Positions 1 to 64,000 of a DNA stretch of 64,000 nucleotides are shown one piece after another. The stretch covers positions 186,001 to 250,000 of the forward strand of contig NZ_JAAGWF010000002.1 in NCBI RefSeq assembly GCF_010686765.1. Reading direction: 5' to 3'. The translations under genes and the position numbers were made by a program. This DNA comes from Geodermatophilus sabuli. Its GTDB lineage: Bacteria; Actinomycetota; Actinomycetes; Mycobacteriales; Geodermatophilaceae. How positions within the stretch are numbered: position 1 is the stretch's first letter; each line of letters opens with the position of its first letter. The notes under the pieces were generated by a model. The model was not told the origin of the DNA. It ran no database searches and saw nothing but the letters and a program-made list of their open reading frames with translations.

Positions 1-2
1 TC

Positions 3-572
3 GGCTGGTTCACCGCCCACCCGGCCGCCGTCCGGCGCCGGTGGTGGACCGCCGGTGCGCTGGTGTTCCTCGGCGGCGCCGCGCTCACCGCCGTCCTCGC
101 GCTCACCACCACCTGGGCGCTGGCCGGCACCGGGGTGGCGCTGGCCGGCCTGGTGCTGCTCGGCCTGGCCGGGCGGATGCCGCGGCGGACGGCCGCCGGA
201 GCGCAGCTGCGCGAGCGGACCGCGGCCTTCCGCGACTCCCTCGCGGCCGCCGAGCCCCGGTGGCTGACCGAGCCGGTGCGGGTGCCCGACCTCGCCGGCG
301 CCGCGCGGACCGACACGGCCGTGCGGTACCTGCCGCACGCGGTGGCCCTCGGGGTGGCCGAGCAGTGGAGCCGGGCGGTGGACCGCTCGGGCGCCGCGGT
401 GGCGCCGGACTGGTACACCCCGGCCCCGGGCGCGTCGAGCACCCCGGTGTGGCCCGCGCTCCTCGTGTTCTCGTCGCCGACGAACCCGGCGCTGGCCCCG
501 CCGGCGCCGGCCGGTGGGGCCGGGACGTCGGTCGGCGGGGCCGCGGGTGGCGGTGGTGGGGGCAGCTGGTGA
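3..572 (+). CDS. DUF2207-type membrane protein, C-terminal part only
   Basis: The reading frame is open from the left edge, so the N-terminus lies outside the window. A hydrophobic hairpin (residues about 18-53, rich in Leu, Ala and Val) is followed by a soluble domain. The protein ends in a Gly-rich tail closing with Gly-Gly-Ser-Trp. A small C-terminal domain after paired membrane helices and a terminal poly-Gly run ending in Ser-Trp are typical of the DUF2207 predicted membrane protein family. Their function is unknown. The gene converges on the crotonase gene with only 13 bases between the stop codons. Family assignment rests on overall architecture, not on a catalytic motif. Confidence 0.6.
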   Translation, partial: GWFTAHPAAVRRRWWTAGALVFLGGAALTAVLALTTTWALAGTGVALAGLVLLGLAGRMPRRTAAGAQLRERTAAFRDSLAAAEPRWLTEPVRVPDLAGAARTDTAVRYLPHAVALGVAEQWSRAVDRSGAAVAPDWYTPAPGASSTPVWPALLVFSSPTNPALAPPAPAGGAGTSVGGAAGGGGGGSW

Positions 573-585
573 CCGCCCGCGAGGA

Positions 586-1374
586 TCACCGCCGGCGGTA
601 GACGCCGTCCCGCTCGTCGAGGAACGCCTGCACGGCCTCGGCGTGGTCCTCGGTCGCCACCAGCTGCAGCAGGGCGCGGTGCTGGAGAGCCGTCGCCTCC
701 GACCGGTCCCGCTCGAGCGCTCGGGCCGCCGCGGCCTTGGTGGCCTCCACCGACAGCGGGGGCCTCGTCGCGATCCGCCGGGCGAGGGTCAGCGCCGCGG
801 GCAGGAGGTCGGCTGCCGGGTGGACCCCGGTGACCAGCCCCCACCCGGCCGCCTGCCGGGCGGTGTAGCGCCCGCCGGTGAGCAGCATCTCGGTGGCCGG
901 GCCCAGTCCCACCACGCGCGGCAGCCGCCAGACGCTGGCCATCAGCCCGACGTTCACCCCGGCAGCCACGAAGAACGCCTCGTCGGCGGCGATCCGGACG
1001 TCGCAGCACAGCGCCAGCTCCAGGCCACCGCCCACCGCTGCACCGTTGACCGCGGCCACGACGGGTACGCGCAGGTCCTGCAGCCGGTCGAGGGTGCCGG
1101 CGAACCCGGCCAGGAACCCCGCCAGCTCGTCCGCGGCCAGGCCTCGTTCCTCCCGGAGGTCCGCACCGGCGCAGAACACCCGGCCGGTGCCGGTCACGAC
1201 GAGGCACCGGACGTCGGTGTCGGCGTCCACCCGGTCGAGCACCTGCCCGAGCGCGCGGCAGTCCGCGCGGGTGAGGGCGTGCGACGGGGCGCCGCCCAGG
1301 GTGACCAGCGCGACGCCGTCGACCGCGGGCCGGAACCGGATGCCGGCGTCGTCGCCGGCTGCCGGCCCGGTCAC
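586..1374 (-). CDS. Enoyl-CoA hydratase/isomerase (crotonase) family protein
   Basis: A 262-residue protein of normal crotonase length. The CoA-binding and oxyanion-hole segments are clear: Phe-Cys-Ala-Gly-Ala-Asp at 67-72 and Asn-Gly-Ala-Ala-Val-Gly-Gly-Gly-Leu-Glu-Leu at 110-120. The Glu matching the first catalytic glutamate of classical hydratases is present in Gly-Leu-Glu-Leu. The second, normally in a Gln-Pro-Glu-Ile context, is replaced in the Ala-Gly-Val-Asn-Val-Gly-Leu segment. The protein may therefore be an isomerase or another crotonase rather than a simple hydratase. Its start overlaps the acyl-CoA synthetase stop by four bases (ATGA), so the two are translationally coupled and probably act in sequence on the same acyl-CoA. 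Confidence 0.88.
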   Translation of the reverse strand: MTGPAAGDDAGIRFRPAVDGVALVTLGGAPSHALTRADCRALGQVLDRVDADTDVRCLVVTGTGRVFCAGADLREERGLAADELAGFLAGFAGTLDRLQDLRVPVVAAVNGAAVGGGLELALCCDVRIAADEAFFVAAGVNVGLMASVWRLPRVVGLGPATEMLLTGGRYTARQAAGWGLVTGVHPAADLLPAALTLARRIATRPPLSVEATKAAAARALERDRSEATALQHRALLQLVATEDHAEAVQAFLDERDGVYRRR

Positions 1375-2930
1375 GTCTCGCCCGGGTCCGGCGTCGTGGG
1401 CCGGCGCAACTGCTGCTTGAGGATCTTCCCCGCGCCGGACTTGGGCAGCGGGTCGGCGCGGACGTCGATCGACTTGGGCACCTTGTACGCGGCGATCCGC
1501 GCGCGGCAGTGCTCGGCGAGTTCGGCCTCGGTCACGGCGGACCCGGCGGTGGTCACGACCACCGCGTGCACCCGCTCACCCCAGCGGTCGTCGGGCAGGC
1601 CGATCACCGCCACCTCGGCGACGGCCTCGTGCGACGCGAGCGCGCGCTCCACCTCGATCGAGTACACGTTCTCCCCGCCGCTGATGATCATGTCCTTGAG
1701 GCGGTCGACGAGGAACACGTAGCCGGCGGCGTCGCCGTACGCCAGGTCGCCGGTGCGGTACCACCCGTCGACGAGTGCGTGCGCGGTCTCCTCGGGCCGG
1801 TTGAGGTAGCCCTGCATGATGTTCGGGCCGCGGACCCAGACCTCCCCGACGGTCCCGTCGGCCACCGGTGCGCCGCCGAGGTCCCGGATCTCCACCTGCA
1901 CCCCCGGGATCGCGTAGCCGACCGACGCCAGCCGCTCGGGGTGCTCTCCGGCCAGCGCCAGCCGGTGGTCCTGCGGCGGCAGCCAGGTGGCGCCCACGCC
2001 GGCCTCGGTCATCCCGTAGCCCTGCAGGAAGTCGCAGCCGAGCATCCGCATGGCCCGGCGCAGGGCATCGGCGGACATCGGGGAGGCGCCGTAGTGCAGC
2101 AGTCGCAGGCTGCTCAGGTCGGCCGGGTGCCGCTCCAGGTGGTCGAGCAGCATCGCGATCATCGTCGGCACCAGCACCGACACGGTGACCCCGTGGTCGG
2201 CCACCTGCCGGGCGAAGCCGTCCGGGGTGAAGCGGGGCAGCATGACGTGGGTCGCGCCCACCCAGGTGACGGGGTGGACCATCTGGGACGCCGCACCGTG
2301 GAACATCGGGCCCGCGTGCAGGTACCGGTCCTCGCGCTGGAACCCGTCGGTGTGCCACAGGTGCTTGGTGTTGGCCATCAGGTTGGCGTGGCTGAGCAGC
2401 ACGCCCTTGGGCCGGCCGGTGGTCCCGCCGGTGTAGGAGACCGCCGCCACGGTGTCCGGATCGAGGTCCGGCGGGGCCGTGCCCGCCTCGGCGAGCAGCG
2501 CGGCGTAGGGGACGCAGTCGGGCGGGCACTCGCCCGCTCCGGCGAACACCAGCTCCCGCAGGCCCGGGCACCGGTCCCGCAACGCCCGGCCGGTCTCGAG
2601 GTGCTCGGCGTCGACGACCAGGACCTCGGTGCCGCAGTCGTCGAGCATGAACGCCAGCTCGGGCACCGCCAGCCGGGTGTTCAGCGTGTTGAGCACCCGC
2701 CCGGAGGCGGGTACCGCCAGCCACGCCTCGAGGTGCTCGAGGGAGTTGCCCATCAGCACGCCGACGAAGGCGCCCGGGGCCAGGTCCAGGGTGGCGAGGC
2801 CCGTGCCCAGCCGCCGCACCCGGTCGTGCAGCTCGCGGTAGGTCAGCCGGCGGTCGCCGTCGATCACGGCGAGCCTGTCGCCGTGCGGCCGGGCGGCGTG
2901 CTCGAGCGGCCAGGCCAGGGTTCCGTGCAT
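1371..2930 (-). CDS. AMP-forming acyl-CoA synthetase (ANL superfamily)
   Basis: A 519-residue adenylate-forming enzyme that would activate a carboxylic acid to its CoA thioester using ATP. Motifs in order: phosphate-binding loop Tyr-Thr-Gly-Gly-Thr-Thr-Gly-Arg-Pro-Lys-Gly near residue 165, Gly-Tyr-Gly-Met-Thr-Glu near 305, Tyr-Arg-Thr-Gly-Asp near 395, and the C-terminal Lys in Lys-Ser-Gly-Ala-Gly-Lys near 505. I chose the ATG at 2930 because AGGAAGAGG lies just upstream; a GTG at 2984 is in frame but has no ribosome-binding site. The gene leads a two-gene operon with the crotonase and is divergent from a PaaX-type regulator. The substrate cannot be read from the sequence; fatty, aromatic or terpenoid acids are all possible. 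Confidence 0.9.
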   Translation of the reverse strand: MHGTLAWPLEHAARPHGDRLAVIDGDRRLTYRELHDRVRRLGTGLATLDLAPGAFVGVLMGNSLEHLEAWLAVPASGRVLNTLNTRLAVPELAFMLDDCGTEVLVVDAEHLETGRALRDRCPGLRELVFAGAGECPPDCVPYAALLAEAGTAPPDLDPDTVAAVSYTGGTTGRPKGVLLSHANLMANTKHLWHTDGFQREDRYLHAGPMFHGAASQMVHPVTWVGATHVMLPRFTPDGFARQVADHGVTVSVLVPTMIAMLLDHLERHPADLSSLRLLHYGASPMSADALRRAMRMLGCDFLQGYGMTEAGVGATWLPPQDHRLALAGEHPERLASVGYAIPGVQVEIRDLGGAPVADGTVGEVWVRGPNIMQGYLNRPEETAHALVDGWYRTGDLAYGDAAGYVFLVDRLKDMIISGGENVYSIEVERALASHEAVAEVAVIGLPDDRWGERVHAVVVTTAGSAVTEAELAEHCRARIAAYKVPKSIDVRADPLPKSGAGKILKQQLRRPTTPDPGET

Positions 2931-2969
2931 CGGGTGTCCTCTTCCTGCGCGTCGCGCGGGGCCGGCTGC

Positions 2970-2985
2970 GGTGACCGCGATCACC
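2970..2985. promoter_or_regulatory. GTGA-N6-TCAC palindrome (CRP-like site)
   Basis: The sequence reads GGTGACCGCGATCACC, matching the GTGA-N6-TCAC core recognised by CRP-type regulators. It lies about 7-22 bases downstream of the start point predicted from the 2999-3028 promoter, where a bound protein could block elongation. It differs at two of 14 core positions from the palindrome at 42701-42714. Some GntR proteins bind similar sequences. Confidence 0.4.
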
Positions 2986-2998
2986 CCCGCGCGGAGTG

Positions 2999-3028
2999 AA
3001 GCTAGACACGCACGTGACGGGCGTCAAC
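2999..3028 (-). promoter_or_regulatory. Promoter of the acyl-CoA synthetase operon with embedded palindrome
   Basis: On the minus strand a TTGACG -35 hexamer (3027-3022) is separated by exactly 17 bases from a TAGCTT -10 hexamer (3004-2999). The 12-base near-palindrome TGACGGGCGTCA (3015-3026) covers most of the -35 box, a repressor-like position. The same arrangement recurs at 5701-5730. A start point near 2992 would leave a leader of about 62 bases. PaaX, encoded divergently from 3081, or one of the IclR proteins is a candidate for the binding factor. Confidence 0.7.
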
Positions 3029-3080
3029 ACTGGCGGGAACTGCAGAGCCCCGGGGCTGGGGACGGTGGAGCGGAGGAACC

Positions 3081-3971
3081 GTGTCGGGCAGGGCAACGGC
3101 TGGGCTGCCGGACGTCGGGAGCCGCAGCGAGGCGGGCCTGGGCGTCGGGCCCGTGACGCGAGGGGCGCGCATCCGGCCCCAGCAGCTGCTGTTCAGCCTG
3201 CTGGGCGCCCTCGTGCTCGACGGCAGGGACGAACCCCTGCCCACCCGGGTCTTCCTCCACGTGCTCGGGGAGCTCGGGGTGACCGACGCCGCCGCCCGTG
3301 CGACCCTCACCCGGCTGGTCCACCGCGGGTTCCTGGCCCGCGAGCAGACCGGGCGGGTGGCCACCTTCGCCCTGACGGACGTGGCTCGGCGGGTGCTGCG
3401 CGACGGGCGGGTGCGCATCCTGGCCGCCGCCCCGTTCGACCGGGACTCCGACGCCTGGACCCTGCTGAGCTTCTCCCTGCCGGAGAGCCGCCGCGACCTG
3501 CGCCACCAACTGCGCTCGCGACTGTCGTGGGCCGGGTTCGGCTGCCTGCGGGACGGTCTGTGGATCGCACCGGGGCGGGTGGACCTCGACCGGGTGCTGG
3601 GTGCCACCGCGGAGGAGGCGGACATCGTCGCCGACGGCTTCCTCGCCCGGCCCCTGTCCGGCTCCCGGGTGCGGCTCTTCGTCGAGCGGGCGTGGGACCT
3701 CCCGGCGCTGAGGGCCGAGCACGAGCAGTTCCTCCGCGAGTGGACCGAGCCCGACGCCGGCACCGGGGACCCGATCGCCCGGCTGACCCTGCTCAACGCC
3801 CACTGGGTGCACCTGCTCGGGGTGGACCCGGGGCTGCCCCTGGAGCACCTGCCGGCCGGCTGGCCCGCGCGGGAGTCGGCCGACGTCTACCGCCGGGCCG
3901 CCGCCGTCCTGGGCCCGCGGGCCCACGAGTCGTTCGGCGAGCTCGTCGCCAGCGGGTGGCGCCGGCGCTGA
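3081..3971 (+). CDS. PaaX family transcriptional repressor
   Basis: A 296-residue regulator of the PaaX type, the phenylacetyl-CoA-responsive repressor family. After a basic N-terminus, a winged-helix region (about 35-105) contains Thr-Arg-Val-Phe-Leu-His-Val-Leu-Gly-Glu-Leu and Arg-Ala-Thr-Leu-Thr-Arg-Leu-Val. A central domain carries Asp-Ala-Trp-Thr-Leu-Leu-Ser-Phe-Ser-Leu-Pro-Glu and Gly-Phe-Gly-Cys-Leu-Arg-Asp-Gly-Leu-Trp-Ile, followed by the all-helical C-terminal domain; all three are PaaX-family features. The GTG start has GGAGG five bases upstream. Divergent placement next to an acyl-CoA synthetase operon suggests it senses the CoA ester made there, but no paa genes are nearby. Confidence 0.85.
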   Translation: MSGRATAGLPDVGSRSEAGLGVGPVTRGARIRPQQLLFSLLGALVLDGRDEPLPTRVFLHVLGELGVTDAAARATLTRLVHRGFLAREQTGRVATFALTDVARRVLRDGRVRILAAAPFDRDSDAWTLLSFSLPESRRDLRHQLRSRLSWAGFGCLRDGLWIAPGRVDLDRVLGATAEEADIVADGFLARPLSGSRVRLFVERAWDLPALRAEHEQFLREWTEPDAGTGDPIARLTLLNAHWVHLLGVDPGLPLEHLPAGWPARESADVYRRAAAVLGPRAHESFGELVASGWRRR

Positions 3972-3988
3972 GTCGCGCGACCCATCGG

Positions 3989-4822
3989 TCAGCCGGTCGT
4001 CAGCCCGGGGGCCGACGGCCGGACCGACCGGCTGCCGTCGCCGCAGCGCCGGAGCTCCCGTCCGGCCCCGCGCGCGGCCGCGAGCACCAGCGGCGCCACG
4101 GCCGCGGCGTCGGTGCTCCCGGCGCGGACGACGAGGGACAGTGCGGCGACCACCCGCCCTCCGGCGTCCACGACGGGGGCCGCCACCGACAGGGAGTCGG
4201 GGTGCACCATGCGGTCGCTGACGGCGTGACCCCGGCACCGGATGTCGGCGAGCACGCGGCGCAGCCGGTCGGGTGCGGTGATCGTGCGGTCGGTCAGGCG
4301 CGGCAGCGGCCCGCCGAGCACCTGGTCCTGCACACCGACGGGTGCGTGGGCGAGCAGGACCAGCCCGGCACTGGTGGCGTGCACCGGCATCCGTCCGCCC
4401 ACCCGCAGGGTCACCGGCACCGCGGCGCGACCGGCGACCCACTCGGTGAGCACGACGTCGGGGCCCTCCGGCACCGCGAGCAGCGCGTTCTCCTGCGTGG
4501 CCAGGCTCAGGTCGGCGAGGAAGGGCAGCGCCGACTCCCGCAGCTGCAGGGCGTGCGGCACGAGCGAGGTCACCTCCCACAGGTGCAGTCCGATCCGCAG
4601 CCGCCCGTCGGCGTCGCGTTCGAGGGCCCCCCAGGTCACCAGGTCGCCGGCGAGGCGGTGCACGGTGGACAGCGGCAGGCGGGTCCGGCGGGCCAGGTCG
4701 GAGCAGGACAGCGACGCGCGGTCGGGGGTGAAGGCGCCGAGCAGGCTCAACGCCCGGGCGGTCACGGAGCCGGTGGACCGGCGGTCCTCCGCCGGCACCG
4801 GCGGGGCGGCCGGGCCACTCAC
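3989..4822 (-). CDS. IclR family transcriptional regulator (distal of tandem pair)
   Basis: A 277-residue regulator. The N-terminal winged helix (about 18-80) includes Arg-Leu-Pro-Leu-Ser-Thr-Val-His-Arg-Leu, the usual IclR recognition helix, and a C-terminal ligand-binding domain follows. It is plainly a paralogue of the gene directly upstream: both share Leu-Pro-Leu-Ser-Thr-Val-His-Arg-Leu, Leu-Arg-Ile-Gly-Leu-type strands and a Gly-His-Ala-Val-Ser-Asp-Arg segment. The start overlaps the upstream stop by four bases, so the pair is coupled and may form a heteromer. The likely targets are the surrounding catabolic operons; the ligand is unknown. Confidence 0.88.
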   Translation of the reverse strand: MSGPAAPPVPAEDRRSTGSVTARALSLLGAFTPDRASLSCSDLARRTRLPLSTVHRLAGDLVTWGALERDADGRLRIGLHLWEVTSLVPHALQLRESALPFLADLSLATQENALLAVPEGPDVVLTEWVAGRAAVPVTLRVGGRMPVHATSAGLVLLAHAPVGVQDQVLGGPLPRLTDRTITAPDRLRRVLADIRCRGHAVSDRMVHPDSLSVAAPVVDAGGRVVAALSLVVRAGSTDAAAVAPLVLAAARGAGRELRRCGDGSRSVRPSAPGLTTG

Positions 4823-5694
4823 ACCTCGTCCGCGCGCGGAGGCCGGGGGCGGCCGTGCGCCCGTCCGGTGGCCGATCGTGGCGGCTGAGCAGGCGGGACG
4901 GGCAGCGCTCGACCGATGCCCCGCGCCGCCGAGGTGACCAGGGCTGCGAGGCTCTCCACCCGCGCGCCCCGCGCCCGGACCACCACGGAGACCGCGGCCC
5001 GGACCTCACCTCGGGCGTCCCGGACCGGCGCGGCGACCGACAGCGCGTCCGTGGTGACCTGCCGGTCGCTCACCGCGTGACCGAGCCGCCGGACGTCGGC
5101 CAGAGCGGCGCGCACGGCGTCCGGACGGGTGAGCGTCCAGGGGGTGTAGCCCGCGAGCGGCCGGGCCAGGACCGCCTCCTGCTCGTCAGCGGGCGCGTGC
5201 GCCAGCAGGGCCAGGCCCAGGCCCGAGGCGTGCAAGGGGAAGCGGGCGCCGGTGCGGGTGAGGACCGGCACGGCACACCGCCCGGCGATCCGCTCGACGA
5301 ACAGCAGTTCGGTGCCCTCGCGCACGCCCAGTTGCGCGTTCTCCCGGGTCACCTGGCTGAGGTCCTCGAGGAAGGGGAGTGCGGCGTCGCGCAAGCCCGT
5401 GGCTCGCGGCGCCAGGACGGCGACCTGCCACAACCTCAGCCCGATGCGGTATCCGCCGTCCGCACCCCGGTCGAGGGCGCCCCACCGGAGCAGTTCGGCG
5501 GTCAGCCGGTGCACGGTGCTCAGCGGCAGTCCCGAGCGGCGGGAGACGTCGGTGAGGGTGAGCACCGGCTGGTCGGCGCTGAACGCGTCGAGGATCGCCA
5601 GCGCCCGGACCGTCACGGGACCGGTCCGCCCGCGGACCCGCGGTGCGGTGGCCCGCTCGGCGGGCCCGGCCTCGGCGAGAGCGACGGAGGTCAC
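4819..5694 (-). CDS. IclR family transcriptional regulator (proximal of tandem pair)
   Basis: A 291-residue IclR protein with the winged helix at about 25-90 (Ser-Gly-Leu-Pro-Leu-Ser-Thr-Val-His-Arg-Leu) and a C-terminal effector domain containing Gly-His-Ala-Val-Ser-Asp-Arg. The GTG start at 5694 lies six bases after a TAGCTT -10 box (5706-5701), so the mRNA probably begins at the start codon itself and is leaderless. Its promoter nearly duplicates that of the acyl-CoA synthetase operon, which suggests both are controlled by the same factor, possibly by autoregulation. Confidence 0.88.
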   Translation of the reverse strand: MTSVALAEAGPAERATAPRVRGRTGPVTVRALAILDAFSADQPVLTLTDVSRRSGLPLSTVHRLTAELLRWGALDRGADGGYRIGLRLWQVAVLAPRATGLRDAALPFLEDLSQVTRENAQLGVREGTELLFVERIAGRCAVPVLTRTGARFPLHASGLGLALLAHAPADEQEAVLARPLAGYTPWTLTRPDAVRAALADVRRLGHAVSDRQVTTDALSVAAPVRDARGEVRAAVSVVVRARGARVESLAALVTSAARGIGRALPVPPAQPPRSATGRAHGRPRPPRADEV

Positions 5695-5700
5695 ACCCGA

Positions 5701-5730
5701 AAGCTAGAAGTCCGCGTGACGCGCGTCAAC
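5701..5730 (-). promoter_or_regulatory. Leaderless promoter of the iclR pair with embedded palindrome
   Basis: Minus-strand TTGACG (5729-5724), a 17-base spacer and TAGCTT (5706-5701) are followed by six bases and the GTG start. The perfect 12-base palindrome TGACGCGCGTCA (5717-5728) overlaps the -35 hexamer. The element sits at the very end of the upstream monooxygenase gene, so the regulator pair can be transcribed independently of it. Confidence 0.72.
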
Positions 5731-6670
5731 TGCGACGTGGAAGTTCCGGGCCCGTGTCGCGGAGTGCGTGCAGCCTGGGGAGGACGTCGGCGGCGAACGA
5801 GGCCACCACGGCCTCGCGCACCGAGCCGTGCACCGGCTGGAACACCAGCGAGTCCGCCCCCGCCTGGGCATACTCGGTCGCCCGTGCGACGACGTCGTCC
5901 GGCGTCCCGAGCAGCAGATAGCGGTCGGCCAGGCCGGTGAAGTCCTGCTGGTAGGCGTCACTCACCCCGCGGATCGCCAGCTCGCGGCCGCGGGCCCGGT
6001 CCTCGTCGACCGCCCCCCAGCAGAAGACGGCCCCCCGCACCGACCGCGGGTCCCGCCCGGCCCGCTCTGCCTCCTCCCGCACCCGCACCAGGCTGCTGGC
6101 CAGCTGCTCCGGGGTGTACATGTAGGGCAGCCAGTGGTCGGCGAAGCGGCCCGCGCGCCGGACGGCGGCATCGCTGCGTCCGCCGAGCCAGATCGGCGGG
6201 CCCCCGGCCTGGACCGGGCCGGGCGCGAGCTCGAGTCCGGGCACCGAGGTGAACCGGCCGTCGAACGTCACCGGGCCGCCGGACCACAGCCGGCGCGCCA
6301 GCTCCAGCGCCTCGTCGGCCCGGGCGCCACGGGTCGCCGGGTCGACGCCGGCCGCGGTGAACTCGGCCGGGAACTCCCCGCCGATGCCCACGCCCAGCTC
6401 GAACCGTCCGCCGGACACCTGGTCGAGGGTGGTGGCGAGCTTGACCGCGAGGGCGGCCGGGTACACCGGCAGGATCGTCAGGGAACTGACCAGCCGGATC
6501 CGGGACGTCGCCCCCGCCGCGGCCGCCAGGGTGACGAAGGCGTTGCCGATGGGGCCGTGGAAGAACAGGTGCTCGCCGCTGGCGACGGCGTCGAAGCCGG
6601 CGGTCTCGGCGTCCCGCGCCTCGGGAACGGTCCGGGTCTGGTCGGTGCTGAGCGACAGGGCCACGCGCAT
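5726..6670 (-). CDS. LLM-class (luciferase-like) oxidoreductase
   Basis: A 314-residue TIM-barrel protein of the bacterial luciferase/F420-dependent reductase superfamily. Visible hallmarks are Ala-Ser-Gly-Glu-His-Leu near residue 34, the segment Thr-Thr-Leu-Asp-Gln-Val-Ser-Gly-Gly-Arg-Phe-Glu-Leu-Gly-Val-Gly-Ile-Gly near 80-100, and Pro-Pro-Ile-Trp-Leu-Gly-Gly near 168. Whether FMN or F420 is the cofactor cannot be decided from sequence alone. The ATG at 6670 is preceded by GGAGG nine bases away; an in-frame GTG at 6739 lacks a ribosome-binding site. The gene lies upstream of, and could be read into, the IclR pair, and is divergent from a quinone oxidoreductase. Confidence 0.85.
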   Translation of the reverse strand: MRVALSLSTDQTRTVPEARDAETAGFDAVASGEHLFFHGPIGNAFVTLAAAAGATSRIRLVSSLTILPVYPAALAVKLATTLDQVSGGRFELGVGIGGEFPAEFTAAGVDPATRGARADEALELARRLWSGGPVTFDGRFTSVPGLELAPGPVQAGGPPIWLGGRSDAAVRRAGRFADHWLPYMYTPEQLASSLVRVREEAERAGRDPRSVRGAVFCWGAVDEDRARGRELAIRGVSDAYQQDFTGLADRYLLLGTPDDVVARATEYAQAGADSLVFQPVHGSVREAVVASFAADVLPRLHALRDTGPELPRRS

Positions 6671-6764
6671 GTGGGTGCCTCCGGGAGGTGGGGTGGGATG
6701 GAGCCGGGCGGCTAGGGTCGGCGGCCCGCCGGGCCGCACCGGTCGGGACCCTTCAGGAGGAGCC

Positions 6765-7724
6765 GTGCTCGCCCAGCAGCTGACGTCGTTGACCGGGCCC
6801 GACGGGCTCGAGCCGGCCGACCTGCCGGTCCCGGAGGGCGGGACGGGTGAGGTGCTGGTCGACGTGGCGGCCGCCGGCGTCGCCTACCCCGACCTGCTGA
6901 TGAGCACCGGCGCCTACCAGGTGCGCCACCCGCTGCCCCTGGTACTGGGCCTGGAGGCGGCCGGCACGGTCCGGTCGGCGCCGGCGGGCAGCGGCTTCGC
7001 GCCCGGCCAGCGGGTGGCCGTGCTCGGCGAACGGGGCACGTGGCAGCAGGTGGTGGCGGCTCCGTCCGAGCGGGTCCTGCCGCTGCCCGACGGCATCTCC
7101 GACGACGCCGCGGCCGGCTTCCCCCTGAACCACCTCACCTGCTGGTTCGCCCTGCGCCGGAGGGCCAGGGTGGAGACCGGGGAGTCGGTGCTGGTGCACG
7201 GTGCCTCGGGCGGCGTCGGCCAGGCGGCGCTGGCCCTGTGCCGGGCGCTCGGCCTGCCCTCGATCGCGATCGTGCGCGACCCCGGCCGGCCGCTGCCCGT
7301 CCCGGCCGACCACGTCGTCGGCGCCGACGGGTGGCGGGAGGCCGTCCGGGAGCTCACGGACGGCCGCGGGGTCGACGTCGTCCTCGACCCCGTGGGCGGC
7401 GAGCGCTTCCCCGACACCCTGCGGTCGCTGGCCCCCGAGGGGCGGGTGGTCGTGCTCGGCTTCGTCGGCGGCGACATCCCCACCGTGCGGGTCAACCGGC
7501 TGTTGCTGGCCAACACCGCGGTCCTGGGCGCCGGGTTGGCCGAGTACCTCCGGTGCGACCCCGGGTACGCCCGCACGGCCTGGGACGAGCTGCGGTCCCT
7601 GCTGGAGGGCGGGCGGCTGGTGGTGACCGAGCCCCGTGTGCGGCCCCTCGCCGAGGCCGCCGACGCACTGCGGGAGCTGGGCGAGGGGCGTGCCGCGGCC
7701 AAGACGGTGCTCCGGCTGCCCTGA
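6765..7724 (+). CDS. Zinc-independent quinone oxidoreductase (MDR superfamily)
   Basis: A 319-residue NAD(P)H-dependent reductase of the zeta-crystallin/QOR type. The N-terminal GroES-like domain carries Leu-Gly-Leu-Glu-Ala-Ala-Gly-Thr-Val. The Rossmann nucleotide-binding motif Val-His-Gly-Ala-Ser-Gly-Gly-Val-Gly-Gln-Ala-Ala is near residues 146-157. Zinc-ligand cysteines of alcohol dehydrogenases are absent. The GTG at 6765 has AGGAGG immediately upstream. A TAGGGT hexamer about 47 bases before the start could be its -10 box. It is divergent from a luciferase-like oxidoreductase and may act on the same quinones or enones. Confidence 0.88.
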   Translation: MLAQQLTSLTGPDGLEPADLPVPEGGTGEVLVDVAAAGVAYPDLLMSTGAYQVRHPLPLVLGLEAAGTVRSAPAGSGFAPGQRVAVLGERGTWQQVVAAPSERVLPLPDGISDDAAAGFPLNHLTCWFALRRRARVETGESVLVHGASGGVGQAALALCRALGLPSIAIVRDPGRPLPVPADHVVGADGWREAVRELTDGRGVDVVLDPVGGERFPDTLRSLAPEGRVVVLGFVGGDIPTVRVNRLLLANTAVLGAGLAEYLRCDPGYARTAWDELRSLLEGGRLVVTEPRVRPLAEAADALRELGEGRAAAKTVLRLP

Positions 7725-7737
7725 CCCGCGCTCCAGG

Positions 7738-8580
7738 TCACCCGGCGAAGCCGCCGCCGCAGACGAGCACCTGCCCGCTGACGTAGCTCGACTCCGGGGT
7801 GCAGAGGAGGTAGACCGCGCCGGCCGCCTCCTCCGGGGTCCCACCCCGGCCGAGCGGGATGCCGTGCTCCAGGCCGGCCAGCAGTTCGGGGTTCACGCCG
7901 ACCCTGATCCGGCGGCCCTCGACGTCGATGGCGCCGGTCCCGTCGGCGGGCGCCTCGGTGAGACGGGTGCGGATCAGGCCGAACGCGACCGCGTTGACCG
8001 TGACGTTGTAGCGGCCCCACTCCTTGCTCATGGTCCGCGTCAACCCCAGGATCCCGGCCTTGGCCGCGGAGTAGTTGACCTGCCCGGCGTTGCCGGTCAG
8101 CCCGGCCACCGAGGAGATGTTCACGACCTTGCGGTGGGCGGCCCGCCCGCCGCCGGCCTGCTCGGCCTTCGCCCGCTCCCGGATCACCGGCTGCGCCGCC
8201 CGCAGGATCCGGAACGGGGCCTTGAGGTGGACGTCGAGGATCGCGTCCCACTGGTCGTCGCCCATCTTCTGGATGACGGTGTCCCAGGTGTAGCCGGCGT
8301 TGTTGACGATGATGTCCAGCCCGTCGAAGGAGTCCACGGCGGTGGCCACGAACCGCTCGGCGAAGTCGTCAGCGGTCACGCTGCCCACGCAGGCGACCGC
8401 GGTGCCCCCGGCGTCCTCGATGTCGCGCACCGTCTGCCCGGCCGGTTCGGCGTCGAGGTCGTTGACCACCACGCGGGCTCCCTCGCGGGCGAGTTTGAGG
8501 GCGATGGCCCGACCGATGCCTCGGCCGGAGCCGGAGACGAGTGCCACCTGGTCGGTCAGCGTGCCCATCGCGGTGCTCAC
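7738..8580 (-). CDS. SDR family oxidoreductase (FabG-like)
   Basis: A 280-residue short-chain dehydrogenase. The cofactor loop is Ser-Gly-Ser-Gly-Arg-Gly-Ile-Gly (about 16-23), the Asn-Asn-Ala-Gly motif is near 92, and the catalytic Ser and Tyr-x-x-x-Lys (Tyr-Ser-Ala-Ala-Lys) are intact. It is longer than FabG because of an insertion near 136-148 and another near 205-225. It is the last gene of a coupled operon after two MaoC-type hydratases (four-base overlap). A hydration followed by 3-hydroxyacyl-CoA oxidation is the natural reading: the pair of hydratases makes the 3-hydroxyacyl-CoA and this enzyme oxidises it, or the reverse. Confidence 0.9.
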   Translation of the reverse strand: MSTAMGTLTDQVALVSGSGRGIGRAIALKLAREGARVVVNDLDAEPAGQTVRDIEDAGGTAVACVGSVTADDFAERFVATAVDSFDGLDIIVNNAGYTWDTVIQKMGDDQWDAILDVHLKAPFRILRAAQPVIRERAKAEQAGGGRAAHRKVVNISSVAGLTGNAGQVNYSAAKAGILGLTRTMSKEWGRYNVTVNAVAFGLIRTRLTEAPADGTGAIDVEGRRIRVGVNPELLAGLEHGIPLGRGGTPEEAAGAVYLLCTPESSYVSGQVLVCGGGFAG

Positions 8581-8990
8581 TGCTGGACGGCGACGACGGC
8601 CTCGCCGCGGACGGTCACCGTCCCGTCGGCCAGCCGGGCCTCCAGTTGCAGCCGCGCGCGTCGCTCGCCGTCCACCGTCTCGACGGAGGCGACGGTGCCT
8701 CGGCAGGTCACCTCCGCGTGCACGGGGGTGATGGCCGCGAACCGCACGGTGTAGCTGCGGATCGCTCCCACCGGCACCAGGTCGGTGAGCAGTCGCCCGA
8801 GGTAGGCCATCGACAGCATGCCGTGGGCGAAGACGTCGTCCTGACCGGCGGCCCGGGCGAAGTCGAGATCGATGTGGATCGGGTTGTGGTCACCCGACGC
8901 GCCGGCGAAGAGGGCGAGGGTCGCCCGGCTGATCGGGGGGAGGGGGAGGTCCGGCAGCTGGGTCCCGGGCTCGACCGCTGCGGCGCTCAT
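8577..8990 (-). CDS. MaoC-like hydratase subunit (catalytic hot-dog domain)
   Basis: A 137-residue single hot-dog protein. The hydratase-2 active-site motif is visible: Gly-Asp-His-Asn-Pro-Ile-His-Ile-Asp, with the catalytic Asp and His, followed by Phe-Ala-His-Gly-Met-Leu. Family members hydrate (R)-specific enoyl-CoA or dehydrate 3-hydroxyacyl thioesters. It overlaps both its upstream and downstream neighbours by four bases. It pairs with a second, N-type MaoC subunit, as in mycobacterial HadA/HadB heterodimers, so a heterodimeric hydratase is likely. Confidence 0.9.
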   Translation of the reverse strand: MSAAAVEPGTQLPDLPLPPISRATLALFAGASGDHNPIHIDLDFARAAGQDDVFAHGMLSMAYLGRLLTDLVPVGAIRSYTVRFAAITPVHAEVTCRGTVASVETVDGERRARLQLEARLADGTVTVRGEAVVAVQQ

Positions 8991-9451
8991 CGGGCGTCCG
9001 CCGGAGCCGGCCGGACGACGGCGATCGAGTCGCGCAGGTCGACGACCGGGCTGCCGTCCTCCCGGGTCACGCTGATCTCCCGGACGACGAAGCGCAGCGC
9101 ACCGCCCTTCTTCTCGAAGGTGTCGGCGATCCGCGGCCGGTAGACGAGCACGTCGCCGGCGTGCGCGGTGTCGTGGTAGGTGAAGCTCTGCTCGGCGTGC
9201 AGCACGTTGCCCAGGTCGATGCCGAGGTCGTCGAGCCACTGGGTGCTCTTCGCCCCCTCGAGGACGAAGCCGAAGAGGAACGTGGGCGGCACCGGCAGGT
9301 CCGGGTGGCCGGCGGCGCGGGCGGCGTCCAGGTCGGTGAACACGGGGTTGTCGTCACCGATGACCTCGGCGAACAGCCGCACCCGCCCCCGTTCCAGCTC
9401 GACGGTGAAGCTCGGCAGCTCCCTGCCGATCACGGACTCGTCGATGACCAT
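8987..9451 (-). CDS. MaoC N-terminal-type hydratase partner subunit
   Basis: A 154-residue hot-dog protein of the MaoC_dehydratas_N/FAS1-like type. The start of the fold, with Phe-Ala-Glu-Val-Ile-Gly-Asp-Asp-Asn-Pro-Val-Phe, is typical. The segment equivalent to the catalytic Asp-x-x-x-x-His has Asp-Asp-Asn-Pro-Val-Phe and lacks the His, as expected of a non-catalytic partner. Pro-Pro-Thr-Phe-Leu-Phe-Gly lines the substrate tunnel in relatives. It is encoded directly before the catalytic MaoC subunit with a four-base overlap, so equal amounts of both would be made. Confidence 0.87.
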   Translation of the reverse strand: MVIDESVIGRELPSFTVELERGRVRLFAEVIGDDNPVFTDLDAARAAGHPDLPVPPTFLFGFVLEGAKSTQWLDDLGIDLGNVLHAEQSFTYHDTAHAGDVLVYRPRIADTFEKKGGALRFVVREISVTREDGSPVVDLRDSIAVVRPAPADAR

Positions 9452-9518
9452 CGGGTCTCCTGTCTGATCTGTGGGAGCGGCCCTCGACGGAGGGCCGCGG
9501 GAGGGGGTGGAGCGGCGC

Positions 9519-11168
9519 TCACATACCCGCGGCGTGGATCTGGTCCATCACGAACGACGGGAAGCTGGTGATCTTGGCGTCGACCAGCAGTGGCCGGTCG
9601 CGGGGCCCGCGCAGCCAGGTGGCGACGGCGTCGAGGTCGGCGACCGTGCGGACGGTCACCGCGTCGCAGCCGTGCCCTCGGGCGATGGCTGCGACGTCGG
9701 TGTCGGGGAAGACGACGATGTCGACGGGATGGCCCTCGGGTCCGAACATCTGCGTCTCCGCGCCGTAGGCGTCGTCGTTGTAGACGACCAGGAGCAGGCC
9801 CAGGCCCAGGCGCACGGCGGTGTCCAGTTCGACCGAGCTCATCATGAACCCGCCGTCCCCGAGCCCGGCCATGACGAGCCGATCGGGTTGCGCGAGCGCG
9901 GCGCCGATCGCCGCCGACAGGCCGAGCCCGATCGACCCGAAGCCGATCGGCAGGCACGCGCCGCGCACGTCGGGGACGCGGGGGAACAGCTGCGGGTACG
10001 CGGAGAAGTTGCCCAGGTCGGTGGCGACGACCCGCTCGGCAGGCAGCATCTCGTCCAGGGCGAGGGTCAGCGTGCGGGGGTCGATGTGGCCGTCGTCGCC
10101 GGTGTCGTCGTACGGGACGTCGCGCCAGTGCGCGCCTGCGGCGATGCGGGTCGCGGCGTCCTCGGTCCGGTAGCCCCGCGCGGAGTGCTCCCGGGCGGCC
10201 AGGGCCGTCGTCAGGGCGACGGCGGTCTGCGCCACGTCACCCACCAGGCCCAGTCCGACCGGACGCTGGGCACCGAGCGCATCGACGTCGCGGTCCACCT
10301 GCACGAGCGTCACGCCGTCGCCGAAGAGCGCGCCGTGCCGCGCCGTCCACACGTTCAGCGACGCGCCCCACGCGACCACCACGTCCGCCGCGGCGATGAG
10401 CTCGGTGGTCGTGTCGGTGGAGAACCCGCCGGCGACGTCGAGGTCCCACGGACTGCCGGCGAACAGGCCGCGGGCACCGGCGGTGGAGGCGAGCAGGGCA
10501 CCGCAGGCGTCGGCGGCCGCCGACAGCTCGTCGGCGCACCACCGGGCGCCGCGTCCGCCGAGGAAGACGGGGCGGGACGCCGCGGCGAGCAGGTCGGCGA
10601 GCTCGGCGACCGCGTCCGGGCCGGCGGCGGGAGCACGGACGTCCGGCAGGGGGAGCGCCGGCCGGCACCCGAGGTCGGGGACGTCGGCGTCCTGGACGTC
10701 GAGGGGCAGGTTCAGCACCACGGTCGCCCCGTCGACGGCGGCCCTGCGGTAGGCCTCCGTCGCCTCGGCGACCGCGGTGCCCGGGCCGCTCAGCGTGAAC
10801 GGCGTGGCGCCCACCGCCCGGACGAGGGCCTCCTGGTCGACGTAGAAGTTCGACCGCCGGTCGGCCGGCGGGGTGTCCGCCGCCAGGACCAGCAGCGGAG
10901 TGGAGCTCTTCACCGCCTCGGTCAGCCCGGTCAGGGCGTTGGTCAGCCCGTTGCCCTGGTGCAGGGAGACGGCCGGCACCCGGCCGCTGAGCCGGCCGTA
11001 GGCGTCGGCCATGCTCACCGCGCCGGCCTCGTGCCGGGTGGCCACGAAGCGGGCGCCGCTGCCGACCAGGGCGTTGGTGAGGTGGAAGTTGCTGCTGCCG
11101 ACGACGCCGAACACCTGCTCGACACCCAGCCGGGTGAGCGCCTCGGCGACTGCCTGGGCGACCTTCAA
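9519..11168 (-). CDS. Thiamine diphosphate-dependent enzyme, acetolactate synthase-like
   Basis: A 549-residue three-domain ThDP enzyme. The catalytic Glu is in Arg-His-Glu-Ala-Gly-Ala near residue 47. The ThDP/Mg motif is Gly-Asp-Gly-Gly-Phe-Met-Met...Asn-Asp-Asp-Ala-Tyr-Gly in the C-terminal domain. The central domain has the usual oxalyl-CoA-decarboxylase/ALS layout. The start appears to be TTG at 11168, with GGAG ten bases upstream and no better in-frame codon. It is not a clear acetolactate synthase: no regulatory subunit gene is near, and it stands between an orphan solute-binding protein and MaoC hydratases, so a 2-oxoacid decarboxylase or carboligase in catabolism is more likely. A related enzyme begins at 62538. 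Confidence 0.85.
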   Translation of the reverse strand: MKVAQAVAEALTRLGVEQVFGVVGSSNFHLTNALVGSGARFVATRHEAGAVSMADAYGRLSGRVPAVSLHQGNGLTNALTGLTEAVKSSTPLLVLAADTPPADRRSNFYVDQEALVRAVGATPFTLSGPGTAVAEATEAYRRAAVDGATVVLNLPLDVQDADVPDLGCRPALPLPDVRAPAAGPDAVAELADLLAAASRPVFLGGRGARWCADELSAAADACGALLASTAGARGLFAGSPWDLDVAGGFSTDTTTELIAAADVVVAWGASLNVWTARHGALFGDGVTLVQVDRDVDALGAQRPVGLGLVGDVAQTAVALTTALAAREHSARGYRTEDAATRIAAGAHWRDVPYDDTGDDGHIDPRTLTLALDEMLPAERVVATDLGNFSAYPQLFPRVPDVRGACLPIGFGSIGLGLSAAIGAALAQPDRLVMAGLGDGGFMMSSVELDTAVRLGLGLLLVVYNDDAYGAETQMFGPEGHPVDIVVFPDTDVAAIARGHGCDAVTVRTVADLDAVATWLRGPRDRPLLVDAKITSFPSFVMDQIHAAGM

Positions 11169-11205
11169 TGCGTGCTCCGTCTCGGGTGGTCGGGACCGGC
11201 GGGGA

Positions 11206-12204
11206 TCAGTCGGTGGTGAAGATCAGCGACTCGAGGTCGTCCACCGGCTCGTCCAGCAGCCCGTTGTCGATCATCAGGTCCTGGGTCAGCTCGGCCCGCT
11301 CCAGGGAGGGCTCGGTCTCCTCGAGCCACCCGGGCTGCACGACCCGCTCGGCGAGCTCGGGCGTCAGGCTGGTGAAGGTCTGGACGATCTCGTTGACCGC
11401 GTCGGGGTTGTCGGCGGCGAAGCTGATCGCCTGGTCCATGGCACGGGCGAAGGCGGCTGCCACCTCGGGGTTCTCGGCTGTGTACTGCGCGGTCGCGGCC
11501 CAGCCGATCAGCGGCCAGCCCTCCAGCCGCGGGGTGCACGTGGGCGTGTCGACGAGGGTCTGCTGTCCCTGCTCCGTGCCGAGGGTGACGAACGGCTCGG
11601 CCACCAGGCCGGCGGCGATCTGCCCCTCCGCGATCGCCGACCCCTGGTCCGGGAACGGGATCTCGACCAGCGAGTACTCGTCCGGGTCCAGCCCGTTGCC
11701 GCGCAGGCACTCGCGGACGACGATCTCCGTGGGGCCGCCGAGGGTGTTCACCGCGACCGACTGGCCGGCGAGATCGGCCACGCTCTGCAGCGGGGAGTCC
11801 GCGCCGGTCAGGATCGCGTTCACCCCGGTGGTGTTGCCCGAGTTCTCGAGGACGATCTGGAGGTCGAGGCCCTCGCTCGCGGCCAGGATCACCGAGACCC
11901 AGTTCGAGGAGCTGAACTGCAGTTCCCCGGAGACCATCGCGGGGACCCCGGCCGCGCCGCCGGGGATCTGCTGGATCTCCACGTCGAGGCCCTCGTCCTC
12001 GAAGAACCCCTCCTGGACGGCCAGGTACAGCGGTGCCATGTCGCCGACCGGCAGGGCGCCCACCCGGATCGACACGGGATCGTCACTGCTGAGCGCCTGG
12101 TCAGCCGGGGCGCTCGGCTCCTCGTCCCCACCGCCGCAGGCCGCGAGCAGGCCCGCCGTCAGGAACAGTGCGGTGACCCGGCCGTGTGTGCGCTGCCGTC
12201 GCAT
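11206..12204 (-). CDS. ABC transporter substrate-binding lipoprotein, SsuA/THI5-like
   Basis: A 332-residue secreted lipoprotein. The signal peptide ends in Leu-Leu-Ala-Ala-Cys, so Cys would be lipidated and the protein anchored outside the membrane. The mature part begins with Ile-Arg-Val-Gly-Ala-Leu-Pro and Ala-Pro-Leu-Tyr-Leu-Ala-Val-Gln-Glu-Gly-Phe-Phe, the standard opening of the NMT1/THI5/SsuA family that binds nitrate, sulfonates, thiamine precursors or aromatic acids. The ATG at 12204 has GGGAG upstream. No ABC permease or ATPase gene is adjacent, which is unusual. It leads the operon with the ThDP enzyme 37 bases downstream, so its ligand is probably the pathway substrate. Confidence 0.88.
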   Translation of the reverse strand: MRRQRTHGRVTALFLTAGLLAACGGGDEEPSAPADQALSSDDPVSIRVGALPVGDMAPLYLAVQEGFFEDEGLDVEIQQIPGGAAGVPAMVSGELQFSSSNWVSVILAASEGLDLQIVLENSGNTTGVNAILTGADSPLQSVADLAGQSVAVNTLGGPTEIVVRECLRGNGLDPDEYSLVEIPFPDQGSAIAEGQIAAGLVAEPFVTLGTEQGQQTLVDTPTCTPRLEGWPLIGWAATAQYTAENPEVAAAFARAMDQAISFAADNPDAVNEIVQTFTSLTPELAERVVQPGWLEETEPSLERAELTQDLMIDNGLLDEPVDDLESLIFTTD

Positions 12205-12448
12205 GTGCTCTCCCTCTGCTGCTCCGACGTCCCGCGGATGCCGGTGCCCGGATGTCCCGGGCCATGCTGGGCGGGACGCCCGTGCCCGGCCCAGAGCACC
12301 TTCCGGATGCCGGGAGTGGCGTCCGGCCGCGCTCCAGCGCGCCCCGGGGGCTGCTGCGGGACGAGCAGCTCCCGGTCCTGGTTCACTGCCGTCGGGCGTG
12401 TGACCGGCCGGTCGGGCGCGGCGAGCACCAGTCCCCGGGAGGACGGCC

Positions 12449-13477
12449 ATGCACCTCGGCGTCGACAGTTTCGTCTCGGCGGTGACCGACCCCTCGACGG
12501 GGCGGGTCGTCGGCCCCGCGGAGCGGATGGCGCACCTGCTCGAGGAGATCGCGCTGGCCGACCGGGTCGGGCTGTACTCCTTCGGCATCGGTGAGCACCA
12601 CCGTCCGGAGTACTACGACTCGGCGCCGCCGGTGATCCTGGCGGCCGCGGCGGCCCGCACCTCCCGCATCCGGCTGGGCAGTGCCGTGGCCGTGCTCAGC
12701 GCCGCCGACCCCGTCCGGGTGTTCCAGCAGTTCGCCACCCTCGACCTGGTCTCCGGCGGCCGGATCGACCTCGTGGTCGGCCGGGGCTCGTTCACCGAGG
12801 CCTTCCCGCTGTTCGGTCTGAGCCTGCGCGACTACGACGAGCTCTTCGACGAGAAGCTCGACCTGCTGCTGCGCATCCGGGAGTCCGAGCACGTCACCTG
12901 GTCCGGCCGGCACCGCCCGCCGCTGACCGGTCAGGGCGTCTACCCCCGGCCGTTGCAGGACCCGCTGCCGATCTGGGTGGGGGTGGGCGGCTCGCCGGAG
13001 TCCTTCGTCCGCGCCGGGCTGCTCGGGCTGCCGCTCATGGTGGCGATCATCGGCGGGGAGCCCCGCCAGTTCGCCCCGCTGGTCGACCTCTACCGGCGCG
13101 CCGGGGCGGAGGCGGGGCACCCGCCGGAGGCGCTGCGGGTCGGCCTGCACGTGTTCGGCTTCGTCGCCGAGAGCACCCGGGCCGCCGCCGACACGATCTA
13201 CCCGGGCTGGCACGAGATGTTCACGAAGGTCTCCCGGGAGCGCGGGTTCGCCGAGCCGACCCGCGCCCAGTTCGACGCCACCAGCGGGCCGGACGGCGCC
13301 TTCTTCATGGGTGACCCGGACACGGTGGCGACGAAGATCGAGCGGGTGTCCGGGCAGCTGGGCGGGGTCGAGCGCATCTCCCTGCAGATGACGAACCCGC
13401 GGCTGGCCCACGCCGACCTGCTGCGCGGCATCGAGCTGCTGGGCACCGAGGTCGCGCCGCGGGTGGCCTCGCTCTGA
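12449..13477 (+). CDS. LLM-class flavin-dependent oxidoreductase
   Basis: A 342-residue luciferase-like monooxygenase. Features include Gly-Ile-Gly-Glu-His-His near residue 47, Thr-Leu-Asp-Leu-Val-Ser-Gly-Gly-Arg-Ile-Asp-Leu-Val-Val-Gly-Arg-Gly-Ser near 97-114, and Pro-Ile-Trp-Val-Gly-Val-Gly-Gly near 175. Gly-Arg-Gly-Ser is typical of flavin-dependent members. GGGAGG lies eight bases before the ATG. It is divergent from the binding-protein operon, with 244 bases between them, and may supply an oxidative step in the same pathway. It is only distantly like the monooxygenase at 5726-6670. Confidence 0.87.
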   Translation: MHLGVDSFVSAVTDPSTGRVVGPAERMAHLLEEIALADRVGLYSFGIGEHHRPEYYDSAPPVILAAAAARTSRIRLGSAVAVLSAADPVRVFQQFATLDLVSGGRIDLVVGRGSFTEAFPLFGLSLRDYDELFDEKLDLLLRIRESEHVTWSGRHRPPLTGQGVYPRPLQDPLPIWVGVGGSPESFVRAGLLGLPLMVAIIGGEPRQFAPLVDLYRRAGAEAGHPPEALRVGLHVFGFVAESTRAAADTIYPGWHEMFTKVSRERGFAEPTRAQFDATSGPDGAFFMGDPDTVATKIERVSGQLGGVERISLQMTNPRLAHADLLRGIELLGTEVAPRVASL

Positions 13478-13487
13478 GGGCCGGCGA

Positions 13488-15149
13488 TCAGTCCGCGGGA
13501 CCGGTGCAGCGGACGGCGAGGACGGCGATGTCGTCGTCGGCACGGTGCGGCACGATCCGGCTCAGCAGCCGGTCGCAGAGCGCGTCGACCGGCAGGCCGC
13601 CCAGCTCGGCGAGCGCGCCGGTGAGCCGCTCCAGGCCCTCGTCGATGCCCATCCGGCCGGCCTCGACCAGCCCGTCGGTCACCAGGACGACCGTGTCGCC
13701 GGGGCGCACGCAGGCCTCGTGGTCGGTGTGGGGGAGTGGCTCGTGGGTGCCGAGGAGGCGCTCCGGCGGCGCGTCGAGCACCTGCACCGTGCCTTCACGG
13801 CGCACCAGCAGCGGGGGCACGTGCCCGGCCGAGGACCAGCGCAGGGTGTGCGTCCCGTCGGCGGCGGGCAGGTCCACCCGGGCCACGAGCGCGGTGGCGA
13901 GGGTGCCGACGGCCAGCCCGGTCAGCACCCGGTCCACCCGGTCCAGGGTCCGGGCGGGGCTGCCCGGGCTGTCGTAGGCGAGGGTGCGCACCGCGCTGCG
14001 CAGCTGGGCCATCGCCGCGGCCGCGGCGACGTTGTGGCCGACGACGTCCCCGATGACCAGCAGGGTGGCGCCGTCCTCCTGGCGGAAGGCGTCGTACCAG
14101 TCGCCCCCGACGAGGGCGTGCGTGCTCGCCGGCCGGTAGCGGACGGCGATCTCCAGGCCCGGGGGCTGCGGCGGCGGGGTGAGCAGGCTGTGCTGCAGGG
14201 TCTCGGCCACCTCCAACTGCCGGCCGTAGAGGCGGGCGTTGTCCAGGGCCAGCGCGCCGCGCCGGGCCACCTCCACCGCCGTGGCGATCTCCGCCTCGCT
14301 GTGCGGCGGCCGGCTCCCGCAGGTGACCAGGGACAGCACACCGATGGGCTCGCCCCGCGACTGCAGCGGGACGAACAGGCAGGACGTCGGGTCCAGCCGC
14401 CGCCAGGCGTCCCGCACCGCCCGGTTGGGCAGCGAGGGTGCGCCGAACTCGGGGTCGATCGAGGTCAGCTGAACCGGTTCCCCGGACAGCAGCGCCGCCG
14501 TGAGCGAGGACCGGTCGCGGGGCGCGCTCACCCGGCCGGCCAGGTAGGTGTCCACGTCGGCCAGCCGCTCGGGGGACCGGTGCGCCCGGGCGGAGCGGGC
14601 GGGGGCGCCGTCCTCCCCGAGCACCGTGACCGTGGCCCAGTCCGCCAGCCGGGGCACCACGAACCGCGCGAGCCGGTGGGCCGACTCGGTCGTGTCCAGC
14701 GTGCCGCTCAGGGCCTCGAAGACCTCGGTGAGGAAGCGCAGGGCGCCGGGGTCGTCGTCCCCCGCACTCCCGGATCCGGCGGGCCCGGCCGCCGAGTCGC
14801 CGCCACCGGCGGGGGCGACCCGGACGTGCAGCAGGTCGCCGACCACCTCGGCGGTCACGGTCAGCCACCGGCCGGCCGGGGCGTGGAAGCCGCGCCAGGT
14901 CACCGGGGTGCCCACCCGCCGCGCGTGCAGCAGGAAGGCGGAGAAGACGGTGTCCGCCAGCTCGGGCACGGCCTCCCAGAGCACGCGGCCGAGCAGCTGT
15001 GCCGGGCGGGATCCGAGCAGGCCCGCACCTGCGGCGTTGACGTAGCAGATCGTCCCGTCGCCGTCGAGGACGCCGACCCCGTCGGGCAGCCGGTCCAGCA
15101 CGGCGGCGAGGACGGCCGGCGCGGGCACGTCCGCGCTGGGTCGACTCAC
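13488..15149 (-). CDS. PAS-GAF-SpoIIE (PP2C) sensor phosphatase
   Basis: A cytosolic signalling protein of about 553 residues. A PAS domain (about 10-110, Leu-Pro-Asp-Gly-Val-Gly-Val-Leu-Asp-Gly-Asp-Gly) is followed by a GAF domain (about 150-310) and a SpoIIE/PP2C serine phosphatase domain with Val-Gly-Gly-Asp-Trp-Tyr-Asp near 360, Gly-Asp-Val-Val-Gly-His and Leu-Val-Thr-Asp-Gly-Leu-Val-Glu. The aspartates that bind the two Mn/Mg ions are all present. Such proteins dephosphorylate anti-anti-sigma factors in stress sigma-factor switching. I start it at the GTG at 15149, which has GGGAGG eight bases upstream; the longer GTG start at 15173 abuts its GGAGG. It lies 105 bases after ligB on the same strand. 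Confidence 0.9.
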   Translation of the reverse strand: MSRPSADVPAPAVLAAVLDRLPDGVGVLDGDGTICYVNAAGAGLLGSRPAQLLGRVLWEAVPELADTVFSAFLLHARRVGTPVTWRGFHAPAGRWLTVTAEVVGDLLHVRVAPAGGGDSAAGPAGSGSAGDDDPGALRFLTEVFEALSGTLDTTESAHRLARFVVPRLADWATVTVLGEDGAPARSARAHRSPERLADVDTYLAGRVSAPRDRSSLTAALLSGEPVQLTSIDPEFGAPSLPNRAVRDAWRRLDPTSCLFVPLQSRGEPIGVLSLVTCGSRPPHSEAEIATAVEVARRGALALDNARLYGRQLEVAETLQHSLLTPPPQPPGLEIAVRYRPASTHALVGGDWYDAFRQEDGATLLVIGDVVGHNVAAAAAMAQLRSAVRTLAYDSPGSPARTLDRVDRVLTGLAVGTLATALVARVDLPAADGTHTLRWSSAGHVPPLLVRREGTVQVLDAPPERLLGTHEPLPHTDHEACVRPGDTVVLVTDGLVEAGRMGIDEGLERLTGALAELGGLPVDALCDRLLSRIVPHRADDDIAVLAVRCTGPAD

Positions 15150-15223
15150 CGCTGTCGCCTCCCGCTCGGCCACCCTCCGACGGAGAGGCGCACGCAGGGT
15201 ACGTCAGCCGGTACGGCGAGGGG

Positions 15224-15242
15224 CGCCGCTCAGGGAGCGGCG
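15224..15242 (-). terminator. Short hairpin after ligB
   Basis: An eight-base stem, CGCCGCTC with GAGCGGCG, and a three-base loop lies 13 bases after the ligB stop on the minus strand. No U-tract follows. It could attenuate transcription into the phosphatase gene. Confidence 0.35.
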
Positions 15243-15254
15243 AGCCCGCGGTCC

Positions 15255-16799
15255 TCAGGCGTCGGCGAGCAGGCCGCGCACGGCGTCGATGGTGTCGGCC
15301 TCGGCGGCGGTCTTGTCCGGCCGGTAGCGCAGCACCCGGGCGAACCTCAGCGCGACACCGCCGGGGTAGCGGGTGCTGCGCTGCGCGCCGTCCAGGGCGA
15401 TCTCGACGACCAGTTCCGGCCGCAGGAGCAGCCCCCACTCCGCGGTCTCGCGGGCGTGCTCCGGAAAGGTGCGGGTCTGCCACTCCAGCAGCGCGTCGGT
15501 CATGCCCTTGAAGGTCTTGCCGACCATGACCGGGTCGCCGCCGTCGGGGTCACGGGCGGCGAGGTGGATGTTCGACAACGTGCCCGAGCGACGGCCGTAG
15601 CCCCACTCCACGCCGATCACGACCAGGTCCAGGGTGTGCACCGGCTTGACCTTCTGCCACGCCTTGCCGCGCCGGCCGGCGGCGTAGGGCGCGGTGAGGG
15701 CCTTGACGACGACGCCCTCGTGGCCGGCGGTGAGCGCGTCGTCCAGCACCGCGGCCGCCTGCTCCAGAGTGGGGCACCGGACGCCGGGCATCCGCAGCGG
15801 GGCGTGCTCGTCGGCGGCCAGCAGGTCGTCGAGTGCGTCGAGCCGGACCGCCAGCGGCTCGTCGAGGAGGTCGCGGCCGTCGAGGTGCAGCACGTCGAAG
15901 AGGAACGGGCTGAGCAGCACGCCCACGTCTGCCGCCTCCCCACCGGCGCCGCTGCCGAAGCGGCTCATCGTGTCCTGGAAGGCACGCGGCCGGCCGTCGT
16001 CGTCCAGGGCGAGGGTCTCGCCGTCGAGCACGGCGGTGCGGCAGGGCAGGGCGCGGATGCGCTCGACGAGCTCGGGGACGCCGTCGGTCACCTCGCGCAG
16101 CGTGCGCGTCCAGACGCGGACGACGTCGCCGTCGCGGTGCACCTGGATCCGCGCGCCGTCCAGCTTGAACTCCACGGTGACGTCGGTGCCGAGGTCGGCG
16201 AGCGCGGCGTCCAGCGAGGAGCCGGGGCTGGCGAGCATGGGCCGCACCGGCCGGCCGACCTCCAGGCGGACCGCGTCGAGGGCGGCCACCCCGCCGGACA
16301 GGGCGGTGGCCGCGGTCTCGGGGAGCCGGCCGGAGAGCATGAACGCCCGGCGGACAGCGGCTCCGGGGACCTCCGCCGCGACCGCGACAGCGTCGAGCAC
16401 CACGCCCTCCAGCGCCCCCTGACGGAGCTCGCCGGTGAGCAGCCGGACCAGGAAGCGCTGCTCCTCGGCGGTGGCGGCCGACAGCAGGGCGCTCAGCGCC
16501 GCGTCCCGGCGGGCCGCCGAGCCGGGGCCAGTGGTGGCGGCCAGCCCGGTGAGGGCCCTGTCGACGCCGGCGACGGTCAGCGACTGCGTCGCGGCACCCT
16601 CGCCGGCCATCCGCGCCAGGGTGCGCCAGCCGACACCGAGCCGGCCCTGTCGTGGTTCGCCCGCCAGCCACGCGGTGACCGGCTCGACCTCGTCCGCGCC
16701 GGCCTGGCGCAGCAGCTGCGCGATCGCCGCGGCCTTCGCCGTCCGGGAGCGGGTGGCCGTGACCGCGGTGGACGCGGCGAGGACGTCGGCGAGCAGCAC
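15255..16799 (-). CDS. ligB: ATP-dependent DNA ligase, LigB type
   Basis: A 514-residue ligase that closely resembles mycobacterial LigB. The N-terminal DNA-binding domain (about 1-180) includes Arg-Leu-Leu-Thr-Gly-Glu-Leu-Arg-Gln-Gly-Ala. The adenylation motif I is Glu-Phe-Lys-Leu-Asp-Gly-Ala-Arg, with Lys the AMP acceptor, near residue 213. Motif IV (Glu-Gly-Val-Val-Val-Lys) and motif V (Trp-Gln-Lys-Val-Lys-Pro) follow, then an OB-fold ending in Tyr-Pro-Gly-Gly-Val-Ala-Leu-Arg-Phe-Ala-Arg. It seals nicks as an accessory to the NAD-dependent replicative ligase. The GTG at 16799 is six bases after a CACGAT box (16811-16806), so the mRNA is probably leaderless. Confidence 0.93.
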   Translation of the reverse strand: MLLADVLAASTAVTATRSRTAKAAAIAQLLRQAGADEVEPVTAWLAGEPRQGRLGVGWRTLARMAGEGAATQSLTVAGVDRALTGLAATTGPGSAARRDAALSALLSAATAEEQRFLVRLLTGELRQGALEGVVLDAVAVAAEVPGAAVRRAFMLSGRLPETAATALSGGVAALDAVRLEVGRPVRPMLASPGSSLDAALADLGTDVTVEFKLDGARIQVHRDGDVVRVWTRTLREVTDGVPELVERIRALPCRTAVLDGETLALDDDGRPRAFQDTMSRFGSGAGGEAADVGVLLSPFLFDVLHLDGRDLLDEPLAVRLDALDDLLAADEHAPLRMPGVRCPTLEQAAAVLDDALTAGHEGVVVKALTAPYAAGRRGKAWQKVKPVHTLDLVVIGVEWGYGRRSGTLSNIHLAARDPDGGDPVMVGKTFKGMTDALLEWQTRTFPEHARETAEWGLLLRPELVVEIALDGAQRSTRYPGGVALRFARVLRYRPDKTAAEADTIDAVRGLLADA

Positions 16800-16805
16800 C
16801 GGGCC

Positions 16806-16811
16806 ATCGTG
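16806..16811 (-). promoter_or_regulatory. Candidate -10 box for leaderless ligB
   Basis: CACGAT on the minus strand, six bases before the GTG at 16799. The -35 region is poorly conserved. The spacing matches several other genes here, including CACGAT before the gene at 49411. Confidence 0.5.
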
Positions 16812-16830
16812 GCAGCTGCCCCGGACACGA

Positions 16831-16865
16831 CTGAGGGCCGTGACGCGGTGCGTCACGGCCCTCAG
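16831..16865 (-). terminator. Perfect 16-bp hairpin terminator after the cold-shock gene
   Basis: The arms CTGAGGGCCGTGACGC and GCGTCACGGCCCTCAG are perfectly complementary with a GGT loop. The hairpin starts nine bases after the csp stop codon. There is no U-tract, which is common for actinobacterial terminators. It also separates csp from the ligB promoter. Confidence 0.85.
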
Positions 16866-16874
16866 CTCATCGCG

Positions 16875-17078
16875 TCAGAGGACGCGGACGTTCTCCGCCT
16901 GGGGGCCCTTCTGGCCCTGCGTGACGTCGAACTCGACCTGCTGGCCCTCGTCGAGGGACTTGTAGCCGCTGCCGCTGATGGCGGAGTAGTGGCAGAAGAC
17001 GTCGGCGCCGCCGCCGTCCTGGGCGATGAACCCGAAGCCCTTCTCCGCGTTGAACCACTTCACAGTGCCCTGAGCCAT
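16875..17078 (-). CDS. Cold-shock protein (CspA family)
   Basis: A 67-residue single-domain OB-fold RNA/DNA-binding protein of standard length. It starts [15 protein letters not shown], which contains RNP1. RNP2 is Val-Phe-Cys-His-Tyr, with Cys where Val or Ala is more usual. Its role is as an RNA chaperone melting secondary structure, either constitutively or on cold shock. It has its own strong hairpin terminator and a long upstream region, consistent with a single-gene transcript made in quantity. Confidence 0.95.
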
Positions 17079-17425
17079 GCTGTTCTCATCTCGTGCTGGT
17101 GTGTTCCGGACCGGCAGATGCCGGCCGGAGGTCGCCGCACCGACCGGCAGGACCGAGAGGGAACGTCAGGCAGAGACGACTGCGGACGTCCGAGAACGAA
17201 GCAGAGGCGCAACAGCGACCAGAGGCCATGCTACGCCGTCCCGGCGTCCGGGCCCACACCCGGACCGGTGCGGCGAACGGGCCGCGCCGGTGAGGAGTCC
17301 GGCCGAGGCGAGCAGGAGCCGGTCGGGTGCACAGCTCCGTACCCGTCCCGTGACAGCCGGCGCACAGGACCCGCCCCGAGGCTGGGGCCGACGGCCGGAT
17401 GGTCCGGCCGCGTGGAGGAGTCCCA
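17079..17425. other. Non-coding gap between csp and the secreted-protein gene
   Basis: This 347-base divergent gap must hold the csp promoter and leader on the minus strand and the promoter of the gene at 17426 on the plus strand. A TAGCAT hexamer on the minus strand about 155 bases before the csp start is a possible -10 box. I see no convincing gene or strong hairpin in it. Confidence 0.5.
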
Positions 17426-18010
17426 GTGCGCAGGAAGTTCGTCATCGCCACCACCACCGCCGGGGTGCTGAGCCTGTCCGGCCTCGCCGTCGCCGTCCCG
17501 GCGCTGGCCGAGACGGCCGGTACGGCGGCGTCCTCGGCCGCGGACCGGGTCCGGGACGCCCTGACCGGCCTGGTCACCGACGGGTCCCTCACCCAGGAGC
17601 AGGCCGACGAGGTCGCGACCACCCTGGCCGAGGCCGGACTCGGGGAGCGAGGTGGCCATGGCGGGAGCCGGCTGGACCTGTCCGCCGCCGCCACGGCGCT
17701 GGGCATGGACGAGGCCGGGCTCCGCACGGCCCTGGACGTGGACGGCGCCACCCTGGCCTCCGTCGCCGAGGACCGGGGCGTCCCGGTCGACACCCTCGTC
17801 AGCGCGCTCACCGAGGCCGCGCAGGAGCGCATCGCGCAGGCGGTCGCCGAGGGCCGGCTCACCCAGGAGCAGGCCGACGAGCGCCTGGCCGACCTGGAGG
17901 CCCGGATCGCCGAGCGGGTCGAGCAGGCCCTCCACGACCGCGGCGGGCCCGGGGGCCGGGACGGTGGCGCCCCGGACGACCCAGCGGGGGCCGCGACACC
18001 GGGGGACTGA
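17426..18010 (+). CDS. Secreted protein with two LTQEQADE repeats
   Basis: A 194-residue exported protein of unknown function. A Sec-type signal peptide (Arg-Arg-Lys-Phe, hydrophobic core, Ala-Leu-Ala near 30) leads a highly helical mature part. The motif Gly-x-Leu-Thr-Gln-Glu-Gln-Ala-Asp-Glu occurs twice, near residues 55 and 142, about 87 residues apart, which suggests an internal duplication. The middle segment with Ala-Leu-Gly-Met-Asp-Glu-Ala-Gly-Leu resembles helical repeats of other actinobacterial exported proteins. The C-terminus is Gly/Asp/Pro-rich and disordered. The GTG start is supported by GGAGGAG eight bases upstream. A strong hairpin terminator follows, so it is monocistronic. 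Confidence 0.8.
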   Translation: MRRKFVIATTTAGVLSLSGLAVAVPALAETAGTAASSAADRVRDALTGLVTDGSLTQEQADEVATTLAEAGLGERGGHGGSRLDLSAAATALGMDEAGLRTALDVDGATLASVAEDRGVPVDTLVSALTEAAQERIAQAVAEGRLTQEQADERLADLEARIAERVEQALHDRGGPGGRDGGAPDDPAGAATPGD

Positions 18011-18025
18011 CGTCCCGGGGGGCGG

Positions 18026-18065
18026 GCGGCCTCCGTCTGGTCAGATCCGACCAGACGGAGGCCGC
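18026..18065 (+). terminator. Strong 17-bp hairpin terminator
   Basis: Perfect arms (18026-18042 and 18049-18065) enclose a six-base loop. It begins 16 bases after the stop of the secreted-protein gene and lies well ahead of the next start. No U-tract follows. Confidence 0.85.
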
Positions 18066-18197
18066 GGAAGTCGACCAGTTCTGGTCATGTCCCGCGGGCC
18101 CGGCCCGGCGAGGCTGGACGCCATGACGTCAGGGCCGCGAGTGCGGCACGCGGCACCACAGCCGGTCCCCGTCCCGCGCTCCACCGGAGGGAGCTCC

Positions 18198-19166
18198 ATG
18201 GCCGTCCTCGACCCCGTCCGCCCCGACCTGCGTGCGCCGGTCGGGTCGCCGCCGGTCGGCCGCCCGCCGGACGAGGTGCTGCCACCCGTGGGGGGGCCCG
18301 GTGGTGGGCTCCCGGGCAGCGTCCGTCCCGGCACGCGCTGGCTGCTCCGGGCGTTCCTGAGCCTGACCACGCTCGCCGTCCTGGCCCTGGTGCTGCTCCC
18401 GGGCGCGCACCACCAGTTCGCCTGGAGCATCCACATGGAGCTCACCGCGGCGTGGCTCGGCGCGGCGTACGCGTCCGGCTCGCTCCTCTCCCTCCTGGCG
18501 CTGCGCCGGAACGGCTGGCACGAGGTCCGGATCGCCGTCGTCACGGTCGCCACCTTCACCTGGCTGACGCTCGTCGCGACGCTGGTCCACACCCACAAGC
18601 TGAACCTCATGAGCGGGACCCTCCCGGGGCGGCTCGCCGCGTGGGTGTGGCTGGCCGTCTACCTCGTCGTGCCCGTCGCCTGCTGGGTGCTCGTGTCCCG
18701 GCAGGACCGGGACCACGTCCGGTCGCGGGTCCTCCACCGCCCCATGCCCCGGTCGCTGGCCGGGCTGCTGGGTGCGCAGGGCGTCGTCCTGGCCGCGGCC
18801 GGCACGGTGCTGTTCCTCGGGGGTCTGACGGTCCACCACGAGTCGGAGGCGGTCACCCGCTTCTGGCCGTGGGACCTCATGCCGCTGAGCTCCCAGGTCA
18901 TCGGTGCCTGGCTGATCGCCCTGGGCCTGGGCGCCGCCCTGGTCATCCGGGATCGCGACCTGAGCCGGCTCCGGGTCCCGGCCGCTGCCTACACGGCGTT
19001 CGGCGTCCTGCAGCTGGGCGTCCTGGTCGGGCACCGGGCGGACGTCGAGGCCGGGGACCCGTGGCTGTGGGCCTACGTGGCCGTCCTGGCGGTCGTCGTC
19101 GGAACCGGTGGGTTCGGCTGGTGGGCGGGGCGCGACCCGGGGGTCATCCGCCGTAGGGCCGGGTGA
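18198..19166 (+). CDS. Polytopic membrane protein of unknown function
   Basis: A 322-residue protein with a Pro/Gly-rich cytoplasmic N-terminus of about 45 residues followed by eight predicted membrane segments. These include Phe-Leu-Ser-Leu-Thr-Thr-Leu-Ala-Val-Leu-Ala-Leu near 50, a helix with Met-Glu-Leu-Thr-Ala-Ala-Trp, and a Trp-rich final helix ending Gly-Gly-Phe-Gly-Trp-Trp-Ala-Gly. I do not recognise a family. The ATG at 18198 has GGAGGGAG at a good distance; an in-frame ATG at 18123 lacks one. Its 3' end overlaps the converging VOC gene by 23 bases. Confidence 0.75.
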   Translation: MAVLDPVRPDLRAPVGSPPVGRPPDEVLPPVGGPGGGLPGSVRPGTRWLLRAFLSLTTLAVLALVLLPGAHHQFAWSIHMELTAAWLGAAYASGSLLSLLALRRNGWHEVRIAVVTVATFTWLTLVATLVHTHKLNLMSGTLPGRLAAWVWLAVYLVVPVACWVLVSRQDRDHVRSRVLHRPMPRSLAGLLGAQGVVLAAAGTVLFLGGLTVHHESEAVTRFWPWDLMPLSSQVIGAWLIALGLGAALVIRDRDLSRLRVPAAAYTAFGVLQLGVLVGHRADVEAGDPWLWAYVAVLAVVVGTGGFGWWAGRDPGVIRRRAG

Positions 19167-19518
19167 TGATCTCCAGGACGTGGCCGTCGGGGTCCTTCCA
19201 GTACACGCCCCGCCCGCCGTCGTCGGTGTTGACCTCGCCCGGGTGCTGCTCGAACGGATCGGCCCAGTGGTCCAGGCCGCGGGCGCGGATGCGACCCAGG
19301 ATCTGGTCGAACTCCTCCTCGCCGACCAGGAACGCGTAGTGGCGCGGGTGCGGGGCGTCGTCCTCCATGAAGTCGAGGGAGACGCCGTTGTCGAGCGACA
19401 CGACCGCGAAGGGGCCGAACGTGGTGGGCGGGCCCAGGCCGAGCACGTCGGCGAGGAAGGCGGCCGACGCCCGGCGGTCACGGGCGGAGACGATCGTGTG
19501 GTCGAGTTGGACGGGCAT
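19144..19518 (-). CDS. VOC (glyoxalase/bleomycin resistance) family protein
   Basis: A 124-residue vicinal-oxygen-chelate fold protein made of two beta-alpha-beta-beta-beta modules. It begins Leu-Asp-His-Thr-Ile-Val, with His as the first potential metal ligand, and ends Tyr-Trp-Lys-Asp-Pro-Asp-Gly-His-Val-Leu-Glu-Ile-Ile, where Glu is the last ligand. Pro-Arg-His-Tyr-Ala-Phe-Leu-Val supplies another His. The family covers lyases, dioxygenases and resistance proteins, and the substrate cannot be told. GGAGGGAG precedes the ATG. It is convergent with the membrane-protein gene. Confidence 0.85.
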   Translation of the reverse strand: MPVQLDHTIVSARDRRASAAFLADVLGLGPPTTFGPFAVVSLDNGVSLDFMEDDAPHPRHYAFLVGEEEFDQILGRIRARGLDHWADPFEQHPGEVNTDDGGRGVYWKDPDGHVLEIITRPYGG

Positions 19519-19596
19519 CGGAACTCCCTCCGGCGGTCGGCCGAGCGGCACCGCCGGCCCAGCCAAGCACCCCGCCGGCCCCTCCGGGGCGGTCGA

Positions 19597-19602
19597 TAGG
19601 CT
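19597..19602 (+). promoter_or_regulatory. Candidate -10 box of the helix-hairpin-helix gene
   Basis: TAGGCT lies eight bases before the ATG at 19611, so the transcript would start at or within two bases of the start codon. There is no ribosome-binding site, supporting leaderless translation. Confidence 0.5.
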
Positions 19603-19610
19603 CCGACGTC

Positions 19611-20156
19611 ATGCCGACCAGGTCCCGGGGGGACGACGTGCCCGCGAGGACGATCCAGGACCTCGGCCTCCCGCCGCGGGCGGTCACCGCGCTCACCCGT
19701 GCCGGGATCGTCCGGATCGAGGACCTGGCGGCCCTCACCCGGCGTGACCTCGCGGCCGTCGCCGGCCTCGGTCCCGGGCTGGTGACCGCGATCCGGCTCG
19801 TCGTCCCCGAGCCCGCCTCGGGGGGTTCCCGCGCCGAGGAGGAGTCGCCGGACGCCCCGGCGATCCCGTCCTTCGCCTCGCTGCGGGGCCCGCGCCGGCA
19901 CACGGCGATCGACCTCCTGGTCCCCGAGCCGCCGGCGCCGGCCGCCACGCCCTCCGGGGCGCCGGCCGCCACGCCCTCCGCGACGCCCACCGGGACGCCG
20001 CGGCCGGCCGAGTACGCCGATCTGCTCCGTCTCGGGCTGCGCGCGGCGCGGGCGGTGGCCGGCGTCCCGGGGCGGCTGGCCCTCTGGTCGGTCCGGGCCC
20101 CGGTCCGCGGCCTGCGCCGGCTCCTCGGCGTCGAGCCGGGGACCGACCGGGGCTGA
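19611..20156 (+). CDS. Helix-hairpin-helix domain protein
   Basis: A 181-residue protein. Residues about 14-66 form a helix-hairpin-helix unit much like the C-terminal domain of RNA polymerase alpha (Ala-Leu-Thr-Arg-Ala-Gly-Ile-Val-Arg-Ile-Glu-Asp-Leu, then Val-Ala-Gly-Leu-Gly-Pro-Gly), which suggests DNA binding. A Pro/Ala-rich linker with an eight-residue repeat (Ala-Pro-Ala-Ala-Thr-Pro-Ser-Gly) joins it to a basic, possibly membrane- or DNA-associated C-terminal helix. It precedes a DNA polymerase by 56 bases in the same direction, so a role in DNA metabolism is conceivable. The function is not established. Confidence 0.72.
   Translation: MPTRSRGDDVPARTIQDLGLPPRAVTALTRAGIVRIEDLAALTRRDLAAVAGLGPGLVTAIRLVVPEPASGGSRAEEESPDAPAIPSFASLRGPRRHTAIDLLVPEPPAPAATPSGAPAATPSATPTGTPRPAEYADLLRLGLRAARAVAGVPGRLALWSVRAPVRGLRRLLGVEPGTDRG
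19934..19980 (+). repeat. Two tandem 23-base repeats, period 24
   Basis: Two identical 23-base copies (19934-19956 and 19958-19980) encode the Ala-Pro-Ala-Ala-Thr-Pro-Ser repeat in the linker of the helix-hairpin-helix protein. The in-frame period suggests slippage-driven linker growth. Confidence 0.85.
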
Positions 20157-20200
20157 CCCCGGGCGTCCGGGGTGGTCCCCGCGCCGTCGGACCCCTCGGC

Positions 20201-20206
20201 GAGACT
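20201..20206 (+). promoter_or_regulatory. Candidate -10 box of the DNA polymerase gene
   Basis: GAGACT lies six bases before the GTG at 20213, the spacing seen for other probable leaderless genes here. It is a weaker match to the -10 consensus. Confidence 0.35.
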
Positions 20207-20212
20207 GCGCGG

Positions 20213-21871
20213 GTGGACCGGATCGTGCTCCGGCGCCGCGGCGAGGGGGTCGTCGAGGCGCACGAGCAGGCCGGCTCCGCGTCGGCCGGGGTGGTCGCGC
20301 TGCCCGCCGCCGAGCTCGCCCGCTACGTCCGCGACCGGGAGTCGGCGCCGGTCCGCTGGGTCTGGGACGACACGACGCGGTGGTACCCGGCCCTCCTGGC
20401 CGCCGGCGTCCGGGTCGAGCGGTGCACCGACCTGCGGCTGGCCCACGCCGTCCTGCGGCGGACGCCGTTCGCCGACCACGACCTGCTCGCCGGCGACGAC
20501 ACCGCCGGCTGGGACGCCCTCCAGCCGGAGACGGCGACGGACGCCGCCCTCTTCCCGCTCGACGACCCCGCCGACCGCCTCGACCCGGTCGCCGAGGACG
20601 AGCGCCAGCAGGCGGTCCTCGCCGCGTCGCCGGAGCGCAGCCGTCTCGGTCTGCTGCTCGCCGCCGAGTCCTCCGGCGCCCTGGTCGCGGCCGAGATGAC
20701 CGCCGCCGGCCTGCCGTGGCGGGCCGACGTGCACCAGCGGCTGCTGACCGACCTGCTCGGCCCCCGACCGCCGGCCGGCCATCGTCCGGTGGTGCTCGAG
20801 CGGCTGGCCGAGGAGATCCGCGCCGCCCTCGGCGCGGCGGAGCTCAACCCGGACTCGCCCGCCGCGGTCCTGCGCGCGCTGCAGACCGCGGGTCTGCCGG
20901 TCGACGACACCCGGTCGTGGACGCTGGAGCAGGTCGACCACCCCGCCGTCGCACCGCTGCTGGAGTACAAGAAGCTGGCCCGGCTGCTCTCCGCCAACGG
21001 CTGGGCGTGGCTGGACGCGTGGGTGCGCGACGGCCGGTTCCGCTCGTCCTTCCTCCCCGGCGGCGTGGTCACCGGGCGCTGGGCAGCCACCGGCGGGGGC
21101 GCCCTGTCGATGCCCGCACAGGTGCGCCCGGCGGCGGTCGCGGACGAGGGCTGGCGGTTCGTGGTCGCCGACGTCGCCCAGCTCGAACCGAGGGTGCTCG
21201 CCGGCATGAGCGGGGACGCCGCGATGGCGGAGGCGGCCCGGGCCTCGGACCTGTACCAGGGGATGGTCGCGAGCGGGGCGGTGGCCACCCGGGCCGACGC
21301 GAAGGTGGGCATGCTCGGCGCGATGTACGGCGCCACCCGGGGGGAGAGCGGACGCATGATGCCGCGGCTGACCCGCCGGTACCCCCGGGCGATCGGACTG
21401 GTCGAGGAGGCCGCCCGCGCGGGGGAGCGCGGCGAGGTGGTGCACACCCTGCTCGGCCGCGGGTCACCGCTGCCGGCCGGCGCGTGGGCGCAGCGCGCGG
21501 TGGACCTCGGCGAGCCGCCGGACGAGGGGGACCACCGGGAGGACCGGGACCGGCGACGGCGCGCGTGGGGCCGGTTCACCCGCAACTTCGTCGTCCAGGG
21601 CACCGGCGCCGAGTGGGCGCTGTGCTGGCTGGCCGACCTGCGCAACCGGCTCTGGCGCCTCGGCGGCACCGGGCGGGTCGAGCAGCGCCCGCACCTGGTC
21701 TTCTTCCTCCACGACGAGGTCGTCGTCCACACCCCGGAGCACCTGGCCGCGGACGTCGCCGAGGAGGTGCGCCGCGCGGCGGTCACCGCCGGCCGGCTGC
21801 TGTTCGGCGACTTCCCCGTCGACTTCCCGCTCGACGTGGCCGTCGTCGGCTCCTGGGCCGAGGCCGGCTGA
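20213..21871 (+). CDS. Bifunctional 3'-5' exonuclease/DNA polymerase (family A)
   Basis: A 552-residue PolA-like protein lacking the 5'-nuclease domain. The N-terminal part (about 1-170) matches the degenerate exonuclease domain position. The polymerase palm and fingers carry motif A (Asp-Val-Ala-Gln-Leu-Glu-Pro-Arg near 320), motif B (Arg-Ala-Asp-Ala-Lys-Val-Gly-Met-Leu-Gly-Ala-Met-Tyr-Gly near 362) and motif C (His-Asp-Glu-Val-Val-Val-His near 500). Motif A has Pro after the Glu and motif B has Leu where Phe is usual. It is shorter than PolA (about 900 residues). This actinobacterial family is presumed to help DNA repair; its activity is inferred from the motifs. Confidence 0.88.
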   Translation: MDRIVLRRRGEGVVEAHEQAGSASAGVVALPAAELARYVRDRESAPVRWVWDDTTRWYPALLAAGVRVERCTDLRLAHAVLRRTPFADHDLLAGDDTAGWDALQPETATDAALFPLDDPADRLDPVAEDERQQAVLAASPERSRLGLLLAAESSGALVAAEMTAAGLPWRADVHQRLLTDLLGPRPPAGHRPVVLERLAEEIRAALGAAELNPDSPAAVLRALQTAGLPVDDTRSWTLEQVDHPAVAPLLEYKKLARLLSANGWAWLDAWVRDGRFRSSFLPGGVVTGRWAATGGGALSMPAQVRPAAVADEGWRFVVADVAQLEPRVLAGMSGDAAMAEAARASDLYQGMVASGAVATRADAKVGMLGAMYGATRGESGRMMPRLTRRYPRAIGLVEEAARAGERGEVVHTLLGRGSPLPAGAWAQRAVDLGEPPDEGDHREDRDRRRRAWGRFTRNFVVQGTGAEWALCWLADLRNRLWRLGGTGRVEQRPHLVFFLHDEVVVHTPEHLAADVAEEVRRAAVTAGRLLFGDFPVDFPLDVAVVGSWAEAG

Positions 21872-21907
21872 GCGCGGGTCCCGGCGTCCGCCCCGGTCAG
21901 CGCAGGG

Positions 21908-22137
21908 GTGCTGACGTGCGGGCTGGTGGCCCGCGGGCTGTCCAACGGGGAGATCGCCGAGGAGCCGTACCTCGGGGTGCAGACGGTCAGGACCCGTCCG
22001 CGCCGGCGCGCAGCGCCGCGCAGACGTTCTCGTCGTCGCCGAAGGACGTCCATCAGGACGACGTCGGTGTGCAGGGAGCCGACCAGCGGCACGACCACCG
22101 CGCCGTCGGCGGCCTCGCCGACCACCTCGAGGTCGTC
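21908..22137. pseudogene. Broken, internally inverted NarL/LuxR response regulator
   Basis: Two halves of one response regulator remain, facing opposite ways. On the plus strand 21908-21994 encodes a LuxR helix-turn-helix fragment (Leu-Val-Ala-Arg-Gly-Leu-Ser-Asn-Gly-Glu-Ile-Ala-Glu-Glu...Thr-Val-Arg-Thr). On the minus strand from 22137 the receiver is recognisable (Glu-Val-Val-Gly-Glu-Ala-Ala-Asp-Gly-Ala, then Asp-Val-Val-Leu-Met-Asp). After a deletion of roughly 25 residues and a frame change it resumes as Phe-Gly-Asp-Asp-Glu-Asn-Val-Cys-Ala-Ala-Leu-Arg-Ala-Gly-Ala-Asp-Gly (22043-21990), then stops. An in-frame TAG lies right before the receiver fragment. No kinase remains beside it. Confidence 0.75.
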
Positions 22138-22138
22138 C

Positions 22139-22144
22139 TAGCGT
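22139..22144 (+). promoter_or_regulatory. -10 box of a leaderless small membrane-protein gene
   Basis: TAGCGT lies exactly six bases before the GTG at 22151, so transcription would begin at the start codon. No ribosome-binding site is present. Confidence 0.55.
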
Positions 22145-22150
22145 GGCGCC

Positions 22151-22390
22151 GTGGCCGCCGCTCCCCTCCGCCCGCCGTGGTTCGGCAACCGGGGTGTGCA
22201 GGTGCTCGCCGCCGGGGCGCTCGCCTACAACCTCGTGCAGCTGGTGCTGCAGCTCGTCGACGCCGACTGGGGGGCGGCGTTCCTCAGCTTCGCGTGGGGC
22301 GTCTTGTTCGGGTACGTGCTGGTCGAGTCGCTGCGCTTCCGCCGGCAGCAGGACGCCGCCCCGGACGACGGGGCGCAGCCGGGCGACTGA
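22151..22390 (+). CDS. Small two-helix membrane protein
   Basis: A 79-residue protein of unknown function. Two hydrophobic helices (about 16-37 and 43-60, containing Val-Leu-Ala-Ala-Gly-Ala-Leu-Ala-Tyr-Asn-Leu-Val and Phe-Leu-Ser-Phe-Ala-Trp-Gly-Val-Leu-Phe-Gly) are followed by a basic then acidic tail. The gene appears to have a leaderless promoter of its own, which supports its being real in spite of its size. It lies between the broken response regulator and the riboswitch region. Confidence 0.65.
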   Translation: MAAAPLRPPWFGNRGVQVLAAGALAYNLVQLVLQLVDADWGAAFLSFAWGVLFGYVLVESLRFRRQQDAAPDDGAQPGD

Positions 22391-22497
22391 CCCGGAGCCG
22401 GCGCCCGGGATGCCGAGGTGCCGGCGCCCCCTACACGACCGGACCGTCGCGTGCGGGCGGCGCGACGAGCGTCACCCGACGAATCGGCGACCTCCGA

Positions 22498-22527
22498 TTG
22501 TCACAACTGCATAACGCCGGTTACCGT
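22498..22527 (+). promoter_or_regulatory. Candidate promoter ahead of the c-di-AMP riboswitch
   Basis: TTGTCA (22498-22503), an 18-base spacer and TACCGT (22522-22527) sit about 45 bases before the aptamer. The position suits transcription of the riboswitch leader. Confidence 0.5.
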
Positions 22528-22570
22528 GGCCGGGTCCAGTCGGTCGTCACGCCCCGTCCGGGGAGTCCGA

Positions 22571-22712
22571 GCGGACGCCGCCGAATCGCCCTCCGGGGCG
22601 AGCCGGGGACCCACCGGAGTACTGGGGTGAATCCCGCTCCCGGGCGCATCGTCCGGGACGGGTAGGGCTGCTTCCCGCCCGAACCCGTCAGCTAACTCGG
22701 CAGGCGGCCATC
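22571..22712 (+). ncRNA. c-di-AMP riboswitch (ydaO/yuaA type)
   Basis: The conserved core of the ydaO aptamer is plain: GAGCCGGGGACCCA near 22600, CTGGGGTGAATC at 22622-22633, AGGGCTGCTTCCCGCCCGAA at 22664-22682 (approximate ends), and CCGTCAGCTAACTCGG at 22685-22700. The closing helix P1 pairs GCCGCC (22577-22582) with GGCGGC (22703-22708). The same GGCGGC can instead pair with GCCGCC at 22726-22731, giving a mutually exclusive hairpin that may be the switch. In actinobacteria this aptamer precedes genes for cell-wall hydrolases and secreted cell-wall proteins, matching the gene at 23008. Confidence 0.9.
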
Positions 22713-23007
22713 GGAAGAACGGAGAGCCGCCGGATGGCGCGCCCTTGCCCCACTGCACCACCTCGCCGTCCCCGGCACTGCCGTTCCCGGGCGCACCCCC
22801 GCACCTGACGCCCGCGGCCGTCCCGTCCGGACGCCGCCCGCGGGCCCCCGAGCACCCTCCGCTCGACCGGCTGACCGCCGCCTCCCAGGTGCGCCCGCGC
22901 CGGCCCGGCTCCTCCCGGGACGCCGCAGCCCCCGCTGCCCTCCTCCTCGCAGGCACCGCCCCCGCCGGGGCGCTGCCGCACCCGCACCCCACGGAGTCCT
23001 CTCCCTC
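22713..23007 (+). other. Long leader between riboswitch and its gene
   Basis: About 295 bases separate the aptamer from the start codon. The first 30 bases contain the P1-competing sequence. The rest is C-rich with no recognisable gene; it is either an extended expression platform or untranslated leader. Confidence 0.55.
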
Positions 23008-23925
23008 ATGGCCCCCCGCACCACCACGTCCGGCGGCTCCCGCCGGGCGCCCAGCTCGCGCCGTCGTCCGCCGGCCGCCGTCCGCCGTCCCGCGCTCTAC
23101 CTCGGCGTCGCCGTGGCCGGCGCCGTCCTGGTCAACGTCGCGATCGGCGTGGACCCGACCGCGCAGGCCGAGGCCGGCACGTCGGAGTCGGTCAGCGTCG
23201 CCCAGCAGCTCGGCCTGACCGCTCAGGCCGGTCCGCTCGAGGCGACCGAGGACCCGCAGCCGCTGGACCTCCAGCCCCTCGAGGACCTGACGGCCACCCG
23301 CAGCACCCGCGAGGCCGAGCAGACCGCGGCTCAGCAGGCGCAGGCCGCCGCCGACCAGGCCGAGCGCGACCGGCTGGCCGCGGAGGCCGCCGCCGCCGAG
23401 GCCGCGCGGGCCGCCGAGGAGGCCGCCGCGCGGAAGGCCGCGGAGGCCGCCGCAGCCGCCGAGGCCGAGGCCGCGGCCGTGGCGGCCTCCCGGGCCGACG
23501 CCGCCGAGGACACCCCCTCCCGCGGGTTCGACGCGGCCCCCGCCACCGCCGCCGCGGCCCCGGCCGCCTCGGTGGTCGCCCGCATCAACAACAGCGCCGG
23601 CAACGTCAAGCCGGTGGTCCAGGCCGCCGCCAACGCGGTCATGAGCAACGTCGCCGGCATCAGCAGCATCGGTGGCACCCGGGCCAGCGCGACCGATCCG
23701 GGCGGCCACCCGTCCGGGCTGGCGGCGGACTACATGTGCAGCTCCTCGGTGGGCGACGCCGTCGTCGCCTACCACGTCGCCCACTGGGCCGAGCTCGGCG
23801 TGGACTACCTGATCTGGGAGCAGCGGATGCTCAGCTCGCCGGGCGGCTCGTGGAAGCCCATGGAGAACCGCGGCAGCCCCACGGCCAACCACTTCGACCA
23901 CGTGCACGTGAACTACCGCGGCTGA
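23008..23925 (+). CDS. Riboswitch-controlled secreted protein with Ala-rich coiled coil
   Basis: A 305-residue exported protein. A basic N-terminus and one hydrophobic segment (about 29-48) serve as signal or anchor. Residues about 95-165 form an Ala/Glu/Lys-rich coiled coil. The C-terminal domain (about 195-305) carries Gly-Gly-His-Pro-Ser-Gly-Leu-Ala-Ala-Asp-Tyr-Met and ends with Asn-His-Phe-Asp-His-Val-His-Val; this His/Asp-rich layout is seen in actinobacterial cell-wall-associated proteins and looks like a metal site. A c-di-AMP riboswitch upstream argues for a role in envelope remodelling or osmotic control. Peptidase activity is not proven. Confidence 0.82.
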   Translation: MAPRTTTSGGSRRAPSSRRRPPAAVRRPALYLGVAVAGAVLVNVAIGVDPTAQAEAGTSESVSVAQQLGLTAQAGPLEATEDPQPLDLQPLEDLTATRSTREAEQTAAQQAQAAADQAERDRLAAEAAAAEAARAAEEAAARKAAEAAAAAEAEAAAVAASRADAAEDTPSRGFDAAPATAAAAPAASVVARINNSAGNVKPVVQAAANAVMSNVAGISSIGGTRASATDPGGHPSGLAADYMCSSSVGDAVVAYHVAHWAELGVDYLIWEQRMLSSPGGSWKPMENRGSPTANHFDHVHVNYRG

Positions 23926-23946
23926 GCCGTCCGGCCCGCGCCACCG

Positions 23947-23963
23947 GACCCGACGTGCGGGTC
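23947..23963. terminator. Small hairpin between convergent genes
   Basis: GACCCG and CGGGTC with a five-base loop lie between the stops of the secreted-protein and P450 genes. It could end transcription from either side. The stem is only six base pairs. Confidence 0.3.
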
Positions 23964-25356
23964 AGAACGTGACGGGCAGCTCCTCGACGCCGTGGACGAG
24001 GGAGAACCGGCGGTAGCGGAGCCGGTCGGCCGGGACGGCGAGAGCGAGGTCCGGGAAGCGGCGGAACAGCGCCGGCAGCACGATGCGCAGCTCCAGGCGG
24101 GCGAGCTCGGCGCCGACGCAGCGGTGCAGCCCGTGGCCGAACGCCAGGTGCCCGCCGACCGGCCGCCGCGCCGGGTCGACCTCGTCGGGGTGCGGGCCGG
24201 CCCAGGCCGGGTCGCGGTTGGCCGCGCTCAGCGACGCGAGGACGACGTCGCCGGTCCGGAGCGGGGTGCCCAGCAGGTCCATGTCCCGGGTGGCGAACCG
24301 TGGGAAGGCCAGCTGCACCACGGACAGGTGGCGCAGCAGCTCCTCCACGACGCGCTCCACCTCGTCGGGGGCGCCGCTGCGGACCACGTCGGCCCACGCG
24401 GGTTCGCGCAGCAGCACCACCGTGCCGAGGGAGATCATCCCGGCCGTGGTCTCGTAGCCGCCGGTGAGAATGCCGTCGGCCAGCCCCGCGAGGTCGGCGT
24501 CGGAGACGTCCTCGCCCTCGGCCCGGATGATCGAGCCGATCAGTCCCGGACCGGGCGCGCTGCGCTGGGCGGCCACCGCGTCGAAGAGCAGCCGGCGCTG
24601 GTCGGAGACCGCGCCGAACGCGCCGGCCGCTCCGCCGGTGGCGTCGAACCGCCGGCTGCCCAGCCGGGCGAGGACCTCCTGGTCGGGAGCCGCCAGCCCG
24701 AGCAGGCCGCAGATGGTCTCCAGGGGGACGGCGGCGGAGACCACGCGCGCCAGGTCGGCCGGTGGCCCGGCCGTCGCCAGGGCGTCGAGCCGCCGGGCGA
24801 CGATCCCCTCGATCGTCGGCTCCAGCCGCTGCAGCCGGCGCCGGGTGAACTCCGGGGCGATCAGCCCGCGCAGCCGGGTGTGCAGCGGCGGGTCGGTGAA
24901 GCCGAGGCCGCCGACGTCCTCGGCCGAGGCGGGGCCGCCCCCGCCGAGCAGAGGCCGGATGTCGTTGCTGAACGCCGTCCGGTCGCTGAGGACCGCGCGG
25001 GTCTCCGCGTGGCCGGTCACCAGGTGCACGGTGCGGTCGAGCGGCAGGTCCAGCCGGTGCACCGGCCCGCGGGAGCGCAGTTCGGCCAGCCGCGGCACCG
25101 GGTCGGTCCCGGTCCGCTGCAGGAGCACCCGCGCGTTCTCCGGGAGGAAGGTCAGCCGGGAGAGGTCGATGCCCCGCGTCCGGATCCGGCGGGCGACCAG
25201 ACGGCCCAGCCAGGCCCGCGCCCACGCCGTCGGGCCGGTCCGCGAGCGGGGTCCCGCCCGTCCCGACGCCGACCCGCGGCTCGCCCGGGGTGAGCCGGGA
25301 GGCAGCTTCCGGGCCGGCCGGCGGCGGGTGGGGGAGGAGGGGTCGGACGAGCGCAT
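23962..25356 (-). CDS. Cytochrome P450
   Basis: A 464-residue soluble bacterial P450. The I-helix oxygen-activation motif is Gly-Gly-Tyr-Glu-Thr-Thr-Ala-Gly, with Glu in place of the more usual Asp. The K-helix Glu-x-x-Arg is in Glu-Glu-Leu-Leu-Arg. The haem loop Phe-Gly-His-Gly-Leu-His-Arg-Cys-Val-Gly contains the Cys thiolate near residue 413. It needs a ferredoxin and reductase, none of which is next to it. A Ser/Arg/Pro-rich N-terminal extension of about 60 residues is unusual. The ATG at 25356 has GAGGG upstream. It is last in an operon after an amidase and a TetR regulator. Confidence 0.92.
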   Translation of the reverse strand: MRSSDPSSPTRRRPARKLPPGSPRASRGSASGRAGPRSRTGPTAWARAWLGRLVARRIRTRGIDLSRLTFLPENARVLLQRTGTDPVPRLAELRSRGPVHRLDLPLDRTVHLVTGHAETRAVLSDRTAFSNDIRPLLGGGGPASAEDVGGLGFTDPPLHTRLRGLIAPEFTRRRLQRLEPTIEGIVARRLDALATAGPPADLARVVSAAVPLETICGLLGLAAPDQEVLARLGSRRFDATGGAAGAFGAVSDQRRLLFDAVAAQRSAPGPGLIGSIIRAEGEDVSDADLAGLADGILTGGYETTAGMISLGTVVLLREPAWADVVRSGAPDEVERVVEELLRHLSVVQLAFPRFATRDMDLLGTPLRTGDVVLASLSAANRDPAWAGPHPDEVDPARRPVGGHLAFGHGLHRCVGAELARLELRIVLPALFRRFPDLALAVPADRLRYRRFSLVHGVEELPVTF

Positions 25357-25444
25357 GGTCCCTCGCGTCAGGTCGCGGTGCGGGCTCGGGAGCGACGGGC
25401 GTCGCTCCGGTCGCCAGCGTCGCGACGCCGGACCCGACCGGCAA

Positions 25445-26089
25445 TCAGGTGGCCCCCCCAACTCCGTCCGCCGCCGTGGGGGACGACCCTGACCCGTCCC
25501 GCGCGGCGGCCCGGAGCGCGGCCATGAGGCCGTCCAGGCCGGGGAGCTGGTAGCTCCAGAAGGCGGCGATCATCGCGCGGGCCTGCTCGCGGTCCTCGGC
25601 GGTGCGCAGGATGTGCGCCAGTGCCCGGCGGGTGTTGTCGAAGACGAGGACCAGGACCTCCCGGTGCACCGCGGACGGCGGGGCGGGCAGGCTCCGCTCC
25701 GCGTGCTCGACGAGGCGCCGGACGAACGCGTCGGGACACCCGGCGACCGGGGTGCCCTCGGCCCGGTCGAGCAGGACGACGACGGCCAGGCGCTGGTCGA
25801 GCCAGAAGTCGAGCAGCTCCGCCGCCGCCGGGCCGTGGGCGCGTCCCTCCGCGAGGGCGGCGACCCGGGTGTCGAGCAGCCGGTCGTGACGGGCCGGCAG
25901 GTCCGCGGGGACGACGGCGGCGAACAGGGCCTCCTTCGAGGCGAAGTACCGGTAGACGTTCGCCGGCGCGGTGCCCGCGGCGGCGGCGATCTCGGCCATC
26001 GACGTGCGCCCGTAGCCGCGGTCGGCGAAGCACCGCAGGGCCGCGGTCTCGATCCGGGCGCGGACGGCGGGTTTGAGGACCTGCGCCAT
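25445..26089 (-). CDS. TetR family transcriptional regulator
   Basis: A 214-residue regulator. The N-terminal helix-turn-helix (about 8-55) reads Ala-Ala-Leu-Arg-Cys-Phe-Ala-Asp-Arg-Gly-Tyr-Gly-Arg-Thr-Ser-Met-Ala-Glu-Ile-Ala-Ala-Ala-Ala, ending Val-Tyr-Arg-Tyr-Phe-Ala-Ser-Lys-Glu, which is textbook TetR. The remainder is an all-helical ligand domain. Its ATG overlaps the amidase stop by one base (TGATG). Placed between amidase and P450, it probably represses this operon; I saw no convincing operator in the upstream gap. Confidence 0.92.
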   Translation of the reverse strand: MAQVLKPAVRARIETAALRCFADRGYGRTSMAEIAAAAGTAPANVYRYFASKEALFAAVVPADLPARHDRLLDTRVAALAEGRAHGPAAAELLDFWLDQRLAVVVLLDRAEGTPVAGCPDAFVRRLVEHAERSLPAPPSAVHREVLVLVFDNTRRALAHILRTAEDREQARAMIAAFWSYQLPGLDGLMAALRAAARDGSGSSPTAADGVGGAT

Positions 26090-27519
26090 CAGGCTGACGG
26101 GGACGACGTCGCCAGCCAGGTGAGGTCCGGCCGGGTCCCGGCCCACGGGGCGGCCGCCTCCAGCTCGTAGGCCAGGGCCAGCAACACCCGGTCGGCCCCC
26201 GGCGCCGCGGCGGCGTGGATCCCGACCGGCAGCCCGTCGTCCCGGCCGAGCGGGAGCGACATGGCCGGGCAGCCCGCCACGTTGTGGATCGGGGTGTAGC
26301 CCACGGCCTCCTCGGTGCGCCGGATCAGCGTCTCCCGGCCGGCCGCCGGGGCGAGGTGCCCCAGCGGCCAGGAGGTGCGGGCGAGGGTGGGGCTGAGGAC
26401 GACGTCCCACCGCCGGAACAGCCGCAGGTAGGCGCGGGCCGCGGCGGCGAACGCCCGTTCCGCGGCGGCCGGCGCGTCCGGGCCGAGCGTCGCGGCCCAG
26501 TCGATGAGCTCGAGGGTGAACGGCTCGAGCTCGGCCGGCCCCGGCGGCCGGCCGAGCACCGGCGCGAACGCCTCGGCGACCTGGGTCATCGTGAGCGCGG
26601 CCGCGGTGAAGAAGCCCTGGCTGACCGCGGCCCCGTCGACGTCCGGGGCGTCGGTCACGTCGACGCGGTGGCCGAGGGACGCGCAGAGCCCGGCGGCGCG
26701 CTCCAGCTCGCGCCGCACGGCCTCGTCGGGCTGGCGCCCGGTCAGCGTCGGCACCAGCACGGCGATCCGGAGCCGCCTTGGGTCCGGGCCGGTGACCAGC
26801 CCGATCGGCGGGTGCACGGCGTCCGGGCCGGTGCGCTCGGTGGCCGCCAGCAGGTGGGCGCTGTCGCGCACCGAGCGGCTCATGCAGTGGTCCACGACCA
26901 GCGCGGGGAGACCGGGGAGGTCGGGGCCGGTGGGGACGCACCGCCGGTTCGACGGCTTGAACCCGAACACGCCGGTGAGGGCGGCGGGGACGCGGAGCGA
27001 GCCGCCGCCGTCGTTCCCGTGGGCCAGCGGGACGATCCCCGCGGCCACCAGCGCGGCGGACCCGCCCGAGGAGCCCCCGGCCGACAGGCCCGCGCGCCAG
27101 GGGTTGAGCGTTTCGCCGTGCAGGGCCGTCTCGGTGCTGCCGAGCAGCCCGAACTCCGAGCTGGTCGCGGAGCAGACCACCGCCAGACCGGCGTCCCGGA
27201 GCCGGGCGGCGTAGGGCGAGACGCCGGGCGCCGGCGTGCCGGCCATCAGCCGGGAGCCCATGGTCCAGGGCAGTCCGGGCCAGGCGAGGAGTTCCTTGAC
27301 GGCCACGGGGACGCCGGCCAGCGGGCCGGCCGTCGCCGGGTGACCGGGGACGGCGGCGTCGGGATCAGCGACGGCGGCGACGGCGTTCAGCCCCGCCCAG
27401 CGCTCGATCAGCGCGCGGGCGGTCTCGGCCAGGTCCGCGGGGGTGACCTCTCCCGCGCGCACCAGCCGGGCCATCTCGACGGCGTCCCATCCCCGGTGGT
27501 CCTGCTCCGCGATCAGCAC
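26089..27519 (-). CDS. Amidase signature family hydrolase
   Basis: A 476-residue amidase. The Ser-cisSer-Lys triad can be placed: Lys in Val-Pro-Val-Ala-Val-Lys-Glu near residue 75, and the serines in Ser-Ala-Gly-Gly-Ser-Ser-Gly-Gly-Ser-Ala-Ala and Gly-Asn-Asp-Gly-Gly-Gly-Ser-Leu-Arg-Val-Pro-Ala. The family hydrolyses a wide range of amides, so substrate is unknown. The GTG start is 222 bases from the divergent gene at 27741. Co-transcription with a P450 suggests a pathway in which an amide is opened and the product hydroxylated. Confidence 0.9.
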   Translation of the reverse strand: MLIAEQDHRGWDAVEMARLVRAGEVTPADLAETARALIERWAGLNAVAAVADPDAAVPGHPATAGPLAGVPVAVKELLAWPGLPWTMGSRLMAGTPAPGVSPYAARLRDAGLAVVCSATSSEFGLLGSTETALHGETLNPWRAGLSAGGSSGGSAALVAAGIVPLAHGNDGGGSLRVPAALTGVFGFKPSNRRCVPTGPDLPGLPALVVDHCMSRSVRDSAHLLAATERTGPDAVHPPIGLVTGPDPRRLRIAVLVPTLTGRQPDEAVRRELERAAGLCASLGHRVDVTDAPDVDGAAVSQGFFTAAALTMTQVAEAFAPVLGRPPGPAELEPFTLELIDWAATLGPDAPAAAERAFAAAARAYLRLFRRWDVVLSPTLARTSWPLGHLAPAAGRETLIRRTEEAVGYTPIHNVAGCPAMSLPLGRDDGLPVGIHAAAAPGADRVLLALAYELEAAAPWAGTRPDLTWLATSSPSA

Positions 27520-27740
27520 GACGCAACAGTGAACGCCTCATTCGCGTTTGACAAGAGGCGTGGGCGTGGGCGCGGGCGATCCCGGACGAGCCGGCCGACG
27601 TCCACCCGGCTTGGGGGATGTACCGGTCCGCCGGTCCGGCGGCATGCTCGATCCGTCCGGCCCGGCGCACCGTCGTCGGGGCTGCTCGGACAGGGCCGCT
27701 CCACGTCGGAGCGGGGCCGCCAGGAGGCAGGGGGAGCGCG

Positions 27741-28070
27741 ATGACGCTGGCAGTTCCCACCACGCGGACGGCCGGTTCACCGGCCGGCCGGGGTGATGCG
27801 GTCGACCGCATCATCGCCGCCGTGGCCGCGGACCCCGCGCCGCGGCTGACCGGTCGGGCACCGGCAGGCGGCGCCGAGCTCGCTGACCGGATCCGCCGGG
27901 CCGCGATGGACGTGGAGCTGGCCACGGTGCTGACCGTCCGGGCCGAACGCCTGGGCAACCCGGTGCTGGCGTCGATGCTGCGCGAGCGTGCCGCCGTCCG
28001 CCGTGGCCGTGCCGAGCGGATCCGGGCCGATCTCGCGGCACGCGGGGTCATCACCCACCGGGCAGCCTGA
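27741..28070 (+). CDS. Small helical protein of unknown function
   Basis: A 109-residue protein. The N-terminal 20 residues are Thr/Ala-rich and probably disordered; the rest is strongly helical and rich in Arg, Ala and Glu (Met-Asp-Val-Glu-Leu-Ala-Thr-Val-Leu-Thr-Val-Arg-Ala-Glu-Arg). I do not recognise a family. AGGAGGCAGGGGGA precedes the ATG. It converges on whiB with 15 bases between the stops. Confidence 0.7.
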   Translation: MTLAVPTTRTAGSPAGRGDAVDRIIAAVAADPAPRLTGRAPAGGAELADRIRRAAMDVELATVLTVRAERLGNPVLASMLRERAAVRRGRAERIRADLAARGVITHRAA

Positions 28071-28085
28071 GCCGCCCGGGGTCCG

Positions 28086-28400
28086 TCAGGCGCTGAGCGG
28101 GATCCGCCGCTGCAGGCGCAGCCGCCGGCGCTCGCGCTCGGACAGGCCGCCCCAGATGCCGAACCGCTCGTCGTTGGACAGCGCGTACTCCAGGCACTCC
28201 GTCTGCACGGCGCAGCCGACGCAGACCCGCTTGGCCTCGCGCGTGGAGCCGCCCTTCTCCGGGAAGAACGCCTCGGGGTCGGTCTCGGCGCACAGCGCGT
28301 CCAGGCGCCACGACTCGTCGACCGGCGTGGTGTCGGTCCAGGTCGCCGGGGCGGACGAGTCGGTGAGCAGGGTCAGGGACGGGCGGGAGAACGACGACAC
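28086..28400 (-). CDS. whiB2: WhiB family Fe-S transcriptional regulator, WhiB2/WhmD type
   Basis: A 104-residue Wbl protein. The four cluster-binding cysteines occur as Leu-Cys-Ala-Glu-Thr-Asp-Pro-Glu-Ala-Phe-Phe-Pro and Val-Cys-Val-Gly-Cys-Ala-Val-Gln-Thr-Glu-Cys. The signature Gly-Ile-Trp-Gly-Gly-Leu-Ser-Glu-Arg-Glu-Arg-Arg follows. The run Phe-Phe-Pro-Glu-Lys-Gly-Gly-Ser-Thr-Arg-Glu-Ala-Lys is characteristic of the WhiB (Streptomyces) and WhmD (mycobacterial) branch, which acts in septation and cell division. The GTG has GGAG upstream. The 286-base upstream gap to the divergent transporter gene must hold its promoter. Confidence 0.92.
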   Translation of the reverse strand: MSSFSRPSLTLLTDSSAPATWTDTTPVDESWRLDALCAETDPEAFFPEKGGSTREAKRVCVGCAVQTECLEYALSNDERFGIWGGLSERERRRLRLQRRIPLSA

Positions 28401-28686
28401 GGGGGGCTCCTCGACTGGATGCGTGCCGCACCGGAAGTGACGGACCGGTACGGCCTGGCTGCTGTCTGTGACGTTACGGTCCGGGCCCCGAGGGGCGCAC
28501 TGGCACAACCCGCGCGAAAGTCCGGCGGCCTCTTGGTGGAATGTGTGCCCGGACGCGCGGAGCCGCGCGGGCGGACGTGTCGGGGTCCGGCGGTCCGCCC
28601 GCCGGGGAACAGAGCGACGTCTGCGCGGTTGTCGATCCCGTGCTGAGCCAGGACGACGTCGCCGGCCCCCGGCCGCGCCGGCGCGG

Positions 28687-29511
28687 ATGATCAACGCCCT
28701 GCCGGCCGGCCTGCTCCCGGACGGACTGACCCCGACGGTCCTCGTGCTGGTGCTCGTGGCGGCGCTGGCGGCCGGGTGGATCGACGCCGTGGTCGGGGGC
28801 GGTGGTCTGCTGCAACTCCCCGCGCTGCTCCTCGTGCCGGGGCTCAGCCCGGTGCAGGCGCTGGCGACCAACAAGCTGGCGTCGGTGTTCGGCACGGCGA
28901 CCAGCGCGGTCACCTACCACCGCCGCGCCCGCCCCGACCTGCGGACGGCGCTGCCCATGGCCGCGGTCGCGCTCGTGAGCAGCTTCGCGGGGGCGTCCCT
29001 CGCCTCGCTGCTGCCGGCCGCGGTGTTCAAGCCGGTCATCGTCGTCGCGCTCGTCCTCATCGCCGGGGTGACCCTGCTGCGGCCCGCGCTCGGCGAGGTG
29101 ACGGCGCTGCGCCACCGCGGGGGCAGGCACCACGGGGTCGCCGTCGCCGTCGGGTCCGTGATCGGCTTCTACGACGGCGTCCTCGGTCCGGGGACGGGGT
29201 CCTTCCTCGTCTTCGCCATGGTGTCCCTACTCGGGTACGACTTCCTGTCCGCCAGCGCGAAGGCCAAGATCGTCAACGTGGCCACCAACCTGGGTGCCCT
29301 GCTGTTCTTCGTCCCGCACGGGTCGGTCTTCTGGGGGCTCGGGCTGCTCATGGGCGCGGCCAACATGCTCGGCGGCTACCTCGGCTCCCGGGCGGCGACC
29401 GCCCGGGGGAGCGGCTTCATCCGCGTCGCCTTCCTCGTGGTGGTCACGGCGCTCATCGCCCGGCTCGGCTGGGACGTGTGGAGCGAGAACCTCCGGCCCC
29501 TGGTCGGCTGA
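28687..29511 (+). CDS. TauE/SafE family membrane exporter
   Basis: A 274-residue membrane protein with about eight helices arranged as two similar halves. The first half carries Ala-Gly-Trp-Ile-Asp-Ala-Val-Val-Gly-Gly-Gly-Gly-Leu-Leu, the second Ile-Gly-Phe-Tyr-Asp-Gly-Val-Leu-Gly-Pro-Gly-Thr-Gly, the typical TauE/SafE repeats. The family moves sulfite, sulfonates or related organic anions across the membrane; no sulfur genes are close, so the substrate is open. The ATG lacks a clear ribosome-binding site. Confidence 0.88.
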   Translation: MINALPAGLLPDGLTPTVLVLVLVAALAAGWIDAVVGGGGLLQLPALLLVPGLSPVQALATNKLASVFGTATSAVTYHRRARPDLRTALPMAAVALVSSFAGASLASLLPAAVFKPVIVVALVLIAGVTLLRPALGEVTALRHRGGRHHGVAVAVGSVIGFYDGVLGPGTGSFLVFAMVSLLGYDFLSASAKAKIVNVATNLGALLFFVPHGSVFWGLGLLMGAANMLGGYLGSRAATARGSGFIRVAFLVVVTALIARLGWDVWSENLRPLVG

Positions 29512-29605
29512 GCGCCGATCCCGGCCCACCGCCGGCGCGCGGGTTGACTGCCCGGGGACCTGGCACGTAGGCACGGGGCACGGTGCCCAGGGAGAGGTCG
29601 GCGAC

Positions 29606-31582
29606 ATGGACGGCATCCTCGAGGGAGTCCTGCTGGTCCCCACCGTCGTGCTGACGGTCCTCCTCTTCGGCGCCGTCATCCGGCGGCTGCTCGGTGTCCG
29701 GCTGGGGCCGGTGCGCGCGGTGCTGGCGGCCGCACTGGCCCTGCTGGTCGCGGGGCCGGTCCTGCAGGCGTTCCTGCCCGACCCGGAGCAGGCCGATCCG
29801 GGGACCGCGCTGCTGTTCGCTGCCCTGGCCCTGTGCTGCGCCAGCCTGGCGGCGATGGCGGTGGTCGTGATCGCCGACGTGGTCGTGCCCGAGGGCTCCC
29901 TGCCCGGGCCGGTCGAGCTCTGGCGGGGGTGGCGCAGCCGGGCGGCCAGGGCGCACCGGTACGCCCAGATCCTGCAGATCGCCGTCCGCCACGGCCTGGG
30001 CCGGTTCCTGCGGGGACGCCGGCCGGCCGGGGTGGAGTCCGCGGCCGCGCGACGGGAGCTCGCGCGGTCCCTCCGCCGCGCGCTGGACGAGGGCGGCGTC
30101 ACCTTCGTGAAGCTCGGCCAGCAGCTGTCCACCCGGCGGGACCTGGTGCCGGCGGAGTTCGCCGACGAGCTCGCCGCGCTGCAGGACGAGGCGGCGCCGG
30201 TCCCGTGGGAGGAGGTGCGTGCCGTGCTGCTCGCCGAGCTCGGGCGACCGGTCGAGGAGGTGTTCGCCGCGGTGGATCCCGAGCCGCTGGCCGCCGCCTC
30301 GGTCGCCCAGGTGCACGCGGCGCGGTCGTTCGACGGTGCCGACGTGGTGCTCAAGGTGCAGCGGCCCGGCGTCTGCGCCGTCGTCGAGCGGGACCTCGAC
30401 ATCCTGCTCACGCTCGCCCGGACCCTCGAGGCCCGGACGCCGTGGGGTCGTTCGCTCGGGCTGGTCGGGCTGGCGACGGGCTTCGCCGACGCGCTGCGGG
30501 AGGAGCTGGACTTCACCACCGAGCGCGACAACCTCACCGCGATGGCCGCGGCCCTCCGCGCGTCACCGAGCCGCGGGGTCCGGGTGCCGACGCCGCATGC
30601 CGCCCTGTCGACCGGGCGGGTGCTGGTCATGGAGCGGCTGGAGGGGACGCCGCTCGGGTCGGCCGGCCCGGCGCTGGCGGAGCTCGGCCCGGGACGTCGC
30701 TCGGCCGTCGCCGGCGCGCTGCTGGCCACGGTCCTCGACCAGGTGCTCGACCACGGTCTGTTCCACGTCGACCTGCACCCCGGGAACGTCCTGCTGCAGG
30801 CCGACGGGGCCCTGGGGCTGCTCGACCTGGGCTCGGTGGGGCGCCTGGACAGCACCACCAGGACGGCGTTCGGCCGGCTCATGGCCGCGCTCGGCAGCAC
30901 CGACTCCCTCACCGCCGGCGATGCGCTGCTGGAGCTCCTCGACCGGCCGCCGGAGATCGACGAGCGGGAGCTGGAGCGTGCCCTCGGCGTGCTGATCGTC
31001 CGGTTCACCGCGCCCGGTGCGTCGGTGGGGGCCGCCGCGTTCGGCGCGCTGTTCCGGCTCGTGACCGCGCACCGCCTGCCGATCCCCGCGCAGGTGGCCG
31101 CGGTCTTCCGCACCTTCGCCACGCTGGAGGGGACGCTGGCGCTGATCGACCCGGGCTTCGACCTCGTCGCGGAGGCCCGCGCGGCCGGCCGGGGCCGGGT
31201 GGCGCAGTCGCTGACCCCGCAGCGGCTGCGGCGGTCGGCCGAGGAGGAGCTGGCGGCGCTGCTGCCACTGCTGCGGCGGCTGCCGCGCCGGGTCGACCGG
31301 ATCGCCGACGCGGTCGAGCACGGCCGGCTGGGGGTCAACGTCCGGCTGTTCGCCGACGCCCGCGACCGCCGGCTGGTCACCGGCCTGGTGCACCTGACCC
31401 TGTCCGCGCTGCTGGGGGCCGCGGCCGGCCTCATGGCGGTGCTCTTCCTGGACATGCCCGGCGGTCCGCAGGTCACCGACTCGGTGCGACTGTTCCCGGT
31501 GTTCGGCTACGGGTTGCTCGTGGTCGCCGTCGTCCTGGTGCTACGCGTGCTGGTCGTGGTCTTCCGGCAGGACCGCTCGTGA
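29606..31582 (+). CDS. ABC1/UbiB-like atypical kinase with membrane helices
   Basis: A 658-residue protein. Two or three N-terminal helices (about 5-95) lead into a UbiB/ABC1 kinase-like domain (about 150-560) and two C-terminal helices close it (about 595-650). Signature motifs are Phe-Val-Lys-Leu-Gly-Gln-Gln-Leu-Ser-Thr-Arg (the KxGQ motif), Ala-Ala-Ala-Ser-Val-Ala-Gln-Val-His, the Lys in Val-Val-Leu-Lys-Val-Gln-Arg-Pro, His-Val-Asp-Leu-His-Pro-Gly-Asn, and Leu-Leu-Asp-Leu-Gly in place of the usual Asp-Phe-Gly. The family supports quinone or isoprenoid lipid metabolism, probably as an ATPase. No quinone genes are adjacent. Confidence 0.9.
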   Translation: MDGILEGVLLVPTVVLTVLLFGAVIRRLLGVRLGPVRAVLAAALALLVAGPVLQAFLPDPEQADPGTALLFAALALCCASLAAMAVVVIADVVVPEGSLPGPVELWRGWRSRAARAHRYAQILQIAVRHGLGRFLRGRRPAGVESAAARRELARSLRRALDEGGVTFVKLGQQLSTRRDLVPAEFADELAALQDEAAPVPWEEVRAVLLAELGRPVEEVFAAVDPEPLAAASVAQVHAARSFDGADVVLKVQRPGVCAVVERDLDILLTLARTLEARTPWGRSLGLVGLATGFADALREELDFTTERDNLTAMAAALRASPSRGVRVPTPHAALSTGRVLVMERLEGTPLGSAGPALAELGPGRRSAVAGALLATVLDQVLDHGLFHVDLHPGNVLLQADGALGLLDLGSVGRLDSTTRTAFGRLMAALGSTDSLTAGDALLELLDRPPEIDERELERALGVLIVRFTAPGASVGAAAFGALFRLVTAHRLPIPAQVAAVFRTFATLEGTLALIDPGFDLVAEARAAGRGRVAQSLTPQRLRRSAEEELAALLPLLRRLPRRVDRIADAVEHGRLGVNVRLFADARDRRLVTGLVHLTLSALLGAAAGLMAVLFLDMPGGPQVTDSVRLFPVFGYGLLVVAVVLVLRVLVVVFRQDRS

Positions 31583-31588
31583 CCGGGG

Positions 31589-32227
31589 TCAGGCGCGGAT
31601 GATCCGCCGCTCGATGGCCGTGGCGACCGCGCCGGCCCGGGTGTCGACGCCGAGCTTGCCGTAGATGTGCGAGAGGTGGGACTTCACGGTCGCCTCGCTG
31701 ACCAGGAGCCGGCGGGCCATCTCCCGGTTGCCCAGACCGCCGGCGAGCAGGCCGAGGATCTGCACCTCCCGCTCGGTCAGTGCCGGCTCGGGGGAGCTGA
31801 CCCGCCGCACCAGGATCGCGGCCACCTCCGAGCCCAGCACGGTCTCGCCCCGGGCCACCGCCCGCACCGCGCGGAAGAGCTCGTCGGGTGGCGCGTCCTT
31901 GAGCAGGTAGCCACCCGCTCCCGCGTCGAGCGCGGCCAGGACGTCGGCGTCGGTGGCGTAGGTGGTGAGCACGAGGACCCGCGGGGGCTCCGGGCGGGCC
32001 CGCAGCCGCGCGGTCACTTCCGCGCCGCCCTCGCCCGGGCCGAGGTTGAGGTCCATGAGGACGACGTCGGGCCGGGTGCGAGCCACTGCTGCATCGGCCT
32101 CAGCGGCCCCCGCGGCCTCGGCGACGATCGCCAGGTCGGGCTGCCCCTCGAGCAGCGCCCGCAGCCCCGCCCGCACCACCGGGTGGTCGTCGACGAGGAC
32201 GATCAGGATCGCCTCAGCGCCGTCCAT
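31589..32227 (-). CDS. NarL/LuxR family response regulator
   Basis: A 212-residue two-domain regulator. The receiver has the acidic pair Val-Asp-Asp-His-Pro and the phosphoacceptor Asp in Val-Val-Leu-Met-Asp-Leu near residue 59. The C-terminal LuxR helix-turn-helix reads Leu-Thr-Glu-Arg-Glu-Val-Gln-Ile-Leu, then Asn-Arg-Glu-Met-Ala-Arg-Arg-Leu-Leu-Val-Ser-Glu-Ala-Thr-Val-Lys-Ser-His. It overlaps the end of its cognate kinase gene by 14 bases, so both are made together. Its regulon is unknown. Confidence 0.94.
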   Translation of the reverse strand: MDGAEAILIVLVDDHPVVRAGLRALLEGQPDLAIVAEAAGAAEADAAVARTRPDVVLMDLNLGPGEGGAEVTARLRARPEPPRVLVLTTYATDADVLAALDAGAGGYLLKDAPPDELFRAVRAVARGETVLGSEVAAILVRRVSSPEPALTEREVQILGLLAGGLGNREMARRLLVSEATVKSHLSHIYGKLGVDTRAGAVATAIERRIIRA

Positions 32228-33431
32228 CGGCGCTCCTCAGCGGGATCGAGACGGCGATCGCGGTGCCCTCGCCCGGCGCCGTCTCCACCGCCACCGCGCC
32301 GCCGAACTGGTCGGCGCGGCTGCGGATGCCGGCCAGGCCGCTGCCCCGGCCGTCCCTGCTGGTGCCGGACCGCCGGACGTCGAACCCCCGGCCGTCGTCC
32401 CGCACGTCGAGGGAGACCGTGTCGGGCTGGTAGGTCAGGGACACCGTCGCCGTGCTCGCGCCGGCGTGCTCCACGACGTTGGCCAGGGCGCCGCGCGCCG
32501 TCCGCAGCACCGCCGTGGCCACGTCGGCCGGGACGTCGACCGGCCGGCCGTCGACGTGCACCGCGACGCGGACGTCGGTGCCCTGCACGGCGCGCTCGCA
32601 GGTGCGCCGCAGCGCCGCCTCGAGCGCCGGACCGGCTCCCGCCGACACCTCCGCGGGGGCCAGGTCGCGCACCACCCGGCGCGCCTCGTCCAGCCCCTCC
32701 CGCGCGGTCGCGGCGGCCTGGGCGACGAGCTGACGGGCGGCGTCCGGCCGGGCCGACCACGACTGCTCGGCCGCCTGCAGCAGGAGGTTGATGCTGGAGA
32801 ACCCCTGCGCCACGCTGTCGTGGATCTCGCGGGACAGCCGGGCCCGCTCGGCCAGGGCGCCGGCCGAGTGCTGGGCCTCGACGAGGTCGCCCTGGGCCTC
32901 CTGCAACTCACCCAGGAGCTCCTGGCGGGCCACCGCCTCGCGGTCCAGCGCGCGGTAGGCGAGGACGGCCAGGCCGGCGACGCAGGCCGGTCCGACGACG
33001 ATCGTCGGGTCGACCGCGCCCAGCATGAGGGTCCAGGCGACCACCACGGTCGCGGTCATGCCGGCGACCACGGCGCCGGCCGCGGCGTACGGCAGGACCC
33101 GCAGGGCCACGAACGACAGGGGCACCGCGACCCAGGAGAACGACGGCGCGAGGACCACGAGGACCAGCCAGGTCGCGACGAGGGCCAGGCAGCCCGCGAT
33201 CGCCCGCCTCCGGTGTCCGTGGCGGACGGCCCGGCGCTGGAGCGCGTACACGGCGACCAGCACCGCGGCGCCGGCCAGCACGGCCGGCGTGCGGCCGTCG
33301 GCGCCGTGCGCGTCGACGTACCGGATCGCGGACGCGGTGGTCAGGAGCACCACGGCTCCGTCGAGCCACCCGGTCCCGCCGACGCCGGCGAGGATGCCGT
33401 GCACGCCGTCCCGGCGCCGGAGCTCGGTCAC
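32214..33431 (-). CDS. Sensor histidine kinase (HisKA_3/NarX type)
   Basis: A 405-residue membrane kinase. About five N-terminal helices (20-165) form the sensor, with no large extracellular domain. The dimerisation box has Leu-Ser-Arg-Glu-Ile-His-Asp-Ser-Val-Ala-Gln-Gly, with His the phosphorylated residue near 217. The ATPase domain shows the N box (Ala-Asn-Val-Val-Glu-His-Ala), Asp-Asp-Gly-Arg-Gly-Phe-Asp and Gly-Ser-Gly-Leu-Ala-Gly-Ile-Arg. It partners the downstream NarL-type regulator. A TAGCGT hexamer nine bases before the start may mark a very short leader. Confidence 0.93.
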   Translation of the reverse strand: MTELRRRDGVHGILAGVGGTGWLDGAVVLLTTASAIRYVDAHGADGRTPAVLAGAAVLVAVYALQRRAVRHGHRRRAIAGCLALVATWLVLVVLAPSFSWVAVPLSFVALRVLPYAAAGAVVAGMTATVVVAWTLMLGAVDPTIVVGPACVAGLAVLAYRALDREAVARQELLGELQEAQGDLVEAQHSAGALAERARLSREIHDSVAQGFSSINLLLQAAEQSWSARPDAARQLVAQAAATAREGLDEARRVVRDLAPAEVSAGAGPALEAALRRTCERAVQGTDVRVAVHVDGRPVDVPADVATAVLRTARGALANVVEHAGASTATVSLTYQPDTVSLDVRDDGRGFDVRRSGTSRDGRGSGLAGIRSRADQFGGAVAVETAPGEGTAIAVSIPLRSADGRR

Positions 33432-33589
33432 AACTGGGACACGCTACGGGCCGCCGGGCGTCCGCGGCATCATCCGATCGGCCAGGACCGCGCCCCCCGG
33501 ACGGCGCCCCGGGGGTCGCCGTCCGGCCGATGCCGTGCCGGGGAGCGCCCGGCACGGTGGAGGGACCGCCATCGGACCCAGGAGTCGCC

Positions 33590-34552
33590 ATGCGCCGCCC
33601 GTTCCTCCCCGCCGCCGTCCTCTCGCTCGGGGTCGCCGCCCTGCTGGGCGCACCGCCCGCGGCCGCGCACGAGGGCGTCGGGCAACGCCCCGCCACCTAC
33701 CGGCTGGACGGCGACCAGTACGTGTCGAAGTTCGAGGGCATCGGCGTCGACCCGGCCGAGCGGACCTTCTACGTCAGCGAGACCACCGGCGGCGAGATCC
33801 ACCGCGGGGACGTGCGGACCGGGGAGACCGAGGTCTGGCTGGACGAGGGCGCGGACGGGCGCACCACCGCCCGCGGCATCACCACCGACCACCGCGGCCG
33901 GGTCTACGTCGCGGGGGGGCCCAACGGGATCGACGCCGACCGCCCCGACCTGTGGGTCTACGCCCCGGACGGCCGCCTGCTCGCCGCGCTGGACCTCGGC
34001 GTGCCCGACGCCTTCCTCAACGACGTGACCATCGGCCCCGACGGGGCCGCCTACGTCACCAACTCCAACGCGCCGCAGGTCTTCCGGGTGGCCCGCGAGC
34101 ACGGGCAGTGGATGGCCCGCGTGTGGGTGGACGCGACGGGGACGATCCCGACCCAGACGGGCTTCAACCTCGGCGGGATCGTCGTCTCGCCGGACCGGCG
34201 TGCTCTCGTGGTGGCGCAGGGCAACGTCGGCCGACTGTGGCGCTTCGACCTGCGCAGCGGGGCGGTCACCCCGATCGACACCGGCGACGTCGACCTGACC
34301 GACGCCGACGGGCTGGTGCTCCGGGGGTCGACGCTGACCGTCGTCCGCAACTTCTCGCGGGTGCTCACCACGCTCGAACTCGGCCGCCACGCCGACTCCG
34401 CCCGGCTGCTGCAGGAGACCCCCACCGACCCCGCCCGGGTCTTCACCACGGCGAAGGAGGCACGCGGGCGGCTGCTGCTGGTCGACAGCCGGTTCGAGGA
34501 GCCGACGCCGACGGCGCCGTTCGAGGTGGTGGCCCTGCCGCTGCGGCCGTGA
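33590..34552 (+). CDS. Secreted SMP-30/gluconolactonase-like beta-propeller
   Basis: A 320-residue exported protein. The signal peptide (Arg-Arg-Pro-Phe-Leu..., cleavage after Ala-Ala-Ala near 25) precedes a six-bladed propeller. Blade strands such as Phe-Glu-Gly-Ile-Gly-Val-Asp, Gly-Ile-Thr-Thr-Asp-His-Arg-Gly-Arg-Val-Tyr-Val, Leu-Asn-Asp-Val-Thr-Ile-Gly-Pro-Asp-Gly-Ala-Ala-Tyr-Val and Leu-Val-Val-Ala-Gln-Gly-Asn are typical of SMP-30/NHL superfamily repeats. Lactonase metal ligands cannot be assigned with confidence. GGAG lies before the ATG. It is divergent from the histidine kinase. Confidence 0.8.
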   Translation: MRRPFLPAAVLSLGVAALLGAPPAAAHEGVGQRPATYRLDGDQYVSKFEGIGVDPAERTFYVSETTGGEIHRGDVRTGETEVWLDEGADGRTTARGITTDHRGRVYVAGGPNGIDADRPDLWVYAPDGRLLAALDLGVPDAFLNDVTIGPDGAAYVTNSNAPQVFRVAREHGQWMARVWVDATGTIPTQTGFNLGGIVVSPDRRALVVAQGNVGRLWRFDLRSGAVTPIDTGDVDLTDADGLVLRGSTLTVVRNFSRVLTTLELGRHADSARLLQETPTDPARVFTTAKEARGRLLLVDSRFEEPTPTAPFEVVALPLRP

Positions 34553-34563
34553 GCCGGGCCCCG

Positions 34564-35328
34564 TCAGCCGATGAGGTCCGCGGCCAGCGTCCCGACGTCC
34601 ACCGCGGACCGTCCACCGTCGGCCACGATGGTGCTGCCGGTCACGAACGAGGCGGCGTCGGAGGCGAGGAACAGGGCGACCGCGGCGATCTCCTCGGGGT
34701 CGGCGAACCGGCGCAGCGGCGTCCCGGCGGTCAGCCGCCGGACGGCGTCGTCCTCGTCGGACCCGAGGCGCTCGGCCACCCGGTCGATCATCGGCTGCAG
34801 CATCCGCGTGCGCGTGCCGCCGGGCGCGACCACGTTCGCCCGAGCTGCCTGCGGTCCGTGGTCGACGGCGAGGGACCGGAGCAACCCGAGCAGGGCGGTC
34901 CTCCCGGTGGTGTAGGTCATCAGGCCCCGTGCCGACGCCAGCGCCGCCACGGACGCGCCCACGACGATCGAGCCGCCACCCCGCTCCAGCAGGGCGGGCA
35001 GCGTCTCCCGCACGGTGACCACCGCCGTGGTCAGGTCGACCCGCGGTTCGCGGTCGAAGGCCTCCTGGTCGACGTCGAGGACCCCGCCCGACCGGCTGCC
35101 GCCGCCGGCGCTCGTGACCACCGCGTCGAGCCCGCCGGCCTCTCGCGCCGCCGCCACCGCCCACCGCACGTCGGCGGGCCCGGCCGCGTCACCGACGACC
35201 GCGATGCCGCCGGTCTCCGCGGCGACCCGCTGCACCGGCCCGGGCTCCGGCCCCAGCGCGACGACGGTGCCGCCGTCGGCCGCGAAGCCGCGGACGCTCG
35301 CCGCGCGGGTGACAAGGGGACTTGACAT
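34564..35328 (-). CDS. SDR family protein with degenerate active-site motifs
   Basis: A 254-residue protein plainly related to short-chain dehydrogenases: it ends Ala-Leu-Phe-Leu-Ala-Ser-Asp-Ala-Ala-Ser-Phe-Val-Thr-Gly-Ser-Thr-Ile-Val-Ala-Asp-Gly-Gly. But the N-terminal glycine-rich cofactor loop is missing: Leu-Val-Thr-Arg-Ala-Ala-Ser runs straight into Val-Arg-Gly-Phe-Ala-Ala-Asp-Gly-Gly-Thr-Val-Val-Ala-Leu, a deletion of about six residues. The catalytic Tyr-x-x-x-Lys has become Tyr-Thr-Thr-Gly-Arg. It is either a decaying gene or a pseudoenzyme with a non-catalytic role. The reading frame itself is intact. Its start codon lies inside the palindrome at 35321-35344. Confidence 0.8.
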   Translation of the reverse strand: MSSPLVTRAASVRGFAADGGTVVALGPEPGPVQRVAAETGGIAVVGDAAGPADVRWAVAAAREAGGLDAVVTSAGGGSRSGGVLDVDQEAFDREPRVDLTTAVVTVRETLPALLERGGGSIVVGASVAALASARGLMTYTTGRTALLGLLRSLAVDHGPQAARANVVAPGGTRTRMLQPMIDRVAERLGSDEDDAVRRLTAGTPLRRFADPEEIAAVALFLASDAASFVTGSTIVADGGRSAVDVGTLAADLIG

Positions 35329-35344
35329 GTCCGTCCATGTCGAG
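35321..35344. promoter_or_regulatory. 24-bp operator-like palindrome with divergent -35 boxes
   Basis: CTTGACATG (35321-35329) and CATGTCGAG (35336-35344) form nine-base arms with one mismatch and a six-base spacer. A perfect plus-strand TTGACA (35322-35327) with 17 bases to CACGCT (35345-35350) may drive the gene at 35409. A minus-strand TTGACA lies at 35361-35356. A repressor bound here would block both directions. The palindrome covers the start codon of the SDR gene. Confidence 0.55.
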
Positions 35345-35408
35345 CACGCTCGTCCTGTCAAGGTCGCTTGACCATGCGACCCGCCCGCACACTGCCGAGG
35401 AGAGACCC

Positions 35409-35837
35409 GTGCCGACTGTCGGACGGACCCGCCCCAAGCCGGCGCTCGCGCTCGGCGCCGCCCTCGTGGCACTGACGCTGCTGATCGTCACCGGGCTGGC
35501 GCTGCGCGAGTACGGCCCGGGCGACATGGGCGCCGGCTTCCTGTGGGGGGCGGCGGCCAGCCTGGCGGGCGCCGGGGTGATGGCCTGGCGGGTGAGTCGG
35601 CGCCCCGGCAGTGCGACGACCTTCGAGCGCGCCTGGACCCGGACCGGGGACGAGCGCGACGACGCCCTGCTGACCCGCTCCCTCGCCGTCCTCGGGCTGC
35701 TCGCGGTGCCGCTCACCGGTGTGGCGGCCATCGCGATCGGGCTCGGCGCTCGCGCGGAGATGGTGCTCACCCTGCTGCTCGTCGCGGAGATCGCGGTCGG
35801 AGCGGTCGCCTTCGCCGTCGTCGACCGCCGGAGCTGA
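35409..35837 (+). CDS. Four-helix membrane protein of unknown function
   Basis: A 142-residue protein with four hydrophobic segments: about 14-33, 43-62, 88-110 and 116-138. A charged loop between the second and third (Phe-Glu-Arg-Ala-Trp-Thr-Arg-Thr-Gly-Asp-Glu-Arg-Asp-Asp) is probably cytoplasmic. No family recognised. The GTG at 35409 follows GAGGAGAG; in-frame starts further upstream would read through the operator. Its end overlaps the converging App1 gene by 71 bases, assuming that gene runs to its first stop. Confidence 0.72.
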   Translation: MPTVGRTRPKPALALGAALVALTLLIVTGLALREYGPGDMGAGFLWGAAASLAGAGVMAWRVSRRPGSATTFERAWTRTGDERDDALLTRSLAVLGLLAVPLTGVAAIAIGLGARAEMVLTLLLVAEIAVGAVAFAVVDRRS

Positions 35838-36870
35838 CCGGCACGGGCAGCACGCCCCACCGGTCCAGCCGTGCGGCCAGCGCGGTGCCGTCGCCGGCGC
35901 GGACGACGGGAACGGCACCCACCCGCTCGTCGCCCGCCGGCGCGGCGGTGCCCATCGGGGCGACCGTGCGCAGCGCGACGGCGGCCACCTGCTCCGGGTG
36001 CGAGCGCGCGAAGTCGCGGTAGATCTCGGGATCGTGCTCGCCGTCGTCCCCCACCAGCACCCAGCGCACGCCGGGCAGGTCGAGGACCAGCCGTTCCAGG
36101 GACGCCCGCTTGTGCGCCTGTCCGCTGCGGAACCACGCGCGCGGGCTGATGCCCCAGTCGGTCAGCAGGAGGGCGCCGGGCGGGAAGCCGTTGCGCGCCA
36201 GGAAGCGGGTGATGGGCCCGGCCAGGTTCCACGGTCCGTTGCTCACGTAGACGACCGGCGCGTGCGGCGCCGCGGCGGCCAGGGAGGTCAGCAGTGCCGC
36301 CATGCCGGCCACCGGACGCCGGGTCTCGCCGTTGCCCGCGAACGTGCGCCAGGCGGCCCGCACCGGATGCCGGATGCCGGTGATCCACACCGTGTCGTCG
36401 ATGTCGCAGACGACACCGCGGACCGCGTCGGGTGCCGCGACGTGGACCGGCGCCGGCACCGGCGGGCGGCCGTCCACGTGCAGCAGCGCCGCACCGGGTC
36501 CCGGTGGCAGGTCGACCGGGACGGTCAGGTCGATCAGCCCCGCCTCGTCGGCGCGCGCCCGGACCCGGGTGCTCCCGAGGCTGACGTCGATCTCGCCGTG
36601 CGGTTGCTCCAGGGTCAGCAGGCGGCGCCAGCCCGGGATGTCGAGGCGGGCGTTCGGGTCCGTGCCGGCCGGGGCGAGCAGCAGCCGCCCGCGGACCCGC
36701 GCCCGGCCCCGTGCGGCGTAGCCGGGGTAGCCCAGCGCCGCGGTCGTCCACCCGCGGCGGCGGGCGCGGTCGGACAGGAGCCGGTTGAGCCGCGTCTGGA
36801 CGCGGTAGGCGGCGGCCACGAGCTGCAGGGACCAGCCCGGAGCGGGCGGCGGCGGGAGCGACACGGACAC
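35767..36870 (-). CDS. App1 family (DUF2183) phosphatase-like protein
   Basis: A protein of about 367 residues. An N-terminal beta-rich region is followed by the App1 catalytic domain with Cys-Asp-Ile-Asp-Asp-Thr-Val-Trp-Ile-Thr near residue 180, a haloacid-dehalogenase-like Asp-x-Asp motif. Tyr-Val-Ser-Asn-Gly-Pro-Trp-Asn-Leu and Val-Leu-Val-Gly-Asp-Asp-Gly-Glu-His-Asp-Pro-Glu supply the later phosphatase motifs. Yeast App1 is a phosphatidate phosphatase; bacterial members are less studied. The GTG at 36870 has only a weak ribosome-binding site, so the start is uncertain. The Arg/Pro-rich C-terminus overlaps the neighbouring gene. Confidence 0.82.
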   Translation of the reverse strand: MSVSLPPPPAPGWSLQLVAAAYRVQTRLNRLLSDRARRRGWTTAALGYPGYAARGRARVRGRLLLAPAGTDPNARLDIPGWRRLLTLEQPHGEIDVSLGSTRVRARADEAGLIDLTVPVDLPPGPGAALLHVDGRPPVPAPVHVAAPDAVRGVVCDIDDTVWITGIRHPVRAAWRTFAGNGETRRPVAGMAALLTSLAAAAPHAPVVYVSNGPWNLAGPITRFLARNGFPPGALLLTDWGISPRAWFRSGQAHKRASLERLVLDLPGVRWVLVGDDGEHDPEIYRDFARSHPEQVAAVALRTVAPMGTAAPAGDERVGAVPVVRAGDGTALAARLDRWGVLPVPVSSGGRRRRRRPLRPRSPRRAAG

Positions 36871-36985
36871 CTCCGGTCCGACGGTGAGCCGCCCGACCGT
36901 ACTGGTCCCCCAGGCGTGCCGCCGGTGCCGACGCCGGTGCGCCGGCACCGCGGCCCGCGGCACGGCACGGCCGGTCCGCGGGCCC

Positions 36986-37345
36986 TCAGGCCTCCGGGTC
37001 GCCGCCCGGCCGGAGGTCGGGCCCGGGCGCCGGCGCTCCATGGCCGAGCAGCTGGTCCATGAGCCTGCGGAGCCGGTCGTCGTCCCGGCCGTCCACCGCC
37101 GGTGGTGTGGACAACGGGACCAGGTGGCTCTGGTAGACGTCTCTGCTGGCCTCGTTGAGGGCCTGGGCGAGGACGTCCTGCTGGAAGGTGTCCAGAGGCA
37201 CCAGGCCCTGCAGGTAGCCGTCGAGGTCGAAGGCGTCACCGGTGCCACCGAGAGCGAGGTAACGCAGCCACAGGTCCTGCACGCTCAGCTGGGCATGCAC
37301 CCGGGCGGCGTCCATGCGTCGGTAGCGCTCACTGCTCGTCATCAT
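36986..37345 (-). CDS. Small conserved-looking hypothetical protein
   Basis: A 119-residue soluble protein, mostly helical (Leu-Ser-Val-Gln-Asp-Leu-Trp-Leu-Arg-Tyr-Leu-Ala-Leu-Gly-Gly-Thr-Gly-Asp, then Phe-Gln-Gln-Asp-Val-Leu-Ala-Gln-Ala-Leu-Asn-Glu), with a Pro/Gly-rich tail. No family recognised. It begins 10 bases after the GAF-ANTAR gene stop and is probably in the same operon, so it may work with the ANTAR proteins. Confidence 0.72.
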   Translation of the reverse strand: MMTSSERYRRMDAARVHAQLSVQDLWLRYLALGGTGDAFDLDGYLQGLVPLDTFQQDVLAQALNEASRDVYQSHLVPLSTPPAVDGRDDDRLRRLMDQLLGHGAPAPGPDLRPGGDPEA

Positions 37346-37355
37346 CGCGGACGGT

Positions 37356-38138
37356 TCAGGTGGCAGCGGAGTCGCTGGTGCGCGCGGTCACCGCGGCGAG
37401 CAGGGCGCGGGCGACGTCCTCGATCGGCCGGTCGGACCGGCGGGCGGTGGCAGCAAGCGTGGCGAAGGCGTCCTGGCGGTCGGCCGCGCCCTTGGCCAGG
37501 AGCACCCCGATCGCCTGGGCGACGGCGTCCCGGCTGGTGAGCGCGTCGGTGAGCTGACGGCTGAGCCGGCGGGCCTCCTGCAGGCTCTGGCTGTTGGCGA
37601 GCAGGATGGCGGCCTGCGCCGCGAGCAGGCGCATGACGTGCTCGTCGTGGGGGCCGTAGTTCACCGGGCGCTCGCAGTAGACCTTCATGGCGCCGATCGA
37701 CTCGTCGGCCGCCAGCAGCGGTGCGCTGAGCACCGAGCGCACGCCCAGCCGGCTGGCCGCCTCGTTCCACCGGGGCCAGCGGGCATCGGTCGTGGTGTCG
37801 TCGATGCGCACCAGTTCCCGGGTCCGCCAGGCGGTCAGGCACGGGCCCTCGTCGAGCTCGTACTGCAGGGCGTCGGCCTGCTCGGCCGCCTGGTTGGAGG
37901 CGGCCCGGGAGCGCTTGCCGTGCTCGTCCACGATGGTGACCGCCGACCCGAGCGTGCCCGCGGTGGCGGTCGCGGCGAGGGCGGTGACCAGTTCGAGCGC
38001 GGTGTCCACGGTCTCCCGGGACAGGACGAGCCCGGCCATCCGGCTCAACGCCCAGGCCAGCTCCGCCGACGGTGTGGAGGTGAGCTCGCCGGAGGCGGCC
38101 GGTGCCGGGTTCTCGGCGGGGGTGGTGGGGTCGGTCAT
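37356..38138 (-). CDS. GAF-ANTAR domain protein
   Basis: A 260-residue cytosolic regulator. The GAF domain spans about 45-180 and the C-terminal ANTAR domain about 190-245, with Leu-Thr-Ser-Arg-Asp-Ala-Val-Ala-Gln-Ala-Ile-Gly-Val-Leu-Leu and Ala-Phe-Ala-Thr-Leu at the usual positions. ANTAR proteins bind paired RNA hairpins to stop transcription termination. The input here is probably a small ligand or redox state sensed by GAF. AGGACCG precedes the ATG. It lies 84 bases after a second GAF-ANTAR gene with different GAF sequence. Confidence 0.9.
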   Translation of the reverse strand: MTDPTTPAENPAPAASGELTSTPSAELAWALSRMAGLVLSRETVDTALELVTALAATATAGTLGSAVTIVDEHGKRSRAASNQAAEQADALQYELDEGPCLTAWRTRELVRIDDTTTDARWPRWNEAASRLGVRSVLSAPLLAADESIGAMKVYCERPVNYGPHDEHVMRLLAAQAAILLANSQSLQEARRLSRQLTDALTSRDAVAQAIGVLLAKGAADRQDAFATLAATARRSDRPIEDVARALLAAVTARTSDSAAT

Positions 38139-38222
38139 CGGCGGTCCTGTCAGGCGGTGGCTGCGCGTTCGGTGGTGCGTGGGCGGCGCGGGGTCGTCGC
38201 CTCGTCCGTCTCGTGCGGCGGG

Positions 38223-38942
38223 TCAGAGGTCCAGTTCTCCGGTGAGCACCAGGTGCTCGGCCAGGTCGCGCACCTTGCGATTGGTGTGCATGGACACGCC
38301 GGCCAGCAGCCGGAAGGCCTCGTCGACGGTCACCTTGTACCGCTCCATCACGATGCCCTTCGCCTGTTCGATGGCGGCCCGGGACTCCATCGCCAACCGC
38401 AGGTTCTCGGCCTGGTCGCGGGCGTCCTGGAGTGCGTCGACGTTGGCCAGCGCGACCGCGGCGTAGGCGGCGAACTCGGCCGCGGCGCGACGGTGCTCGT
38501 CGGTGAAGGCACCGGTCACCGGCGAGTACACGTTCAGCGCCGCCGCGAACTGCACGGCGGGTACGGGCGCGGCCAGCGAACTCAGGGCACCGCGCTCGAC
38601 GAAGGTCTCCATGTAGTCGGGCCACCGGCTCTCCGAGCGGCCGTCGGTGATCTCGGTGAACTCGCCGCCGACGGCGGCGTCCATGCACGGGCCGTGACCC
38701 TGCTCGTACTGCGTCTCGTCGAGGTGCCGCGCCAGTTCCCCGGTGGAGGCCGCGGTCATCGCCTGCTGGTCGCGCATCACCGTGATCGAGGCCTCGCTGT
38801 TCTCCGGCATCACGTGCGTGACCAGGTCGGCGATGCGCTGCAGCACCGACTGGGTGTTCTCCTCGGCGAGCAGCAGGCCGGCCAGCTCGCCCAGCGCCTC
38901 CCGGATGCCCGGCGTGCCGGAGGCGCCCGCGGAGCCGGTCAT
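38223..38942 (-). CDS. GAF-ANTAR domain protein
   Basis: A 239-residue relative of the downstream gene. GAF at about 20-165 (Gln-Gly-His-Gly-Pro-Cys-Met-Asp-Ala-Ala) and ANTAR at about 175-235, with Ala-Met-Glu-Ser-Arg-Ala-Ala-Ile-Glu-Gln-Ala-Lys-Gly-Ile-Val-Met, the classic ANTAR signature, then Asp-Glu-Ala-Phe-Arg-Leu-Leu. The ATG at 38942 has GGAGG nine bases upstream; the longer frame to 39014 has none. It is the first gene of a three-gene minus-strand unit. Confidence 0.92.
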   Translation of the reverse strand: MTGSAGASGTPGIREALGELAGLLLAEENTQSVLQRIADLVTHVMPENSEASITVMRDQQAMTAASTGELARHLDETQYEQGHGPCMDAAVGGEFTEITDGRSESRWPDYMETFVERGALSSLAAPVPAVQFAAALNVYSPVTGAFTDEHRRAAAEFAAYAAVALANVDALQDARDQAENLRLAMESRAAIEQAKGIVMERYKVTVDEAFRLLAGVSMHTNRKVRDLAEHLVLTGELDL

Positions 38943-39222
38943 GAGCCCGCCTCCCTCGTCCCGGGTCGAGGTGGCTGACCACCGCCATGGTGACGGGGAC
39001 ATCCACCCGGTCACGGCGCCGGCCGAGTGGACGTGTGCACGGTACCTGACATTGCACCGGATGGGGTGCCCCGCTCGTCGTCACTGCGGCTCCCCGTCTG
39101 TCACGATGGGACCGCCCCGCTCGCAGGGGCAGCCTCCGCCCGAGCGCACGGACCATGGACGAGGGATCACCCGTCCCGCCTGCGGTCTCGGCACCCGGTG
39201 ACACGGCACGGAGGAGCCACTC

Positions 39223-39945
39223 GTGGCCATCGCCCCGACTTCTGCGAACACGGCACGCTGCAACGCCGTCCTCGCCGGCCTCGACGAGGACGCCCTCGCC
39301 CCGCTGCTGCCGGATCTGCACGAGGTACCGCTCCCCCTGGGGCGGGTGCTGCACGAGCCCGGGGCACCGATCCAGGCCGTGTTCTTCCCGCTCGTCGGCG
39401 TCGTCTCCGTCGTGGCCGACCTGGACGCCGACCAGGTCGTGGAGACCGCCACCATCGGCCGCGAGAGCGTGGTCGGCCTCTCGGTGTTCCTCGGCGCCGA
39501 CGCCCCGACCGAACGCTCCCTGGTCCAGGTGGCCGGTCGGGCGCTGGCGATGGGCGTCGACCAGTTCCGGGAGCAGATCGCCGAGGTCGACGGCCCGCTG
39601 ACAGCCATGCTCCAGCGGTCGGCCCAGGCCCTCTTCACCCAGGTGAGCCGCAACGCCGCCTGCAACCGGGTGCACACCGTGCGCCAGCGAGCCGCCCGGT
39701 GGCTGCTCATGACGGCCGACCGCATGGACAGCTCTCGCTTCGACCTCACCCAGCACTTCCTCGCCCAGATGCTTGCGGTGCGCCGCACGTCGGTCAGCGA
39801 GGTGGCCCAGTCCCTGGCCGAGGACGGCTGCATCACCTACACCCGCGGGTCCATCGGCATCACCGACCGGCCACGCCTGCAGTCGCACGCCTGCGACTGC
39901 TACGAGGCGATCCGGCGAGCCACCGGGGACGCACTGGCGCACTGA
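39223..39945 (+). CDS. Crp/Fnr family transcriptional regulator
   Basis: A 240-residue regulator. A cyclic-nucleotide-binding-like beta-barrel (about 20-125) contains Val-Leu-His-Glu-Pro-Gly-Ala-Pro-Ile and Phe-Phe-Pro-Leu-Val-Gly-Val-Val-Ser-Val-Val, but not the Arg-Ser cAMP-binding motif of true CRP, so another ligand or none is likely. A winged helix follows (about 150-225) with Phe-Leu-Ala-Gln-Met-Leu-Ala-Val-Arg-Arg-Thr-Ser-Val-Ser-Glu-Val. Two Cys near the C-terminus (Ala-Cys-Asp-Cys) are notable. The GTG follows GGAG. It is divergent from the GAF-ANTAR unit across 280 bases. Confidence 0.88.
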   Translation: MAIAPTSANTARCNAVLAGLDEDALAPLLPDLHEVPLPLGRVLHEPGAPIQAVFFPLVGVVSVVADLDADQVVETATIGRESVVGLSVFLGADAPTERSLVQVAGRALAMGVDQFREQIAEVDGPLTAMLQRSAQALFTQVSRNAACNRVHTVRQRAARWLLMTADRMDSSRFDLTQHFLAQMLAVRRTSVSEVAQSLAEDGCITYTRGSIGITDRPRLQSHACDCYEAIRRATGDALAH

Positions 39946-40019
39946 TCCGCGGTCTCCCCGGCGAGCGGGGACCGCGCCGAGGGCATCTCTCTCCGCCGCG
40001 ACGGGCCCGTCGCGTTGCC

Positions 40020-40025
40020 TAGGCT
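40020..40025 (+). promoter_or_regulatory. -10 box of leaderless ltrA
   Basis: TAGGCT lies exactly six bases before the GTG at 40032. No ribosome-binding site is present, so the transcript probably begins at the start codon. Confidence 0.55.
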
Positions 40026-40031
40026 GGCGCG

Positions 40032-41270
40032 GTGACGGATCAGGCCGGCCCCTCGGGGCGACGAGTGCGCGTCCGCATGCGCGGACGGCCGACCGACGAG
40101 GCACACCGCGTCGCCAGCCCGCTGGAGCTGCTGTTCGACCTCACCTTCGTCGTCGCCGTCGCGAGCATCACCGCGGAACTGGCCCACGGCATCGCGGCCG
40201 GCCACGCCCTCGAGGAGCTGACGCCCTTCCTCCAGGTCTTCTTCGCGATCTGGTGGGCGTGGATGAACTCCACCTGGTTCGCCTCCTCCTACGACACCGA
40301 CGACGTCCCCTACCGCCTCATGACGATGGTGCAGATGGCGGGGGTGCTCGTGCTCGCCGCGGGAGTGCCGGCCGCGTTCGCCGAGTCGGACTACCGGGCC
40401 GTCACCGTCGGCTACCTGGTCATGCGGGTCGGGCTGGTGGCCCAGTGGGTGCGGGCGGGGCTGGAGGACCCCGACGGCCGGCGGACCGCCTTCCGCTACG
40501 CGCTCGGGATCTCCGTCGTCCAGGTGGGCTGGCTGGCCCGCCTGGTGTGCGCGGAGACCGGCGTCCTGCCGGAGACGGCGCTGCTGCCGGTGTTCCTCGG
40601 CCTGGTCGTCCTCGAGCTGGCGGTGCCGCGGTGGGCGGAGCGGACCCGGCGCACCAGCTGGCACCCGCACCACATCGCCGAGCGCTACGGGCTGTTCGTG
40701 ATCATCCTGCTCGGTGAGAGCGTGCTGGCCGCGTCGACCGGGGTGCAGGCCGCGACCGCGGACGGCGCCGGGGTGAGCCGGTCCCTCGTGACCATCGCCG
40801 TCAGCGGGCTGGTCCTCCTCTTCGCCCTCTGGTGGCTGTACTTCCTGGAGCCGGCGGGGGAGGGGCTCGCCCGCAGCCGCCACCGGTCGTTCCTGTGGGG
40901 GTACGGCCACTACGGGATCTTCGCGGCGCTCGCCGCCCTCGGCGCCGGCCTCGAGGTCGCCGTCGAGCACACCGGTCACCCCGTGGACGTGTCGGCGACC
41001 GGCGTCGGCTACGCCGTGGCGATCCCCACCTGCGCGTTCCTGGTCCTCCTCTGGGCCGTGCACGCCCCGATCGTGGACCGGCCGGTCATCCGCCCGGCCC
41101 TGATCCTGACGGCCGCCGCCGTCGTCGTCGCGGTGCCGCTGGCGGCGGACGTCGTCGGGCTCCCCGCCGTGATCGCGGCCATCGCCGTCGTGTGCTCCCT
41201 GCTGGTCGGGACGACGGTCGCGTCGCGACCGGAGCGATCGACGGCGCGGCTCGCCGGCCTCGGCGCCTGA
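40032..41270 (+). CDS. LtrA (low temperature requirement A) family membrane protein
   Basis: A 412-residue integral membrane protein with about ten to twelve helices. The N-terminal signature Pro-Leu-Glu-Leu-Leu-Phe-Asp-Leu-Thr-Phe-Val-Val-Ala-Val and the central His-Ile-Ala-Glu-Arg-Tyr-Gly-Leu-Phe-Val-Ile-Ile-Leu-Leu-Gly-Glu-Ser define the LtrA family. It was named from a Listeria mutant unable to grow in the cold; its transport or signalling function is not known. The gene seems to have a leaderless promoter of its own. Confidence 0.9.
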   Translation: MTDQAGPSGRRVRVRMRGRPTDEAHRVASPLELLFDLTFVVAVASITAELAHGIAAGHALEELTPFLQVFFAIWWAWMNSTWFASSYDTDDVPYRLMTMVQMAGVLVLAAGVPAAFAESDYRAVTVGYLVMRVGLVAQWVRAGLEDPDGRRTAFRYALGISVVQVGWLARLVCAETGVLPETALLPVFLGLVVLELAVPRWAERTRRTSWHPHHIAERYGLFVIILLGESVLAASTGVQAATADGAGVSRSLVTIAVSGLVLLFALWWLYFLEPAGEGLARSRHRSFLWGYGHYGIFAALAALGAGLEVAVEHTGHPVDVSATGVGYAVAIPTCAFLVLLWAVHAPIVDRPVIRPALILTAAAVVVAVPLAADVVGLPAVIAAIAVVCSLLVGTTVASRPERSTARLAGLGA

Positions 41271-41353
41271 GCCCTCCGTCGAGTTGCGCCCGCCGCGACC
41301 CGGGGCGTTGGCTCGCGGGAGCGACCCAGGCGGACCCACGAGGGGATCACCAC

Positions 41354-42631
41354 GTGCGACGGAGGCTCCCGCTCGCGCCCATCTCGACGGCGCGGCAGCT
41401 ACCGAGGCCCGCGGAACTGCGCCGGCTGGTGCAGTTCCGGCGACCCGAGCTCGGCGCGACGACCCGCCGGCTGAGCCGCGCGCTCACCATCGGTGACCTG
41501 CGGCGGGCCGCCGCCCGCACCACACCGAGGGCGGTCTTCGACTACGTCGACGGGGCCGCGGAGGAGGAGATCACCGCGGCCCGCAACGTCGCGGCGTACC
41601 GCAGGGTCACCTTCGCGCCGGACGCGCTCGCCTCGGTGGCCGACCCGGACACCGGGGTGGACCTGCTGGGGCGGCGCATCCGCCTCCCGCTGGTCCTCGC
41701 GCCCACCGGCTACACGCGGATGATGCACCACCACGGCGAGGCCGCCGTCGCGCGCGTGGCCGAGCACGTCGGCATCCCGTACTGCCTCTCCACGGTCGGG
41801 TCGACCTCGATCGGGGACGTCCGCGCCGCCGCGCCCGGTGCGGACCTGTGGTTCCAGCTGTTCTTCACCGCCGACGAACGACTCAACGAGACCCTCGTGG
41901 CCCAGGCCGAGGACGCCGGGTACTCCACCCTCCTGGTCACCGTGGACACGGCGGTGTCCGGCATGCGCCTGCGGGACGTCGCCAACGGGCTCACCATCCC
42001 GCCGGCGCTCACCGCCCGGACCGTCCTGGACATGTCGCGCCGACCCGGCTGGCTGTTCCACAAGCTGACCACCGCCGGCCTGACGTTCGCCGTCCTCGGC
42101 AGCGCCGTCGAGGGCAGTCCCACGCCCGGCGAGGTGGCGAGCCTCATGTTCGACCCGGGCACGGACCTCGCGGCGCTGGACTGGTTGCGCCGGCGCTGGC
42201 CGCGGACGCTGCTGGTGAAGGGCGTCACGACGCCGGACTCGGCCCGCCGGATCATGGAGCGGGGCGCGGACGGGATCGTGGTCTCCAACCACGGCGGCCG
42301 CCAGCTGGACCGCTCCGCGGCGACGCTGGACGTCCTGCCCGCCATCCGGGCGGCCGTCGGGAACCGCGCGACCGTGTTGATCGACGGCGGGGTCCTGCAC
42401 GGCCAGGACGTCGTCGCCGCCCGTGCGCTCGGCGCCGACGCGGCGATGATCGGCCGGGCCTACCTCTACGGGCTCATGGCCGGTGGCCAGGACGGCGTCC
42501 TGCGGGCCTGCGAGATCCTCGCCGAGGAGTACCAGCGCTGCATGCAGCTGCTCGGCGTCCGGCGCAGTGCGGACCTCGGCCCCCGCCACGTCGCGTCCGC
42601 CCCCGCCGGGACCAGCGGGACGGCGGTCTGA
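41354..42631 (+). CDS. FMN-dependent alpha-hydroxyacid oxidase (LldD-like)
   Basis: A 425-residue TIM-barrel flavoenzyme. Its N-terminal half carries the FMN site (Leu-Ala-Pro-Thr-Gly-Tyr-Thr-Arg-Met) and the C-terminal half Ser-Asn-His-Gly-Gly-Arg-Gln-Leu-Asp, with the catalytic His and substrate-binding Arg. It would oxidise an L-2-hydroxyacid such as lactate, glycolate or a sugar-derived acid to the 2-oxoacid. An N-terminal extension of about 40 residues is basic. GAGGGG is found before the GTG. It lies 93 bases before the galactonate-type operon on the same strand and may be part of the same pathway. Confidence 0.9.
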   Translation: MRRRLPLAPISTARQLPRPAELRRLVQFRRPELGATTRRLSRALTIGDLRRAAARTTPRAVFDYVDGAAEEEITAARNVAAYRRVTFAPDALASVADPDTGVDLLGRRIRLPLVLAPTGYTRMMHHHGEAAVARVAEHVGIPYCLSTVGSTSIGDVRAAAPGADLWFQLFFTADERLNETLVAQAEDAGYSTLLVTVDTAVSGMRLRDVANGLTIPPALTARTVLDMSRRPGWLFHKLTTAGLTFAVLGSAVEGSPTPGEVASLMFDPGTDLAALDWLRRRWPRTLLVKGVTTPDSARRIMERGADGIVVSNHGGRQLDRSAATLDVLPAIRAAVGNRATVLIDGGVLHGQDVVAARALGADAAMIGRAYLYGLMAGGQDGVLRACEILAEEYQRCMQLLGVRRSADLGPRHVASAPAGTSGTAV

Positions 42632-42699
42632 CGGGGACGCCGCCGAGGGCCGTCGCTCCGCTTGCGAGCGCCGCGCCGACGTGGGGGAATGGCCGCGCC

Positions 42700-42715
42700 A
42701 GTGATCCCGATCACA
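42700..42715. promoter_or_regulatory. CRP-like palindrome before the transporter gene
   Basis: AGTGATCCCGATCACA, a GTGA-N6-TCAC palindrome, ends nine bases before the ATG at 42725. It fits the CRP consensus and would suit catabolite control of a sugar-acid operon. A GntR-type regulator is an alternative. The close match to 2970-2985 is worth noting. Confidence 0.5.
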
Positions 42716-42724
42716 GGGGGCGTG

Positions 42725-44170
42725 ATGGCCACCACCCGTGAATCCGGAGGACGCCGGGCCTCGGTCACCGACCGGTTCCCGACCAAGCACCTGCCCGCGC
42801 CGTCGGTGCGCGACATGCCCGAGCCGCCGGCGCGGTTCCGGCACGTCATCGGCCCGGGGATCATCGCGGCCGGCGTCGGCATGGCCAGCGGCGAGTTCAT
42901 CCTGTACCCCTACATCGCCTCCCAGGTGGGGCTGGTCTTCGTGTGGGCCGCCTTCGTCGGGCTGGCCACCCAGTACTTCCTCAACATGGAGATCGAGCGC
43001 TACACGCTCGCGACCGGGGAGACGGCGCTCACCGGCTTCAGCCGGTACTGGCGGCACTGGGGCCTGGTCTTCGCGATCCTGGCGTACTTCGCCAACATCT
43101 GGCCGGGATGGGCGACCAGCTCGGCGACGCTGGTCACCTACCTGGTCGGCGGCGACGTGGTGCCGATCGCGATCGGCATGCTGCTGCTGATCGGCGTCAC
43201 GCTGACGATGGCCCCGGTGGTGTACCAGGCGCTCGAGAAGATCGAGATGTTCAAGGTCGCCGCCGTCCTGGTGCTGATCATCGTCGCGTCGATCTTCGCG
43301 ATCGGCGCCTCGGACTGGGCCGACACCTCGCAGATCGTCACCGAGGCCGGCCTGCCGGCCGAGGAGCTCGGCTTCGCCCTCTTGCTGGGTGCCCTCGCCT
43401 TCGCCGGCGCCGGCGGCGGGCAGAACCTGTGCCAGAGCAACTGGATCCGGGACAAGCGCTTCGGCATGGGCGCCTACGTGCCGCGGATCGTCAGCCCGGT
43501 CACCGGCAACCCCGAGGCGGCGCCGTCGACCGGGTTCGCGTTCGAGCCGACCCCGGAGAACCTGGGGCGCTGGCGGCGGTGGTGGAAGTTCGCCAACGTC
43601 GAGCAGCTGACCACCTTCGTCGCGATCAGCTTCCTGACCATCCTGTTCACCTCGCTGCTGGCCTACGCCACCGTCTTCGGTGAGGAGGGGCTGGCCAGCG
43701 ACATCTCGTTCCTCCAGGTCGAGGGCGACGCGCTCAACGACGCGGTCGGCGGCTGGTTCGGCACCTTCTTCTGGGTCATCGGGGCGATCTCGCTGTTCGC
43801 CGCGGCGCTGGGCATCGTGGACTACACCAGCCGGCTGGGGGCCGACGTCCTCAAGACGGCGTACCTGAAGGGCGCGAACGAGAGCAAGATCTACTTCGCC
43901 CTGGTCTGGGGTCTGGTCCTCATCGGGTGCGTCGTCCTGCTCTCCGGGCTCGACCAGCCGCTGGTGCTGCTGGTGATCGCCGCGGTGACCGGCGGACTGA
44001 TGATGTTCATCTACTCGGCGCTGCTCCTGGTCCTCAACCGGCGCACCCTGCCGCCGGAGATCCGCCCGGGCATGGTGCGGGTCGCGGCCTTGGTCTGGTC
44101 GTTCCTGCTCTTCGGGTTCCTCTCGGTGCTCACCTTCGACGAGCAGCTGCGCCGACTCTTCGGCGGGTGA
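42725..44170 (+). CDS. Nramp-fold transporter lacking the metal-binding motifs
   Basis: A 481-residue membrane protein with about 11 helices and clear Nramp-family shape. In helix 1 the canonical Asp-Pro-Gly-Asn becomes Ala-Ser-Gly-Glu (within Gly-Met-Ala-Ser-Gly-Glu-Phe near residue 55). In helix 6 the Met-Pro-His-Asn is Gly-Gly-Gln-Asn. The residues that bind Mn or Fe in true Nramp proteins are therefore absent. Its downstream partner starts in a GTGA overlap with its stop, and the following genes encode sugar-acid enzymes. The context suggests it carries an organic acid such as galactonate; this is inference. Annotation as a divalent-metal transporter would probably mislead. Confidence 0.8.
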   Translation: MATTRESGGRRASVTDRFPTKHLPAPSVRDMPEPPARFRHVIGPGIIAAGVGMASGEFILYPYIASQVGLVFVWAAFVGLATQYFLNMEIERYTLATGETALTGFSRYWRHWGLVFAILAYFANIWPGWATSSATLVTYLVGGDVVPIAIGMLLLIGVTLTMAPVVYQALEKIEMFKVAAVLVLIIVASIFAIGASDWADTSQIVTEAGLPAEELGFALLLGALAFAGAGGGQNLCQSNWIRDKRFGMGAYVPRIVSPVTGNPEAAPSTGFAFEPTPENLGRWRRWWKFANVEQLTTFVAISFLTILFTSLLAYATVFGEEGLASDISFLQVEGDALNDAVGGWFGTFFWVIGAISLFAAALGIVDYTSRLGADVLKTAYLKGANESKIYFALVWGLVLIGCVVLLSGLDQPLVLLVIAAVTGGLMMFIYSALLLVLNRRTLPPEIRPGMVRVAALVWSFLLFGFLSVLTFDEQLRRLFGG

Positions 44171-45135
44171 GCGTGAGCCCGGCCATCACCGACGCGCTCC
44201 GGGTGGTCACCGCCGGCGAGACCATGGTGCTCGTCGTCCCGACGTCGCCCGGCCGGCTGCGGCACGCCACCAGCGTGCGGCTGTCCGTCGGCGGCGCCGA
44301 GAGCAACGTCGCCATCGGCCTGGCCCGGCTCGGCGTCCCGGCGAGCTGGGTGAGCGCTCTGGGGGACGACGAACCGGGGGAGCTGGTGCTGCACCGGATC
44401 CGGGCCGAGGGCGTCGACACCGGCGCGGTCCGCCGGGTGCCCGACCGGCCCACGGGGCTGTACCTGCGCGAGGAGGTCGCCGGGGCGCTGCGGGTCTACT
44501 ACCACCGCCGCGGCTCGGCCGCCGCCACGCTGGCGCCGGGCGCGTTCGACCCCTCGGTGCTGGCCGGGGCCGGCTTCCTGCACCTGACCGGCATCACCGC
44601 AGCGCTGTCGCCCGAGTGCGCCGAGTTCGTCCCCTGGGCGGCGCGGACGGCCGCGGAGGCCGGGGTCCGCGTCAGCTACGACGTGAACTACCGCAGCCGG
44701 CTCTGGGACCCGGCGGCCGCGCGGGCGGCCACCGAGGCGGTGCTGCCGCACGTCGACGTGCTCCTCGTCGGCGACGAGGAGGCGTCGGCCCTGTGGGGAT
44801 GGGACGAGGACACCTGCCTCGAGCGGTTCCCGGACGCCGGACCGGGGGAGGTCGTCGTCAAGCTCGGTGCCCGCGGCTGTGCCGCGGTGATCGACGGCGA
44901 TCGCCTGACCGCCGCCGGCTTCCCGGTCCGCCAGGTCGACCCGATCGGTGCCGGCGACGCCTTCGCGGCCGGCTACCTCGCGGCGACCCTGTGGGGTTCC
45001 GCGCCGGAGGAGCGGCTGCGGACCGCCAACGCCATGGGCGCGTTCTGCGTCCAGGGCCTCGGTGACTACGAGGGGCTGCCGAGCCGACGCGAGCTCACGG
45101 CCTTCCTCGACCAGACCGTCGACCTCGGGAGGTGA
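44167..45135 (+). CDS. PfkB-family sugar kinase, probable 2-keto-3-deoxy acid kinase
   Basis: A 322-residue ribokinase-fold protein. Motifs: Val-Gly-Gly-Ala-Glu-Ser-Asn-Val-Ala near residue 40 for substrate binding, and the PfkB signature Asp-Pro-Ile-Gly-Ala-Gly-Asp-Ala-Phe-Ala-Ala-Gly near 262 with the catalytic Asp. Gene context (DgoD, aldolase) indicates phosphorylation of 2-keto-3-deoxygalactonate or -gluconate. E. coli DgoK belongs to another fold, so this would be a non-orthologous replacement. The GTG overlaps the transporter stop (GTGA); a second in-frame GTG six bases on is an alternative start. Confidence 0.87.
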   Translation: MSVSPAITDALRVVTAGETMVLVVPTSPGRLRHATSVRLSVGGAESNVAIGLARLGVPASWVSALGDDEPGELVLHRIRAEGVDTGAVRRVPDRPTGLYLREEVAGALRVYYHRRGSAAATLAPGAFDPSVLAGAGFLHLTGITAALSPECAEFVPWAARTAAEAGVRVSYDVNYRSRLWDPAAARAATEAVLPHVDVLLVGDEEASALWGWDEDTCLERFPDAGPGEVVVKLGARGCAAVIDGDRLTAAGFPVRQVDPIGAGDAFAAGYLAATLWGSAPEERLRTANAMGAFCVQGLGDYEGLPSRRELTAFLDQTVDLGR

Positions 45136-45140
45136 GCTGC

Positions 45141-46028
45141 GTGTCCGGACCCGGAGACGTGCTGCAGGGGGTGTACGTCGCGAACGTGACGCCGTTCCGC
45201 GACGACGACCGGTTCAGCGTCGACGTCGACGCCTACGTCGCCCACGTGGAGTGGCTCGCCGGGCACGGCGTGACCGGCGTGATCCCGTTCGGCACCAACG
45301 GCGAGGGGCCGTCGGTCGCCGCGCACGAGAAGCGGGCGGTGCTCGAGGCGCTGCTGCCGCGGGTCGGGGACCTGCAGGTCGTGCCCACGGTGGCCGAGGG
45401 CAACCTGCCCGACACGCTCGACCTGCTGGCGTACCTCGACGACCTGCCGGTCCGGGCGGTCATGGTCCTGCCCCCGTACTACTTCACGCCGGTGGAGGCC
45501 GACGGGCTGCGGTCGTTCTACGAGCGCGTCCTGGCGGCCACCCGCCATCCGGTCGTGATGTACCACATCCCGAAGTACGCGGTGCCGCTGCCGCCGGAGC
45601 TGGTGACGGCCCTGCCGGTGTGGGGCGTCAAGGACTCCGGGGGAGAGGCGGGCTACGCCCAGACCGTGCGCGACGCGGGCAAGGGGGTGCTCGTCGGCAC
45701 CGAGGACGACCTGCCCACCCGGCTGCTCACCGCGGACGGCTCGATCTCGGCGCTGGCCAACATCGTCCCCGAGCAGGTGGTGGCGCTCTACGCGCACGTG
45801 CGCGCCGGACGGACCGATCAGGCCGCGCGCCTGTCCGGCCACCTGCAGGAGGTGCGGGCCATGACCAAGCAGCACACCTCGGCCGGCGTCCTCAAGCGGG
45901 TCGCCGAGCAGCGGCACGGGCACCCGATGGGGACGGTGCGCCCACCGCTGCTGCCGGTTCCGGCCTCGTTCGACGCCGCCGGGGCGGCCGAGCGCGCCGC
46001 CGCCTCGCCGGTGCCGGCCGGCGGCTGA
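45141..46028 (+). CDS. DHDPS/N-acetylneuraminate lyase family aldolase
   Basis: A class I pyruvate-type aldolase of about 295 residues. The pyruvate-binding Gly-Thr-Asn-Gly-Glu-Gly near residue 52, the Tyr in Met-Tyr-His-Ile-Pro-Lys-Tyr near 137 and the Schiff-base Lys in Trp-Gly-Val-Lys-Asp-Ser-Gly-Gly near 163 are all in place. Context suggests cleavage of a 2-keto-3-deoxy sugar acid, or its phosphate, into pyruvate and glyceraldehyde (3-phosphate). I start at the GTG at 45141, because GGGAGG is well spaced for it; the GTG at 45132 that overlaps the kinase stop is too close to that site. Confidence 0.87.
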   Translation: MSGPGDVLQGVYVANVTPFRDDDRFSVDVDAYVAHVEWLAGHGVTGVIPFGTNGEGPSVAAHEKRAVLEALLPRVGDLQVVPTVAEGNLPDTLDLLAYLDDLPVRAVMVLPPYYFTPVEADGLRSFYERVLAATRHPVVMYHIPKYAVPLPPELVTALPVWGVKDSGGEAGYAQTVRDAGKGVLVGTEDDLPTRLLTADGSISALANIVPEQVVALYAHVRAGRTDQAARLSGHLQEVRAMTKQHTSAGVLKRVAEQRHGHPMGTVRPPLLPVPASFDAAGAAERAAASPVPAGG

Positions 46029-46037
46029 GGAGCGCCG

Positions 46038-46991
46038 GTGCGGGTGCTGGTGACCGACGCGGAGTACGCCTCGCTCGACGTCGAGGCCGCGATCCTCGGC
46101 GCAGCCGGCCACGAGCTGGTCCGCGGGCGGTGCCGGACGCCGGAGGACGTCATCGCGGCCGCGGGGGACGCCGAGGCGCTGGTGGTCCAGTACGCGCCGA
46201 TCACCGCCGCGGTGCTCGACGCGCTGCCCGGCGTCGGGCTGGTCAGCCGGTACGGCGTCGGCCTGGACGTCGTCGACCTCGACGCCGCCCGCGCGCGCGG
46301 GGTCTGGGTGTCCAACGTGCCCGACTACGGCACCACCGAGGTCGCGCTGCACGCGGTCGCGATGCTGCTGGCGCTGCTGCGCAACCTGCCCGGGCACGAC
46401 CGCGAGGTGCGCGCGGGCCGGTGGGACTACTCCCTCGGCGGGCCGCTGCGCCGTCCGGAGGAGCTGACCCTGGGCGTGGTGGGGCTCGGCCGGATCGGCC
46501 GGATGGTGGTGGAGCGGGCCGCGCCGTGGTTCGGGGCGTGCGTCGGGTACGACCCGCACCTGCCGGAGGAGCTGTGGCCCGACGGCGTCGTCCGGGCGCC
46601 GCTGGCGGAGCTGTTCGCCCGCAGCTCGGCGGTGACGCTGCACCTGCCGCTGACCGACGCGACCCGGGGGCTGGTCGGCGCGCGGCTGCTGGGCGCGATG
46701 CCGCCGGGCTCCCACCTGGTCAACACCGCCCGCGGTGGCCTCGTCGACACCGACGCGGTGCTCGACGCCCTCGCCTCGGGCCGGCTCGCCGGCGTCGCGC
46801 TCGACGTGCTCCCCGAGGAGCCGCCGCCGGCGGGGCACCCGCTGCTGACCCACCCGCGCGCGCTCGTCACGCCGCACGTCGCGTGGTACTCCGAGGCGGC
46901 CGAGGCGGAGCTGCGGCGCAAGGCCGCGCAGAACGTCGTCGACTGGGCACGGACCGGCCGGCCGACGTACGCCGTCGTCGAGGGGCGCTGA
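46038..46991 (+). CDS. D-2-hydroxyacid dehydrogenase
   Basis: A 317-residue NAD(P)-dependent dehydrogenase. Rossmann motif Gly-Leu-Gly-Arg-Ile-Gly near 155, catalytic Arg in Asn-Thr-Ala-Arg-Gly-Gly near 232, Glu in Leu-Pro-Glu-Glu-Pro and His in Thr-Pro-His-Val-Ala-Trp-Tyr-Ser-Glu. The His-Val-Ala-Trp-Tyr-Ser pattern resembles the CtBP/phosphoglycerate dehydrogenase branch. In this operon it could reduce hydroxypyruvate, tartronate semialdehyde or a 2-oxo sugar acid. It starts nine bases after the aldolase gene. Substrate is not determined. Confidence 0.87.
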   Translation: MRVLVTDAEYASLDVEAAILGAAGHELVRGRCRTPEDVIAAAGDAEALVVQYAPITAAVLDALPGVGLVSRYGVGLDVVDLDAARARGVWVSNVPDYGTTEVALHAVAMLLALLRNLPGHDREVRAGRWDYSLGGPLRRPEELTLGVVGLGRIGRMVVERAAPWFGACVGYDPHLPEELWPDGVVRAPLAELFARSSAVTLHLPLTDATRGLVGARLLGAMPPGSHLVNTARGGLVDTDAVLDALASGRLAGVALDVLPEEPPPAGHPLLTHPRALVTPHVAWYSEAAEAELRRKAAQNVVDWARTGRPTYAVVEGR

Positions 46992-46995
46992 GACC

Positions 46996-48144
46996 TCACC
47001 ACTCGGCGAACGAGCCGTCGGGGTGGCGCCACACCGGCCCGCGCCACCGGTGGCCGGTCCCCGCCGCCCGGCGGACGGCGGCCTCGTCGATCTGCACGCC
47101 GAGGCCCGGCCCCGTCGGGCGCGCGCACCAGCCGTCGGTGAAGGCGAACACGGACGGGTCGACGAGGTGGTCGAGCAGGTCCGCGCCGGTGTTGTAGTGG
47201 ATGCCCAGGCTCTGCTCCTGGATCAGCACGTTGGGCGCCGCGAAGTCCACCTGCAGGCAGGCCGCCAGGGCGATCGGCCCGAGCGGGCAGTGCGGGGCGA
47301 GCAGGACGTCGAAGGTCTCGGCCAGGGCGGCGATCCGCCGGCACTCGGAGATGCCGCCGGCGTGGGCGACGTCGGGCTGCGCGACAGCGATGCCGGCCTG
47401 CAGCACCGGGAGGAAGTCGGTACGGCTGTAGAGCCGCTCGCCGGTGGCGACCGGGATCGTGGTGGCCTCGACGACGTCGCGAAGCCGGTGCGGGGAGTGT
47501 TCCGGCAGGACCGGTTCCTCGATGAACAGCGGGCGCAGCGGCTCGAGCTCCGGCACGATCCGCCGGGCCATCGGGGTGGTGAACCGGCCGTGGAAGTCGA
47601 GGGCGAAGTCCCCGTCGGGCCCCATCGCATCGCGCACGGCAGCCGCGCGGGCGAGCGTGCGGTCGACGGCGGCGGTCGTGTCGAGGGGGCTCGTCCGGCC
47701 GGCGGCGTTGAGCTTGACCGCGGTGAAGCCGGCGGCCCGCTGCTCGGCGGCGGAGTCGGCGACCTCCGCTGGGTCGTCGCCGCCGATCCAGCTGTACACG
47801 CGGACCCGGTCGCGCACCGGGCCGCCGAGCAGCTGGTGGACGGGCACGCCGTAGGTCTTCCCGGCGATGTCCCACAGCGCCTGGTCCAGTCCCGCCACCG
47901 CCGAGGAGAGGACCGGGCCGCCCCGGTAGAAACCGGACTTCGACAGGACCTGCCAGTGGTCCTCGATCCGGAGCGGGTCCCGGCCGACGAGGAGGTCCGC
48001 CAGGTCGTGCACCGCGGCCTGCGCGGTGTGGCTGCGCCCCTCGAGCGTCGCCTCGCCCCAGCCGCTGACGCCCTCGTCGGTCGACACGTGGACGAACAGC
48101 CAGCGGGGTGGCACGAGGAAGGTCTCGACCCGGGTCACCCTCAC
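46996..48144 (-). CDS. dgoD: D-galactonate dehydratase (DgoD)
   Basis: A 382-residue enolase-superfamily enzyme, the same length as E. coli DgoD and strikingly similar along its length: Leu-Pro-Pro-Arg-Trp near the start, Gly-Phe-Tyr-Arg-Gly-Gly-Pro, Leu-Asp-Phe-His-Gly-Arg, Leu-Phe-Ile-Glu-Glu-Pro-Val, Ala-Pro-His-Cys-Pro-Leu-Gly-Pro-Ile-Ala, Gln-Glu-Gln-Ser-Leu-Gly-Ile-His-Tyr-Asn and the terminal Ala-Glu-Trp. Metal ligands (Asp, Glu, Glu) and the catalytic histidines are present. It converts D-galactonate to 2-dehydro-3-deoxygalactonate. GTG at 48144 has GGGAGG nine bases upstream. It faces the operon that would carry out the later steps. Confidence 0.93.
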   Translation of the reverse strand: MRVTRVETFLVPPRWLFVHVSTDEGVSGWGEATLEGRSHTAQAAVHDLADLLVGRDPLRIEDHWQVLSKSGFYRGGPVLSSAVAGLDQALWDIAGKTYGVPVHQLLGGPVRDRVRVYSWIGGDDPAEVADSAAEQRAAGFTAVKLNAAGRTSPLDTTAAVDRTLARAAAVRDAMGPDGDFALDFHGRFTTPMARRIVPELEPLRPLFIEEPVLPEHSPHRLRDVVEATTIPVATGERLYSRTDFLPVLQAGIAVAQPDVAHAGGISECRRIAALAETFDVLLAPHCPLGPIALAACLQVDFAAPNVLIQEQSLGIHYNTGADLLDHLVDPSVFAFTDGWCARPTGPGLGVQIDEAAVRRAAGTGHRWRGPVWRHPDGSFAEW

Positions 48145-48391
48145 CGCGACCGGCCTCCCGGCGCCGGCGGACCCGCGCTGCCGGGAGCGGTGCGCGCGCA
48201 GTCGGCGTCCACGGTCGGCAGTGTGCGGCAGCCGCGAGCGGGCCGCCAACGGCGCGGCCGGCCCGGGCTGCGGGGCGGCGGCGTCCCTGGTTGGGTCGGA
48301 CGACGGCGCCGGAGCCGTCCGCCGTCCCCCGGGCACGGGGACGGGACGGCCGGCGTGCCGCCACGCCCTGACCCGGAGGGACGAACCGCCC

Positions 48392-49333
48392 ATGAAGCTG
48401 CTGCTGCCCGACTCGCTGCCCCTGGCGCCGGACCTGCCCGAGGGGGTCGTCGCGGTCACCTACGCCGCCTCCGCGCCGGTCCCGGACGAGCACCTCGACG
48501 CCGAGGCACTGGTGGTGTGGGGCAGCTCCGCTGCCGACCTGGCCGCCGTCGCCGGCCGGATGCCGCGGCTGCGGTGGGTCCAGACCCTGGCGGCCGGGCC
48601 GGACGCGGTGCTCGCCGCGGGCTTCCCCGAGCACGTCGTCGTCACCGGCGGGGCGGGCCTGCACAGCCGCACGGTCACCGAGCACACCCTGGCCCTGACC
48701 CTGGCGCTGGTGCGCCGGCTGCCCGCCTCCGCCGGTGCGCAGGCCGAGCACCGCTGGGCCCGTGAGCTCGGTGGCCTCCAGCCGCTGCACCCCGACGGGC
48801 CGGTGACCACCCTGCTGGACGCCCGGGTGCTGATCTGGGGGTTCGGCGCCATCGGGCAGACGCTGGCGCCGCTGCTGCGAGGGCTGGGCGCCGACGTCCG
48901 GGGCGTGGCGCGCACCCCGGGGGAGCGGGCCGGCTGCACCGTCGTCGGCGAGGACGACCTCGAGGCCGAGCTGGGTCGGACCGACGTGCTGGTCATGATC
49001 CTGCCGTCGACGCCGGCCACCACGCGGGCGCTGGACGCCGCCCGCCTGGCGGCGCTCCCGACGCACGCCTACGTGGTCAACGTCGGCCGTGGCTCCACCG
49101 TCGACGAACCGGCGCTCGTGTCGGCCCTGGCCGAGGGCCGTCTGGCCGGTGCGGCGCTGGACGTGACGGACACCGAACCGCTCCCGCCGGGGTCGCCGCT
49201 CTGGGACGCCCCGGACCTCGTCCTCACGCCGCACGCCGCCGGCGGCCGGCCGGTGGGCGCCGACGAGCTCGTCTCGGCCAACCTCGCCGGCCTGCTCGCC
49301 GGGCGGGAGCTGCGCAACGTCGTGGACCGCTGA
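48392..49333 (+). CDS. D-2-hydroxyacid dehydrogenase
   Basis: A 313-residue NAD(P)-dependent dehydrogenase unrelated in detail to its neighbour at 46038. Motifs: Gly-Phe-Gly-Ala-Ile-Gly near 149, Asn-Val-Gly-Arg-Gly-Ser near 230, Asp-Thr-Glu-Pro-Leu-Pro, and Thr-Pro-His-Ala-Ala-Gly-Gly. The last pattern places it nearer the glyoxylate/hydroxypyruvate reductase group. GGAGGG precedes the ATG. It is divergent from dgoD across 247 bases and probably shares its control region. It may reduce hydroxypyruvate or glyoxylate formed from the sugar acid. Confidence 0.87.
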   Translation: MKLLLPDSLPLAPDLPEGVVAVTYAASAPVPDEHLDAEALVVWGSSAADLAAVAGRMPRLRWVQTLAAGPDAVLAAGFPEHVVVTGGAGLHSRTVTEHTLALTLALVRRLPASAGAQAEHRWARELGGLQPLHPDGPVTTLLDARVLIWGFGAIGQTLAPLLRGLGADVRGVARTPGERAGCTVVGEDDLEAELGRTDVLVMILPSTPATTRALDAARLAALPTHAYVVNVGRGSTVDEPALVSALAEGRLAGAALDVTDTEPLPPGSPLWDAPDLVLTPHAAGGRPVGADELVSANLAGLLAGRELRNVVDR

Positions 49334-49398
49334 CCCGGGGACGCCGGCCCCACCGCCCGGCCGCCGGCGACGGGCTGCTCGCGACCCGGCGTGGATGG

Positions 49399-49404
49399 CA
49401 CGAT
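49399..49404 (+). promoter_or_regulatory. Candidate -10 box of the patatin-like gene
   Basis: CACGAT lies exactly six bases before the ATG at 49411, the same box and spacing as at ligB. There is no ribosome-binding site. Confidence 0.45.
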
Positions 49405-49410
49405 GCGGCC

Positions 49411-50280
49411 ATGGCATCGCCGGAGGTGCCGGCCGGCGCGGGCGGCACGGCGTTCGTCCTCGGGGGAGGGGGCGTCCTCGGGGCCGCCGAGGTGGGGATG
49501 CTGCAGGCCCTCTTCGAGCACGGCGTCCAGCCCGACCTGGTCGTGGGCACGTCGGTGGGCGCGATCAACGGCGCGCTCGTCGCCGCGGACCCGACCTCGG
49601 GCGTGGTCTCCCGGCTGCGCGGGGTGTGGGAGGAACTGGCCTCGGCGCAGGTGTTCGCCGGGTCGGTGTTCGCTCGGATGGGCACCCTGGCGCGGACCCG
49701 CACCCACCTGCACCCGCGCGAGCCACTGCGCGAGCTGCTCGAGGCCCACCTGCCGGTGCGGACCTTCGCCGAGCTGCGCGTGCCGTTCCAGTGCGTCGCG
49801 GCCAGCATCGAGCGGGCCGCCGAGCACTGGTTCAGCGACGGGTCCCTGGTCGACGCGGTGCTCGCCTCCTGCGCCGTCCCCGGGCTCCTGCCGGCCGTCG
49901 AGCTCGACGGCGAGCACTACCTGGACGGCGGGCTGGTGCACAGCATCCCGGTCGGCCGCGCGGTCGCCCTCGGCGCCGGCACGATCTACGTGCTGCACGT
50001 CGGGCGGATCGACCGCCCGTTGCGCCCGCCCACCCGGCCGTGGGAGGTCGCGCTGGTCGCCTTCGAGATCGCCCGCCGGCACCGGTTCGCCGCGGACCTC
50101 GCCGCCCTCCCGCCCGGGGTCACGGTGCACGTGCTGCCCTCGGGCGAGCCGGATCCGCCGGCGACCGGGAACCTGCGCTACCGCGACTTCTCCGCCGTCC
50201 CCGCCCGGATCGACCGGGCCCACGCCGCGGCCGGCGGCCACCTGGACGCGATCGGCGCACGCGGGGACGGGGGAGCCTGA
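49411..50280 (+). CDS. Patatin-like phospholipase
   Basis: A 289-residue cytoplasmic or membrane-associated lipase. The oxyanion loop is Gly-Gly-Gly-Gly-Val-Leu-Gly-Ala, the nucleophile elbow Gly-Thr-Ser-Val-Gly has Ser near residue 48, and the catalytic Asp is in Asp-Gly-Gly near 171. The Ser-Asp dyad is complete. It would hydrolyse acyl chains from phospholipids or neutral lipids. It is coupled to an acyltransferase-like gene one base downstream, which suggests a deacylation/reacylation pair remodelling membrane lipids. Confidence 0.92.
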   Translation: MASPEVPAGAGGTAFVLGGGGVLGAAEVGMLQALFEHGVQPDLVVGTSVGAINGALVAADPTSGVVSRLRGVWEELASAQVFAGSVFARMGTLARTRTHLHPREPLRELLEAHLPVRTFAELRVPFQCVAASIERAAEHWFSDGSLVDAVLASCAVPGLLPAVELDGEHYLDGGLVHSIPVGRAVALGAGTIYVLHVGRIDRPLRPPTRPWEVALVAFEIARRHRFAADLAALPPGVTVHVLPSGEPDPPATGNLRYRDFSAVPARIDRAHAAAGGHLDAIGARGDGGA

Positions 50281-50281
50281 G

Positions 50282-51340
50282 GTGCTGCCTCCCCGCCGCG
50301 TGCGCCGGGTCACCGGCCCGCTGCTCATCGGTGCGCTGGCGGCCGGGGTGGTCCTGCTGCCCGTCCTCGTGGTGGTGGCGGTGATCGCCTCGGTGTTCCT
50401 GCCGGGGCGCTGGCGGGCGCTGCGGCTGCTGTGCTTCGCGTTCGCGTACCTCGCGATGGAGGTCGCCGGGCTGGCGGTGGCCGGGGTGCTGTGGGTGCTC
50501 GGCGGCTTCGGTCGCCGGTTGCACTCCCGCGGCTCACGCGCCGCCCACTACACCGTGCTGCGGCTGCTGCTCGACGTGCTGATGCGGGTGGCGCAGCGGC
50601 TGTTCGCACTGCGGCTGGTCACCGACGGCGCGTCCTGGTCGCCGCTGGACGACGGCGTGCCGGGCTCGACGAACGCCATGGTGGTGCTGTCCCGCCACGC
50701 CGGCCCGGGTGACTCCTTCCTGCTCGTGCACACGCTGATGAACCGCGACCACCTCCGCCAGCCGCGGATCGTGCTCAGGGACCTGCTGCAGCTGGACCCG
50801 CTGCTCGACGTCTACCTCAACCGGCTGCCCAACCACTTCGTCTCGGCCGACCCGGCGGCGGGGCAGAGCTCCGAGGAGGCGATCGCGGACCTGGCCCGCG
50901 ACCTGGGCGAGGAGGACGCGTTGCTGATCTTCCCCGAGGGCGCCAACTTCACCCCGCGGCGCCGGACCCGGGCGATCCAGCGGCTGCGCGAGCGCGGGCT
51001 GCTGTCCGCCGTGCGCCGGGCCGAGGCGATGCGCAACGTGCTGCCACCCCGGCCGGCCGGGGTCACCGCGGCGCTGCGCGCCGCACCGCACGCCGACGTG
51101 GTCTTCGTCGCGCACACGGGGCTGGAGCACCTCAGCACGGTGCGGGACCTGTGGCGGGGCCTGCCGATGGACAAGACCCTGCACCTGCGCTGGTGGTTCA
51201 TCCCCGCTGCGGACGTGCCGCGGGACGAGGCGGAGCTGACCGACTGGCTCTACCGGTGGTGGGAGACGATCGACGACTGGATCACCACCACGTCGGCCGC
51301 GGCGACGCAGCTGCAGGGTGCCACCGGTACGCCCGGGTGA
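50282..51340 (+). CDS. Membrane-bound lysophospholipid/1-acylglycerol-phosphate acyltransferase-like protein
   Basis: A 352-residue protein. Two or three N-terminal helices (about 10-85) precede the PlsC-type domain. The catalytic His-x4-Asp is in Ser-Arg-His-Ala-Gly-Pro-Gly-Asp-Ser near 140, and the acyl-acceptor motif is Phe-Pro-Glu-Gly-Ala-Asn near 220, with Ala where Thr is usual. It would acylate a lysophospholipid or a similar alcohol. The GTG comes one base after the patatin stop, so translation is coupled. Confidence 0.87.
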   Translation: MLPPRRVRRVTGPLLIGALAAGVVLLPVLVVVAVIASVFLPGRWRALRLLCFAFAYLAMEVAGLAVAGVLWVLGGFGRRLHSRGSRAAHYTVLRLLLDVLMRVAQRLFALRLVTDGASWSPLDDGVPGSTNAMVVLSRHAGPGDSFLLVHTLMNRDHLRQPRIVLRDLLQLDPLLDVYLNRLPNHFVSADPAAGQSSEEAIADLARDLGEEDALLIFPEGANFTPRRRTRAIQRLRERGLLSAVRRAEAMRNVLPPRPAGVTAALRAAPHADVVFVAHTGLEHLSTVRDLWRGLPMDKTLHLRWWFIPAADVPRDEAELTDWLYRWWETIDDWITTTSAAATQLQGATGTPG

Positions 51341-51504
51341 CGGCGGCCCACCCCGACGGGGCACCCCGGAGGGATCGGCTCCCCGCGAGGTGATCGACAT
51401 CGGCCCGTCCCGGTTGGGAGGATGCGCGCAGCTCCCACCGTCGTGCCGTCCCGGGCCCGGCGTGCCCGTCGGGGCAGCGAACTGCACCGTCGAGGGGAGG
51501 GCTC

Positions 51505-54222
51505 ATGGCGGGTCCACTCCTCGCGACTAAGCTGCACCGCCCCCAGCGGCGACGCGGCGCGGTCGCGCGCCCACGCCTGGGCGAGAAGCTGGACCGTGGC
51601 GCGCAGCGAGCGCTCACCCTCGTGTCGGCGCCGGCCGGGTTCGGCAAGACGACCCTGCTCACGGAGTGGCTGGCCGCCGCCGGGCAGGGCCGGTCGACGG
51701 CGTGGCTCTCCCTCGACCAGCGGGACGACGACCCCGTGGTGTTCTGGACCTACCTGATCACCGCCCTGCAGGCGACGGCGCCCGGGGTCGGTGACGCCCC
51801 GCTCGCCCTCCTGCAGTCGTCCGGGGCGACGCTGGACGAGGTCCTCGCGACCCTGGTGAACGACCTGTCTGCCGTCCCGGTCGACCTGGTGCTGGTCCTC
51901 GACGACTACCACGTCGTCGCGTCGCCCGAGGTGCACGCCGGGGTCGCCTTCCTGCTCGACCACCTCCCGCCGCAGGTCCACCTGGTGATCGCGACCCGCG
52001 CCGATCCGGCGCTGCCGCTGGCCCGGCTGCGGGCGGCCGGGGAGCTCGTCGAGGTCCGTGCCGACGACCTGCGGTTCACGACCGCGGAGGCCGCGGCCTA
52101 CCTCGACCGGTCGACGGGCCTGGCCCTGAGCCCGGGGGACGTCGAGACCCTGGCGGCCCGCACCGAGGGGTGGATCGCCGCGCTGCAGCTGGCCGCGCTC
52201 TCGCTGCAGGGCCGCGACGACGCCACCGGCTTCATCGCGGGTTTCGCCGGCGACGACCGGTACGTCGTGGACTACCTGCTGGAGGAGGTCCTGCAGCGGC
52301 AGCCCGACGACGTCCGGGACTTCCTCCTGCGGACCTCCGTGCTCGGCCGGCTGACCGGTGCGCTGTGCGACGCCGTCGTCGGCGGGACGGGAGCGCGGTC
52401 GGTGCTCGAGGCGCTCGACCGCGCGAACCTGTTCCTGGTGCCGCTCGACGACCGCCGCCAGTGGTACCGCTACCACCACCTGTTCGCCGACGTGCTGCGC
52501 GTGCGCCTGCTCGACGAGCGCCCCGAGCTGGTCCCCGACCTGCACCGGCGGGCGAGCGGCTGGCACGCCCGCCACGGCGAGCCCGCGGAGGCGATCCGAC
52601 ACGCGCTGGCCGGCGGGGACGCCGAGCGGGCCGCCGAGCTGGTGGAGCTGGCGCTGCCGGCGATGCGCCGGGACCGCCAGGAGGTGACGCTCAGCCACTG
52701 GCTCGAGGCCCTCCCCGACGAGGTGCTGGCCGACCGGCCCCTCCTCAGCACGACGTACGCCGGGGTGCTGCTCATGCGCGGCCGCGTCGACGGCGTGGAC
52801 CGGCGGCTCCGCGACGCCGAAGGCTGGGTCGACGCGGCGGGGAAGAGGGTCTCGCCGGTCGCCCCGGGTGGCGCGGACGAGGCCCTGCTCCGCCGCGTGC
52901 GGGGCGAGGTCGCCGTCTACCGCGCCGCCCTCGCCCGGGTGACGGGGGACGTCGCCGGCACGATCACCCACGCGCGCCGGGTGCTCGACCTGGCCGGGGA
53001 CGACGACCACCTCCCGCGCGGGTCGGCGGCCGGGCTGCTCGGTCTCGCGCACTGGAGCCGCGGCGAGCTGGAGACCGCGCACCGGTGGTGGTCGGAGTCG
53101 CACGCGAGCCTGCAGCGGGCCGGACACGCCGCCGACGCCCTCGGGATCGCGATCGCCCTGGCCGACATCCGGATCGCGCAGGGCCGGCTCGGCGACGCGT
53201 TGGCCGGCTACGAGCGCGGGCTGGGGAGCGCGACGGCGCAGGGGACGCCGGTGCTGCGCGGGACCGCCGACATGCACGTGGGGATGGCCGAGGTCCTCCT
53301 CGAGCGCGACGACCTCGAGGCCGCGCGCCGGCACCTGGCGACCAGCGCGGAGCTGGGGGAGCACGCCGGCCTGCCGCAGAACCGGCACCGGCTGCGGATC
53401 GCCCGGGCCCGGGTGCACGCGGTCGACGGTGACCTCGACGGTGCGCTCGCCCTCCTGGACGAGGCGGAGCGGCTCTACGTCAGCGACATGTTCCCGGACG
53501 TCCGGCCCATCGCGGCGCTGCGGGCCCGGCTGTGGAGCGCGCAGGGGGAGGCCGACCGCGCGCGGGGCTGGGCGCGCGAGCGCGGGCTGTCCGTGGCGGA
53601 CGAGCTGTCCTACCTGCGGGAGTTCGAGCACGTCACGCTGGCCCGGGTCCTCCTGGCGGAGCACGCGACGGCGGGCGACGACCGGCCGCTGGACGAGGCG
53701 CACCGGCTGCTGGAGCGACTGCTGCAGGCGGCGGAGGACGGCGGGCGGACGGGCAGCGTGATCGAGGTCCTGGTGCTGCGAGCGCTGGCGCAGCAGGCCG
53801 GGGGCGACCCGGCTGGTGCCGTCGGCTCGGTGACCCGTGCGGTGGCGCTCGCGGAACCGGAGGGGCAGGTGCGGGTCTTCCTGGACGAGGGACCGCAGAT
53901 GACGTCCCTGCTCCGCGCGGCCGCGAAGGGCGGAACCGCTCCCGCGGGTGTGCGCCGGCTCCTGGCCGCCCGGACCGCGGCCACCCACGACCCGCGCGGG
54001 CGGGGACCGGTCGAGCCGCTGAGCGTCCGCGAGCTGGAGCTCCTCCGGCTGCTCGGCACCGACCTCGACGGCCCCGGCATCGCCCGCGAGCTCGTGGTGT
54101 CGCTGAACACCGTGCGGACGCACACGCGGAACGTCTACGCCAAGCTCGGCGTGAACAACCGGCGCGCGGCGGTCCGCCGGGGCGCCGAACTCGACCTGCT
54201 GTCCCGGTCCCGCCCGCGCTGA
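51505..54222 (+). CDS. MalT-like large LuxR-family ATPase regulator
   Basis: A 905-residue STAND-type transcription activator. N-terminal NTPase: Walker A Ala-Pro-Ala-Gly-Phe-Gly-Lys-Thr-Thr at 42-50, Walker B Leu-Val-Leu-Asp-Asp-Tyr-His near 132. A helical middle (about 350-820) consists of TPR-like repeats for ligand sensing. The C-terminal LuxR helix-turn-helix (about 840-900) has Leu-Ser-Val-Arg-Glu-Leu-Glu-Leu-Leu-Arg-Leu-Leu and Asn-Thr-Val-Arg-Thr-His-Thr-Arg-Asn-Val-Tyr-Ala-Lys-Leu. MalT-class proteins multimerise with ATP and inducer on arrays of short sites; two such arrays lie directly downstream (54243-54283 and 54572-54613). The ATG is preceded by GGAGGG. Confidence 0.93.
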   Translation: MAGPLLATKLHRPQRRRGAVARPRLGEKLDRGAQRALTLVSAPAGFGKTTLLTEWLAAAGQGRSTAWLSLDQRDDDPVVFWTYLITALQATAPGVGDAPLALLQSSGATLDEVLATLVNDLSAVPVDLVLVLDDYHVVASPEVHAGVAFLLDHLPPQVHLVIATRADPALPLARLRAAGELVEVRADDLRFTTAEAAAYLDRSTGLALSPGDVETLAARTEGWIAALQLAALSLQGRDDATGFIAGFAGDDRYVVDYLLEEVLQRQPDDVRDFLLRTSVLGRLTGALCDAVVGGTGARSVLEALDRANLFLVPLDDRRQWYRYHHLFADVLRVRLLDERPELVPDLHRRASGWHARHGEPAEAIRHALAGGDAERAAELVELALPAMRRDRQEVTLSHWLEALPDEVLADRPLLSTTYAGVLLMRGRVDGVDRRLRDAEGWVDAAGKRVSPVAPGGADEALLRRVRGEVAVYRAALARVTGDVAGTITHARRVLDLAGDDDHLPRGSAAGLLGLAHWSRGELETAHRWWSESHASLQRAGHAADALGIAIALADIRIAQGRLGDALAGYERGLGSATAQGTPVLRGTADMHVGMAEVLLERDDLEAARRHLATSAELGEHAGLPQNRHRLRIARARVHAVDGDLDGALALLDEAERLYVSDMFPDVRPIAALRARLWSAQGEADRARGWARERGLSVADELSYLREFEHVTLARVLLAEHATAGDDRPLDEAHRLLERLLQAAEDGGRTGSVIEVLVLRALAQQAGGDPAGAVGSVTRAVALAEPEGQVRVFLDEGPQMTSLLRAAAKGGTAPAGVRRLLAARTAATHDPRGRGPVEPLSVRELELLRLLGTDLDGPGIARELVVSLNTVRTHTRNVYAKLGVNNRRAAVRRGAELDLLSRSRPR

Positions 54223-54242
54223 CCACCCACCCCGGTCCCGGG

Positions 54243-54299
54243 TCACCAGTCCGGTCACCAGGCGTGGTGATCCCGGCTCACCATCGCGACGCCCAGACT
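54243..54299 (+). promoter_or_regulatory. Four-half-site operator array and promoter, first copy
   Basis: TCACCA at 54243 and 54255, and the palindrome TGGTGATCCCGGCTCACCA at 54265-54283, lead to a -10-like CAGACT at 54294-54299, 29 bases after the start of the palindrome. No -35 consensus exists, so activation is likely. The second copy near 54595 has nearly the same spacing. The MalT-like protein encoded just upstream is the obvious candidate binder. Confidence 0.75.
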
Positions 54300-54328
54300 C
54301 CGCGCATCGACGAGACGGGGAGCAGGCG

Positions 54329-54685
54329 ATGAGCGCAGTCCGCGGCGATCGTGCAGACGGCCCGCTGGGCTACGAGATCCGGGTGCGGGGCCACCTCGCC
54401 GCCCGGTGGGCGGCCTGGTTCGACGGGCTGCGGATCACCACCGAGGACGACGGCACCACGCTCCTGCGCGGTCCCGTCCCGGACCAGGCCGCACTGCACG
54501 GCGTCCTGCAGCGGCTGCGCGACACCGGGCTCCCGCTGCTGTCGCTCCGGCAGGTCCCCTCCGACGGAGGATCACCACCGGAGATCACATCGTCTGGTGA
54601 TCCGGGCTCACCATCCCGGTCCCTAGCGTCGCACCGTGTCCGGCACCCGGCCGGCGACGACCCCCACCCAGGAGACCCGTCATGA
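54329..54685 (+). CDS. Small protein under the MalT-like array
   Basis: A 118-residue protein. The first 80 residues look like one alpha-beta domain (Gly-Tyr-Glu-Ile-Arg-Val-Arg-Gly-His-Leu, Trp-Phe-Asp-Gly-Leu, Leu-Arg-Gly-Pro-Val-Pro-Asp-Gln-Ala-Ala-Leu-His-Gly-Val-Leu) with a natural end near Leu-Leu-Ser-Leu-Arg-Gln-Val. The last 35 residues (Ser/Gly/Pro-rich) overlay the second operator array, so they look like read-through rather than a conserved part. The stop overlaps the start of the next gene by four bases. I recognise no function. GGGGAGCAGG precedes the ATG. Confidence 0.72.
   Translation: MSAVRGDRADGPLGYEIRVRGHLAARWAAWFDGLRITTEDDGTTLLRGPVPDQAALHGVLQRLRDTGLPLLSLRQVPSDGGSPPEITSSGDPGSPSRSLASHRVRHPAGDDPHPGDPS
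54572..54629 (+). promoter_or_regulatory. Four-half-site operator array and promoter, second copy
   Basis: TCACCA at 54572, TCACAT at 54585, and TGGTGATCCGGGCTCACCA at 54595-54613, then a -10 box TAGCGT at 54624-54629. Relative to the palindrome start, half-sites lie at -23, -10, 0 and +13 and the -10 at +29, against -22, -10, 0, +13 and +29 in the first copy. It lies inside the 3' end of the upstream gene and should drive the membrane-protein gene at 54682. Confidence 0.75.
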
Positions 54686-55359
54686 CCGTCACCACCGCCC
54701 GACTCAGCGGCGCCGCCGGCCTCGCCGCCGCCGCCTCCGGCCTGCTGTACGGGCTCGTGCAGTTCATCCACCCCGCGGAGACGGTCTCGGCGGTCTCGAC
54801 CACCGGCTGGGCGGTCATGCACCACCTCACGCTCGCCATGGCCGTGCTCGGCCTGGTCGGCGTGACCGGCATCTACCTGCGGCAGGTCCGCGAGGCCGGC
54901 CTCCTGGGGCTCGTCGGGTTCGTCCTGTTCGGGTCCTTCTACCTGCTGACGGTCGCGTTCACCTTCGTCGAGGCGCTCGTCCTCCCGGAGCTGGCCGGCG
55001 AGGCGCCGCAGCTGGTGGACGACCTCCTGGGCATCTTCAGCGGTGAGGGCACCGGCGGCCTGGGCGCCGTGACCGCTGTGGGACCCCTCGGCTTCGGGCT
55101 CTACCTGCTGGGCGGTCTCGCCCTCGGCGTCGCGCTGTTCCGCGCCCGGGTGCTGGCCCGCTGGGCTGCCGCGCTGCTGGCGGCCGGCACGGTCGTGACG
55201 CTGGCGGTGCCGCTGGTCCCGCACTCGCTGGCCCGGCTGGCCGCGCTGCCCGTGGCCGTCGCGATGACCGGCCTCGGCGTCTCGCTGTGGCGGGCCCGGC
55301 GTCAGGCGGCCGACCCTGCCGGCACCCCGGCTCCGGCCCAGGCTGTCGCGGTCCGGTGA
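54682..55359 (+). CDS. Six-helix membrane protein under the MalT-like array
   Basis: A 225-residue protein with about six hydrophobic helices (5-25, 44-62, 72-96, 128-150, 157-180, 185-203). Features include His-Pro-Ala-Glu near residue 30 and a Glu in the third helix (Phe-Val-Glu-Ala-Leu). No transporter or enzyme family recognised. The ATG lies in a four-base overlap with the upstream stop, but the second operator array 70 bases before it gives it a promoter of its own. It may carry out the response controlled by the MalT-like protein. Confidence 0.8.
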   Translation: MTVTTARLSGAAGLAAAASGLLYGLVQFIHPAETVSAVSTTGWAVMHHLTLAMAVLGLVGVTGIYLRQVREAGLLGLVGFVLFGSFYLLTVAFTFVEALVLPELAGEAPQLVDDLLGIFSGEGTGGLGAVTAVGPLGFGLYLLGGLALGVALFRARVLARWAAALLAAGTVVTLAVPLVPHSLARLAALPVAVAMTGLGVSLWRARRQAADPAGTPAPAQAVAVR

Positions 55360-55408
55360 CGACGCCGACCGGCCCGGGCCCGTCGGGGGACGGGCGACGG
55401 AGCCGGCC

Positions 55409-56599
55409 TCAGGCGGCGACGTGCTCGTCGAGCCAGTCGAAGATCCGCTCGCCGCGCAGGCCGGCTGCCGCGGGTTCGCAGTGCGAGTCCGCACCCTCGG
55501 TTGCGGTGAAGGGCAGCAGGGTGACCGGGCAGGTGAGAGCGGCCGCCAGGCGCGCGGACTGGCCGGGCCAGAACTGCTCGTCTTCGGGGTCGGTGACCAG
55601 CATCGGGCACGTGATCGCGGCCAGTTGGTCGTCGGTCACCGCGTAGGAGCGCGCGGCGGTGAAGAAGTCGAACGGTGACCTGACGCCGTAGGGGCGCATG
55701 CGCCACTGCAGCATCCTGCGGGTCGACGGTGAGAGCTTCAACGCCCAGGCCATCTCCCGGTCGAACTCCTCGCGGTGCCCGGACTCGAGCAGCCGGATCA
55801 AGACGTGCGGGAGCTGTCGGAGCATGGTGGTGGACACGTCGACGACGCCCGGGTCGGCGACCGCGGCGGCGATGCGGTGCTCGTGGGCCGCTGCACGGGG
55901 GACCCAGTAGCCACCCTGGCTGACGCCCATGACCGCGATCCGGGCCGGGTCGACGTCCGGGCGTGGCGCGAGATGGTCGATGACCGGGGTCAGGACGTTC
56001 TCCCAGTCCGGCCGGAACGGCAGCCCCTGGCGCATCAGTGCGGCGTTCTGGCCGGGACCGTCGTAGGTCATGGCGTTCCAGCCGCGGGCCAGGGCGTCGG
56101 CGATGCCGCGGGTCCACGCGCCGACGACGGAGCCGTCGCTGCCGTTGGTGTAGACCAGCGTGCGGCGCGCTGCGTCGGGCGGTCCGGAGCGGAAGAAGTA
56201 GCCGGGCAGGGTGGTGTCCTCGTAGGGGATCTGCAGCCGCTCGACGGTGGTGTCCGTGAGGTCGGCGAACCGGTCCCAGGCCGCCCGGTGCCTCTCCCAC
56301 AGGCCGGTGGCGTCGTCGGCGGCCTCCGCCCGGTCGGACGCCTCGGAGTAGTAGCTCGCTGCTCGCAGCCAGCGGGCCGCTGCCGATCGCGGGTGGCCGG
56401 CCGCTTCGGCGGTCCGGGCCTGCCCGGCGACTCGGTCGGCGGTGGCGGTCCACTCGGAGACCCAGGCCTCCGGATGGCCGTGGGGGATCCGGTCGACGGT
56501 GGTCAGGACCTCGCCGACGTCGGCCGCGCGGTGGAAGACGCTGCCGAGGACGTTCTCGACGGCGAACTGGAGGTCGTCGTCCTCGAAGAAGGCGTGCAT
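55409..56599 (-). CDS. Alpha/beta hydrolase with N-terminal helical domain
   Basis: A 396-residue hydrolase. About 115 helical residues lead the alpha/beta fold, a layout seen in 2,6-dihydropseudooxynicotine hydrolase and dipeptidyl-peptidase-like relatives. The nucleophile Ser is in Gly-Val-Ser-Gln-Gly-Gly near residue 225. The Asp in Thr-Asp-Pro-Glu-Asp-Glu-Gln-Phe-Trp and the His in Asp-Ser-His-Cys-Glu-Pro complete the triad. Family members hydrolyse C-C bonds of diketones or esters. The ATG follows GGAG. It lies 12 bases after a membrane-protein gene on the same strand. Confidence 0.87.
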   Translation of the reverse strand: MHAFFEDDDLQFAVENVLGSVFHRAADVGEVLTTVDRIPHGHPEAWVSEWTATADRVAGQARTAEAAGHPRSAAARWLRAASYYSEASDRAEAADDATGLWERHRAAWDRFADLTDTTVERLQIPYEDTTLPGYFFRSGPPDAARRTLVYTNGSDGSVVGAWTRGIADALARGWNAMTYDGPGQNAALMRQGLPFRPDWENVLTPVIDHLAPRPDVDPARIAVMGVSQGGYWVPRAAAHEHRIAAAVADPGVVDVSTTMLRQLPHVLIRLLESGHREEFDREMAWALKLSPSTRRMLQWRMRPYGVRSPFDFFTAARSYAVTDDQLAAITCPMLVTDPEDEQFWPGQSARLAAALTCPVTLLPFTATEGADSHCEPAAAGLRGERIFDWLDEHVAA

Positions 56600-56611
56600 G
56601 CCGGGCTCCGT

Positions 56612-57379
56612 TCAGCGGGTGTGCTCAGGGTCTGGCTCCGTCGGCGTCGCCGTTCGGGGCCGCGTGCCGTGCGGGACGCTGGCGAACAGGTCGACCAGGG
56701 CGTCCCAGCGGTTCCTCCGCCCCGGCGGGAAGCGCTGCCGGGACCGGGCGGCGCGCCGGCTGCCGGCGGGGTACCGGCGGCGGGCCCACGGGGAGGTCGG
56801 CCGGGCCAGCCGCAGCGCGGCGAGGACGGCCACGAGCGGCACGAACACCCCCACCACGCCGAGCACGACCCGCCCCTTCAGGATGGCGACGAGGGCGGCG
56901 CACAGGTTCACCAGCAGGGTCAGGGCCACCACGCCCTCGCCCGCTGACCGGTCGGCGTCGAAGGGATTGGCGCCGATCAGCAGGAGCACGCCGATCACCA
57001 GCGCGATGAGCACCGCGTCCACCGAGCTGCGGCCCTCCCGGGACCAGTACACGTCCTCCAGGTGCAGCCACAGCGCGAACTCGTCGAGGGTCAGCGCGGC
57101 GCCGGCGCCGAAGAGCACCGCGAGGAGGCTGCCCCAGCCGCCGCCGGGCCGGTAGGCGAACTCCGCGGTCCCGCTGCCGAGCAGCAGGAAGATGCCGTAG
57201 ACCTCGTGGTGCACGTGCACGCCGCCGACGCTCGCGTCGCGGAAGGGTCCGCGACCGGAGCGGATGGCGTGCGTGACGAACCGGGTGGCGAGGAAGGTCG
57301 TGAGGAAGGCCAGCACCATCCACGCGACCAGCTCGCGCCGCCCGCTGAGCACCGGCAGCAGTTCCGGGTCGAGGCCCAC
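56612..57379 (-). CDS. Membrane protein with His-rich first loop
   Basis: A protein of about 255 residues with perhaps five helices (about 15-35, 48-70, 80-100, 120-140, 150-195) and a long basic C-terminal tail. The segment Gly-Gly-Val-His-Val-His-His-Glu-Val-Tyr-Gly near 52-62 and Leu-Asp-Glu-Phe-Ala-Leu-Trp-Leu-His-Leu-Glu-Asp-Val-Tyr-Trp near 102-116 look like a metal or catalytic site in the membrane. I do not know its function. GTG at 57379 follows GGGGAGGG; an in-frame ATG at 57400 is possible but has a poorer site. Confidence 0.75.
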   Translation of the reverse strand: MGLDPELLPVLSGRRELVAWMVLAFLTTFLATRFVTHAIRSGRGPFRDASVGGVHVHHEVYGIFLLLGSGTAEFAYRPGGGWGSLLAVLFGAGAALTLDEFALWLHLEDVYWSREGRSSVDAVLIALVIGVLLLIGANPFDADRSAGEGVVALTLLVNLCAALVAILKGRVVLGVVGVFVPLVAVLAALRLARPTSPWARRRYPAGSRRAARSRQRFPPGRRNRWDALVDLFASVPHGTRPRTATPTEPDPEHTR

Positions 57380-57541
57380 CGCGCCCTCCCCGGCGCGCAT
57401 CCGGGAGCGCGCCTCCCGCGATCGTGCCGTCGACGTCAACGGGAGCGCACGTCCCTGCACCGGCGACGGCCCCGGACGGCGCACCGGGTATACATCGACC
57501 GGCCCCGCTGACCACCCGTCCCGCACTCCCGGAGGACCACC

Positions 57542-59056
57542 ATGGCCGACGTCGTCAGTGTCGACCCGCGCACCGGAGCGGCCGTCGAGGTCGTCGCCCC
57601 CGAGACCACGACCGAGGAGGTCGGCCGCCTCTGCGCCGCCGCGCTGGCCGCCGCCGCTCCGCTGGAGGAGCTCGGCCGCGCCGGCCGGGCGGCACTGCTG
57701 CGGGCCCTCGCCGACGCCCTGGAGGCCCGGCGGGACGACGTCGTCTCGGTCGCCGACCGGGAGACCGCGCTCGGGCCGACCCGGCTGGGCGGCGAGCTCA
57801 CCCGGACCTGCTACCAGCTGCGGGTCTTCGCCGAGGTGCTGGACGAGGGCAGCTACCTCGAGGCCGCCATCGACCACGCCGGGGACACCCCGATGGGGCC
57901 GCGACCGGACCTGCGCCGGATGCTCGTCCCGATCGGCCCGGTGGCCGTCTTCGGCGCGAGCAACTTCCCGCTCGCCTTCTCCGTGCCCGGCGGCGACACC
58001 GCCTCGGCGCTCGCCGCCGGCTGCCCCGTCGTGGTCAAGGCGCACGCCTCGCACCCGGCGACCTCGCAGCTGGTCTTCGACGTCCTCGCGGCGGCCGCCG
58101 GCGGGGCCGGCGCCCCGGAGGGGACGCTCGGCATCGTGCACGGCCTGCAGGCCGGGGCCGACCTGGTCGCCCACCCCGCCATCCGGGCCGTGGGCTTCAC
58201 CGGCTCGCTGTCCGGCGGCCGGGCCCTGCAGCAGATCATCGAGCAGCGCCCCGACCCCGTGCCCTTCTACGGCGAGCTGAGCAGCCTCAACCCGGTCGTC
58301 GTCACGCCGCGGGCGACCGCCGAGCGCGGCACCACGATCGGTCGCGAGCTGGTGGGGTCGTTCACCCTCGGTGCCGGCCAGTTCTGCACCAAGCCCGGCC
58401 TGGCCTTCGTACCCGCCGGTGCCGACGGCGACCGGCTGGTCGACGCGATGGCCGAGGCGGTGCGCGCCGTCGGCACGCAGATCCTGCTCAACGAGGGCAT
58501 CGCCGCCTCGTACGGCCGCGTCTCCGACCAGCTGGCCACGGCCCCGGGGGTCGAGGAGGTGGCCCGCGCCGAGGAGCCCTCCGGCCCGGGCTTCGGGGCG
58601 GCAGCCCGGCTGCTGACGACGTCGGCCCGGGACCTGCCGCCCGAGGTCACCGAGGAGTGCTTCGGCCCGGTCTCCGTCGTGGCCCGCTACGACGGTGAGG
58701 AGGAGCTGCTCGCCGCCCTCGACGCCATGCCCTCCTCGCTCACCGCGACGGTGCTCCGCGGCGACGGCGAGACCGAGCTGCCGCTGGCCGTCTCGCAGGA
58801 GCTGCGCACCCGCGCGGGGCGCCTGGTCTACGACGCCTACCCGACCGGGGTGGCGGTCTCGTGGGCGCAGCACCACGGCGGGCCGTGGCCCTCGACCAAC
58901 TCCCAGCACACCTCGGTGGGCACCACGGCGATCCGGCGGTTCCTGCGACCGGTGACCTGGCAGGGCGCTCCGCAGGACCTGCTCCCCGCGGAGCTCACCG
59001 ACGACCACGACGCCATCCCGCGGCGGGTCGACGGGGTCCTGCGGCTGCCCGGGTGA
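57542..59056 (+). CDS. Aldehyde dehydrogenase, 2-oxoglutarate-semialdehyde type
   Basis: A 504-residue ALDH. Typical of the NADP-linked ketoglutarate-semialdehyde group are Gly-Ala-Ser-Asn-Phe-Pro-Leu-Ala-Phe-Ser near 139, Gly-Phe-Thr-Gly-Ser, the catalytic Glu in Tyr-Gly-Glu-Leu-Ser-Ser-Leu-Asn-Pro near 244, and the nucleophilic Cys in Gly-Gln-Phe-Cys-Thr-Lys-Pro-Gly-Leu near 282. The group ends uronate, aldarate and pentose-acid pathways by forming 2-oxoglutarate. GGAGG precedes the ATG. It converges on an IclR gene with 13 bases between. A TATACA hexamer at 57489-57494 may be its -10 box. Confidence 0.88.
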   Translation: MADVVSVDPRTGAAVEVVAPETTTEEVGRLCAAALAAAAPLEELGRAGRAALLRALADALEARRDDVVSVADRETALGPTRLGGELTRTCYQLRVFAEVLDEGSYLEAAIDHAGDTPMGPRPDLRRMLVPIGPVAVFGASNFPLAFSVPGGDTASALAAGCPVVVKAHASHPATSQLVFDVLAAAAGGAGAPEGTLGIVHGLQAGADLVAHPAIRAVGFTGSLSGGRALQQIIEQRPDPVPFYGELSSLNPVVVTPRATAERGTTIGRELVGSFTLGAGQFCTKPGLAFVPAGADGDRLVDAMAEAVRAVGTQILLNEGIAASYGRVSDQLATAPGVEEVARAEEPSGPGFGAAARLLTTSARDLPPEVTEECFGPVSVVARYDGEEELLAALDAMPSSLTATVLRGDGETELPLAVSQELRTRAGRLVYDAYPTGVAVSWAQHHGGPWPSTNSQHTSVGTTAIRRFLRPVTWQGAPQDLLPAELTDDHDAIPRRVDGVLRLPG

Positions 59057-59069
59057 GCCGGCCGTCCTG

Positions 59070-59975
59070 CTACAGCCGGGCGCGGAGCCGGCCGACCAGG
59101 TCGTCCAGCACGCCGCGGATGACCTCTCGACGGGCGTCGTCCATCGTGTCGTCCGAGGCCGAGATGCTGACGGCGAGCAGGCCGCCGTCGGCGTGACTGG
59201 TCGGGAAGCCGGTGCTGACGCAGGTCAGGCCGGTGATGACCCCTCCGTCGTCGTAGGCGTACCCGGTGGTGCGGGCGTCGGCGATCTCCTTGAGCAGTCC
59301 GCGGCGCGAGGTGATCGACCTGCGGGTCAGCCGGGGCAGCTCCGGCGTCCGTGCCAGCCGGCGGTCGAGCTCGTCGGGCGCGAGCATGGACATGAGGACC
59401 TTGCCGCACGCGGTGCAGTTCGCCGGGACGCGCCGGCCGATCCCGACGCCCAGGCCCAGCCGCAGGCCGCTGTTGCAGTCCTGCTCCGCGAGGTAGACCG
59501 CCTGCAGGTCCTCGTCCAGCACCGCCAGCTGCACCACGGCGTTCAGGTCCAGGGGCGCGTCGCGGCACACGTCGTAGAACTCGGTGACCATGTTGACGCT
59601 GCTCACGTAGGCCGACCCGAGCTCGAGCAGGCCCCGGCCGAGCTGGAAGCCGTCCCGCGACTGGCGGATCAGCTGCCCCCGGACCAGCGCCCCGCAGAGG
59701 TTGTAGGCGGTCGACTTGGGCAGGTCCAGCGTCCGGGCGATCTCGGTGATCGTGTAGCCGTGCTGCGGCGACTCCTGCAGCAGGTGCAGGACGCGCAGCG
59801 CCCGGTCGAGCGCCGGCACGGCCGACCGGCTCCCGTCGGCGGAGCTCCGGTCGGGCCCGCCGGACGCTGGATCACGAGCTGACGACACGCGGGCCCCCTT
59901 CGACTGTGCCTGGTCGCTGTTCAACATACTGGAATCGCGTTCATCATGTTGACACTGGTGGGTTGCCTCCATCAC
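59070..59975 (-). CDS. IclR family transcriptional regulator of the dioxygenase cluster
   Basis: A 301-residue IclR protein. A polar, Ser-rich extension of about 50 residues precedes the winged helix (about 52-110) with Ile-Thr-Glu-Ile-Ala-Arg-Thr-Leu-Asp-Leu-Pro-Lys-Ser-Thr-Ala-Tyr. The effector domain contains Cys-Thr-Ala-Cys-Gly-Lys-Val-Leu and Gly-Tyr-Ala-Tyr-Asp-Asp-Gly-Gly. Divergent position to a ring-cleavage dioxygenase suggests it controls that cluster, as PcaR- and PobR-like proteins do. The start is uncertain: GTG at 59975 has a fair GAGG, and an internal ATG at 59927 has none. Confidence 0.87.
   Translation of the reverse strand: MMEATHQCQHDERDSSMLNSDQAQSKGARVSSARDPASGGPDRSSADGSRSAVPALDRALRVLHLLQESPQHGYTITEIARTLDLPKSTAYNLCGALVRGQLIRQSRDGFQLGRGLLELGSAYVSSVNMVTEFYDVCRDAPLDLNAVVQLAVLDEDLQAVYLAEQDCNSGLRLGLGVGIGRRVPANCTACGKVLMSMLAPDELDRRLARTPELPRLTRRSITSRRGLLKEIADARTTGYAYDDGGVITGLTCVSTGFPTSHADGGLLAVSISASDDTMDDARREVIRGVLDDLVGRLRARL
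59921..59952. promoter_or_regulatory. Inverted repeat TCAACAT-N18-ATGTTGA between iclR and the dioxygenase
   Basis: Seven-base perfect arms (59921-59927 and 59946-59952) flank 18 bases in the divergent region. A plus-strand TTGACA (59949-59954) begins within the right arm and might be the -35 of the dioxygenase promoter. Part of the repeat may be coding if the longer IclR start is used. Confidence 0.4.
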
Positions 59976-60043
59976 TGTTGCCGCCTCACTGCAGGCCGGC
60001 TCGGACGCCTCCGTCCCCGCCGGCCCGGGAACGGGAGTGCGAC

Positions 60044-60967
60044 GTGATCATCGAGGACGCGAACCACATCACCAACGCAGTGCTCGCCGAGACCGAGCGG
60101 GCCGACGACCCCCGCTTCCAGGAACTCGTGCAGGCACTGGTCCGGCACCTGCACGACTTCGCCCGCGAGGTGCGCCTCACCGAGGCCGAGTTCAACGCCG
60201 CCATCGACATCGTGGCGAAGCTCGGGCAGATGACCACGCCCAGCCACAACGAGGTCCGGCTGATGGCCGGCTCCCTCGGGCTGTCGACGCTGGTGACGCT
60301 GATGAACAACGGGGACGAGGGGAAGCCGACCTCGGCGAACCTGCTCGGCCCCTTCTGGCGGGCCGGCAGCCCGACGATGCGCAACGGCGACTCCATCGTC
60401 CGCTCGCCCACCGACGGGCCGCCCCTGTTCTTCACCGGCCGCGTCGTCGACCTGCAGGGCGAGCCGGTCGAGGGTGCCGAGGTCGACGTGTGGCACGCCT
60501 CGCCGGTGGGTCTCTACGAGAACCAGGACCCCGACCAGGCCGAGTGGAACCTGCGCGGCAAGTTCTTCACCGACGCCGACGGGGTCTTCGCCTTCCAGAG
60601 CATCAAGCCCTCGGGCTACCCGGTGCCCATGGGGGGACCGGTGGGGGACCTCCTCAACCGCCTCAAGCGGCACCCGTTCCGGCCGGCCCACCTGCACGCG
60701 CTGATCTACAAGCCCGGCTACAAGACGATCGCCTCCCAGCTCTACAGCCACGACGACCCGATGCTGGAGACCGACGCCCAGTTCGGGGTCGTCGGCACCC
60801 TGATCGGCACCTACGTGCACCACGAGGGCGAGCCGGCGCCCGACCCCGCGGTGGACGAGGACTGGTACAGCCTCGAGCACACCTTCACCATCGAGCCCGG
60901 GAAGGCGTTCCTGCCCACCCCGCCGGTGTCGGCCAAGCGCGAGACGAAGCTGGAGACCCAGGCGTGA
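60044..60967 (+). CDS. Intradiol ring-cleavage dioxygenase (hydroxyquinol/catechol type)
   Basis: A 307-residue Fe(III) dioxygenase. An N-terminal helical dimerisation domain (about 1-105) precedes the catalytic beta-sandwich. The four iron ligands can be placed: Tyr in Gly-Leu-Tyr-Glu-Asn near 162, Tyr in Ser-Gly-Tyr-Pro-Val-Pro near 195, and two His in Pro-Ala-His-Leu-His-Ala. It would cleave catechol, hydroxyquinol or a related diol between the hydroxyls. Length and sequence fit hydroxyquinol 1,2-dioxygenase best, without certainty. The GTG has GGGAG upstream. It is coupled to the next gene by a GTGA overlap. Confidence 0.88.
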   Translation: MIIEDANHITNAVLAETERADDPRFQELVQALVRHLHDFAREVRLTEAEFNAAIDIVAKLGQMTTPSHNEVRLMAGSLGLSTLVTLMNNGDEGKPTSANLLGPFWRAGSPTMRNGDSIVRSPTDGPPLFFTGRVVDLQGEPVEGAEVDVWHASPVGLYENQDPDQAEWNLRGKFFTDADGVFAFQSIKPSGYPVPMGGPVGDLLNRLKRHPFRPAHLHALIYKPGYKTIASQLYSHDDPMLETDAQFGVVGTLIGTYVHHEGEPAPDPAVDEDWYSLEHTFTIEPGKAFLPTPPVSAKRETKLETQA

Positions 60968-61446
60968 CCAACTCCGGAGGCGTGGGGTGCGACTTCACCC
61001 CCGAGAGCATGGAGCGCTTCATCCGCGACTACTTCGCCGCCTGCAACGAGGGGGACGTCGACGGGGTGGCCAGCTACTTCGAGCCCGACGGGGTGCACTA
61101 CTTCCCCCCGGGCATGTACGAGGGGCCGTTCCGCGGGGCGCGCACCATCGGCGAGAAGTGGCACGCCGCGGTGACCGAGGGCGGCTCCTTCTGGACGATC
61201 GACCAGATGATGACCGACCCGCCGACCCGGCGCGCGGTCATCGAGTGGTCGCACTTCAAGCGCCGGGCGGGGGTGCTGCTGCGCGGCGACGAGTGGTACG
61301 TCTTCAGCGAGCGGGGCTTCATCCAGGAGATCCGCGCCTACTACGCGTCCCCGCAGGACCCGGAGCTCTCCGTCCTGCAGATCGAGGGCTACGACTACGA
61401 GGGCCTCGGCTACGCCACGTCCGCGCCTCCGCTCGAGGACTCGTGA
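60964..61446 (+). CDS. SnoaL/NTF2-like protein
   Basis: A 160-residue cone-shaped alpha+beta protein. Opening helix Phe-Ile-Arg-Asp-Tyr-Phe-Ala-Ala-Cys-Asn-Glu-Gly-Asp-Val-Asp-Gly, then Tyr-Phe-Glu-Pro-Asp-Gly-Val-His-Tyr-Phe-Pro-Pro-Gly are the usual SnoaL start. Family members isomerise, hydrate or cyclise small substrates. Sandwiched between dioxygenase and FAH-hydrolase genes with overlaps on both sides, it may isomerise or lactonise the ring-cleavage product. Its catalytic residues are not certain. Confidence 0.82.
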   Translation: MTNSGGVGCDFTPESMERFIRDYFAACNEGDVDGVASYFEPDGVHYFPPGMYEGPFRGARTIGEKWHAAVTEGGSFWTIDQMMTDPPTRRAVIEWSHFKRRAGVLLRGDEWYVFSERGFIQEIRAYYASPQDPELSVLQIEGYDYEGLGYATSAPPLEDS

Positions 61447-62267
61447 TGGAGGAGGTCCGTCGCATCCTGCTCGACGGCGCGCCGGTCGAGATGGTCCGGC
61501 GCGGCGACGTGCTGGAGGCTCCCGACGGGCGCCGGATCGCCCCCGACGACGCCGTCCACCTGCCGCCGGCCGTCCCGACCAAGATCATCTGCGCGCACCT
61601 CAACTACCAGAACCGGATCGACGAGCTGAAGACGGAGGGCCCGCCGGCGCCCAACTACTTCTTCAAGCCGCCGTCCGCGCTGACGGCGCACAAGGGCACG
61701 GTGATCCGCCCCCGGGGCTGCCGGTTCCTCAACTACGAGGGCGAGGTGGCGATCGTGATCGGCCGGGCGACGCGCAACGTCGGCGTCGCCTCCGCGCTGG
61801 ACGCGGTCGCCGGCTTCACGCTGGCCAACGACTTCGCCCTGCACGACTTCCGGCACGCCGACCGGGGGTCGATGCTGCGGGTGAAGGGCGCCGACACGCT
61901 GGCACCGGTCGGGCCGGGACTGGTGCGCGGCTGGGTGCCGGGGGACCAGGTCCTGCGGACGACGGTCAACGGGACGGTCGTCCAGGAGTCGACCCTGGGC
62001 GGCATGGTGTTCTCGATGAGCTACCTCATCGCGGACCTCTCCCGGATGATGACGCTCCTGCCCGGGGACATGATCTTCTCCGGCACGCCGGCCAACTCGC
62101 GCCCCGTGGAGCCCGGGGACGTGGTCACCGTCGAGTGCGACGGGCTCGGGGTGCTCGAGAACCGGATCGCCGAGGGCGAGCACGACATCCTGGACGAGGC
62201 GGGCTGGATGCCCGAGTCGAGCGACCAGGCACTCGGCGTCGCACTGGGCGAGCAGCTCCGGGAGTGA
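61446..62267 (+). CDS. Fumarylacetoacetate hydrolase family protein
   Basis: A 273-residue protein. Metal-binding Tyr-Glu-Gly-Glu-Val-Ala near residue 99, Ala-Asn-Asp-Phe-Ala, and Met-Ile-Phe-Ser-Gly-Thr-Pro-Ala-Asn-Ser are diagnostic. Relatives hydrolyse acylpyruvates or isomerise/decarboxylate 2-hydroxyhepta-2,4-dienedioate in aromatic pathways, which fits the cluster. The ATG overlaps the stop of the upstream gene by one base (TGATG). Confidence 0.9.
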   Translation: MEEVRRILLDGAPVEMVRRGDVLEAPDGRRIAPDDAVHLPPAVPTKIICAHLNYQNRIDELKTEGPPAPNYFFKPPSALTAHKGTVIRPRGCRFLNYEGEVAIVIGRATRNVGVASALDAVAGFTLANDFALHDFRHADRGSMLRVKGADTLAPVGPGLVRGWVPGDQVLRTTVNGTVVQESTLGGMVFSMSYLIADLSRMMTLLPGDMIFSGTPANSRPVEPGDVVTVECDGLGVLENRIAEGEHDILDEAGWMPESSDQALGVALGEQLRE

Positions 62268-62354
62268 CCGACCGGATGCCTCGCGGATCCCGGCTCCCGC
62301 GAGGCCGCTGAGCCCGGCCGAGCCGGCCGCTCGACGCGTTCCTCCCACACGGTC

Positions 62355-62381
62355 GCGCACCGCCCTGCGGTGGCGCACCGC
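62355..62381. promoter_or_regulatory. Repeated GCGCACCGC and a GCGGTG/CACCGC palindrome
   Basis: GCGCACCGC occurs twice (62355-62363 and 62373-62381, 18 bases apart). The second overlaps a perfect palindrome, GCGGTG-GCG-CACCGC (62367-62381). It stands in the 181-base gap before the coupled ORF and ThDP gene, as an operator would. Confidence 0.4.
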
Positions 62382-62448
62382 GTTCTGCGCTGGCACTGCC
62401 CGTCGCGCCTCCCGGCCGCCGGGCCCTCCACCATCGAAGGGAACCCCC

Positions 62449-62541
62449 ATGCGCGCCGTCTCCGGGCCGGGCACGGTCCACCGCAGCGACCCGGTCCGGC
62501 TGGACGCCACCGGGGCCGGCGCCCCGGCGGTGGCGCGGTGA
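62449..62541 (+). CDS. 30-codon ORF coupled to the ThDP enzyme
   Basis: A short frame from an ATG with AGGGAA upstream encodes 30 residues (Met-Arg-Ala-Val-Ser-Gly-Pro-Gly-Thr-Val...). Its TGA overlaps the GTG of the next gene (GTGA), so it would set up translational coupling. It might be a leader peptide or the remnant of a dehydrogenase, whose family often begins Met-Arg-Ala-Val. Coding function is unproven. Confidence 0.4.
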   Translation: MRAVSGPGTVHRSDPVRLDATGAGAPAVAR

Positions 62542-64000
62542 GCGCGGTGCTGCGGCCCGCGGGGGCCGCGCCGGCCGTCCGGGAGGCGCCGGCCTTCGAG
62601 GCGGTGGCCGAGCTGCTCGCCGAGCTCGGTGCCGACGTGGTGTTCAGCCTGCTCGGCAGCGGCAACTTCCTCCTGGTCCAGCGCATGGTCAGCCGGCACG
62701 GCGTCGCCCACCGCTGGGCGCGGCACGAGGCCGGGGTGGTCGCCATGGCCGACGGCTGGGCCCGCGCCACGGGCCGGGTCGGCGTCTGCACCCTGCACCA
62801 GGGGCCGGGCCTGACCAACGCGGTGACGGCGCTGACCGAGGCGGCCAAGGCGCACACCCCCCTGCTGGTGGTCGTGGGTGACTCCTCCACGACCGGCACG
62901 AACCTGGACAACCAGCGCATCGACCAGGAGGCGTTCGTCCGGGCCACCGGAGCGGGCGTCGAGCGGGTCCTGCGGGGCGCCTCGGCGCTGGTCCAGACCC
63001 GGCGGGCCTGGGTGCGCGCGGCCACCGAGCGCCGGCCGGTGGTGCTCGTGCTGCCGATCGACGTCCAGCGCGAGACCTGCCGCACCGGTGGTGGCGTCGT
63101 CCTCCCGGAGCCGTCCACCACGGTGCCGCACGAGGGGGCGCTGCGCCGGGCCGCGGACCTGCTGGCGGCCGCGCAGCGCCCGCTGGTCCTGGCCGGCCGG
63201 GGCGCCTTCGGACCGGGCGCCGAGGACGCCGTCCTGGCGCTCGGCGACCGGCTGGGGGCCCTCTTCGCGACGACCGCCCTGGGCAAGGGCCTGTTCGCCG
63301 GCAGCCCGTGGTGCGTGGGGATCAGCGGTGGCTTCGCCTCGCCCCGGGCCCGGGAACTGATCGCGCAGGCCGACCTGGTCGTCTCCGTCGGCGCCACGCT
63401 CAACGGCTGGACGACGCAGAAGGACCAGGTGATCGGCGCCGGCGTCCCGCTGATCACGGTCAACGACGACCCGGCGGCACTGGCCGGCCACCGGACCCCC
63501 GACCTCGCCCTGATCGGGGACGCCGGGGCGACCGCGGCGGCGCTGTCGGCCCTGCTCGGCCCGGGCGGGGACGTCGCGACGGGCTGGCGTACCCGGTTGG
63601 ACGCGTCGCACGTCTCCGACCCCGGGTGGGACCTGGTGTACGAGGGCAGCGCGACGACGATCGACCCGCGCGAGGTGCTCGTCGAGCTCGATGCGCTGCT
63701 CCCGTCGCCGCGCACCGTCGTCACCGACAGCGGCCGCTACGTCGGCTGGGTCGCGATGCACGTCGGCGTCGACCAGCCCAGGAGCTTCGTCTTCACGCAG
63801 GCGTTCATGTCGCTGGGGCTGGGCCTGGCCTCGGGGCTGGGCGCCGCCGTCGGCCGGCCCGGTGCCTTCCCGATGGTGGTCACCGGCGACGGCGGCCTGT
63901 TCATGAACCTGGGGGAACTCGACAGCCTCGCGGCCCAGGGCGACCCGGTCCTGGTCGTGGTCATGGACGACGGCGCCTACGGCGCCGAGGTCCACCTGTT
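62538..64000 (+). CDS. ThDP-dependent enzyme, acetolactate synthase-like (cut by right edge)
   Basis: About 487 residues are visible and the frame is open at the right edge. The catalytic Glu is in Arg-His-Glu-Ala-Gly-Val near residue 65, and the ThDP/Mg motif Gly-Asp-Gly-Gly-Leu-Phe-Met-Asn...Met-Asp-Asp-Gly-Ala-Tyr-Gly is reached near the end. It closely follows the pattern of the enzyme at 9519-11168 (Leu-His-Gln-Gly-Pro-Gly-Leu-Thr-Asn-Ala-Val-Thr-Ala-Leu-Thr-Glu-Ala). In a ring-cleavage cluster it may decarboxylate or condense a 2-oxoacid product. Confidence 0.87.
   Translation, partial: MSAVLRPAGAAPAVREAPAFEAVAELLAELGADVVFSLLGSGNFLLVQRMVSRHGVAHRWARHEAGVVAMADGWARATGRVGVCTLHQGPGLTNAVTALTEAAKAHTPLLVVVGDSSTTGTNLDNQRIDQEAFVRATGAGVERVLRGASALVQTRRAWVRAATERRPVVLVLPIDVQRETCRTGGGVVLPEPSTTVPHEGALRRAADLLAAAQRPLVLAGRGAFGPGAEDAVLALGDRLGALFATTALGKGLFAGSPWCVGISGGFASPRARELIAQADLVVSVGATLNGWTTQKDQVIGAGVPLITVNDDPAALAGHRTPDLALIGDAGATAAALSALLGPGGDVATGWRTRLDASHVSDPGWDLVYEGSATTIDPREVLVELDALLPSPRTVVTDSGRYVGWVAMHVGVDQPRSFVFTQAFMSLGLGLASGLGAAVGRPGAFPMVVTGDGGLFMNLGELDSLAAQGDPVLVVVMDDGAYGAEVHL

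Follow-up and report, generated by a model that had tools for sequence, protein, structure and literature searches.

A divalent-metal-site-lacking Nramp-fold transporter in an acid-catabolic operon of Geodermatophilus sabuli: a candidate organic-acid importer

What does an Nramp-fold transporter carry once it is without the residues that grip metal? The question is raised by a gene in the 64,000-nucleotide stretch of the Geodermatophilus sabuli genome analysed here (contig NZ_JAAGWF010000002.1, positions 186,001 to 250,000; hereafter, the window). Proteins of this type are annotated as divalent metal transporters by NF037982, an equivalog profile. Because the window's protein sits in an acid-catabolic operon, it may instead import a sugar acid or 2-hydroxy acid. 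From its sequence, a structural model and its gene neighbourhoods, we consider it rather probable that the transporter imports a 2-hydroxycarboxylate or sugar acid, its former metal site now accommodating a small organic anion. The available text of the literature is divided on related proteins, assigning 5-oxoproline to PxpT and Mn to YcsG and MumT, and the clear operon of the window's branch offers a clean test of metal versus organic acid. The features of the locus are collected in Table 1.

Table 1. Coordinates in the window of the transporter gene, its motifs and the surrounding genes
Feature	Position	Strand	Evidence
LldD-type FMN-dependent 2-hydroxyacid dehydrogenase, putative operon gene 1	about 41354..42631	+	PF01070, 8.5e-122
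Nramp-related transporter without metal ligands, 481 aa	42725..44170	+	NF037982, AlphaFold model, PDB structure matches
Helix 1 motif ASGE (residues 54-57) replacing DPGN	42884..42895	+	Alignment
Helix 6 motif GAGGGQN (residues 228-234); canonical MPH aligns inside	43406..43426	+	Alignment
PfkB-family kinase	44167..45135	+	PF00294, 3.8e-53
DHDPS-family aldolase, KD(P)G-aldolase-like	45132..46028	+	PF00701, 9.6e-31
D-isomer-specific 2-hydroxyacid dehydrogenase	46038..46991	+	PF02826 (2-Hacid_dh_C), 1.9e-51
DgoD-type galactonate dehydratase, convergent with operon	46996..about 48138	-	NF010624, 585 bits, cut-off 311
Second 2-hydroxyacid dehydrogenase	48392..49333	+	PF02826, 1.3e-44

The transporter is confirmed, by sequence homology and by its predicted fold, as a member of the Nramp superfamily. 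It matched NF037982 at 543 bits (cut-off 50), and a structure search with its AlphaFold model returned Nramps as the best matches in the PDB, bearing out the earlier note's statement that the Nramp shape is retained. The TM-score to DraNramp/MntH was 0.80 by target length, identity to canonical Nramps in structural alignments was 10-17%, and the two groups share an LATG motif after helix 2. In the model, helices 1 and 6 are interrupted at the ASGE and GAGGGQN motifs (44-48 and 56-68; 217-225 and 232-243, respectively), the first half of helix 1 being of low confidence. Pfam was less informative: PF01566 was absent even when matches were listed to E 10, and a single family, AA_permease_2, exceeded its cut-off (28.1 bits). 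PDB sequence searches with the window protein and with the profile of its branch, branch I, returned no matches, and two other PDB sequence searches, bearing on the PxpT/YcsG group discussed below, did not list 9a52. When profiles of branch I and of canonical Nramps were compared directly, the link was weak (19% and 40%), so the kinship rests on NF037982, the fold and intermediate branches: profiles linked branch I to branch V (99.3%, E 2.6e-20) and branch V to canonical Nramps (98.9%, E 1.1e-17).

The residues that define a canonical Nramp (SLC11) protein are gone. The same genome encodes two canonical Nramps with DPGN and MPH, and alignment with these confirmed the reading of helix 1 as Ala-Ser-Gly-Glu in place of Asp-Pro-Gly-Asn. 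For helix 6, the Met and His are indeed missing, as had been noted, but the canonical motif is MPH rather than the four residues cited; it aligns with GGG, and Q and N come next. The acidic residues of helix 3 and the arginines of helix 9 that form the proton path are likewise absent in this alignment. Clade B Nramps also lack most of the proton-path residues of helices 3 and 9. The window transporter thus differs from DraNramp/MntH in having neither metal nor proton residues, and on the residues of helices 1, 3, 6 and 9 we rejected a canonical Nramp, or an NRMT, with a disguised site. The signature of branch I as a whole is [AGS][ST]GE / GAGG.

Proteins of this kind are not new as a group. 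"Nramp-related" proteins without the metal motif, which number tens of thousands of sequences, are already known, their function mostly unknown, and have been called paraphyletic and diverse in the available text of PMC12873925. These non-canonical SLC11 homologues, which NF037982 covers, share the Nramp fold with the window transporter and, as far as the accessible descriptions go, are also without DPGN/MPH and the helix 3/9 proton path. Those descriptions, in the portions available, name no substrate for the [AGS][ST]GE / GAGG branch, whose genomic context points to organic acids.

The transporter gene lies within a compact putative operon. Its TGA stop (44168-44170) and the GTG with which the kinase gene begins at 44167 share the sequence GTGA, and a second GTGA overlap joins the end of the kinase gene to the start of the aldolase gene; the 2-hydroxyacid dehydrogenase gene follows after a 9-base gap. 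The first of these overlaps, and the order of aldolase, then dehydrogenase, with dgoD facing the operon, are as the earlier note described them. An LldD-type gene upstream of the transporter, absent from that note, ends 93 bases before the transporter starts; its own start was picked as GTG among candidates, and it scored 274 bits against PRK11197 L-lactate dehydrogenase, under the cut-off of 376. The families nearest the kinase are 2-keto-3-deoxy-gluconate/galactonate kinases, all under cut-off (NF041332, 196.6 bits; cut-off 440), and the aldolase matched dapA (124 bits) and NF040954 (113.8 bits), each under its cut-off. Start codons of dgoD and of the second 2-hydroxyacid dehydrogenase are those of our gene caller. 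A homologue of the latter gene lies inside the cluster in two related loci, L008 and L049. Geodermatophilus obscurus DSM 43162 (L009) also carries the cluster.

The operon contains no other transporter, and the genome holds neither a GntP protein nor any match to TIGR00893 (DgoT-type) above its cut-off (best 78 bits versus 395). The suggestion that the protein stands in the place of a galactonate permease is therefore supported insofar as it is the sole transporter of a catabolic operon in a genome with no DgoT-type match above cut-off and no GntP, but not for D-galactonate specifically. DgoT, an MFS D-galactonate:H+ symporter, would share with it this place in a galactonate locus while belonging to another fold and superfamily. 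As to the dgo components in the window, DgoD scored above its cut-off, and the kinase and aldolase only under named cut-offs. In the nine loci of the window's subclade, dgoD was found within 6.5 kb of the transporter in two and LldD upstream of it in all nine, so D-galactonate as a settled substrate was rejected as too specific.

The neighbourhoods of more distant branch I members return to the same theme with different enzymes. Rubrobacteraceae members adjoin LutABC/OtnK/PdxA/LarA genes, and haloarchaeal members adjoin an FAD/Fe-S dehydrogenase with L-lactate permease; the hydroxyacid dehydrogenases beside these distant relatives are non-homologous ones, accompanied by acid-sugar genes. The L-lactate permease was present in three of the five haloarchaeal regions viewed, which therefore have another lactate carrier. 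Searches for neighbours used a panel of 22 families, the set detectable in this search. A panel match lay within 6.5 kb in 18 of 80 close relatives, and any panel gene lay near canonical Nramps in 1 of 20 loci. Among the 72 close relatives that do not belong to the window's subclade, panel matches showed no excess close to the transporter (7 loci within 3.5 kb) over the outer 5-8.5 kb control (5 loci); the six dehydrogenase probes found a match in 2 of these 72. An operon association universal to the branch is thus ruled out.

These varied surroundings bear on two other readings. One is that the substrate is organic but not a hydroxy or sugar acid (an amino acid, a 5-oxoproline-like lactam or a peptide product), the operon link of the subclade being secondary. 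That most close relatives lie outside hydroxyacid loci is in keeping with it, as are the amidohydrolases near Sphingomonad relatives, the lone AA_permease_2 match and the precedent of PxpT. We regard it as distinctly unlikely, since the hydroxyacid/acid-sugar theme recurs in three distant lineages and separates the branches, the dehydrogenase probes having found nothing in 13 branch V/VI loci. The other makes the transporter a mere passenger, co-transcribed with the pathway genes but taking no part in the pathway, as the varied neighbourhoods among relatives of 60-75% identity might suggest; its GTGA overlap with the kinase and the order of LldD and transporter held throughout the subclade make this very improbable.

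PxpT of Corynebacterium glutamicum and YcsG of Bacillus subtilis are, like the window transporter, NRAMP-family proteins encoded with catabolic enzymes. They adjoin 5-oxoprolinase genes, which the window operon lacks, and from their neighbours they appear to belong to branch VI, whereas branch I forms a sequence branch of its own and has hydroxyacid genes alongside. A 2026 paper reports, in its available text, that growth on 5-oxoproline, an organic acid, requires PxpT, and links the protein to uptake of this compound (PMC13274462); an organic-acid Nramp branch is consequently not unprecedented, contrary to the earlier note. In the open-licence literature searched, we found no paper on an Nramp-type carrier of sugar acids or hydroxyacids.

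The same literature underlies the reading that the protein imports a divalent metal (Mn, Mg) through a non-canonical site, feeding the operon's metal-dependent enzymes (an enolase-superfamily dehydratase and the kinase). In the text available from each source, YcsG overproduction increased cell Mn and its operon is MntR-regulated (PMC10448178), deletion of MumT, also from a catabolic operon, lowered cell Mn and reduced growth on urea (PMC5050338), EleNRMT transports Mg with an altered site (PMC8806188), and non-canonical homologues are treated as likely metal transporters (PMC13060092). The helix 1 Glu could, moreover, still touch a cation. We nevertheless judge metal import unlikely. NRMTs, as described in the accessible text, retain the helix 1 Asp (DxxG-TxxA/T), whereas the window transporter reads AxxE and its branch has no such Asp; the transporter has also lost Met, His and the proton path, and the genome already has its two canonical Nramps. 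Metal-homeostasis neighbours, which would have spoken for this reading, were scarce: among loci with named neighbours, for which selected genes were scanned by Pfam, the only adjoining metal gene, a point in favour of metal import, was that of a CorA-type Mg transporter directly upstream in L021, and an iron ABC gene lay about 6 kb away in L087.

If the protein is an organic-acid importer, it would act as a secondary transporter by LeuT-type rocking of the broken helices 1 and 6. Glu57, in the place of the DPGN Asn, and the Gly-rich break of helix 6 would form the substrate site, although an extra acidic residue alone does not favour an anion. We infer the import direction, the substrate class and any ion coupling; candidate substrates range from lactate-, glycerate- or tetronate-like acids up to an aldonate. 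The imported acid would be dehydrated, by DgoD in the case of D-galactonate, then phosphorylated by the PfkB kinase and cleaved by the aldolase. Any 2-hydroxy and 2-oxo acids would presumably be processed by LldD and the 2-hydroxyacid dehydrogenase.

More tentatively, and short of calling it probable, we propose that most Nramp-related proteins lacking the metal ligands do not carry metals and that whole branches carry small organic anions: 2-hydroxycarboxylates or sugar acids in the window's branch, 5-oxoproline-like lactams in the branch adjoining oxoprolinase/hydantoinase genes, and similar acids in others adjoining LutABC or PdxA. The switch from ion to organic substrate would be marked by replacement of the metal-binding Asn of helix 1 by Glu, together with a Gly-rich helix 6. 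Were the window's branch to carry organic acids, many database names would be wrong. Studies taking non-canonical homologues as probable metal carriers would be using a mixed set, and the superfamily would be a natural experiment in how one LeuT-type fold comes to accept either a bare metal ion or an organic anion.

The counts above are to be read with their samples. Pfam naming of neighbours covers selected genes, and genes in unannotated loci were called by our codon-bias script, with approximate starts. Among the 20 random stretches used as controls, five were shorter than 6 kb. Fourteen of the 16 new loci come from one family (f16) and are thus related, and the panel includes genes originally noticed in R. 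indicoceani, which belongs to this family. The 169,605-base record of the R. indicoceani plasmid recurs in another genome, G076, whose locus L137 therefore repeats L089. A branch I copy in G076 (C1, about 153198-154600) is interrupted by a TGA.

The earlier note placed an Nramp-type protein without metal ligands at the head of a catabolic operon; coordinates, GTGA overlaps and motif alignment confirm the protein and its linkage to the catabolic genes that follow it. No named NCBIfam family reached its cut-off for the kinase (nearest: KDG/KDGal kinase) or for the aldolase (nearest: dapA or KD(P)G aldolase), so the operon enzymes are firmly assigned at family level only. DgoD is firmly predicted at function level by a curated cut-off.

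Genes of the putative transporter operon and its convergent neighbour
Gene	Window position	Strand	Remarks
LldD-type FMN dehydrogenase	about 41354-42631	+	93 bases upstream of transporter, same strand
Membrane protein (transporter), 481 residues	42725-44170	+	
PfkB-family kinase	44167-45135	+	start within GTGA overlap with transporter gene
DHDPS-family aldolase	45132-46028	+	start within GTGA overlap with PfkB gene
D-2-hydroxyacid dehydrogenase	46038-46991	+	9 bases after aldolase gene
dgoD	46996 to about 48138	-	convergent with operon

Two adjacent GAF-ANTAR regulators on the same strand (window 37356-38138 and 38223-38942, -) adjoin a Crp-type regulator (39223-39945, +). A patatin-like phospholipase gene, then an acyltransferase gene, occupy 49411-51340 (+); a patatin gene is directly 3' of the transporter gene in two Aureimonas loci (L039:10518-11537; L080), perhaps by chance.

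The putative substrate site was aligned across 92 rows: 90 non-canonical proteins and the window genome's own two canonical Nramps. At helix 1, the former carried ASGE (65), SSGE (14), GSGE (9) or ATGE (2), and both canonical proteins DPGN. GGQN occurred at helix 6 in 81 of the 92 rows. The canonical MPH is missing, as had been claimed, but the register required correction: it falls opposite GGG, one to two residues ahead of the register given in the earlier note. Alignment with canonical Nramps further revealed that the transporter lacks the helix 3 acidic residues and helix 9 arginines. NRMT Mg carriers retain the Asp of DxxG (PMC8806188), whereas the transporter's own branch I ([AGS][ST]GE / GAGG) lacks it; branch I therefore belongs with neither the canonical Nramps nor the NRMTs. 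Across 21 aligned rows, Rubrobacteraceae and haloarchaea among them, the invariant positions were S55-G56-E57, LATGE, G228-A-G-G231, N234, R242 and K244. The genome's third PF01566 protein (L006, G000:C99:22117-23088; 80.8 bits) is by score not canonical.

In a tree of 82 rows, the window grouped with eight Geodermatophilaceae and Actinoplanes rows (support 100/92). Within 6.5 kb in these nine subclade loci, genes were found for LldD (9/9, upstream of the transporter), PfkB and DHDPS (8/9), 2-hydroxyacid dehydrogenase (6/9), KDPG aldolase (4/9) and DgoD (2/9). The constant partner is thus the 2-hydroxyacid dehydrogenase LldD; galactonate is one possibility, and its proposed role as the substrate is not established. 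The window's genome contained 37 matches to TIGR00893, none above cut-off (best 78 versus 395 bits), and no GntP by profile search. These absences agree with the transporter being the acid importer without demonstrating it, as many MFS proteins are present.

Of the 16 branch-I loci newly fetched, 10 had matches to a panel of 22 gene families (1.88 per 10 kb), as did 1 of 20 canonical-Nramp loci (0.04) and 2 of 20 random stretches (0.16). The Fisher p values (2.7e-4 versus canonical, 1.4e-3 versus random) overstate independence because 14 of the 16 loci are one family and some panel genes came from Rubrobacter indicoceani. Six dehydrogenase probes, applied within 5 kb, detected genes in 9/9 subclade, 3/4 haloarchaeal, 6/21 Rubrobacteraceae, 2/9 branch III and 2/72 other close-relative loci, and in 2/20 random stretches; none were detected in four other branch-I loci of the phylum, 13 loci of branches V and VI, or 20 canonical-Nramp loci. 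In the 72 close relatives outside the subclade, seven loci had panel matches in the inner 3.5 kb versus five in the outer flank, and this lack of enrichment counts against an organic-acid substrate.

Around the transporter gene of R. indicoceani and f16 (taken as its family since G076 contains the R. indicoceani plasmid) were LutABC, an OtnK-type kinase, PdxA, and LarA-type genes or UxaA. A Pfam scan of nine other genes at L135 found no transporter; L138 has further membrane proteins nearby, TRAP subunit-like by eye only. Among five haloarchaeal plasmid regions viewed, four had an FAD/Fe-S dehydrogenase gene and three an L-lactate permease. Isolated cases were KDPG aldolase and PfkB at two Pseudonocardia loci, an FGGY kinase (Propionibacteriaceae MAG), IclR with Ldh_2 (Kibdelosporangium) and SMP-30 at two Kribbella loci. 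A CorA gene directly upstream of the transporter gene in L021 counts against organic acids and favours a metal carrier; branch I's lack of DPGN, MPH, the helix 3/9 residues and the NRMT Asp argues against metal. Organic-acid transport is plausible and supported by hydroxyacid/acid-sugar context in three distant lineages, with a metal carrier still a candidate.

A second branch-I copy in R. indicoceani (G076:C1:153198-154600) is TGA-interrupted and probably a pseudogene. In Amaricoccus (L022:8980-10416), the transporter gene lies between apparent substrate-binding protein and permease genes of an ABC sugar system (by eye).

Nramp-related proteins without both motif sets are a recognised diverse, paraphyletic group (PMC12873925), most of them described as having unknown specificity, with metal assumed likely (PMC13060092). 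YcsG (PMC10448178) and MumT, of a urea operon (PMC5050338), are reported Mn importers. The suggestion that an organic-acid Nramp branch lacks precedent has been out of date since May 2026: growth of Corynebacterium glutamicum on 5-oxoproline requires the NRAMP-family PxpT and is complemented by its own gene, its authors leaving metal transport possible (PMC13274462). Branch VI genes in the loci analysed adjoin hydantoinase/oxoprolinase genes (A and B), and also genes for D-glutamate cyclase and a biotin-dependent carboxyltransferase; judged from neighbours, this context fits the YcsG/PxpT group.

Branch VI motifs are GPGT (helix 1) and VPYN-type (helix 6) in L190, L191, L188 and the second Nramp gene of L161. 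In L190 the neighbours are hydantoinase/oxoprolinase A and B; L191 has oxoprolinase A and D-glutamate cyclase, L161 has oxoprolinase A, and L188 combines D-glutamate cyclase with genes for biotin carboxylase and carboxyltransferase. A branch V gene (L163:5219-6820) adjoins a gamma-glutamyltranspeptidase gene. In a further branch (SIGSGEW / ASGLN), L155 has LutCBA immediately alongside, while L150 and L214 carry LutA/Dld-like genes. Another GSGE-type protein, encoded in two genomes (L149, with the motif GQGGFGN, and L212), has genes for PdxA, a DHDPS-family protein and an aldo/keto reductase downstream. At annotated plasmid loci (L100/L098/L103 set), Nramp-related genes lie beside mannonate dehydratase and DHDPS-family genes (Halocatena), OtnK-type kinase/PdxA/aldolase genes (Streptomyces albus), and CoA-transferase and thiolase genes (Mesobacillus).
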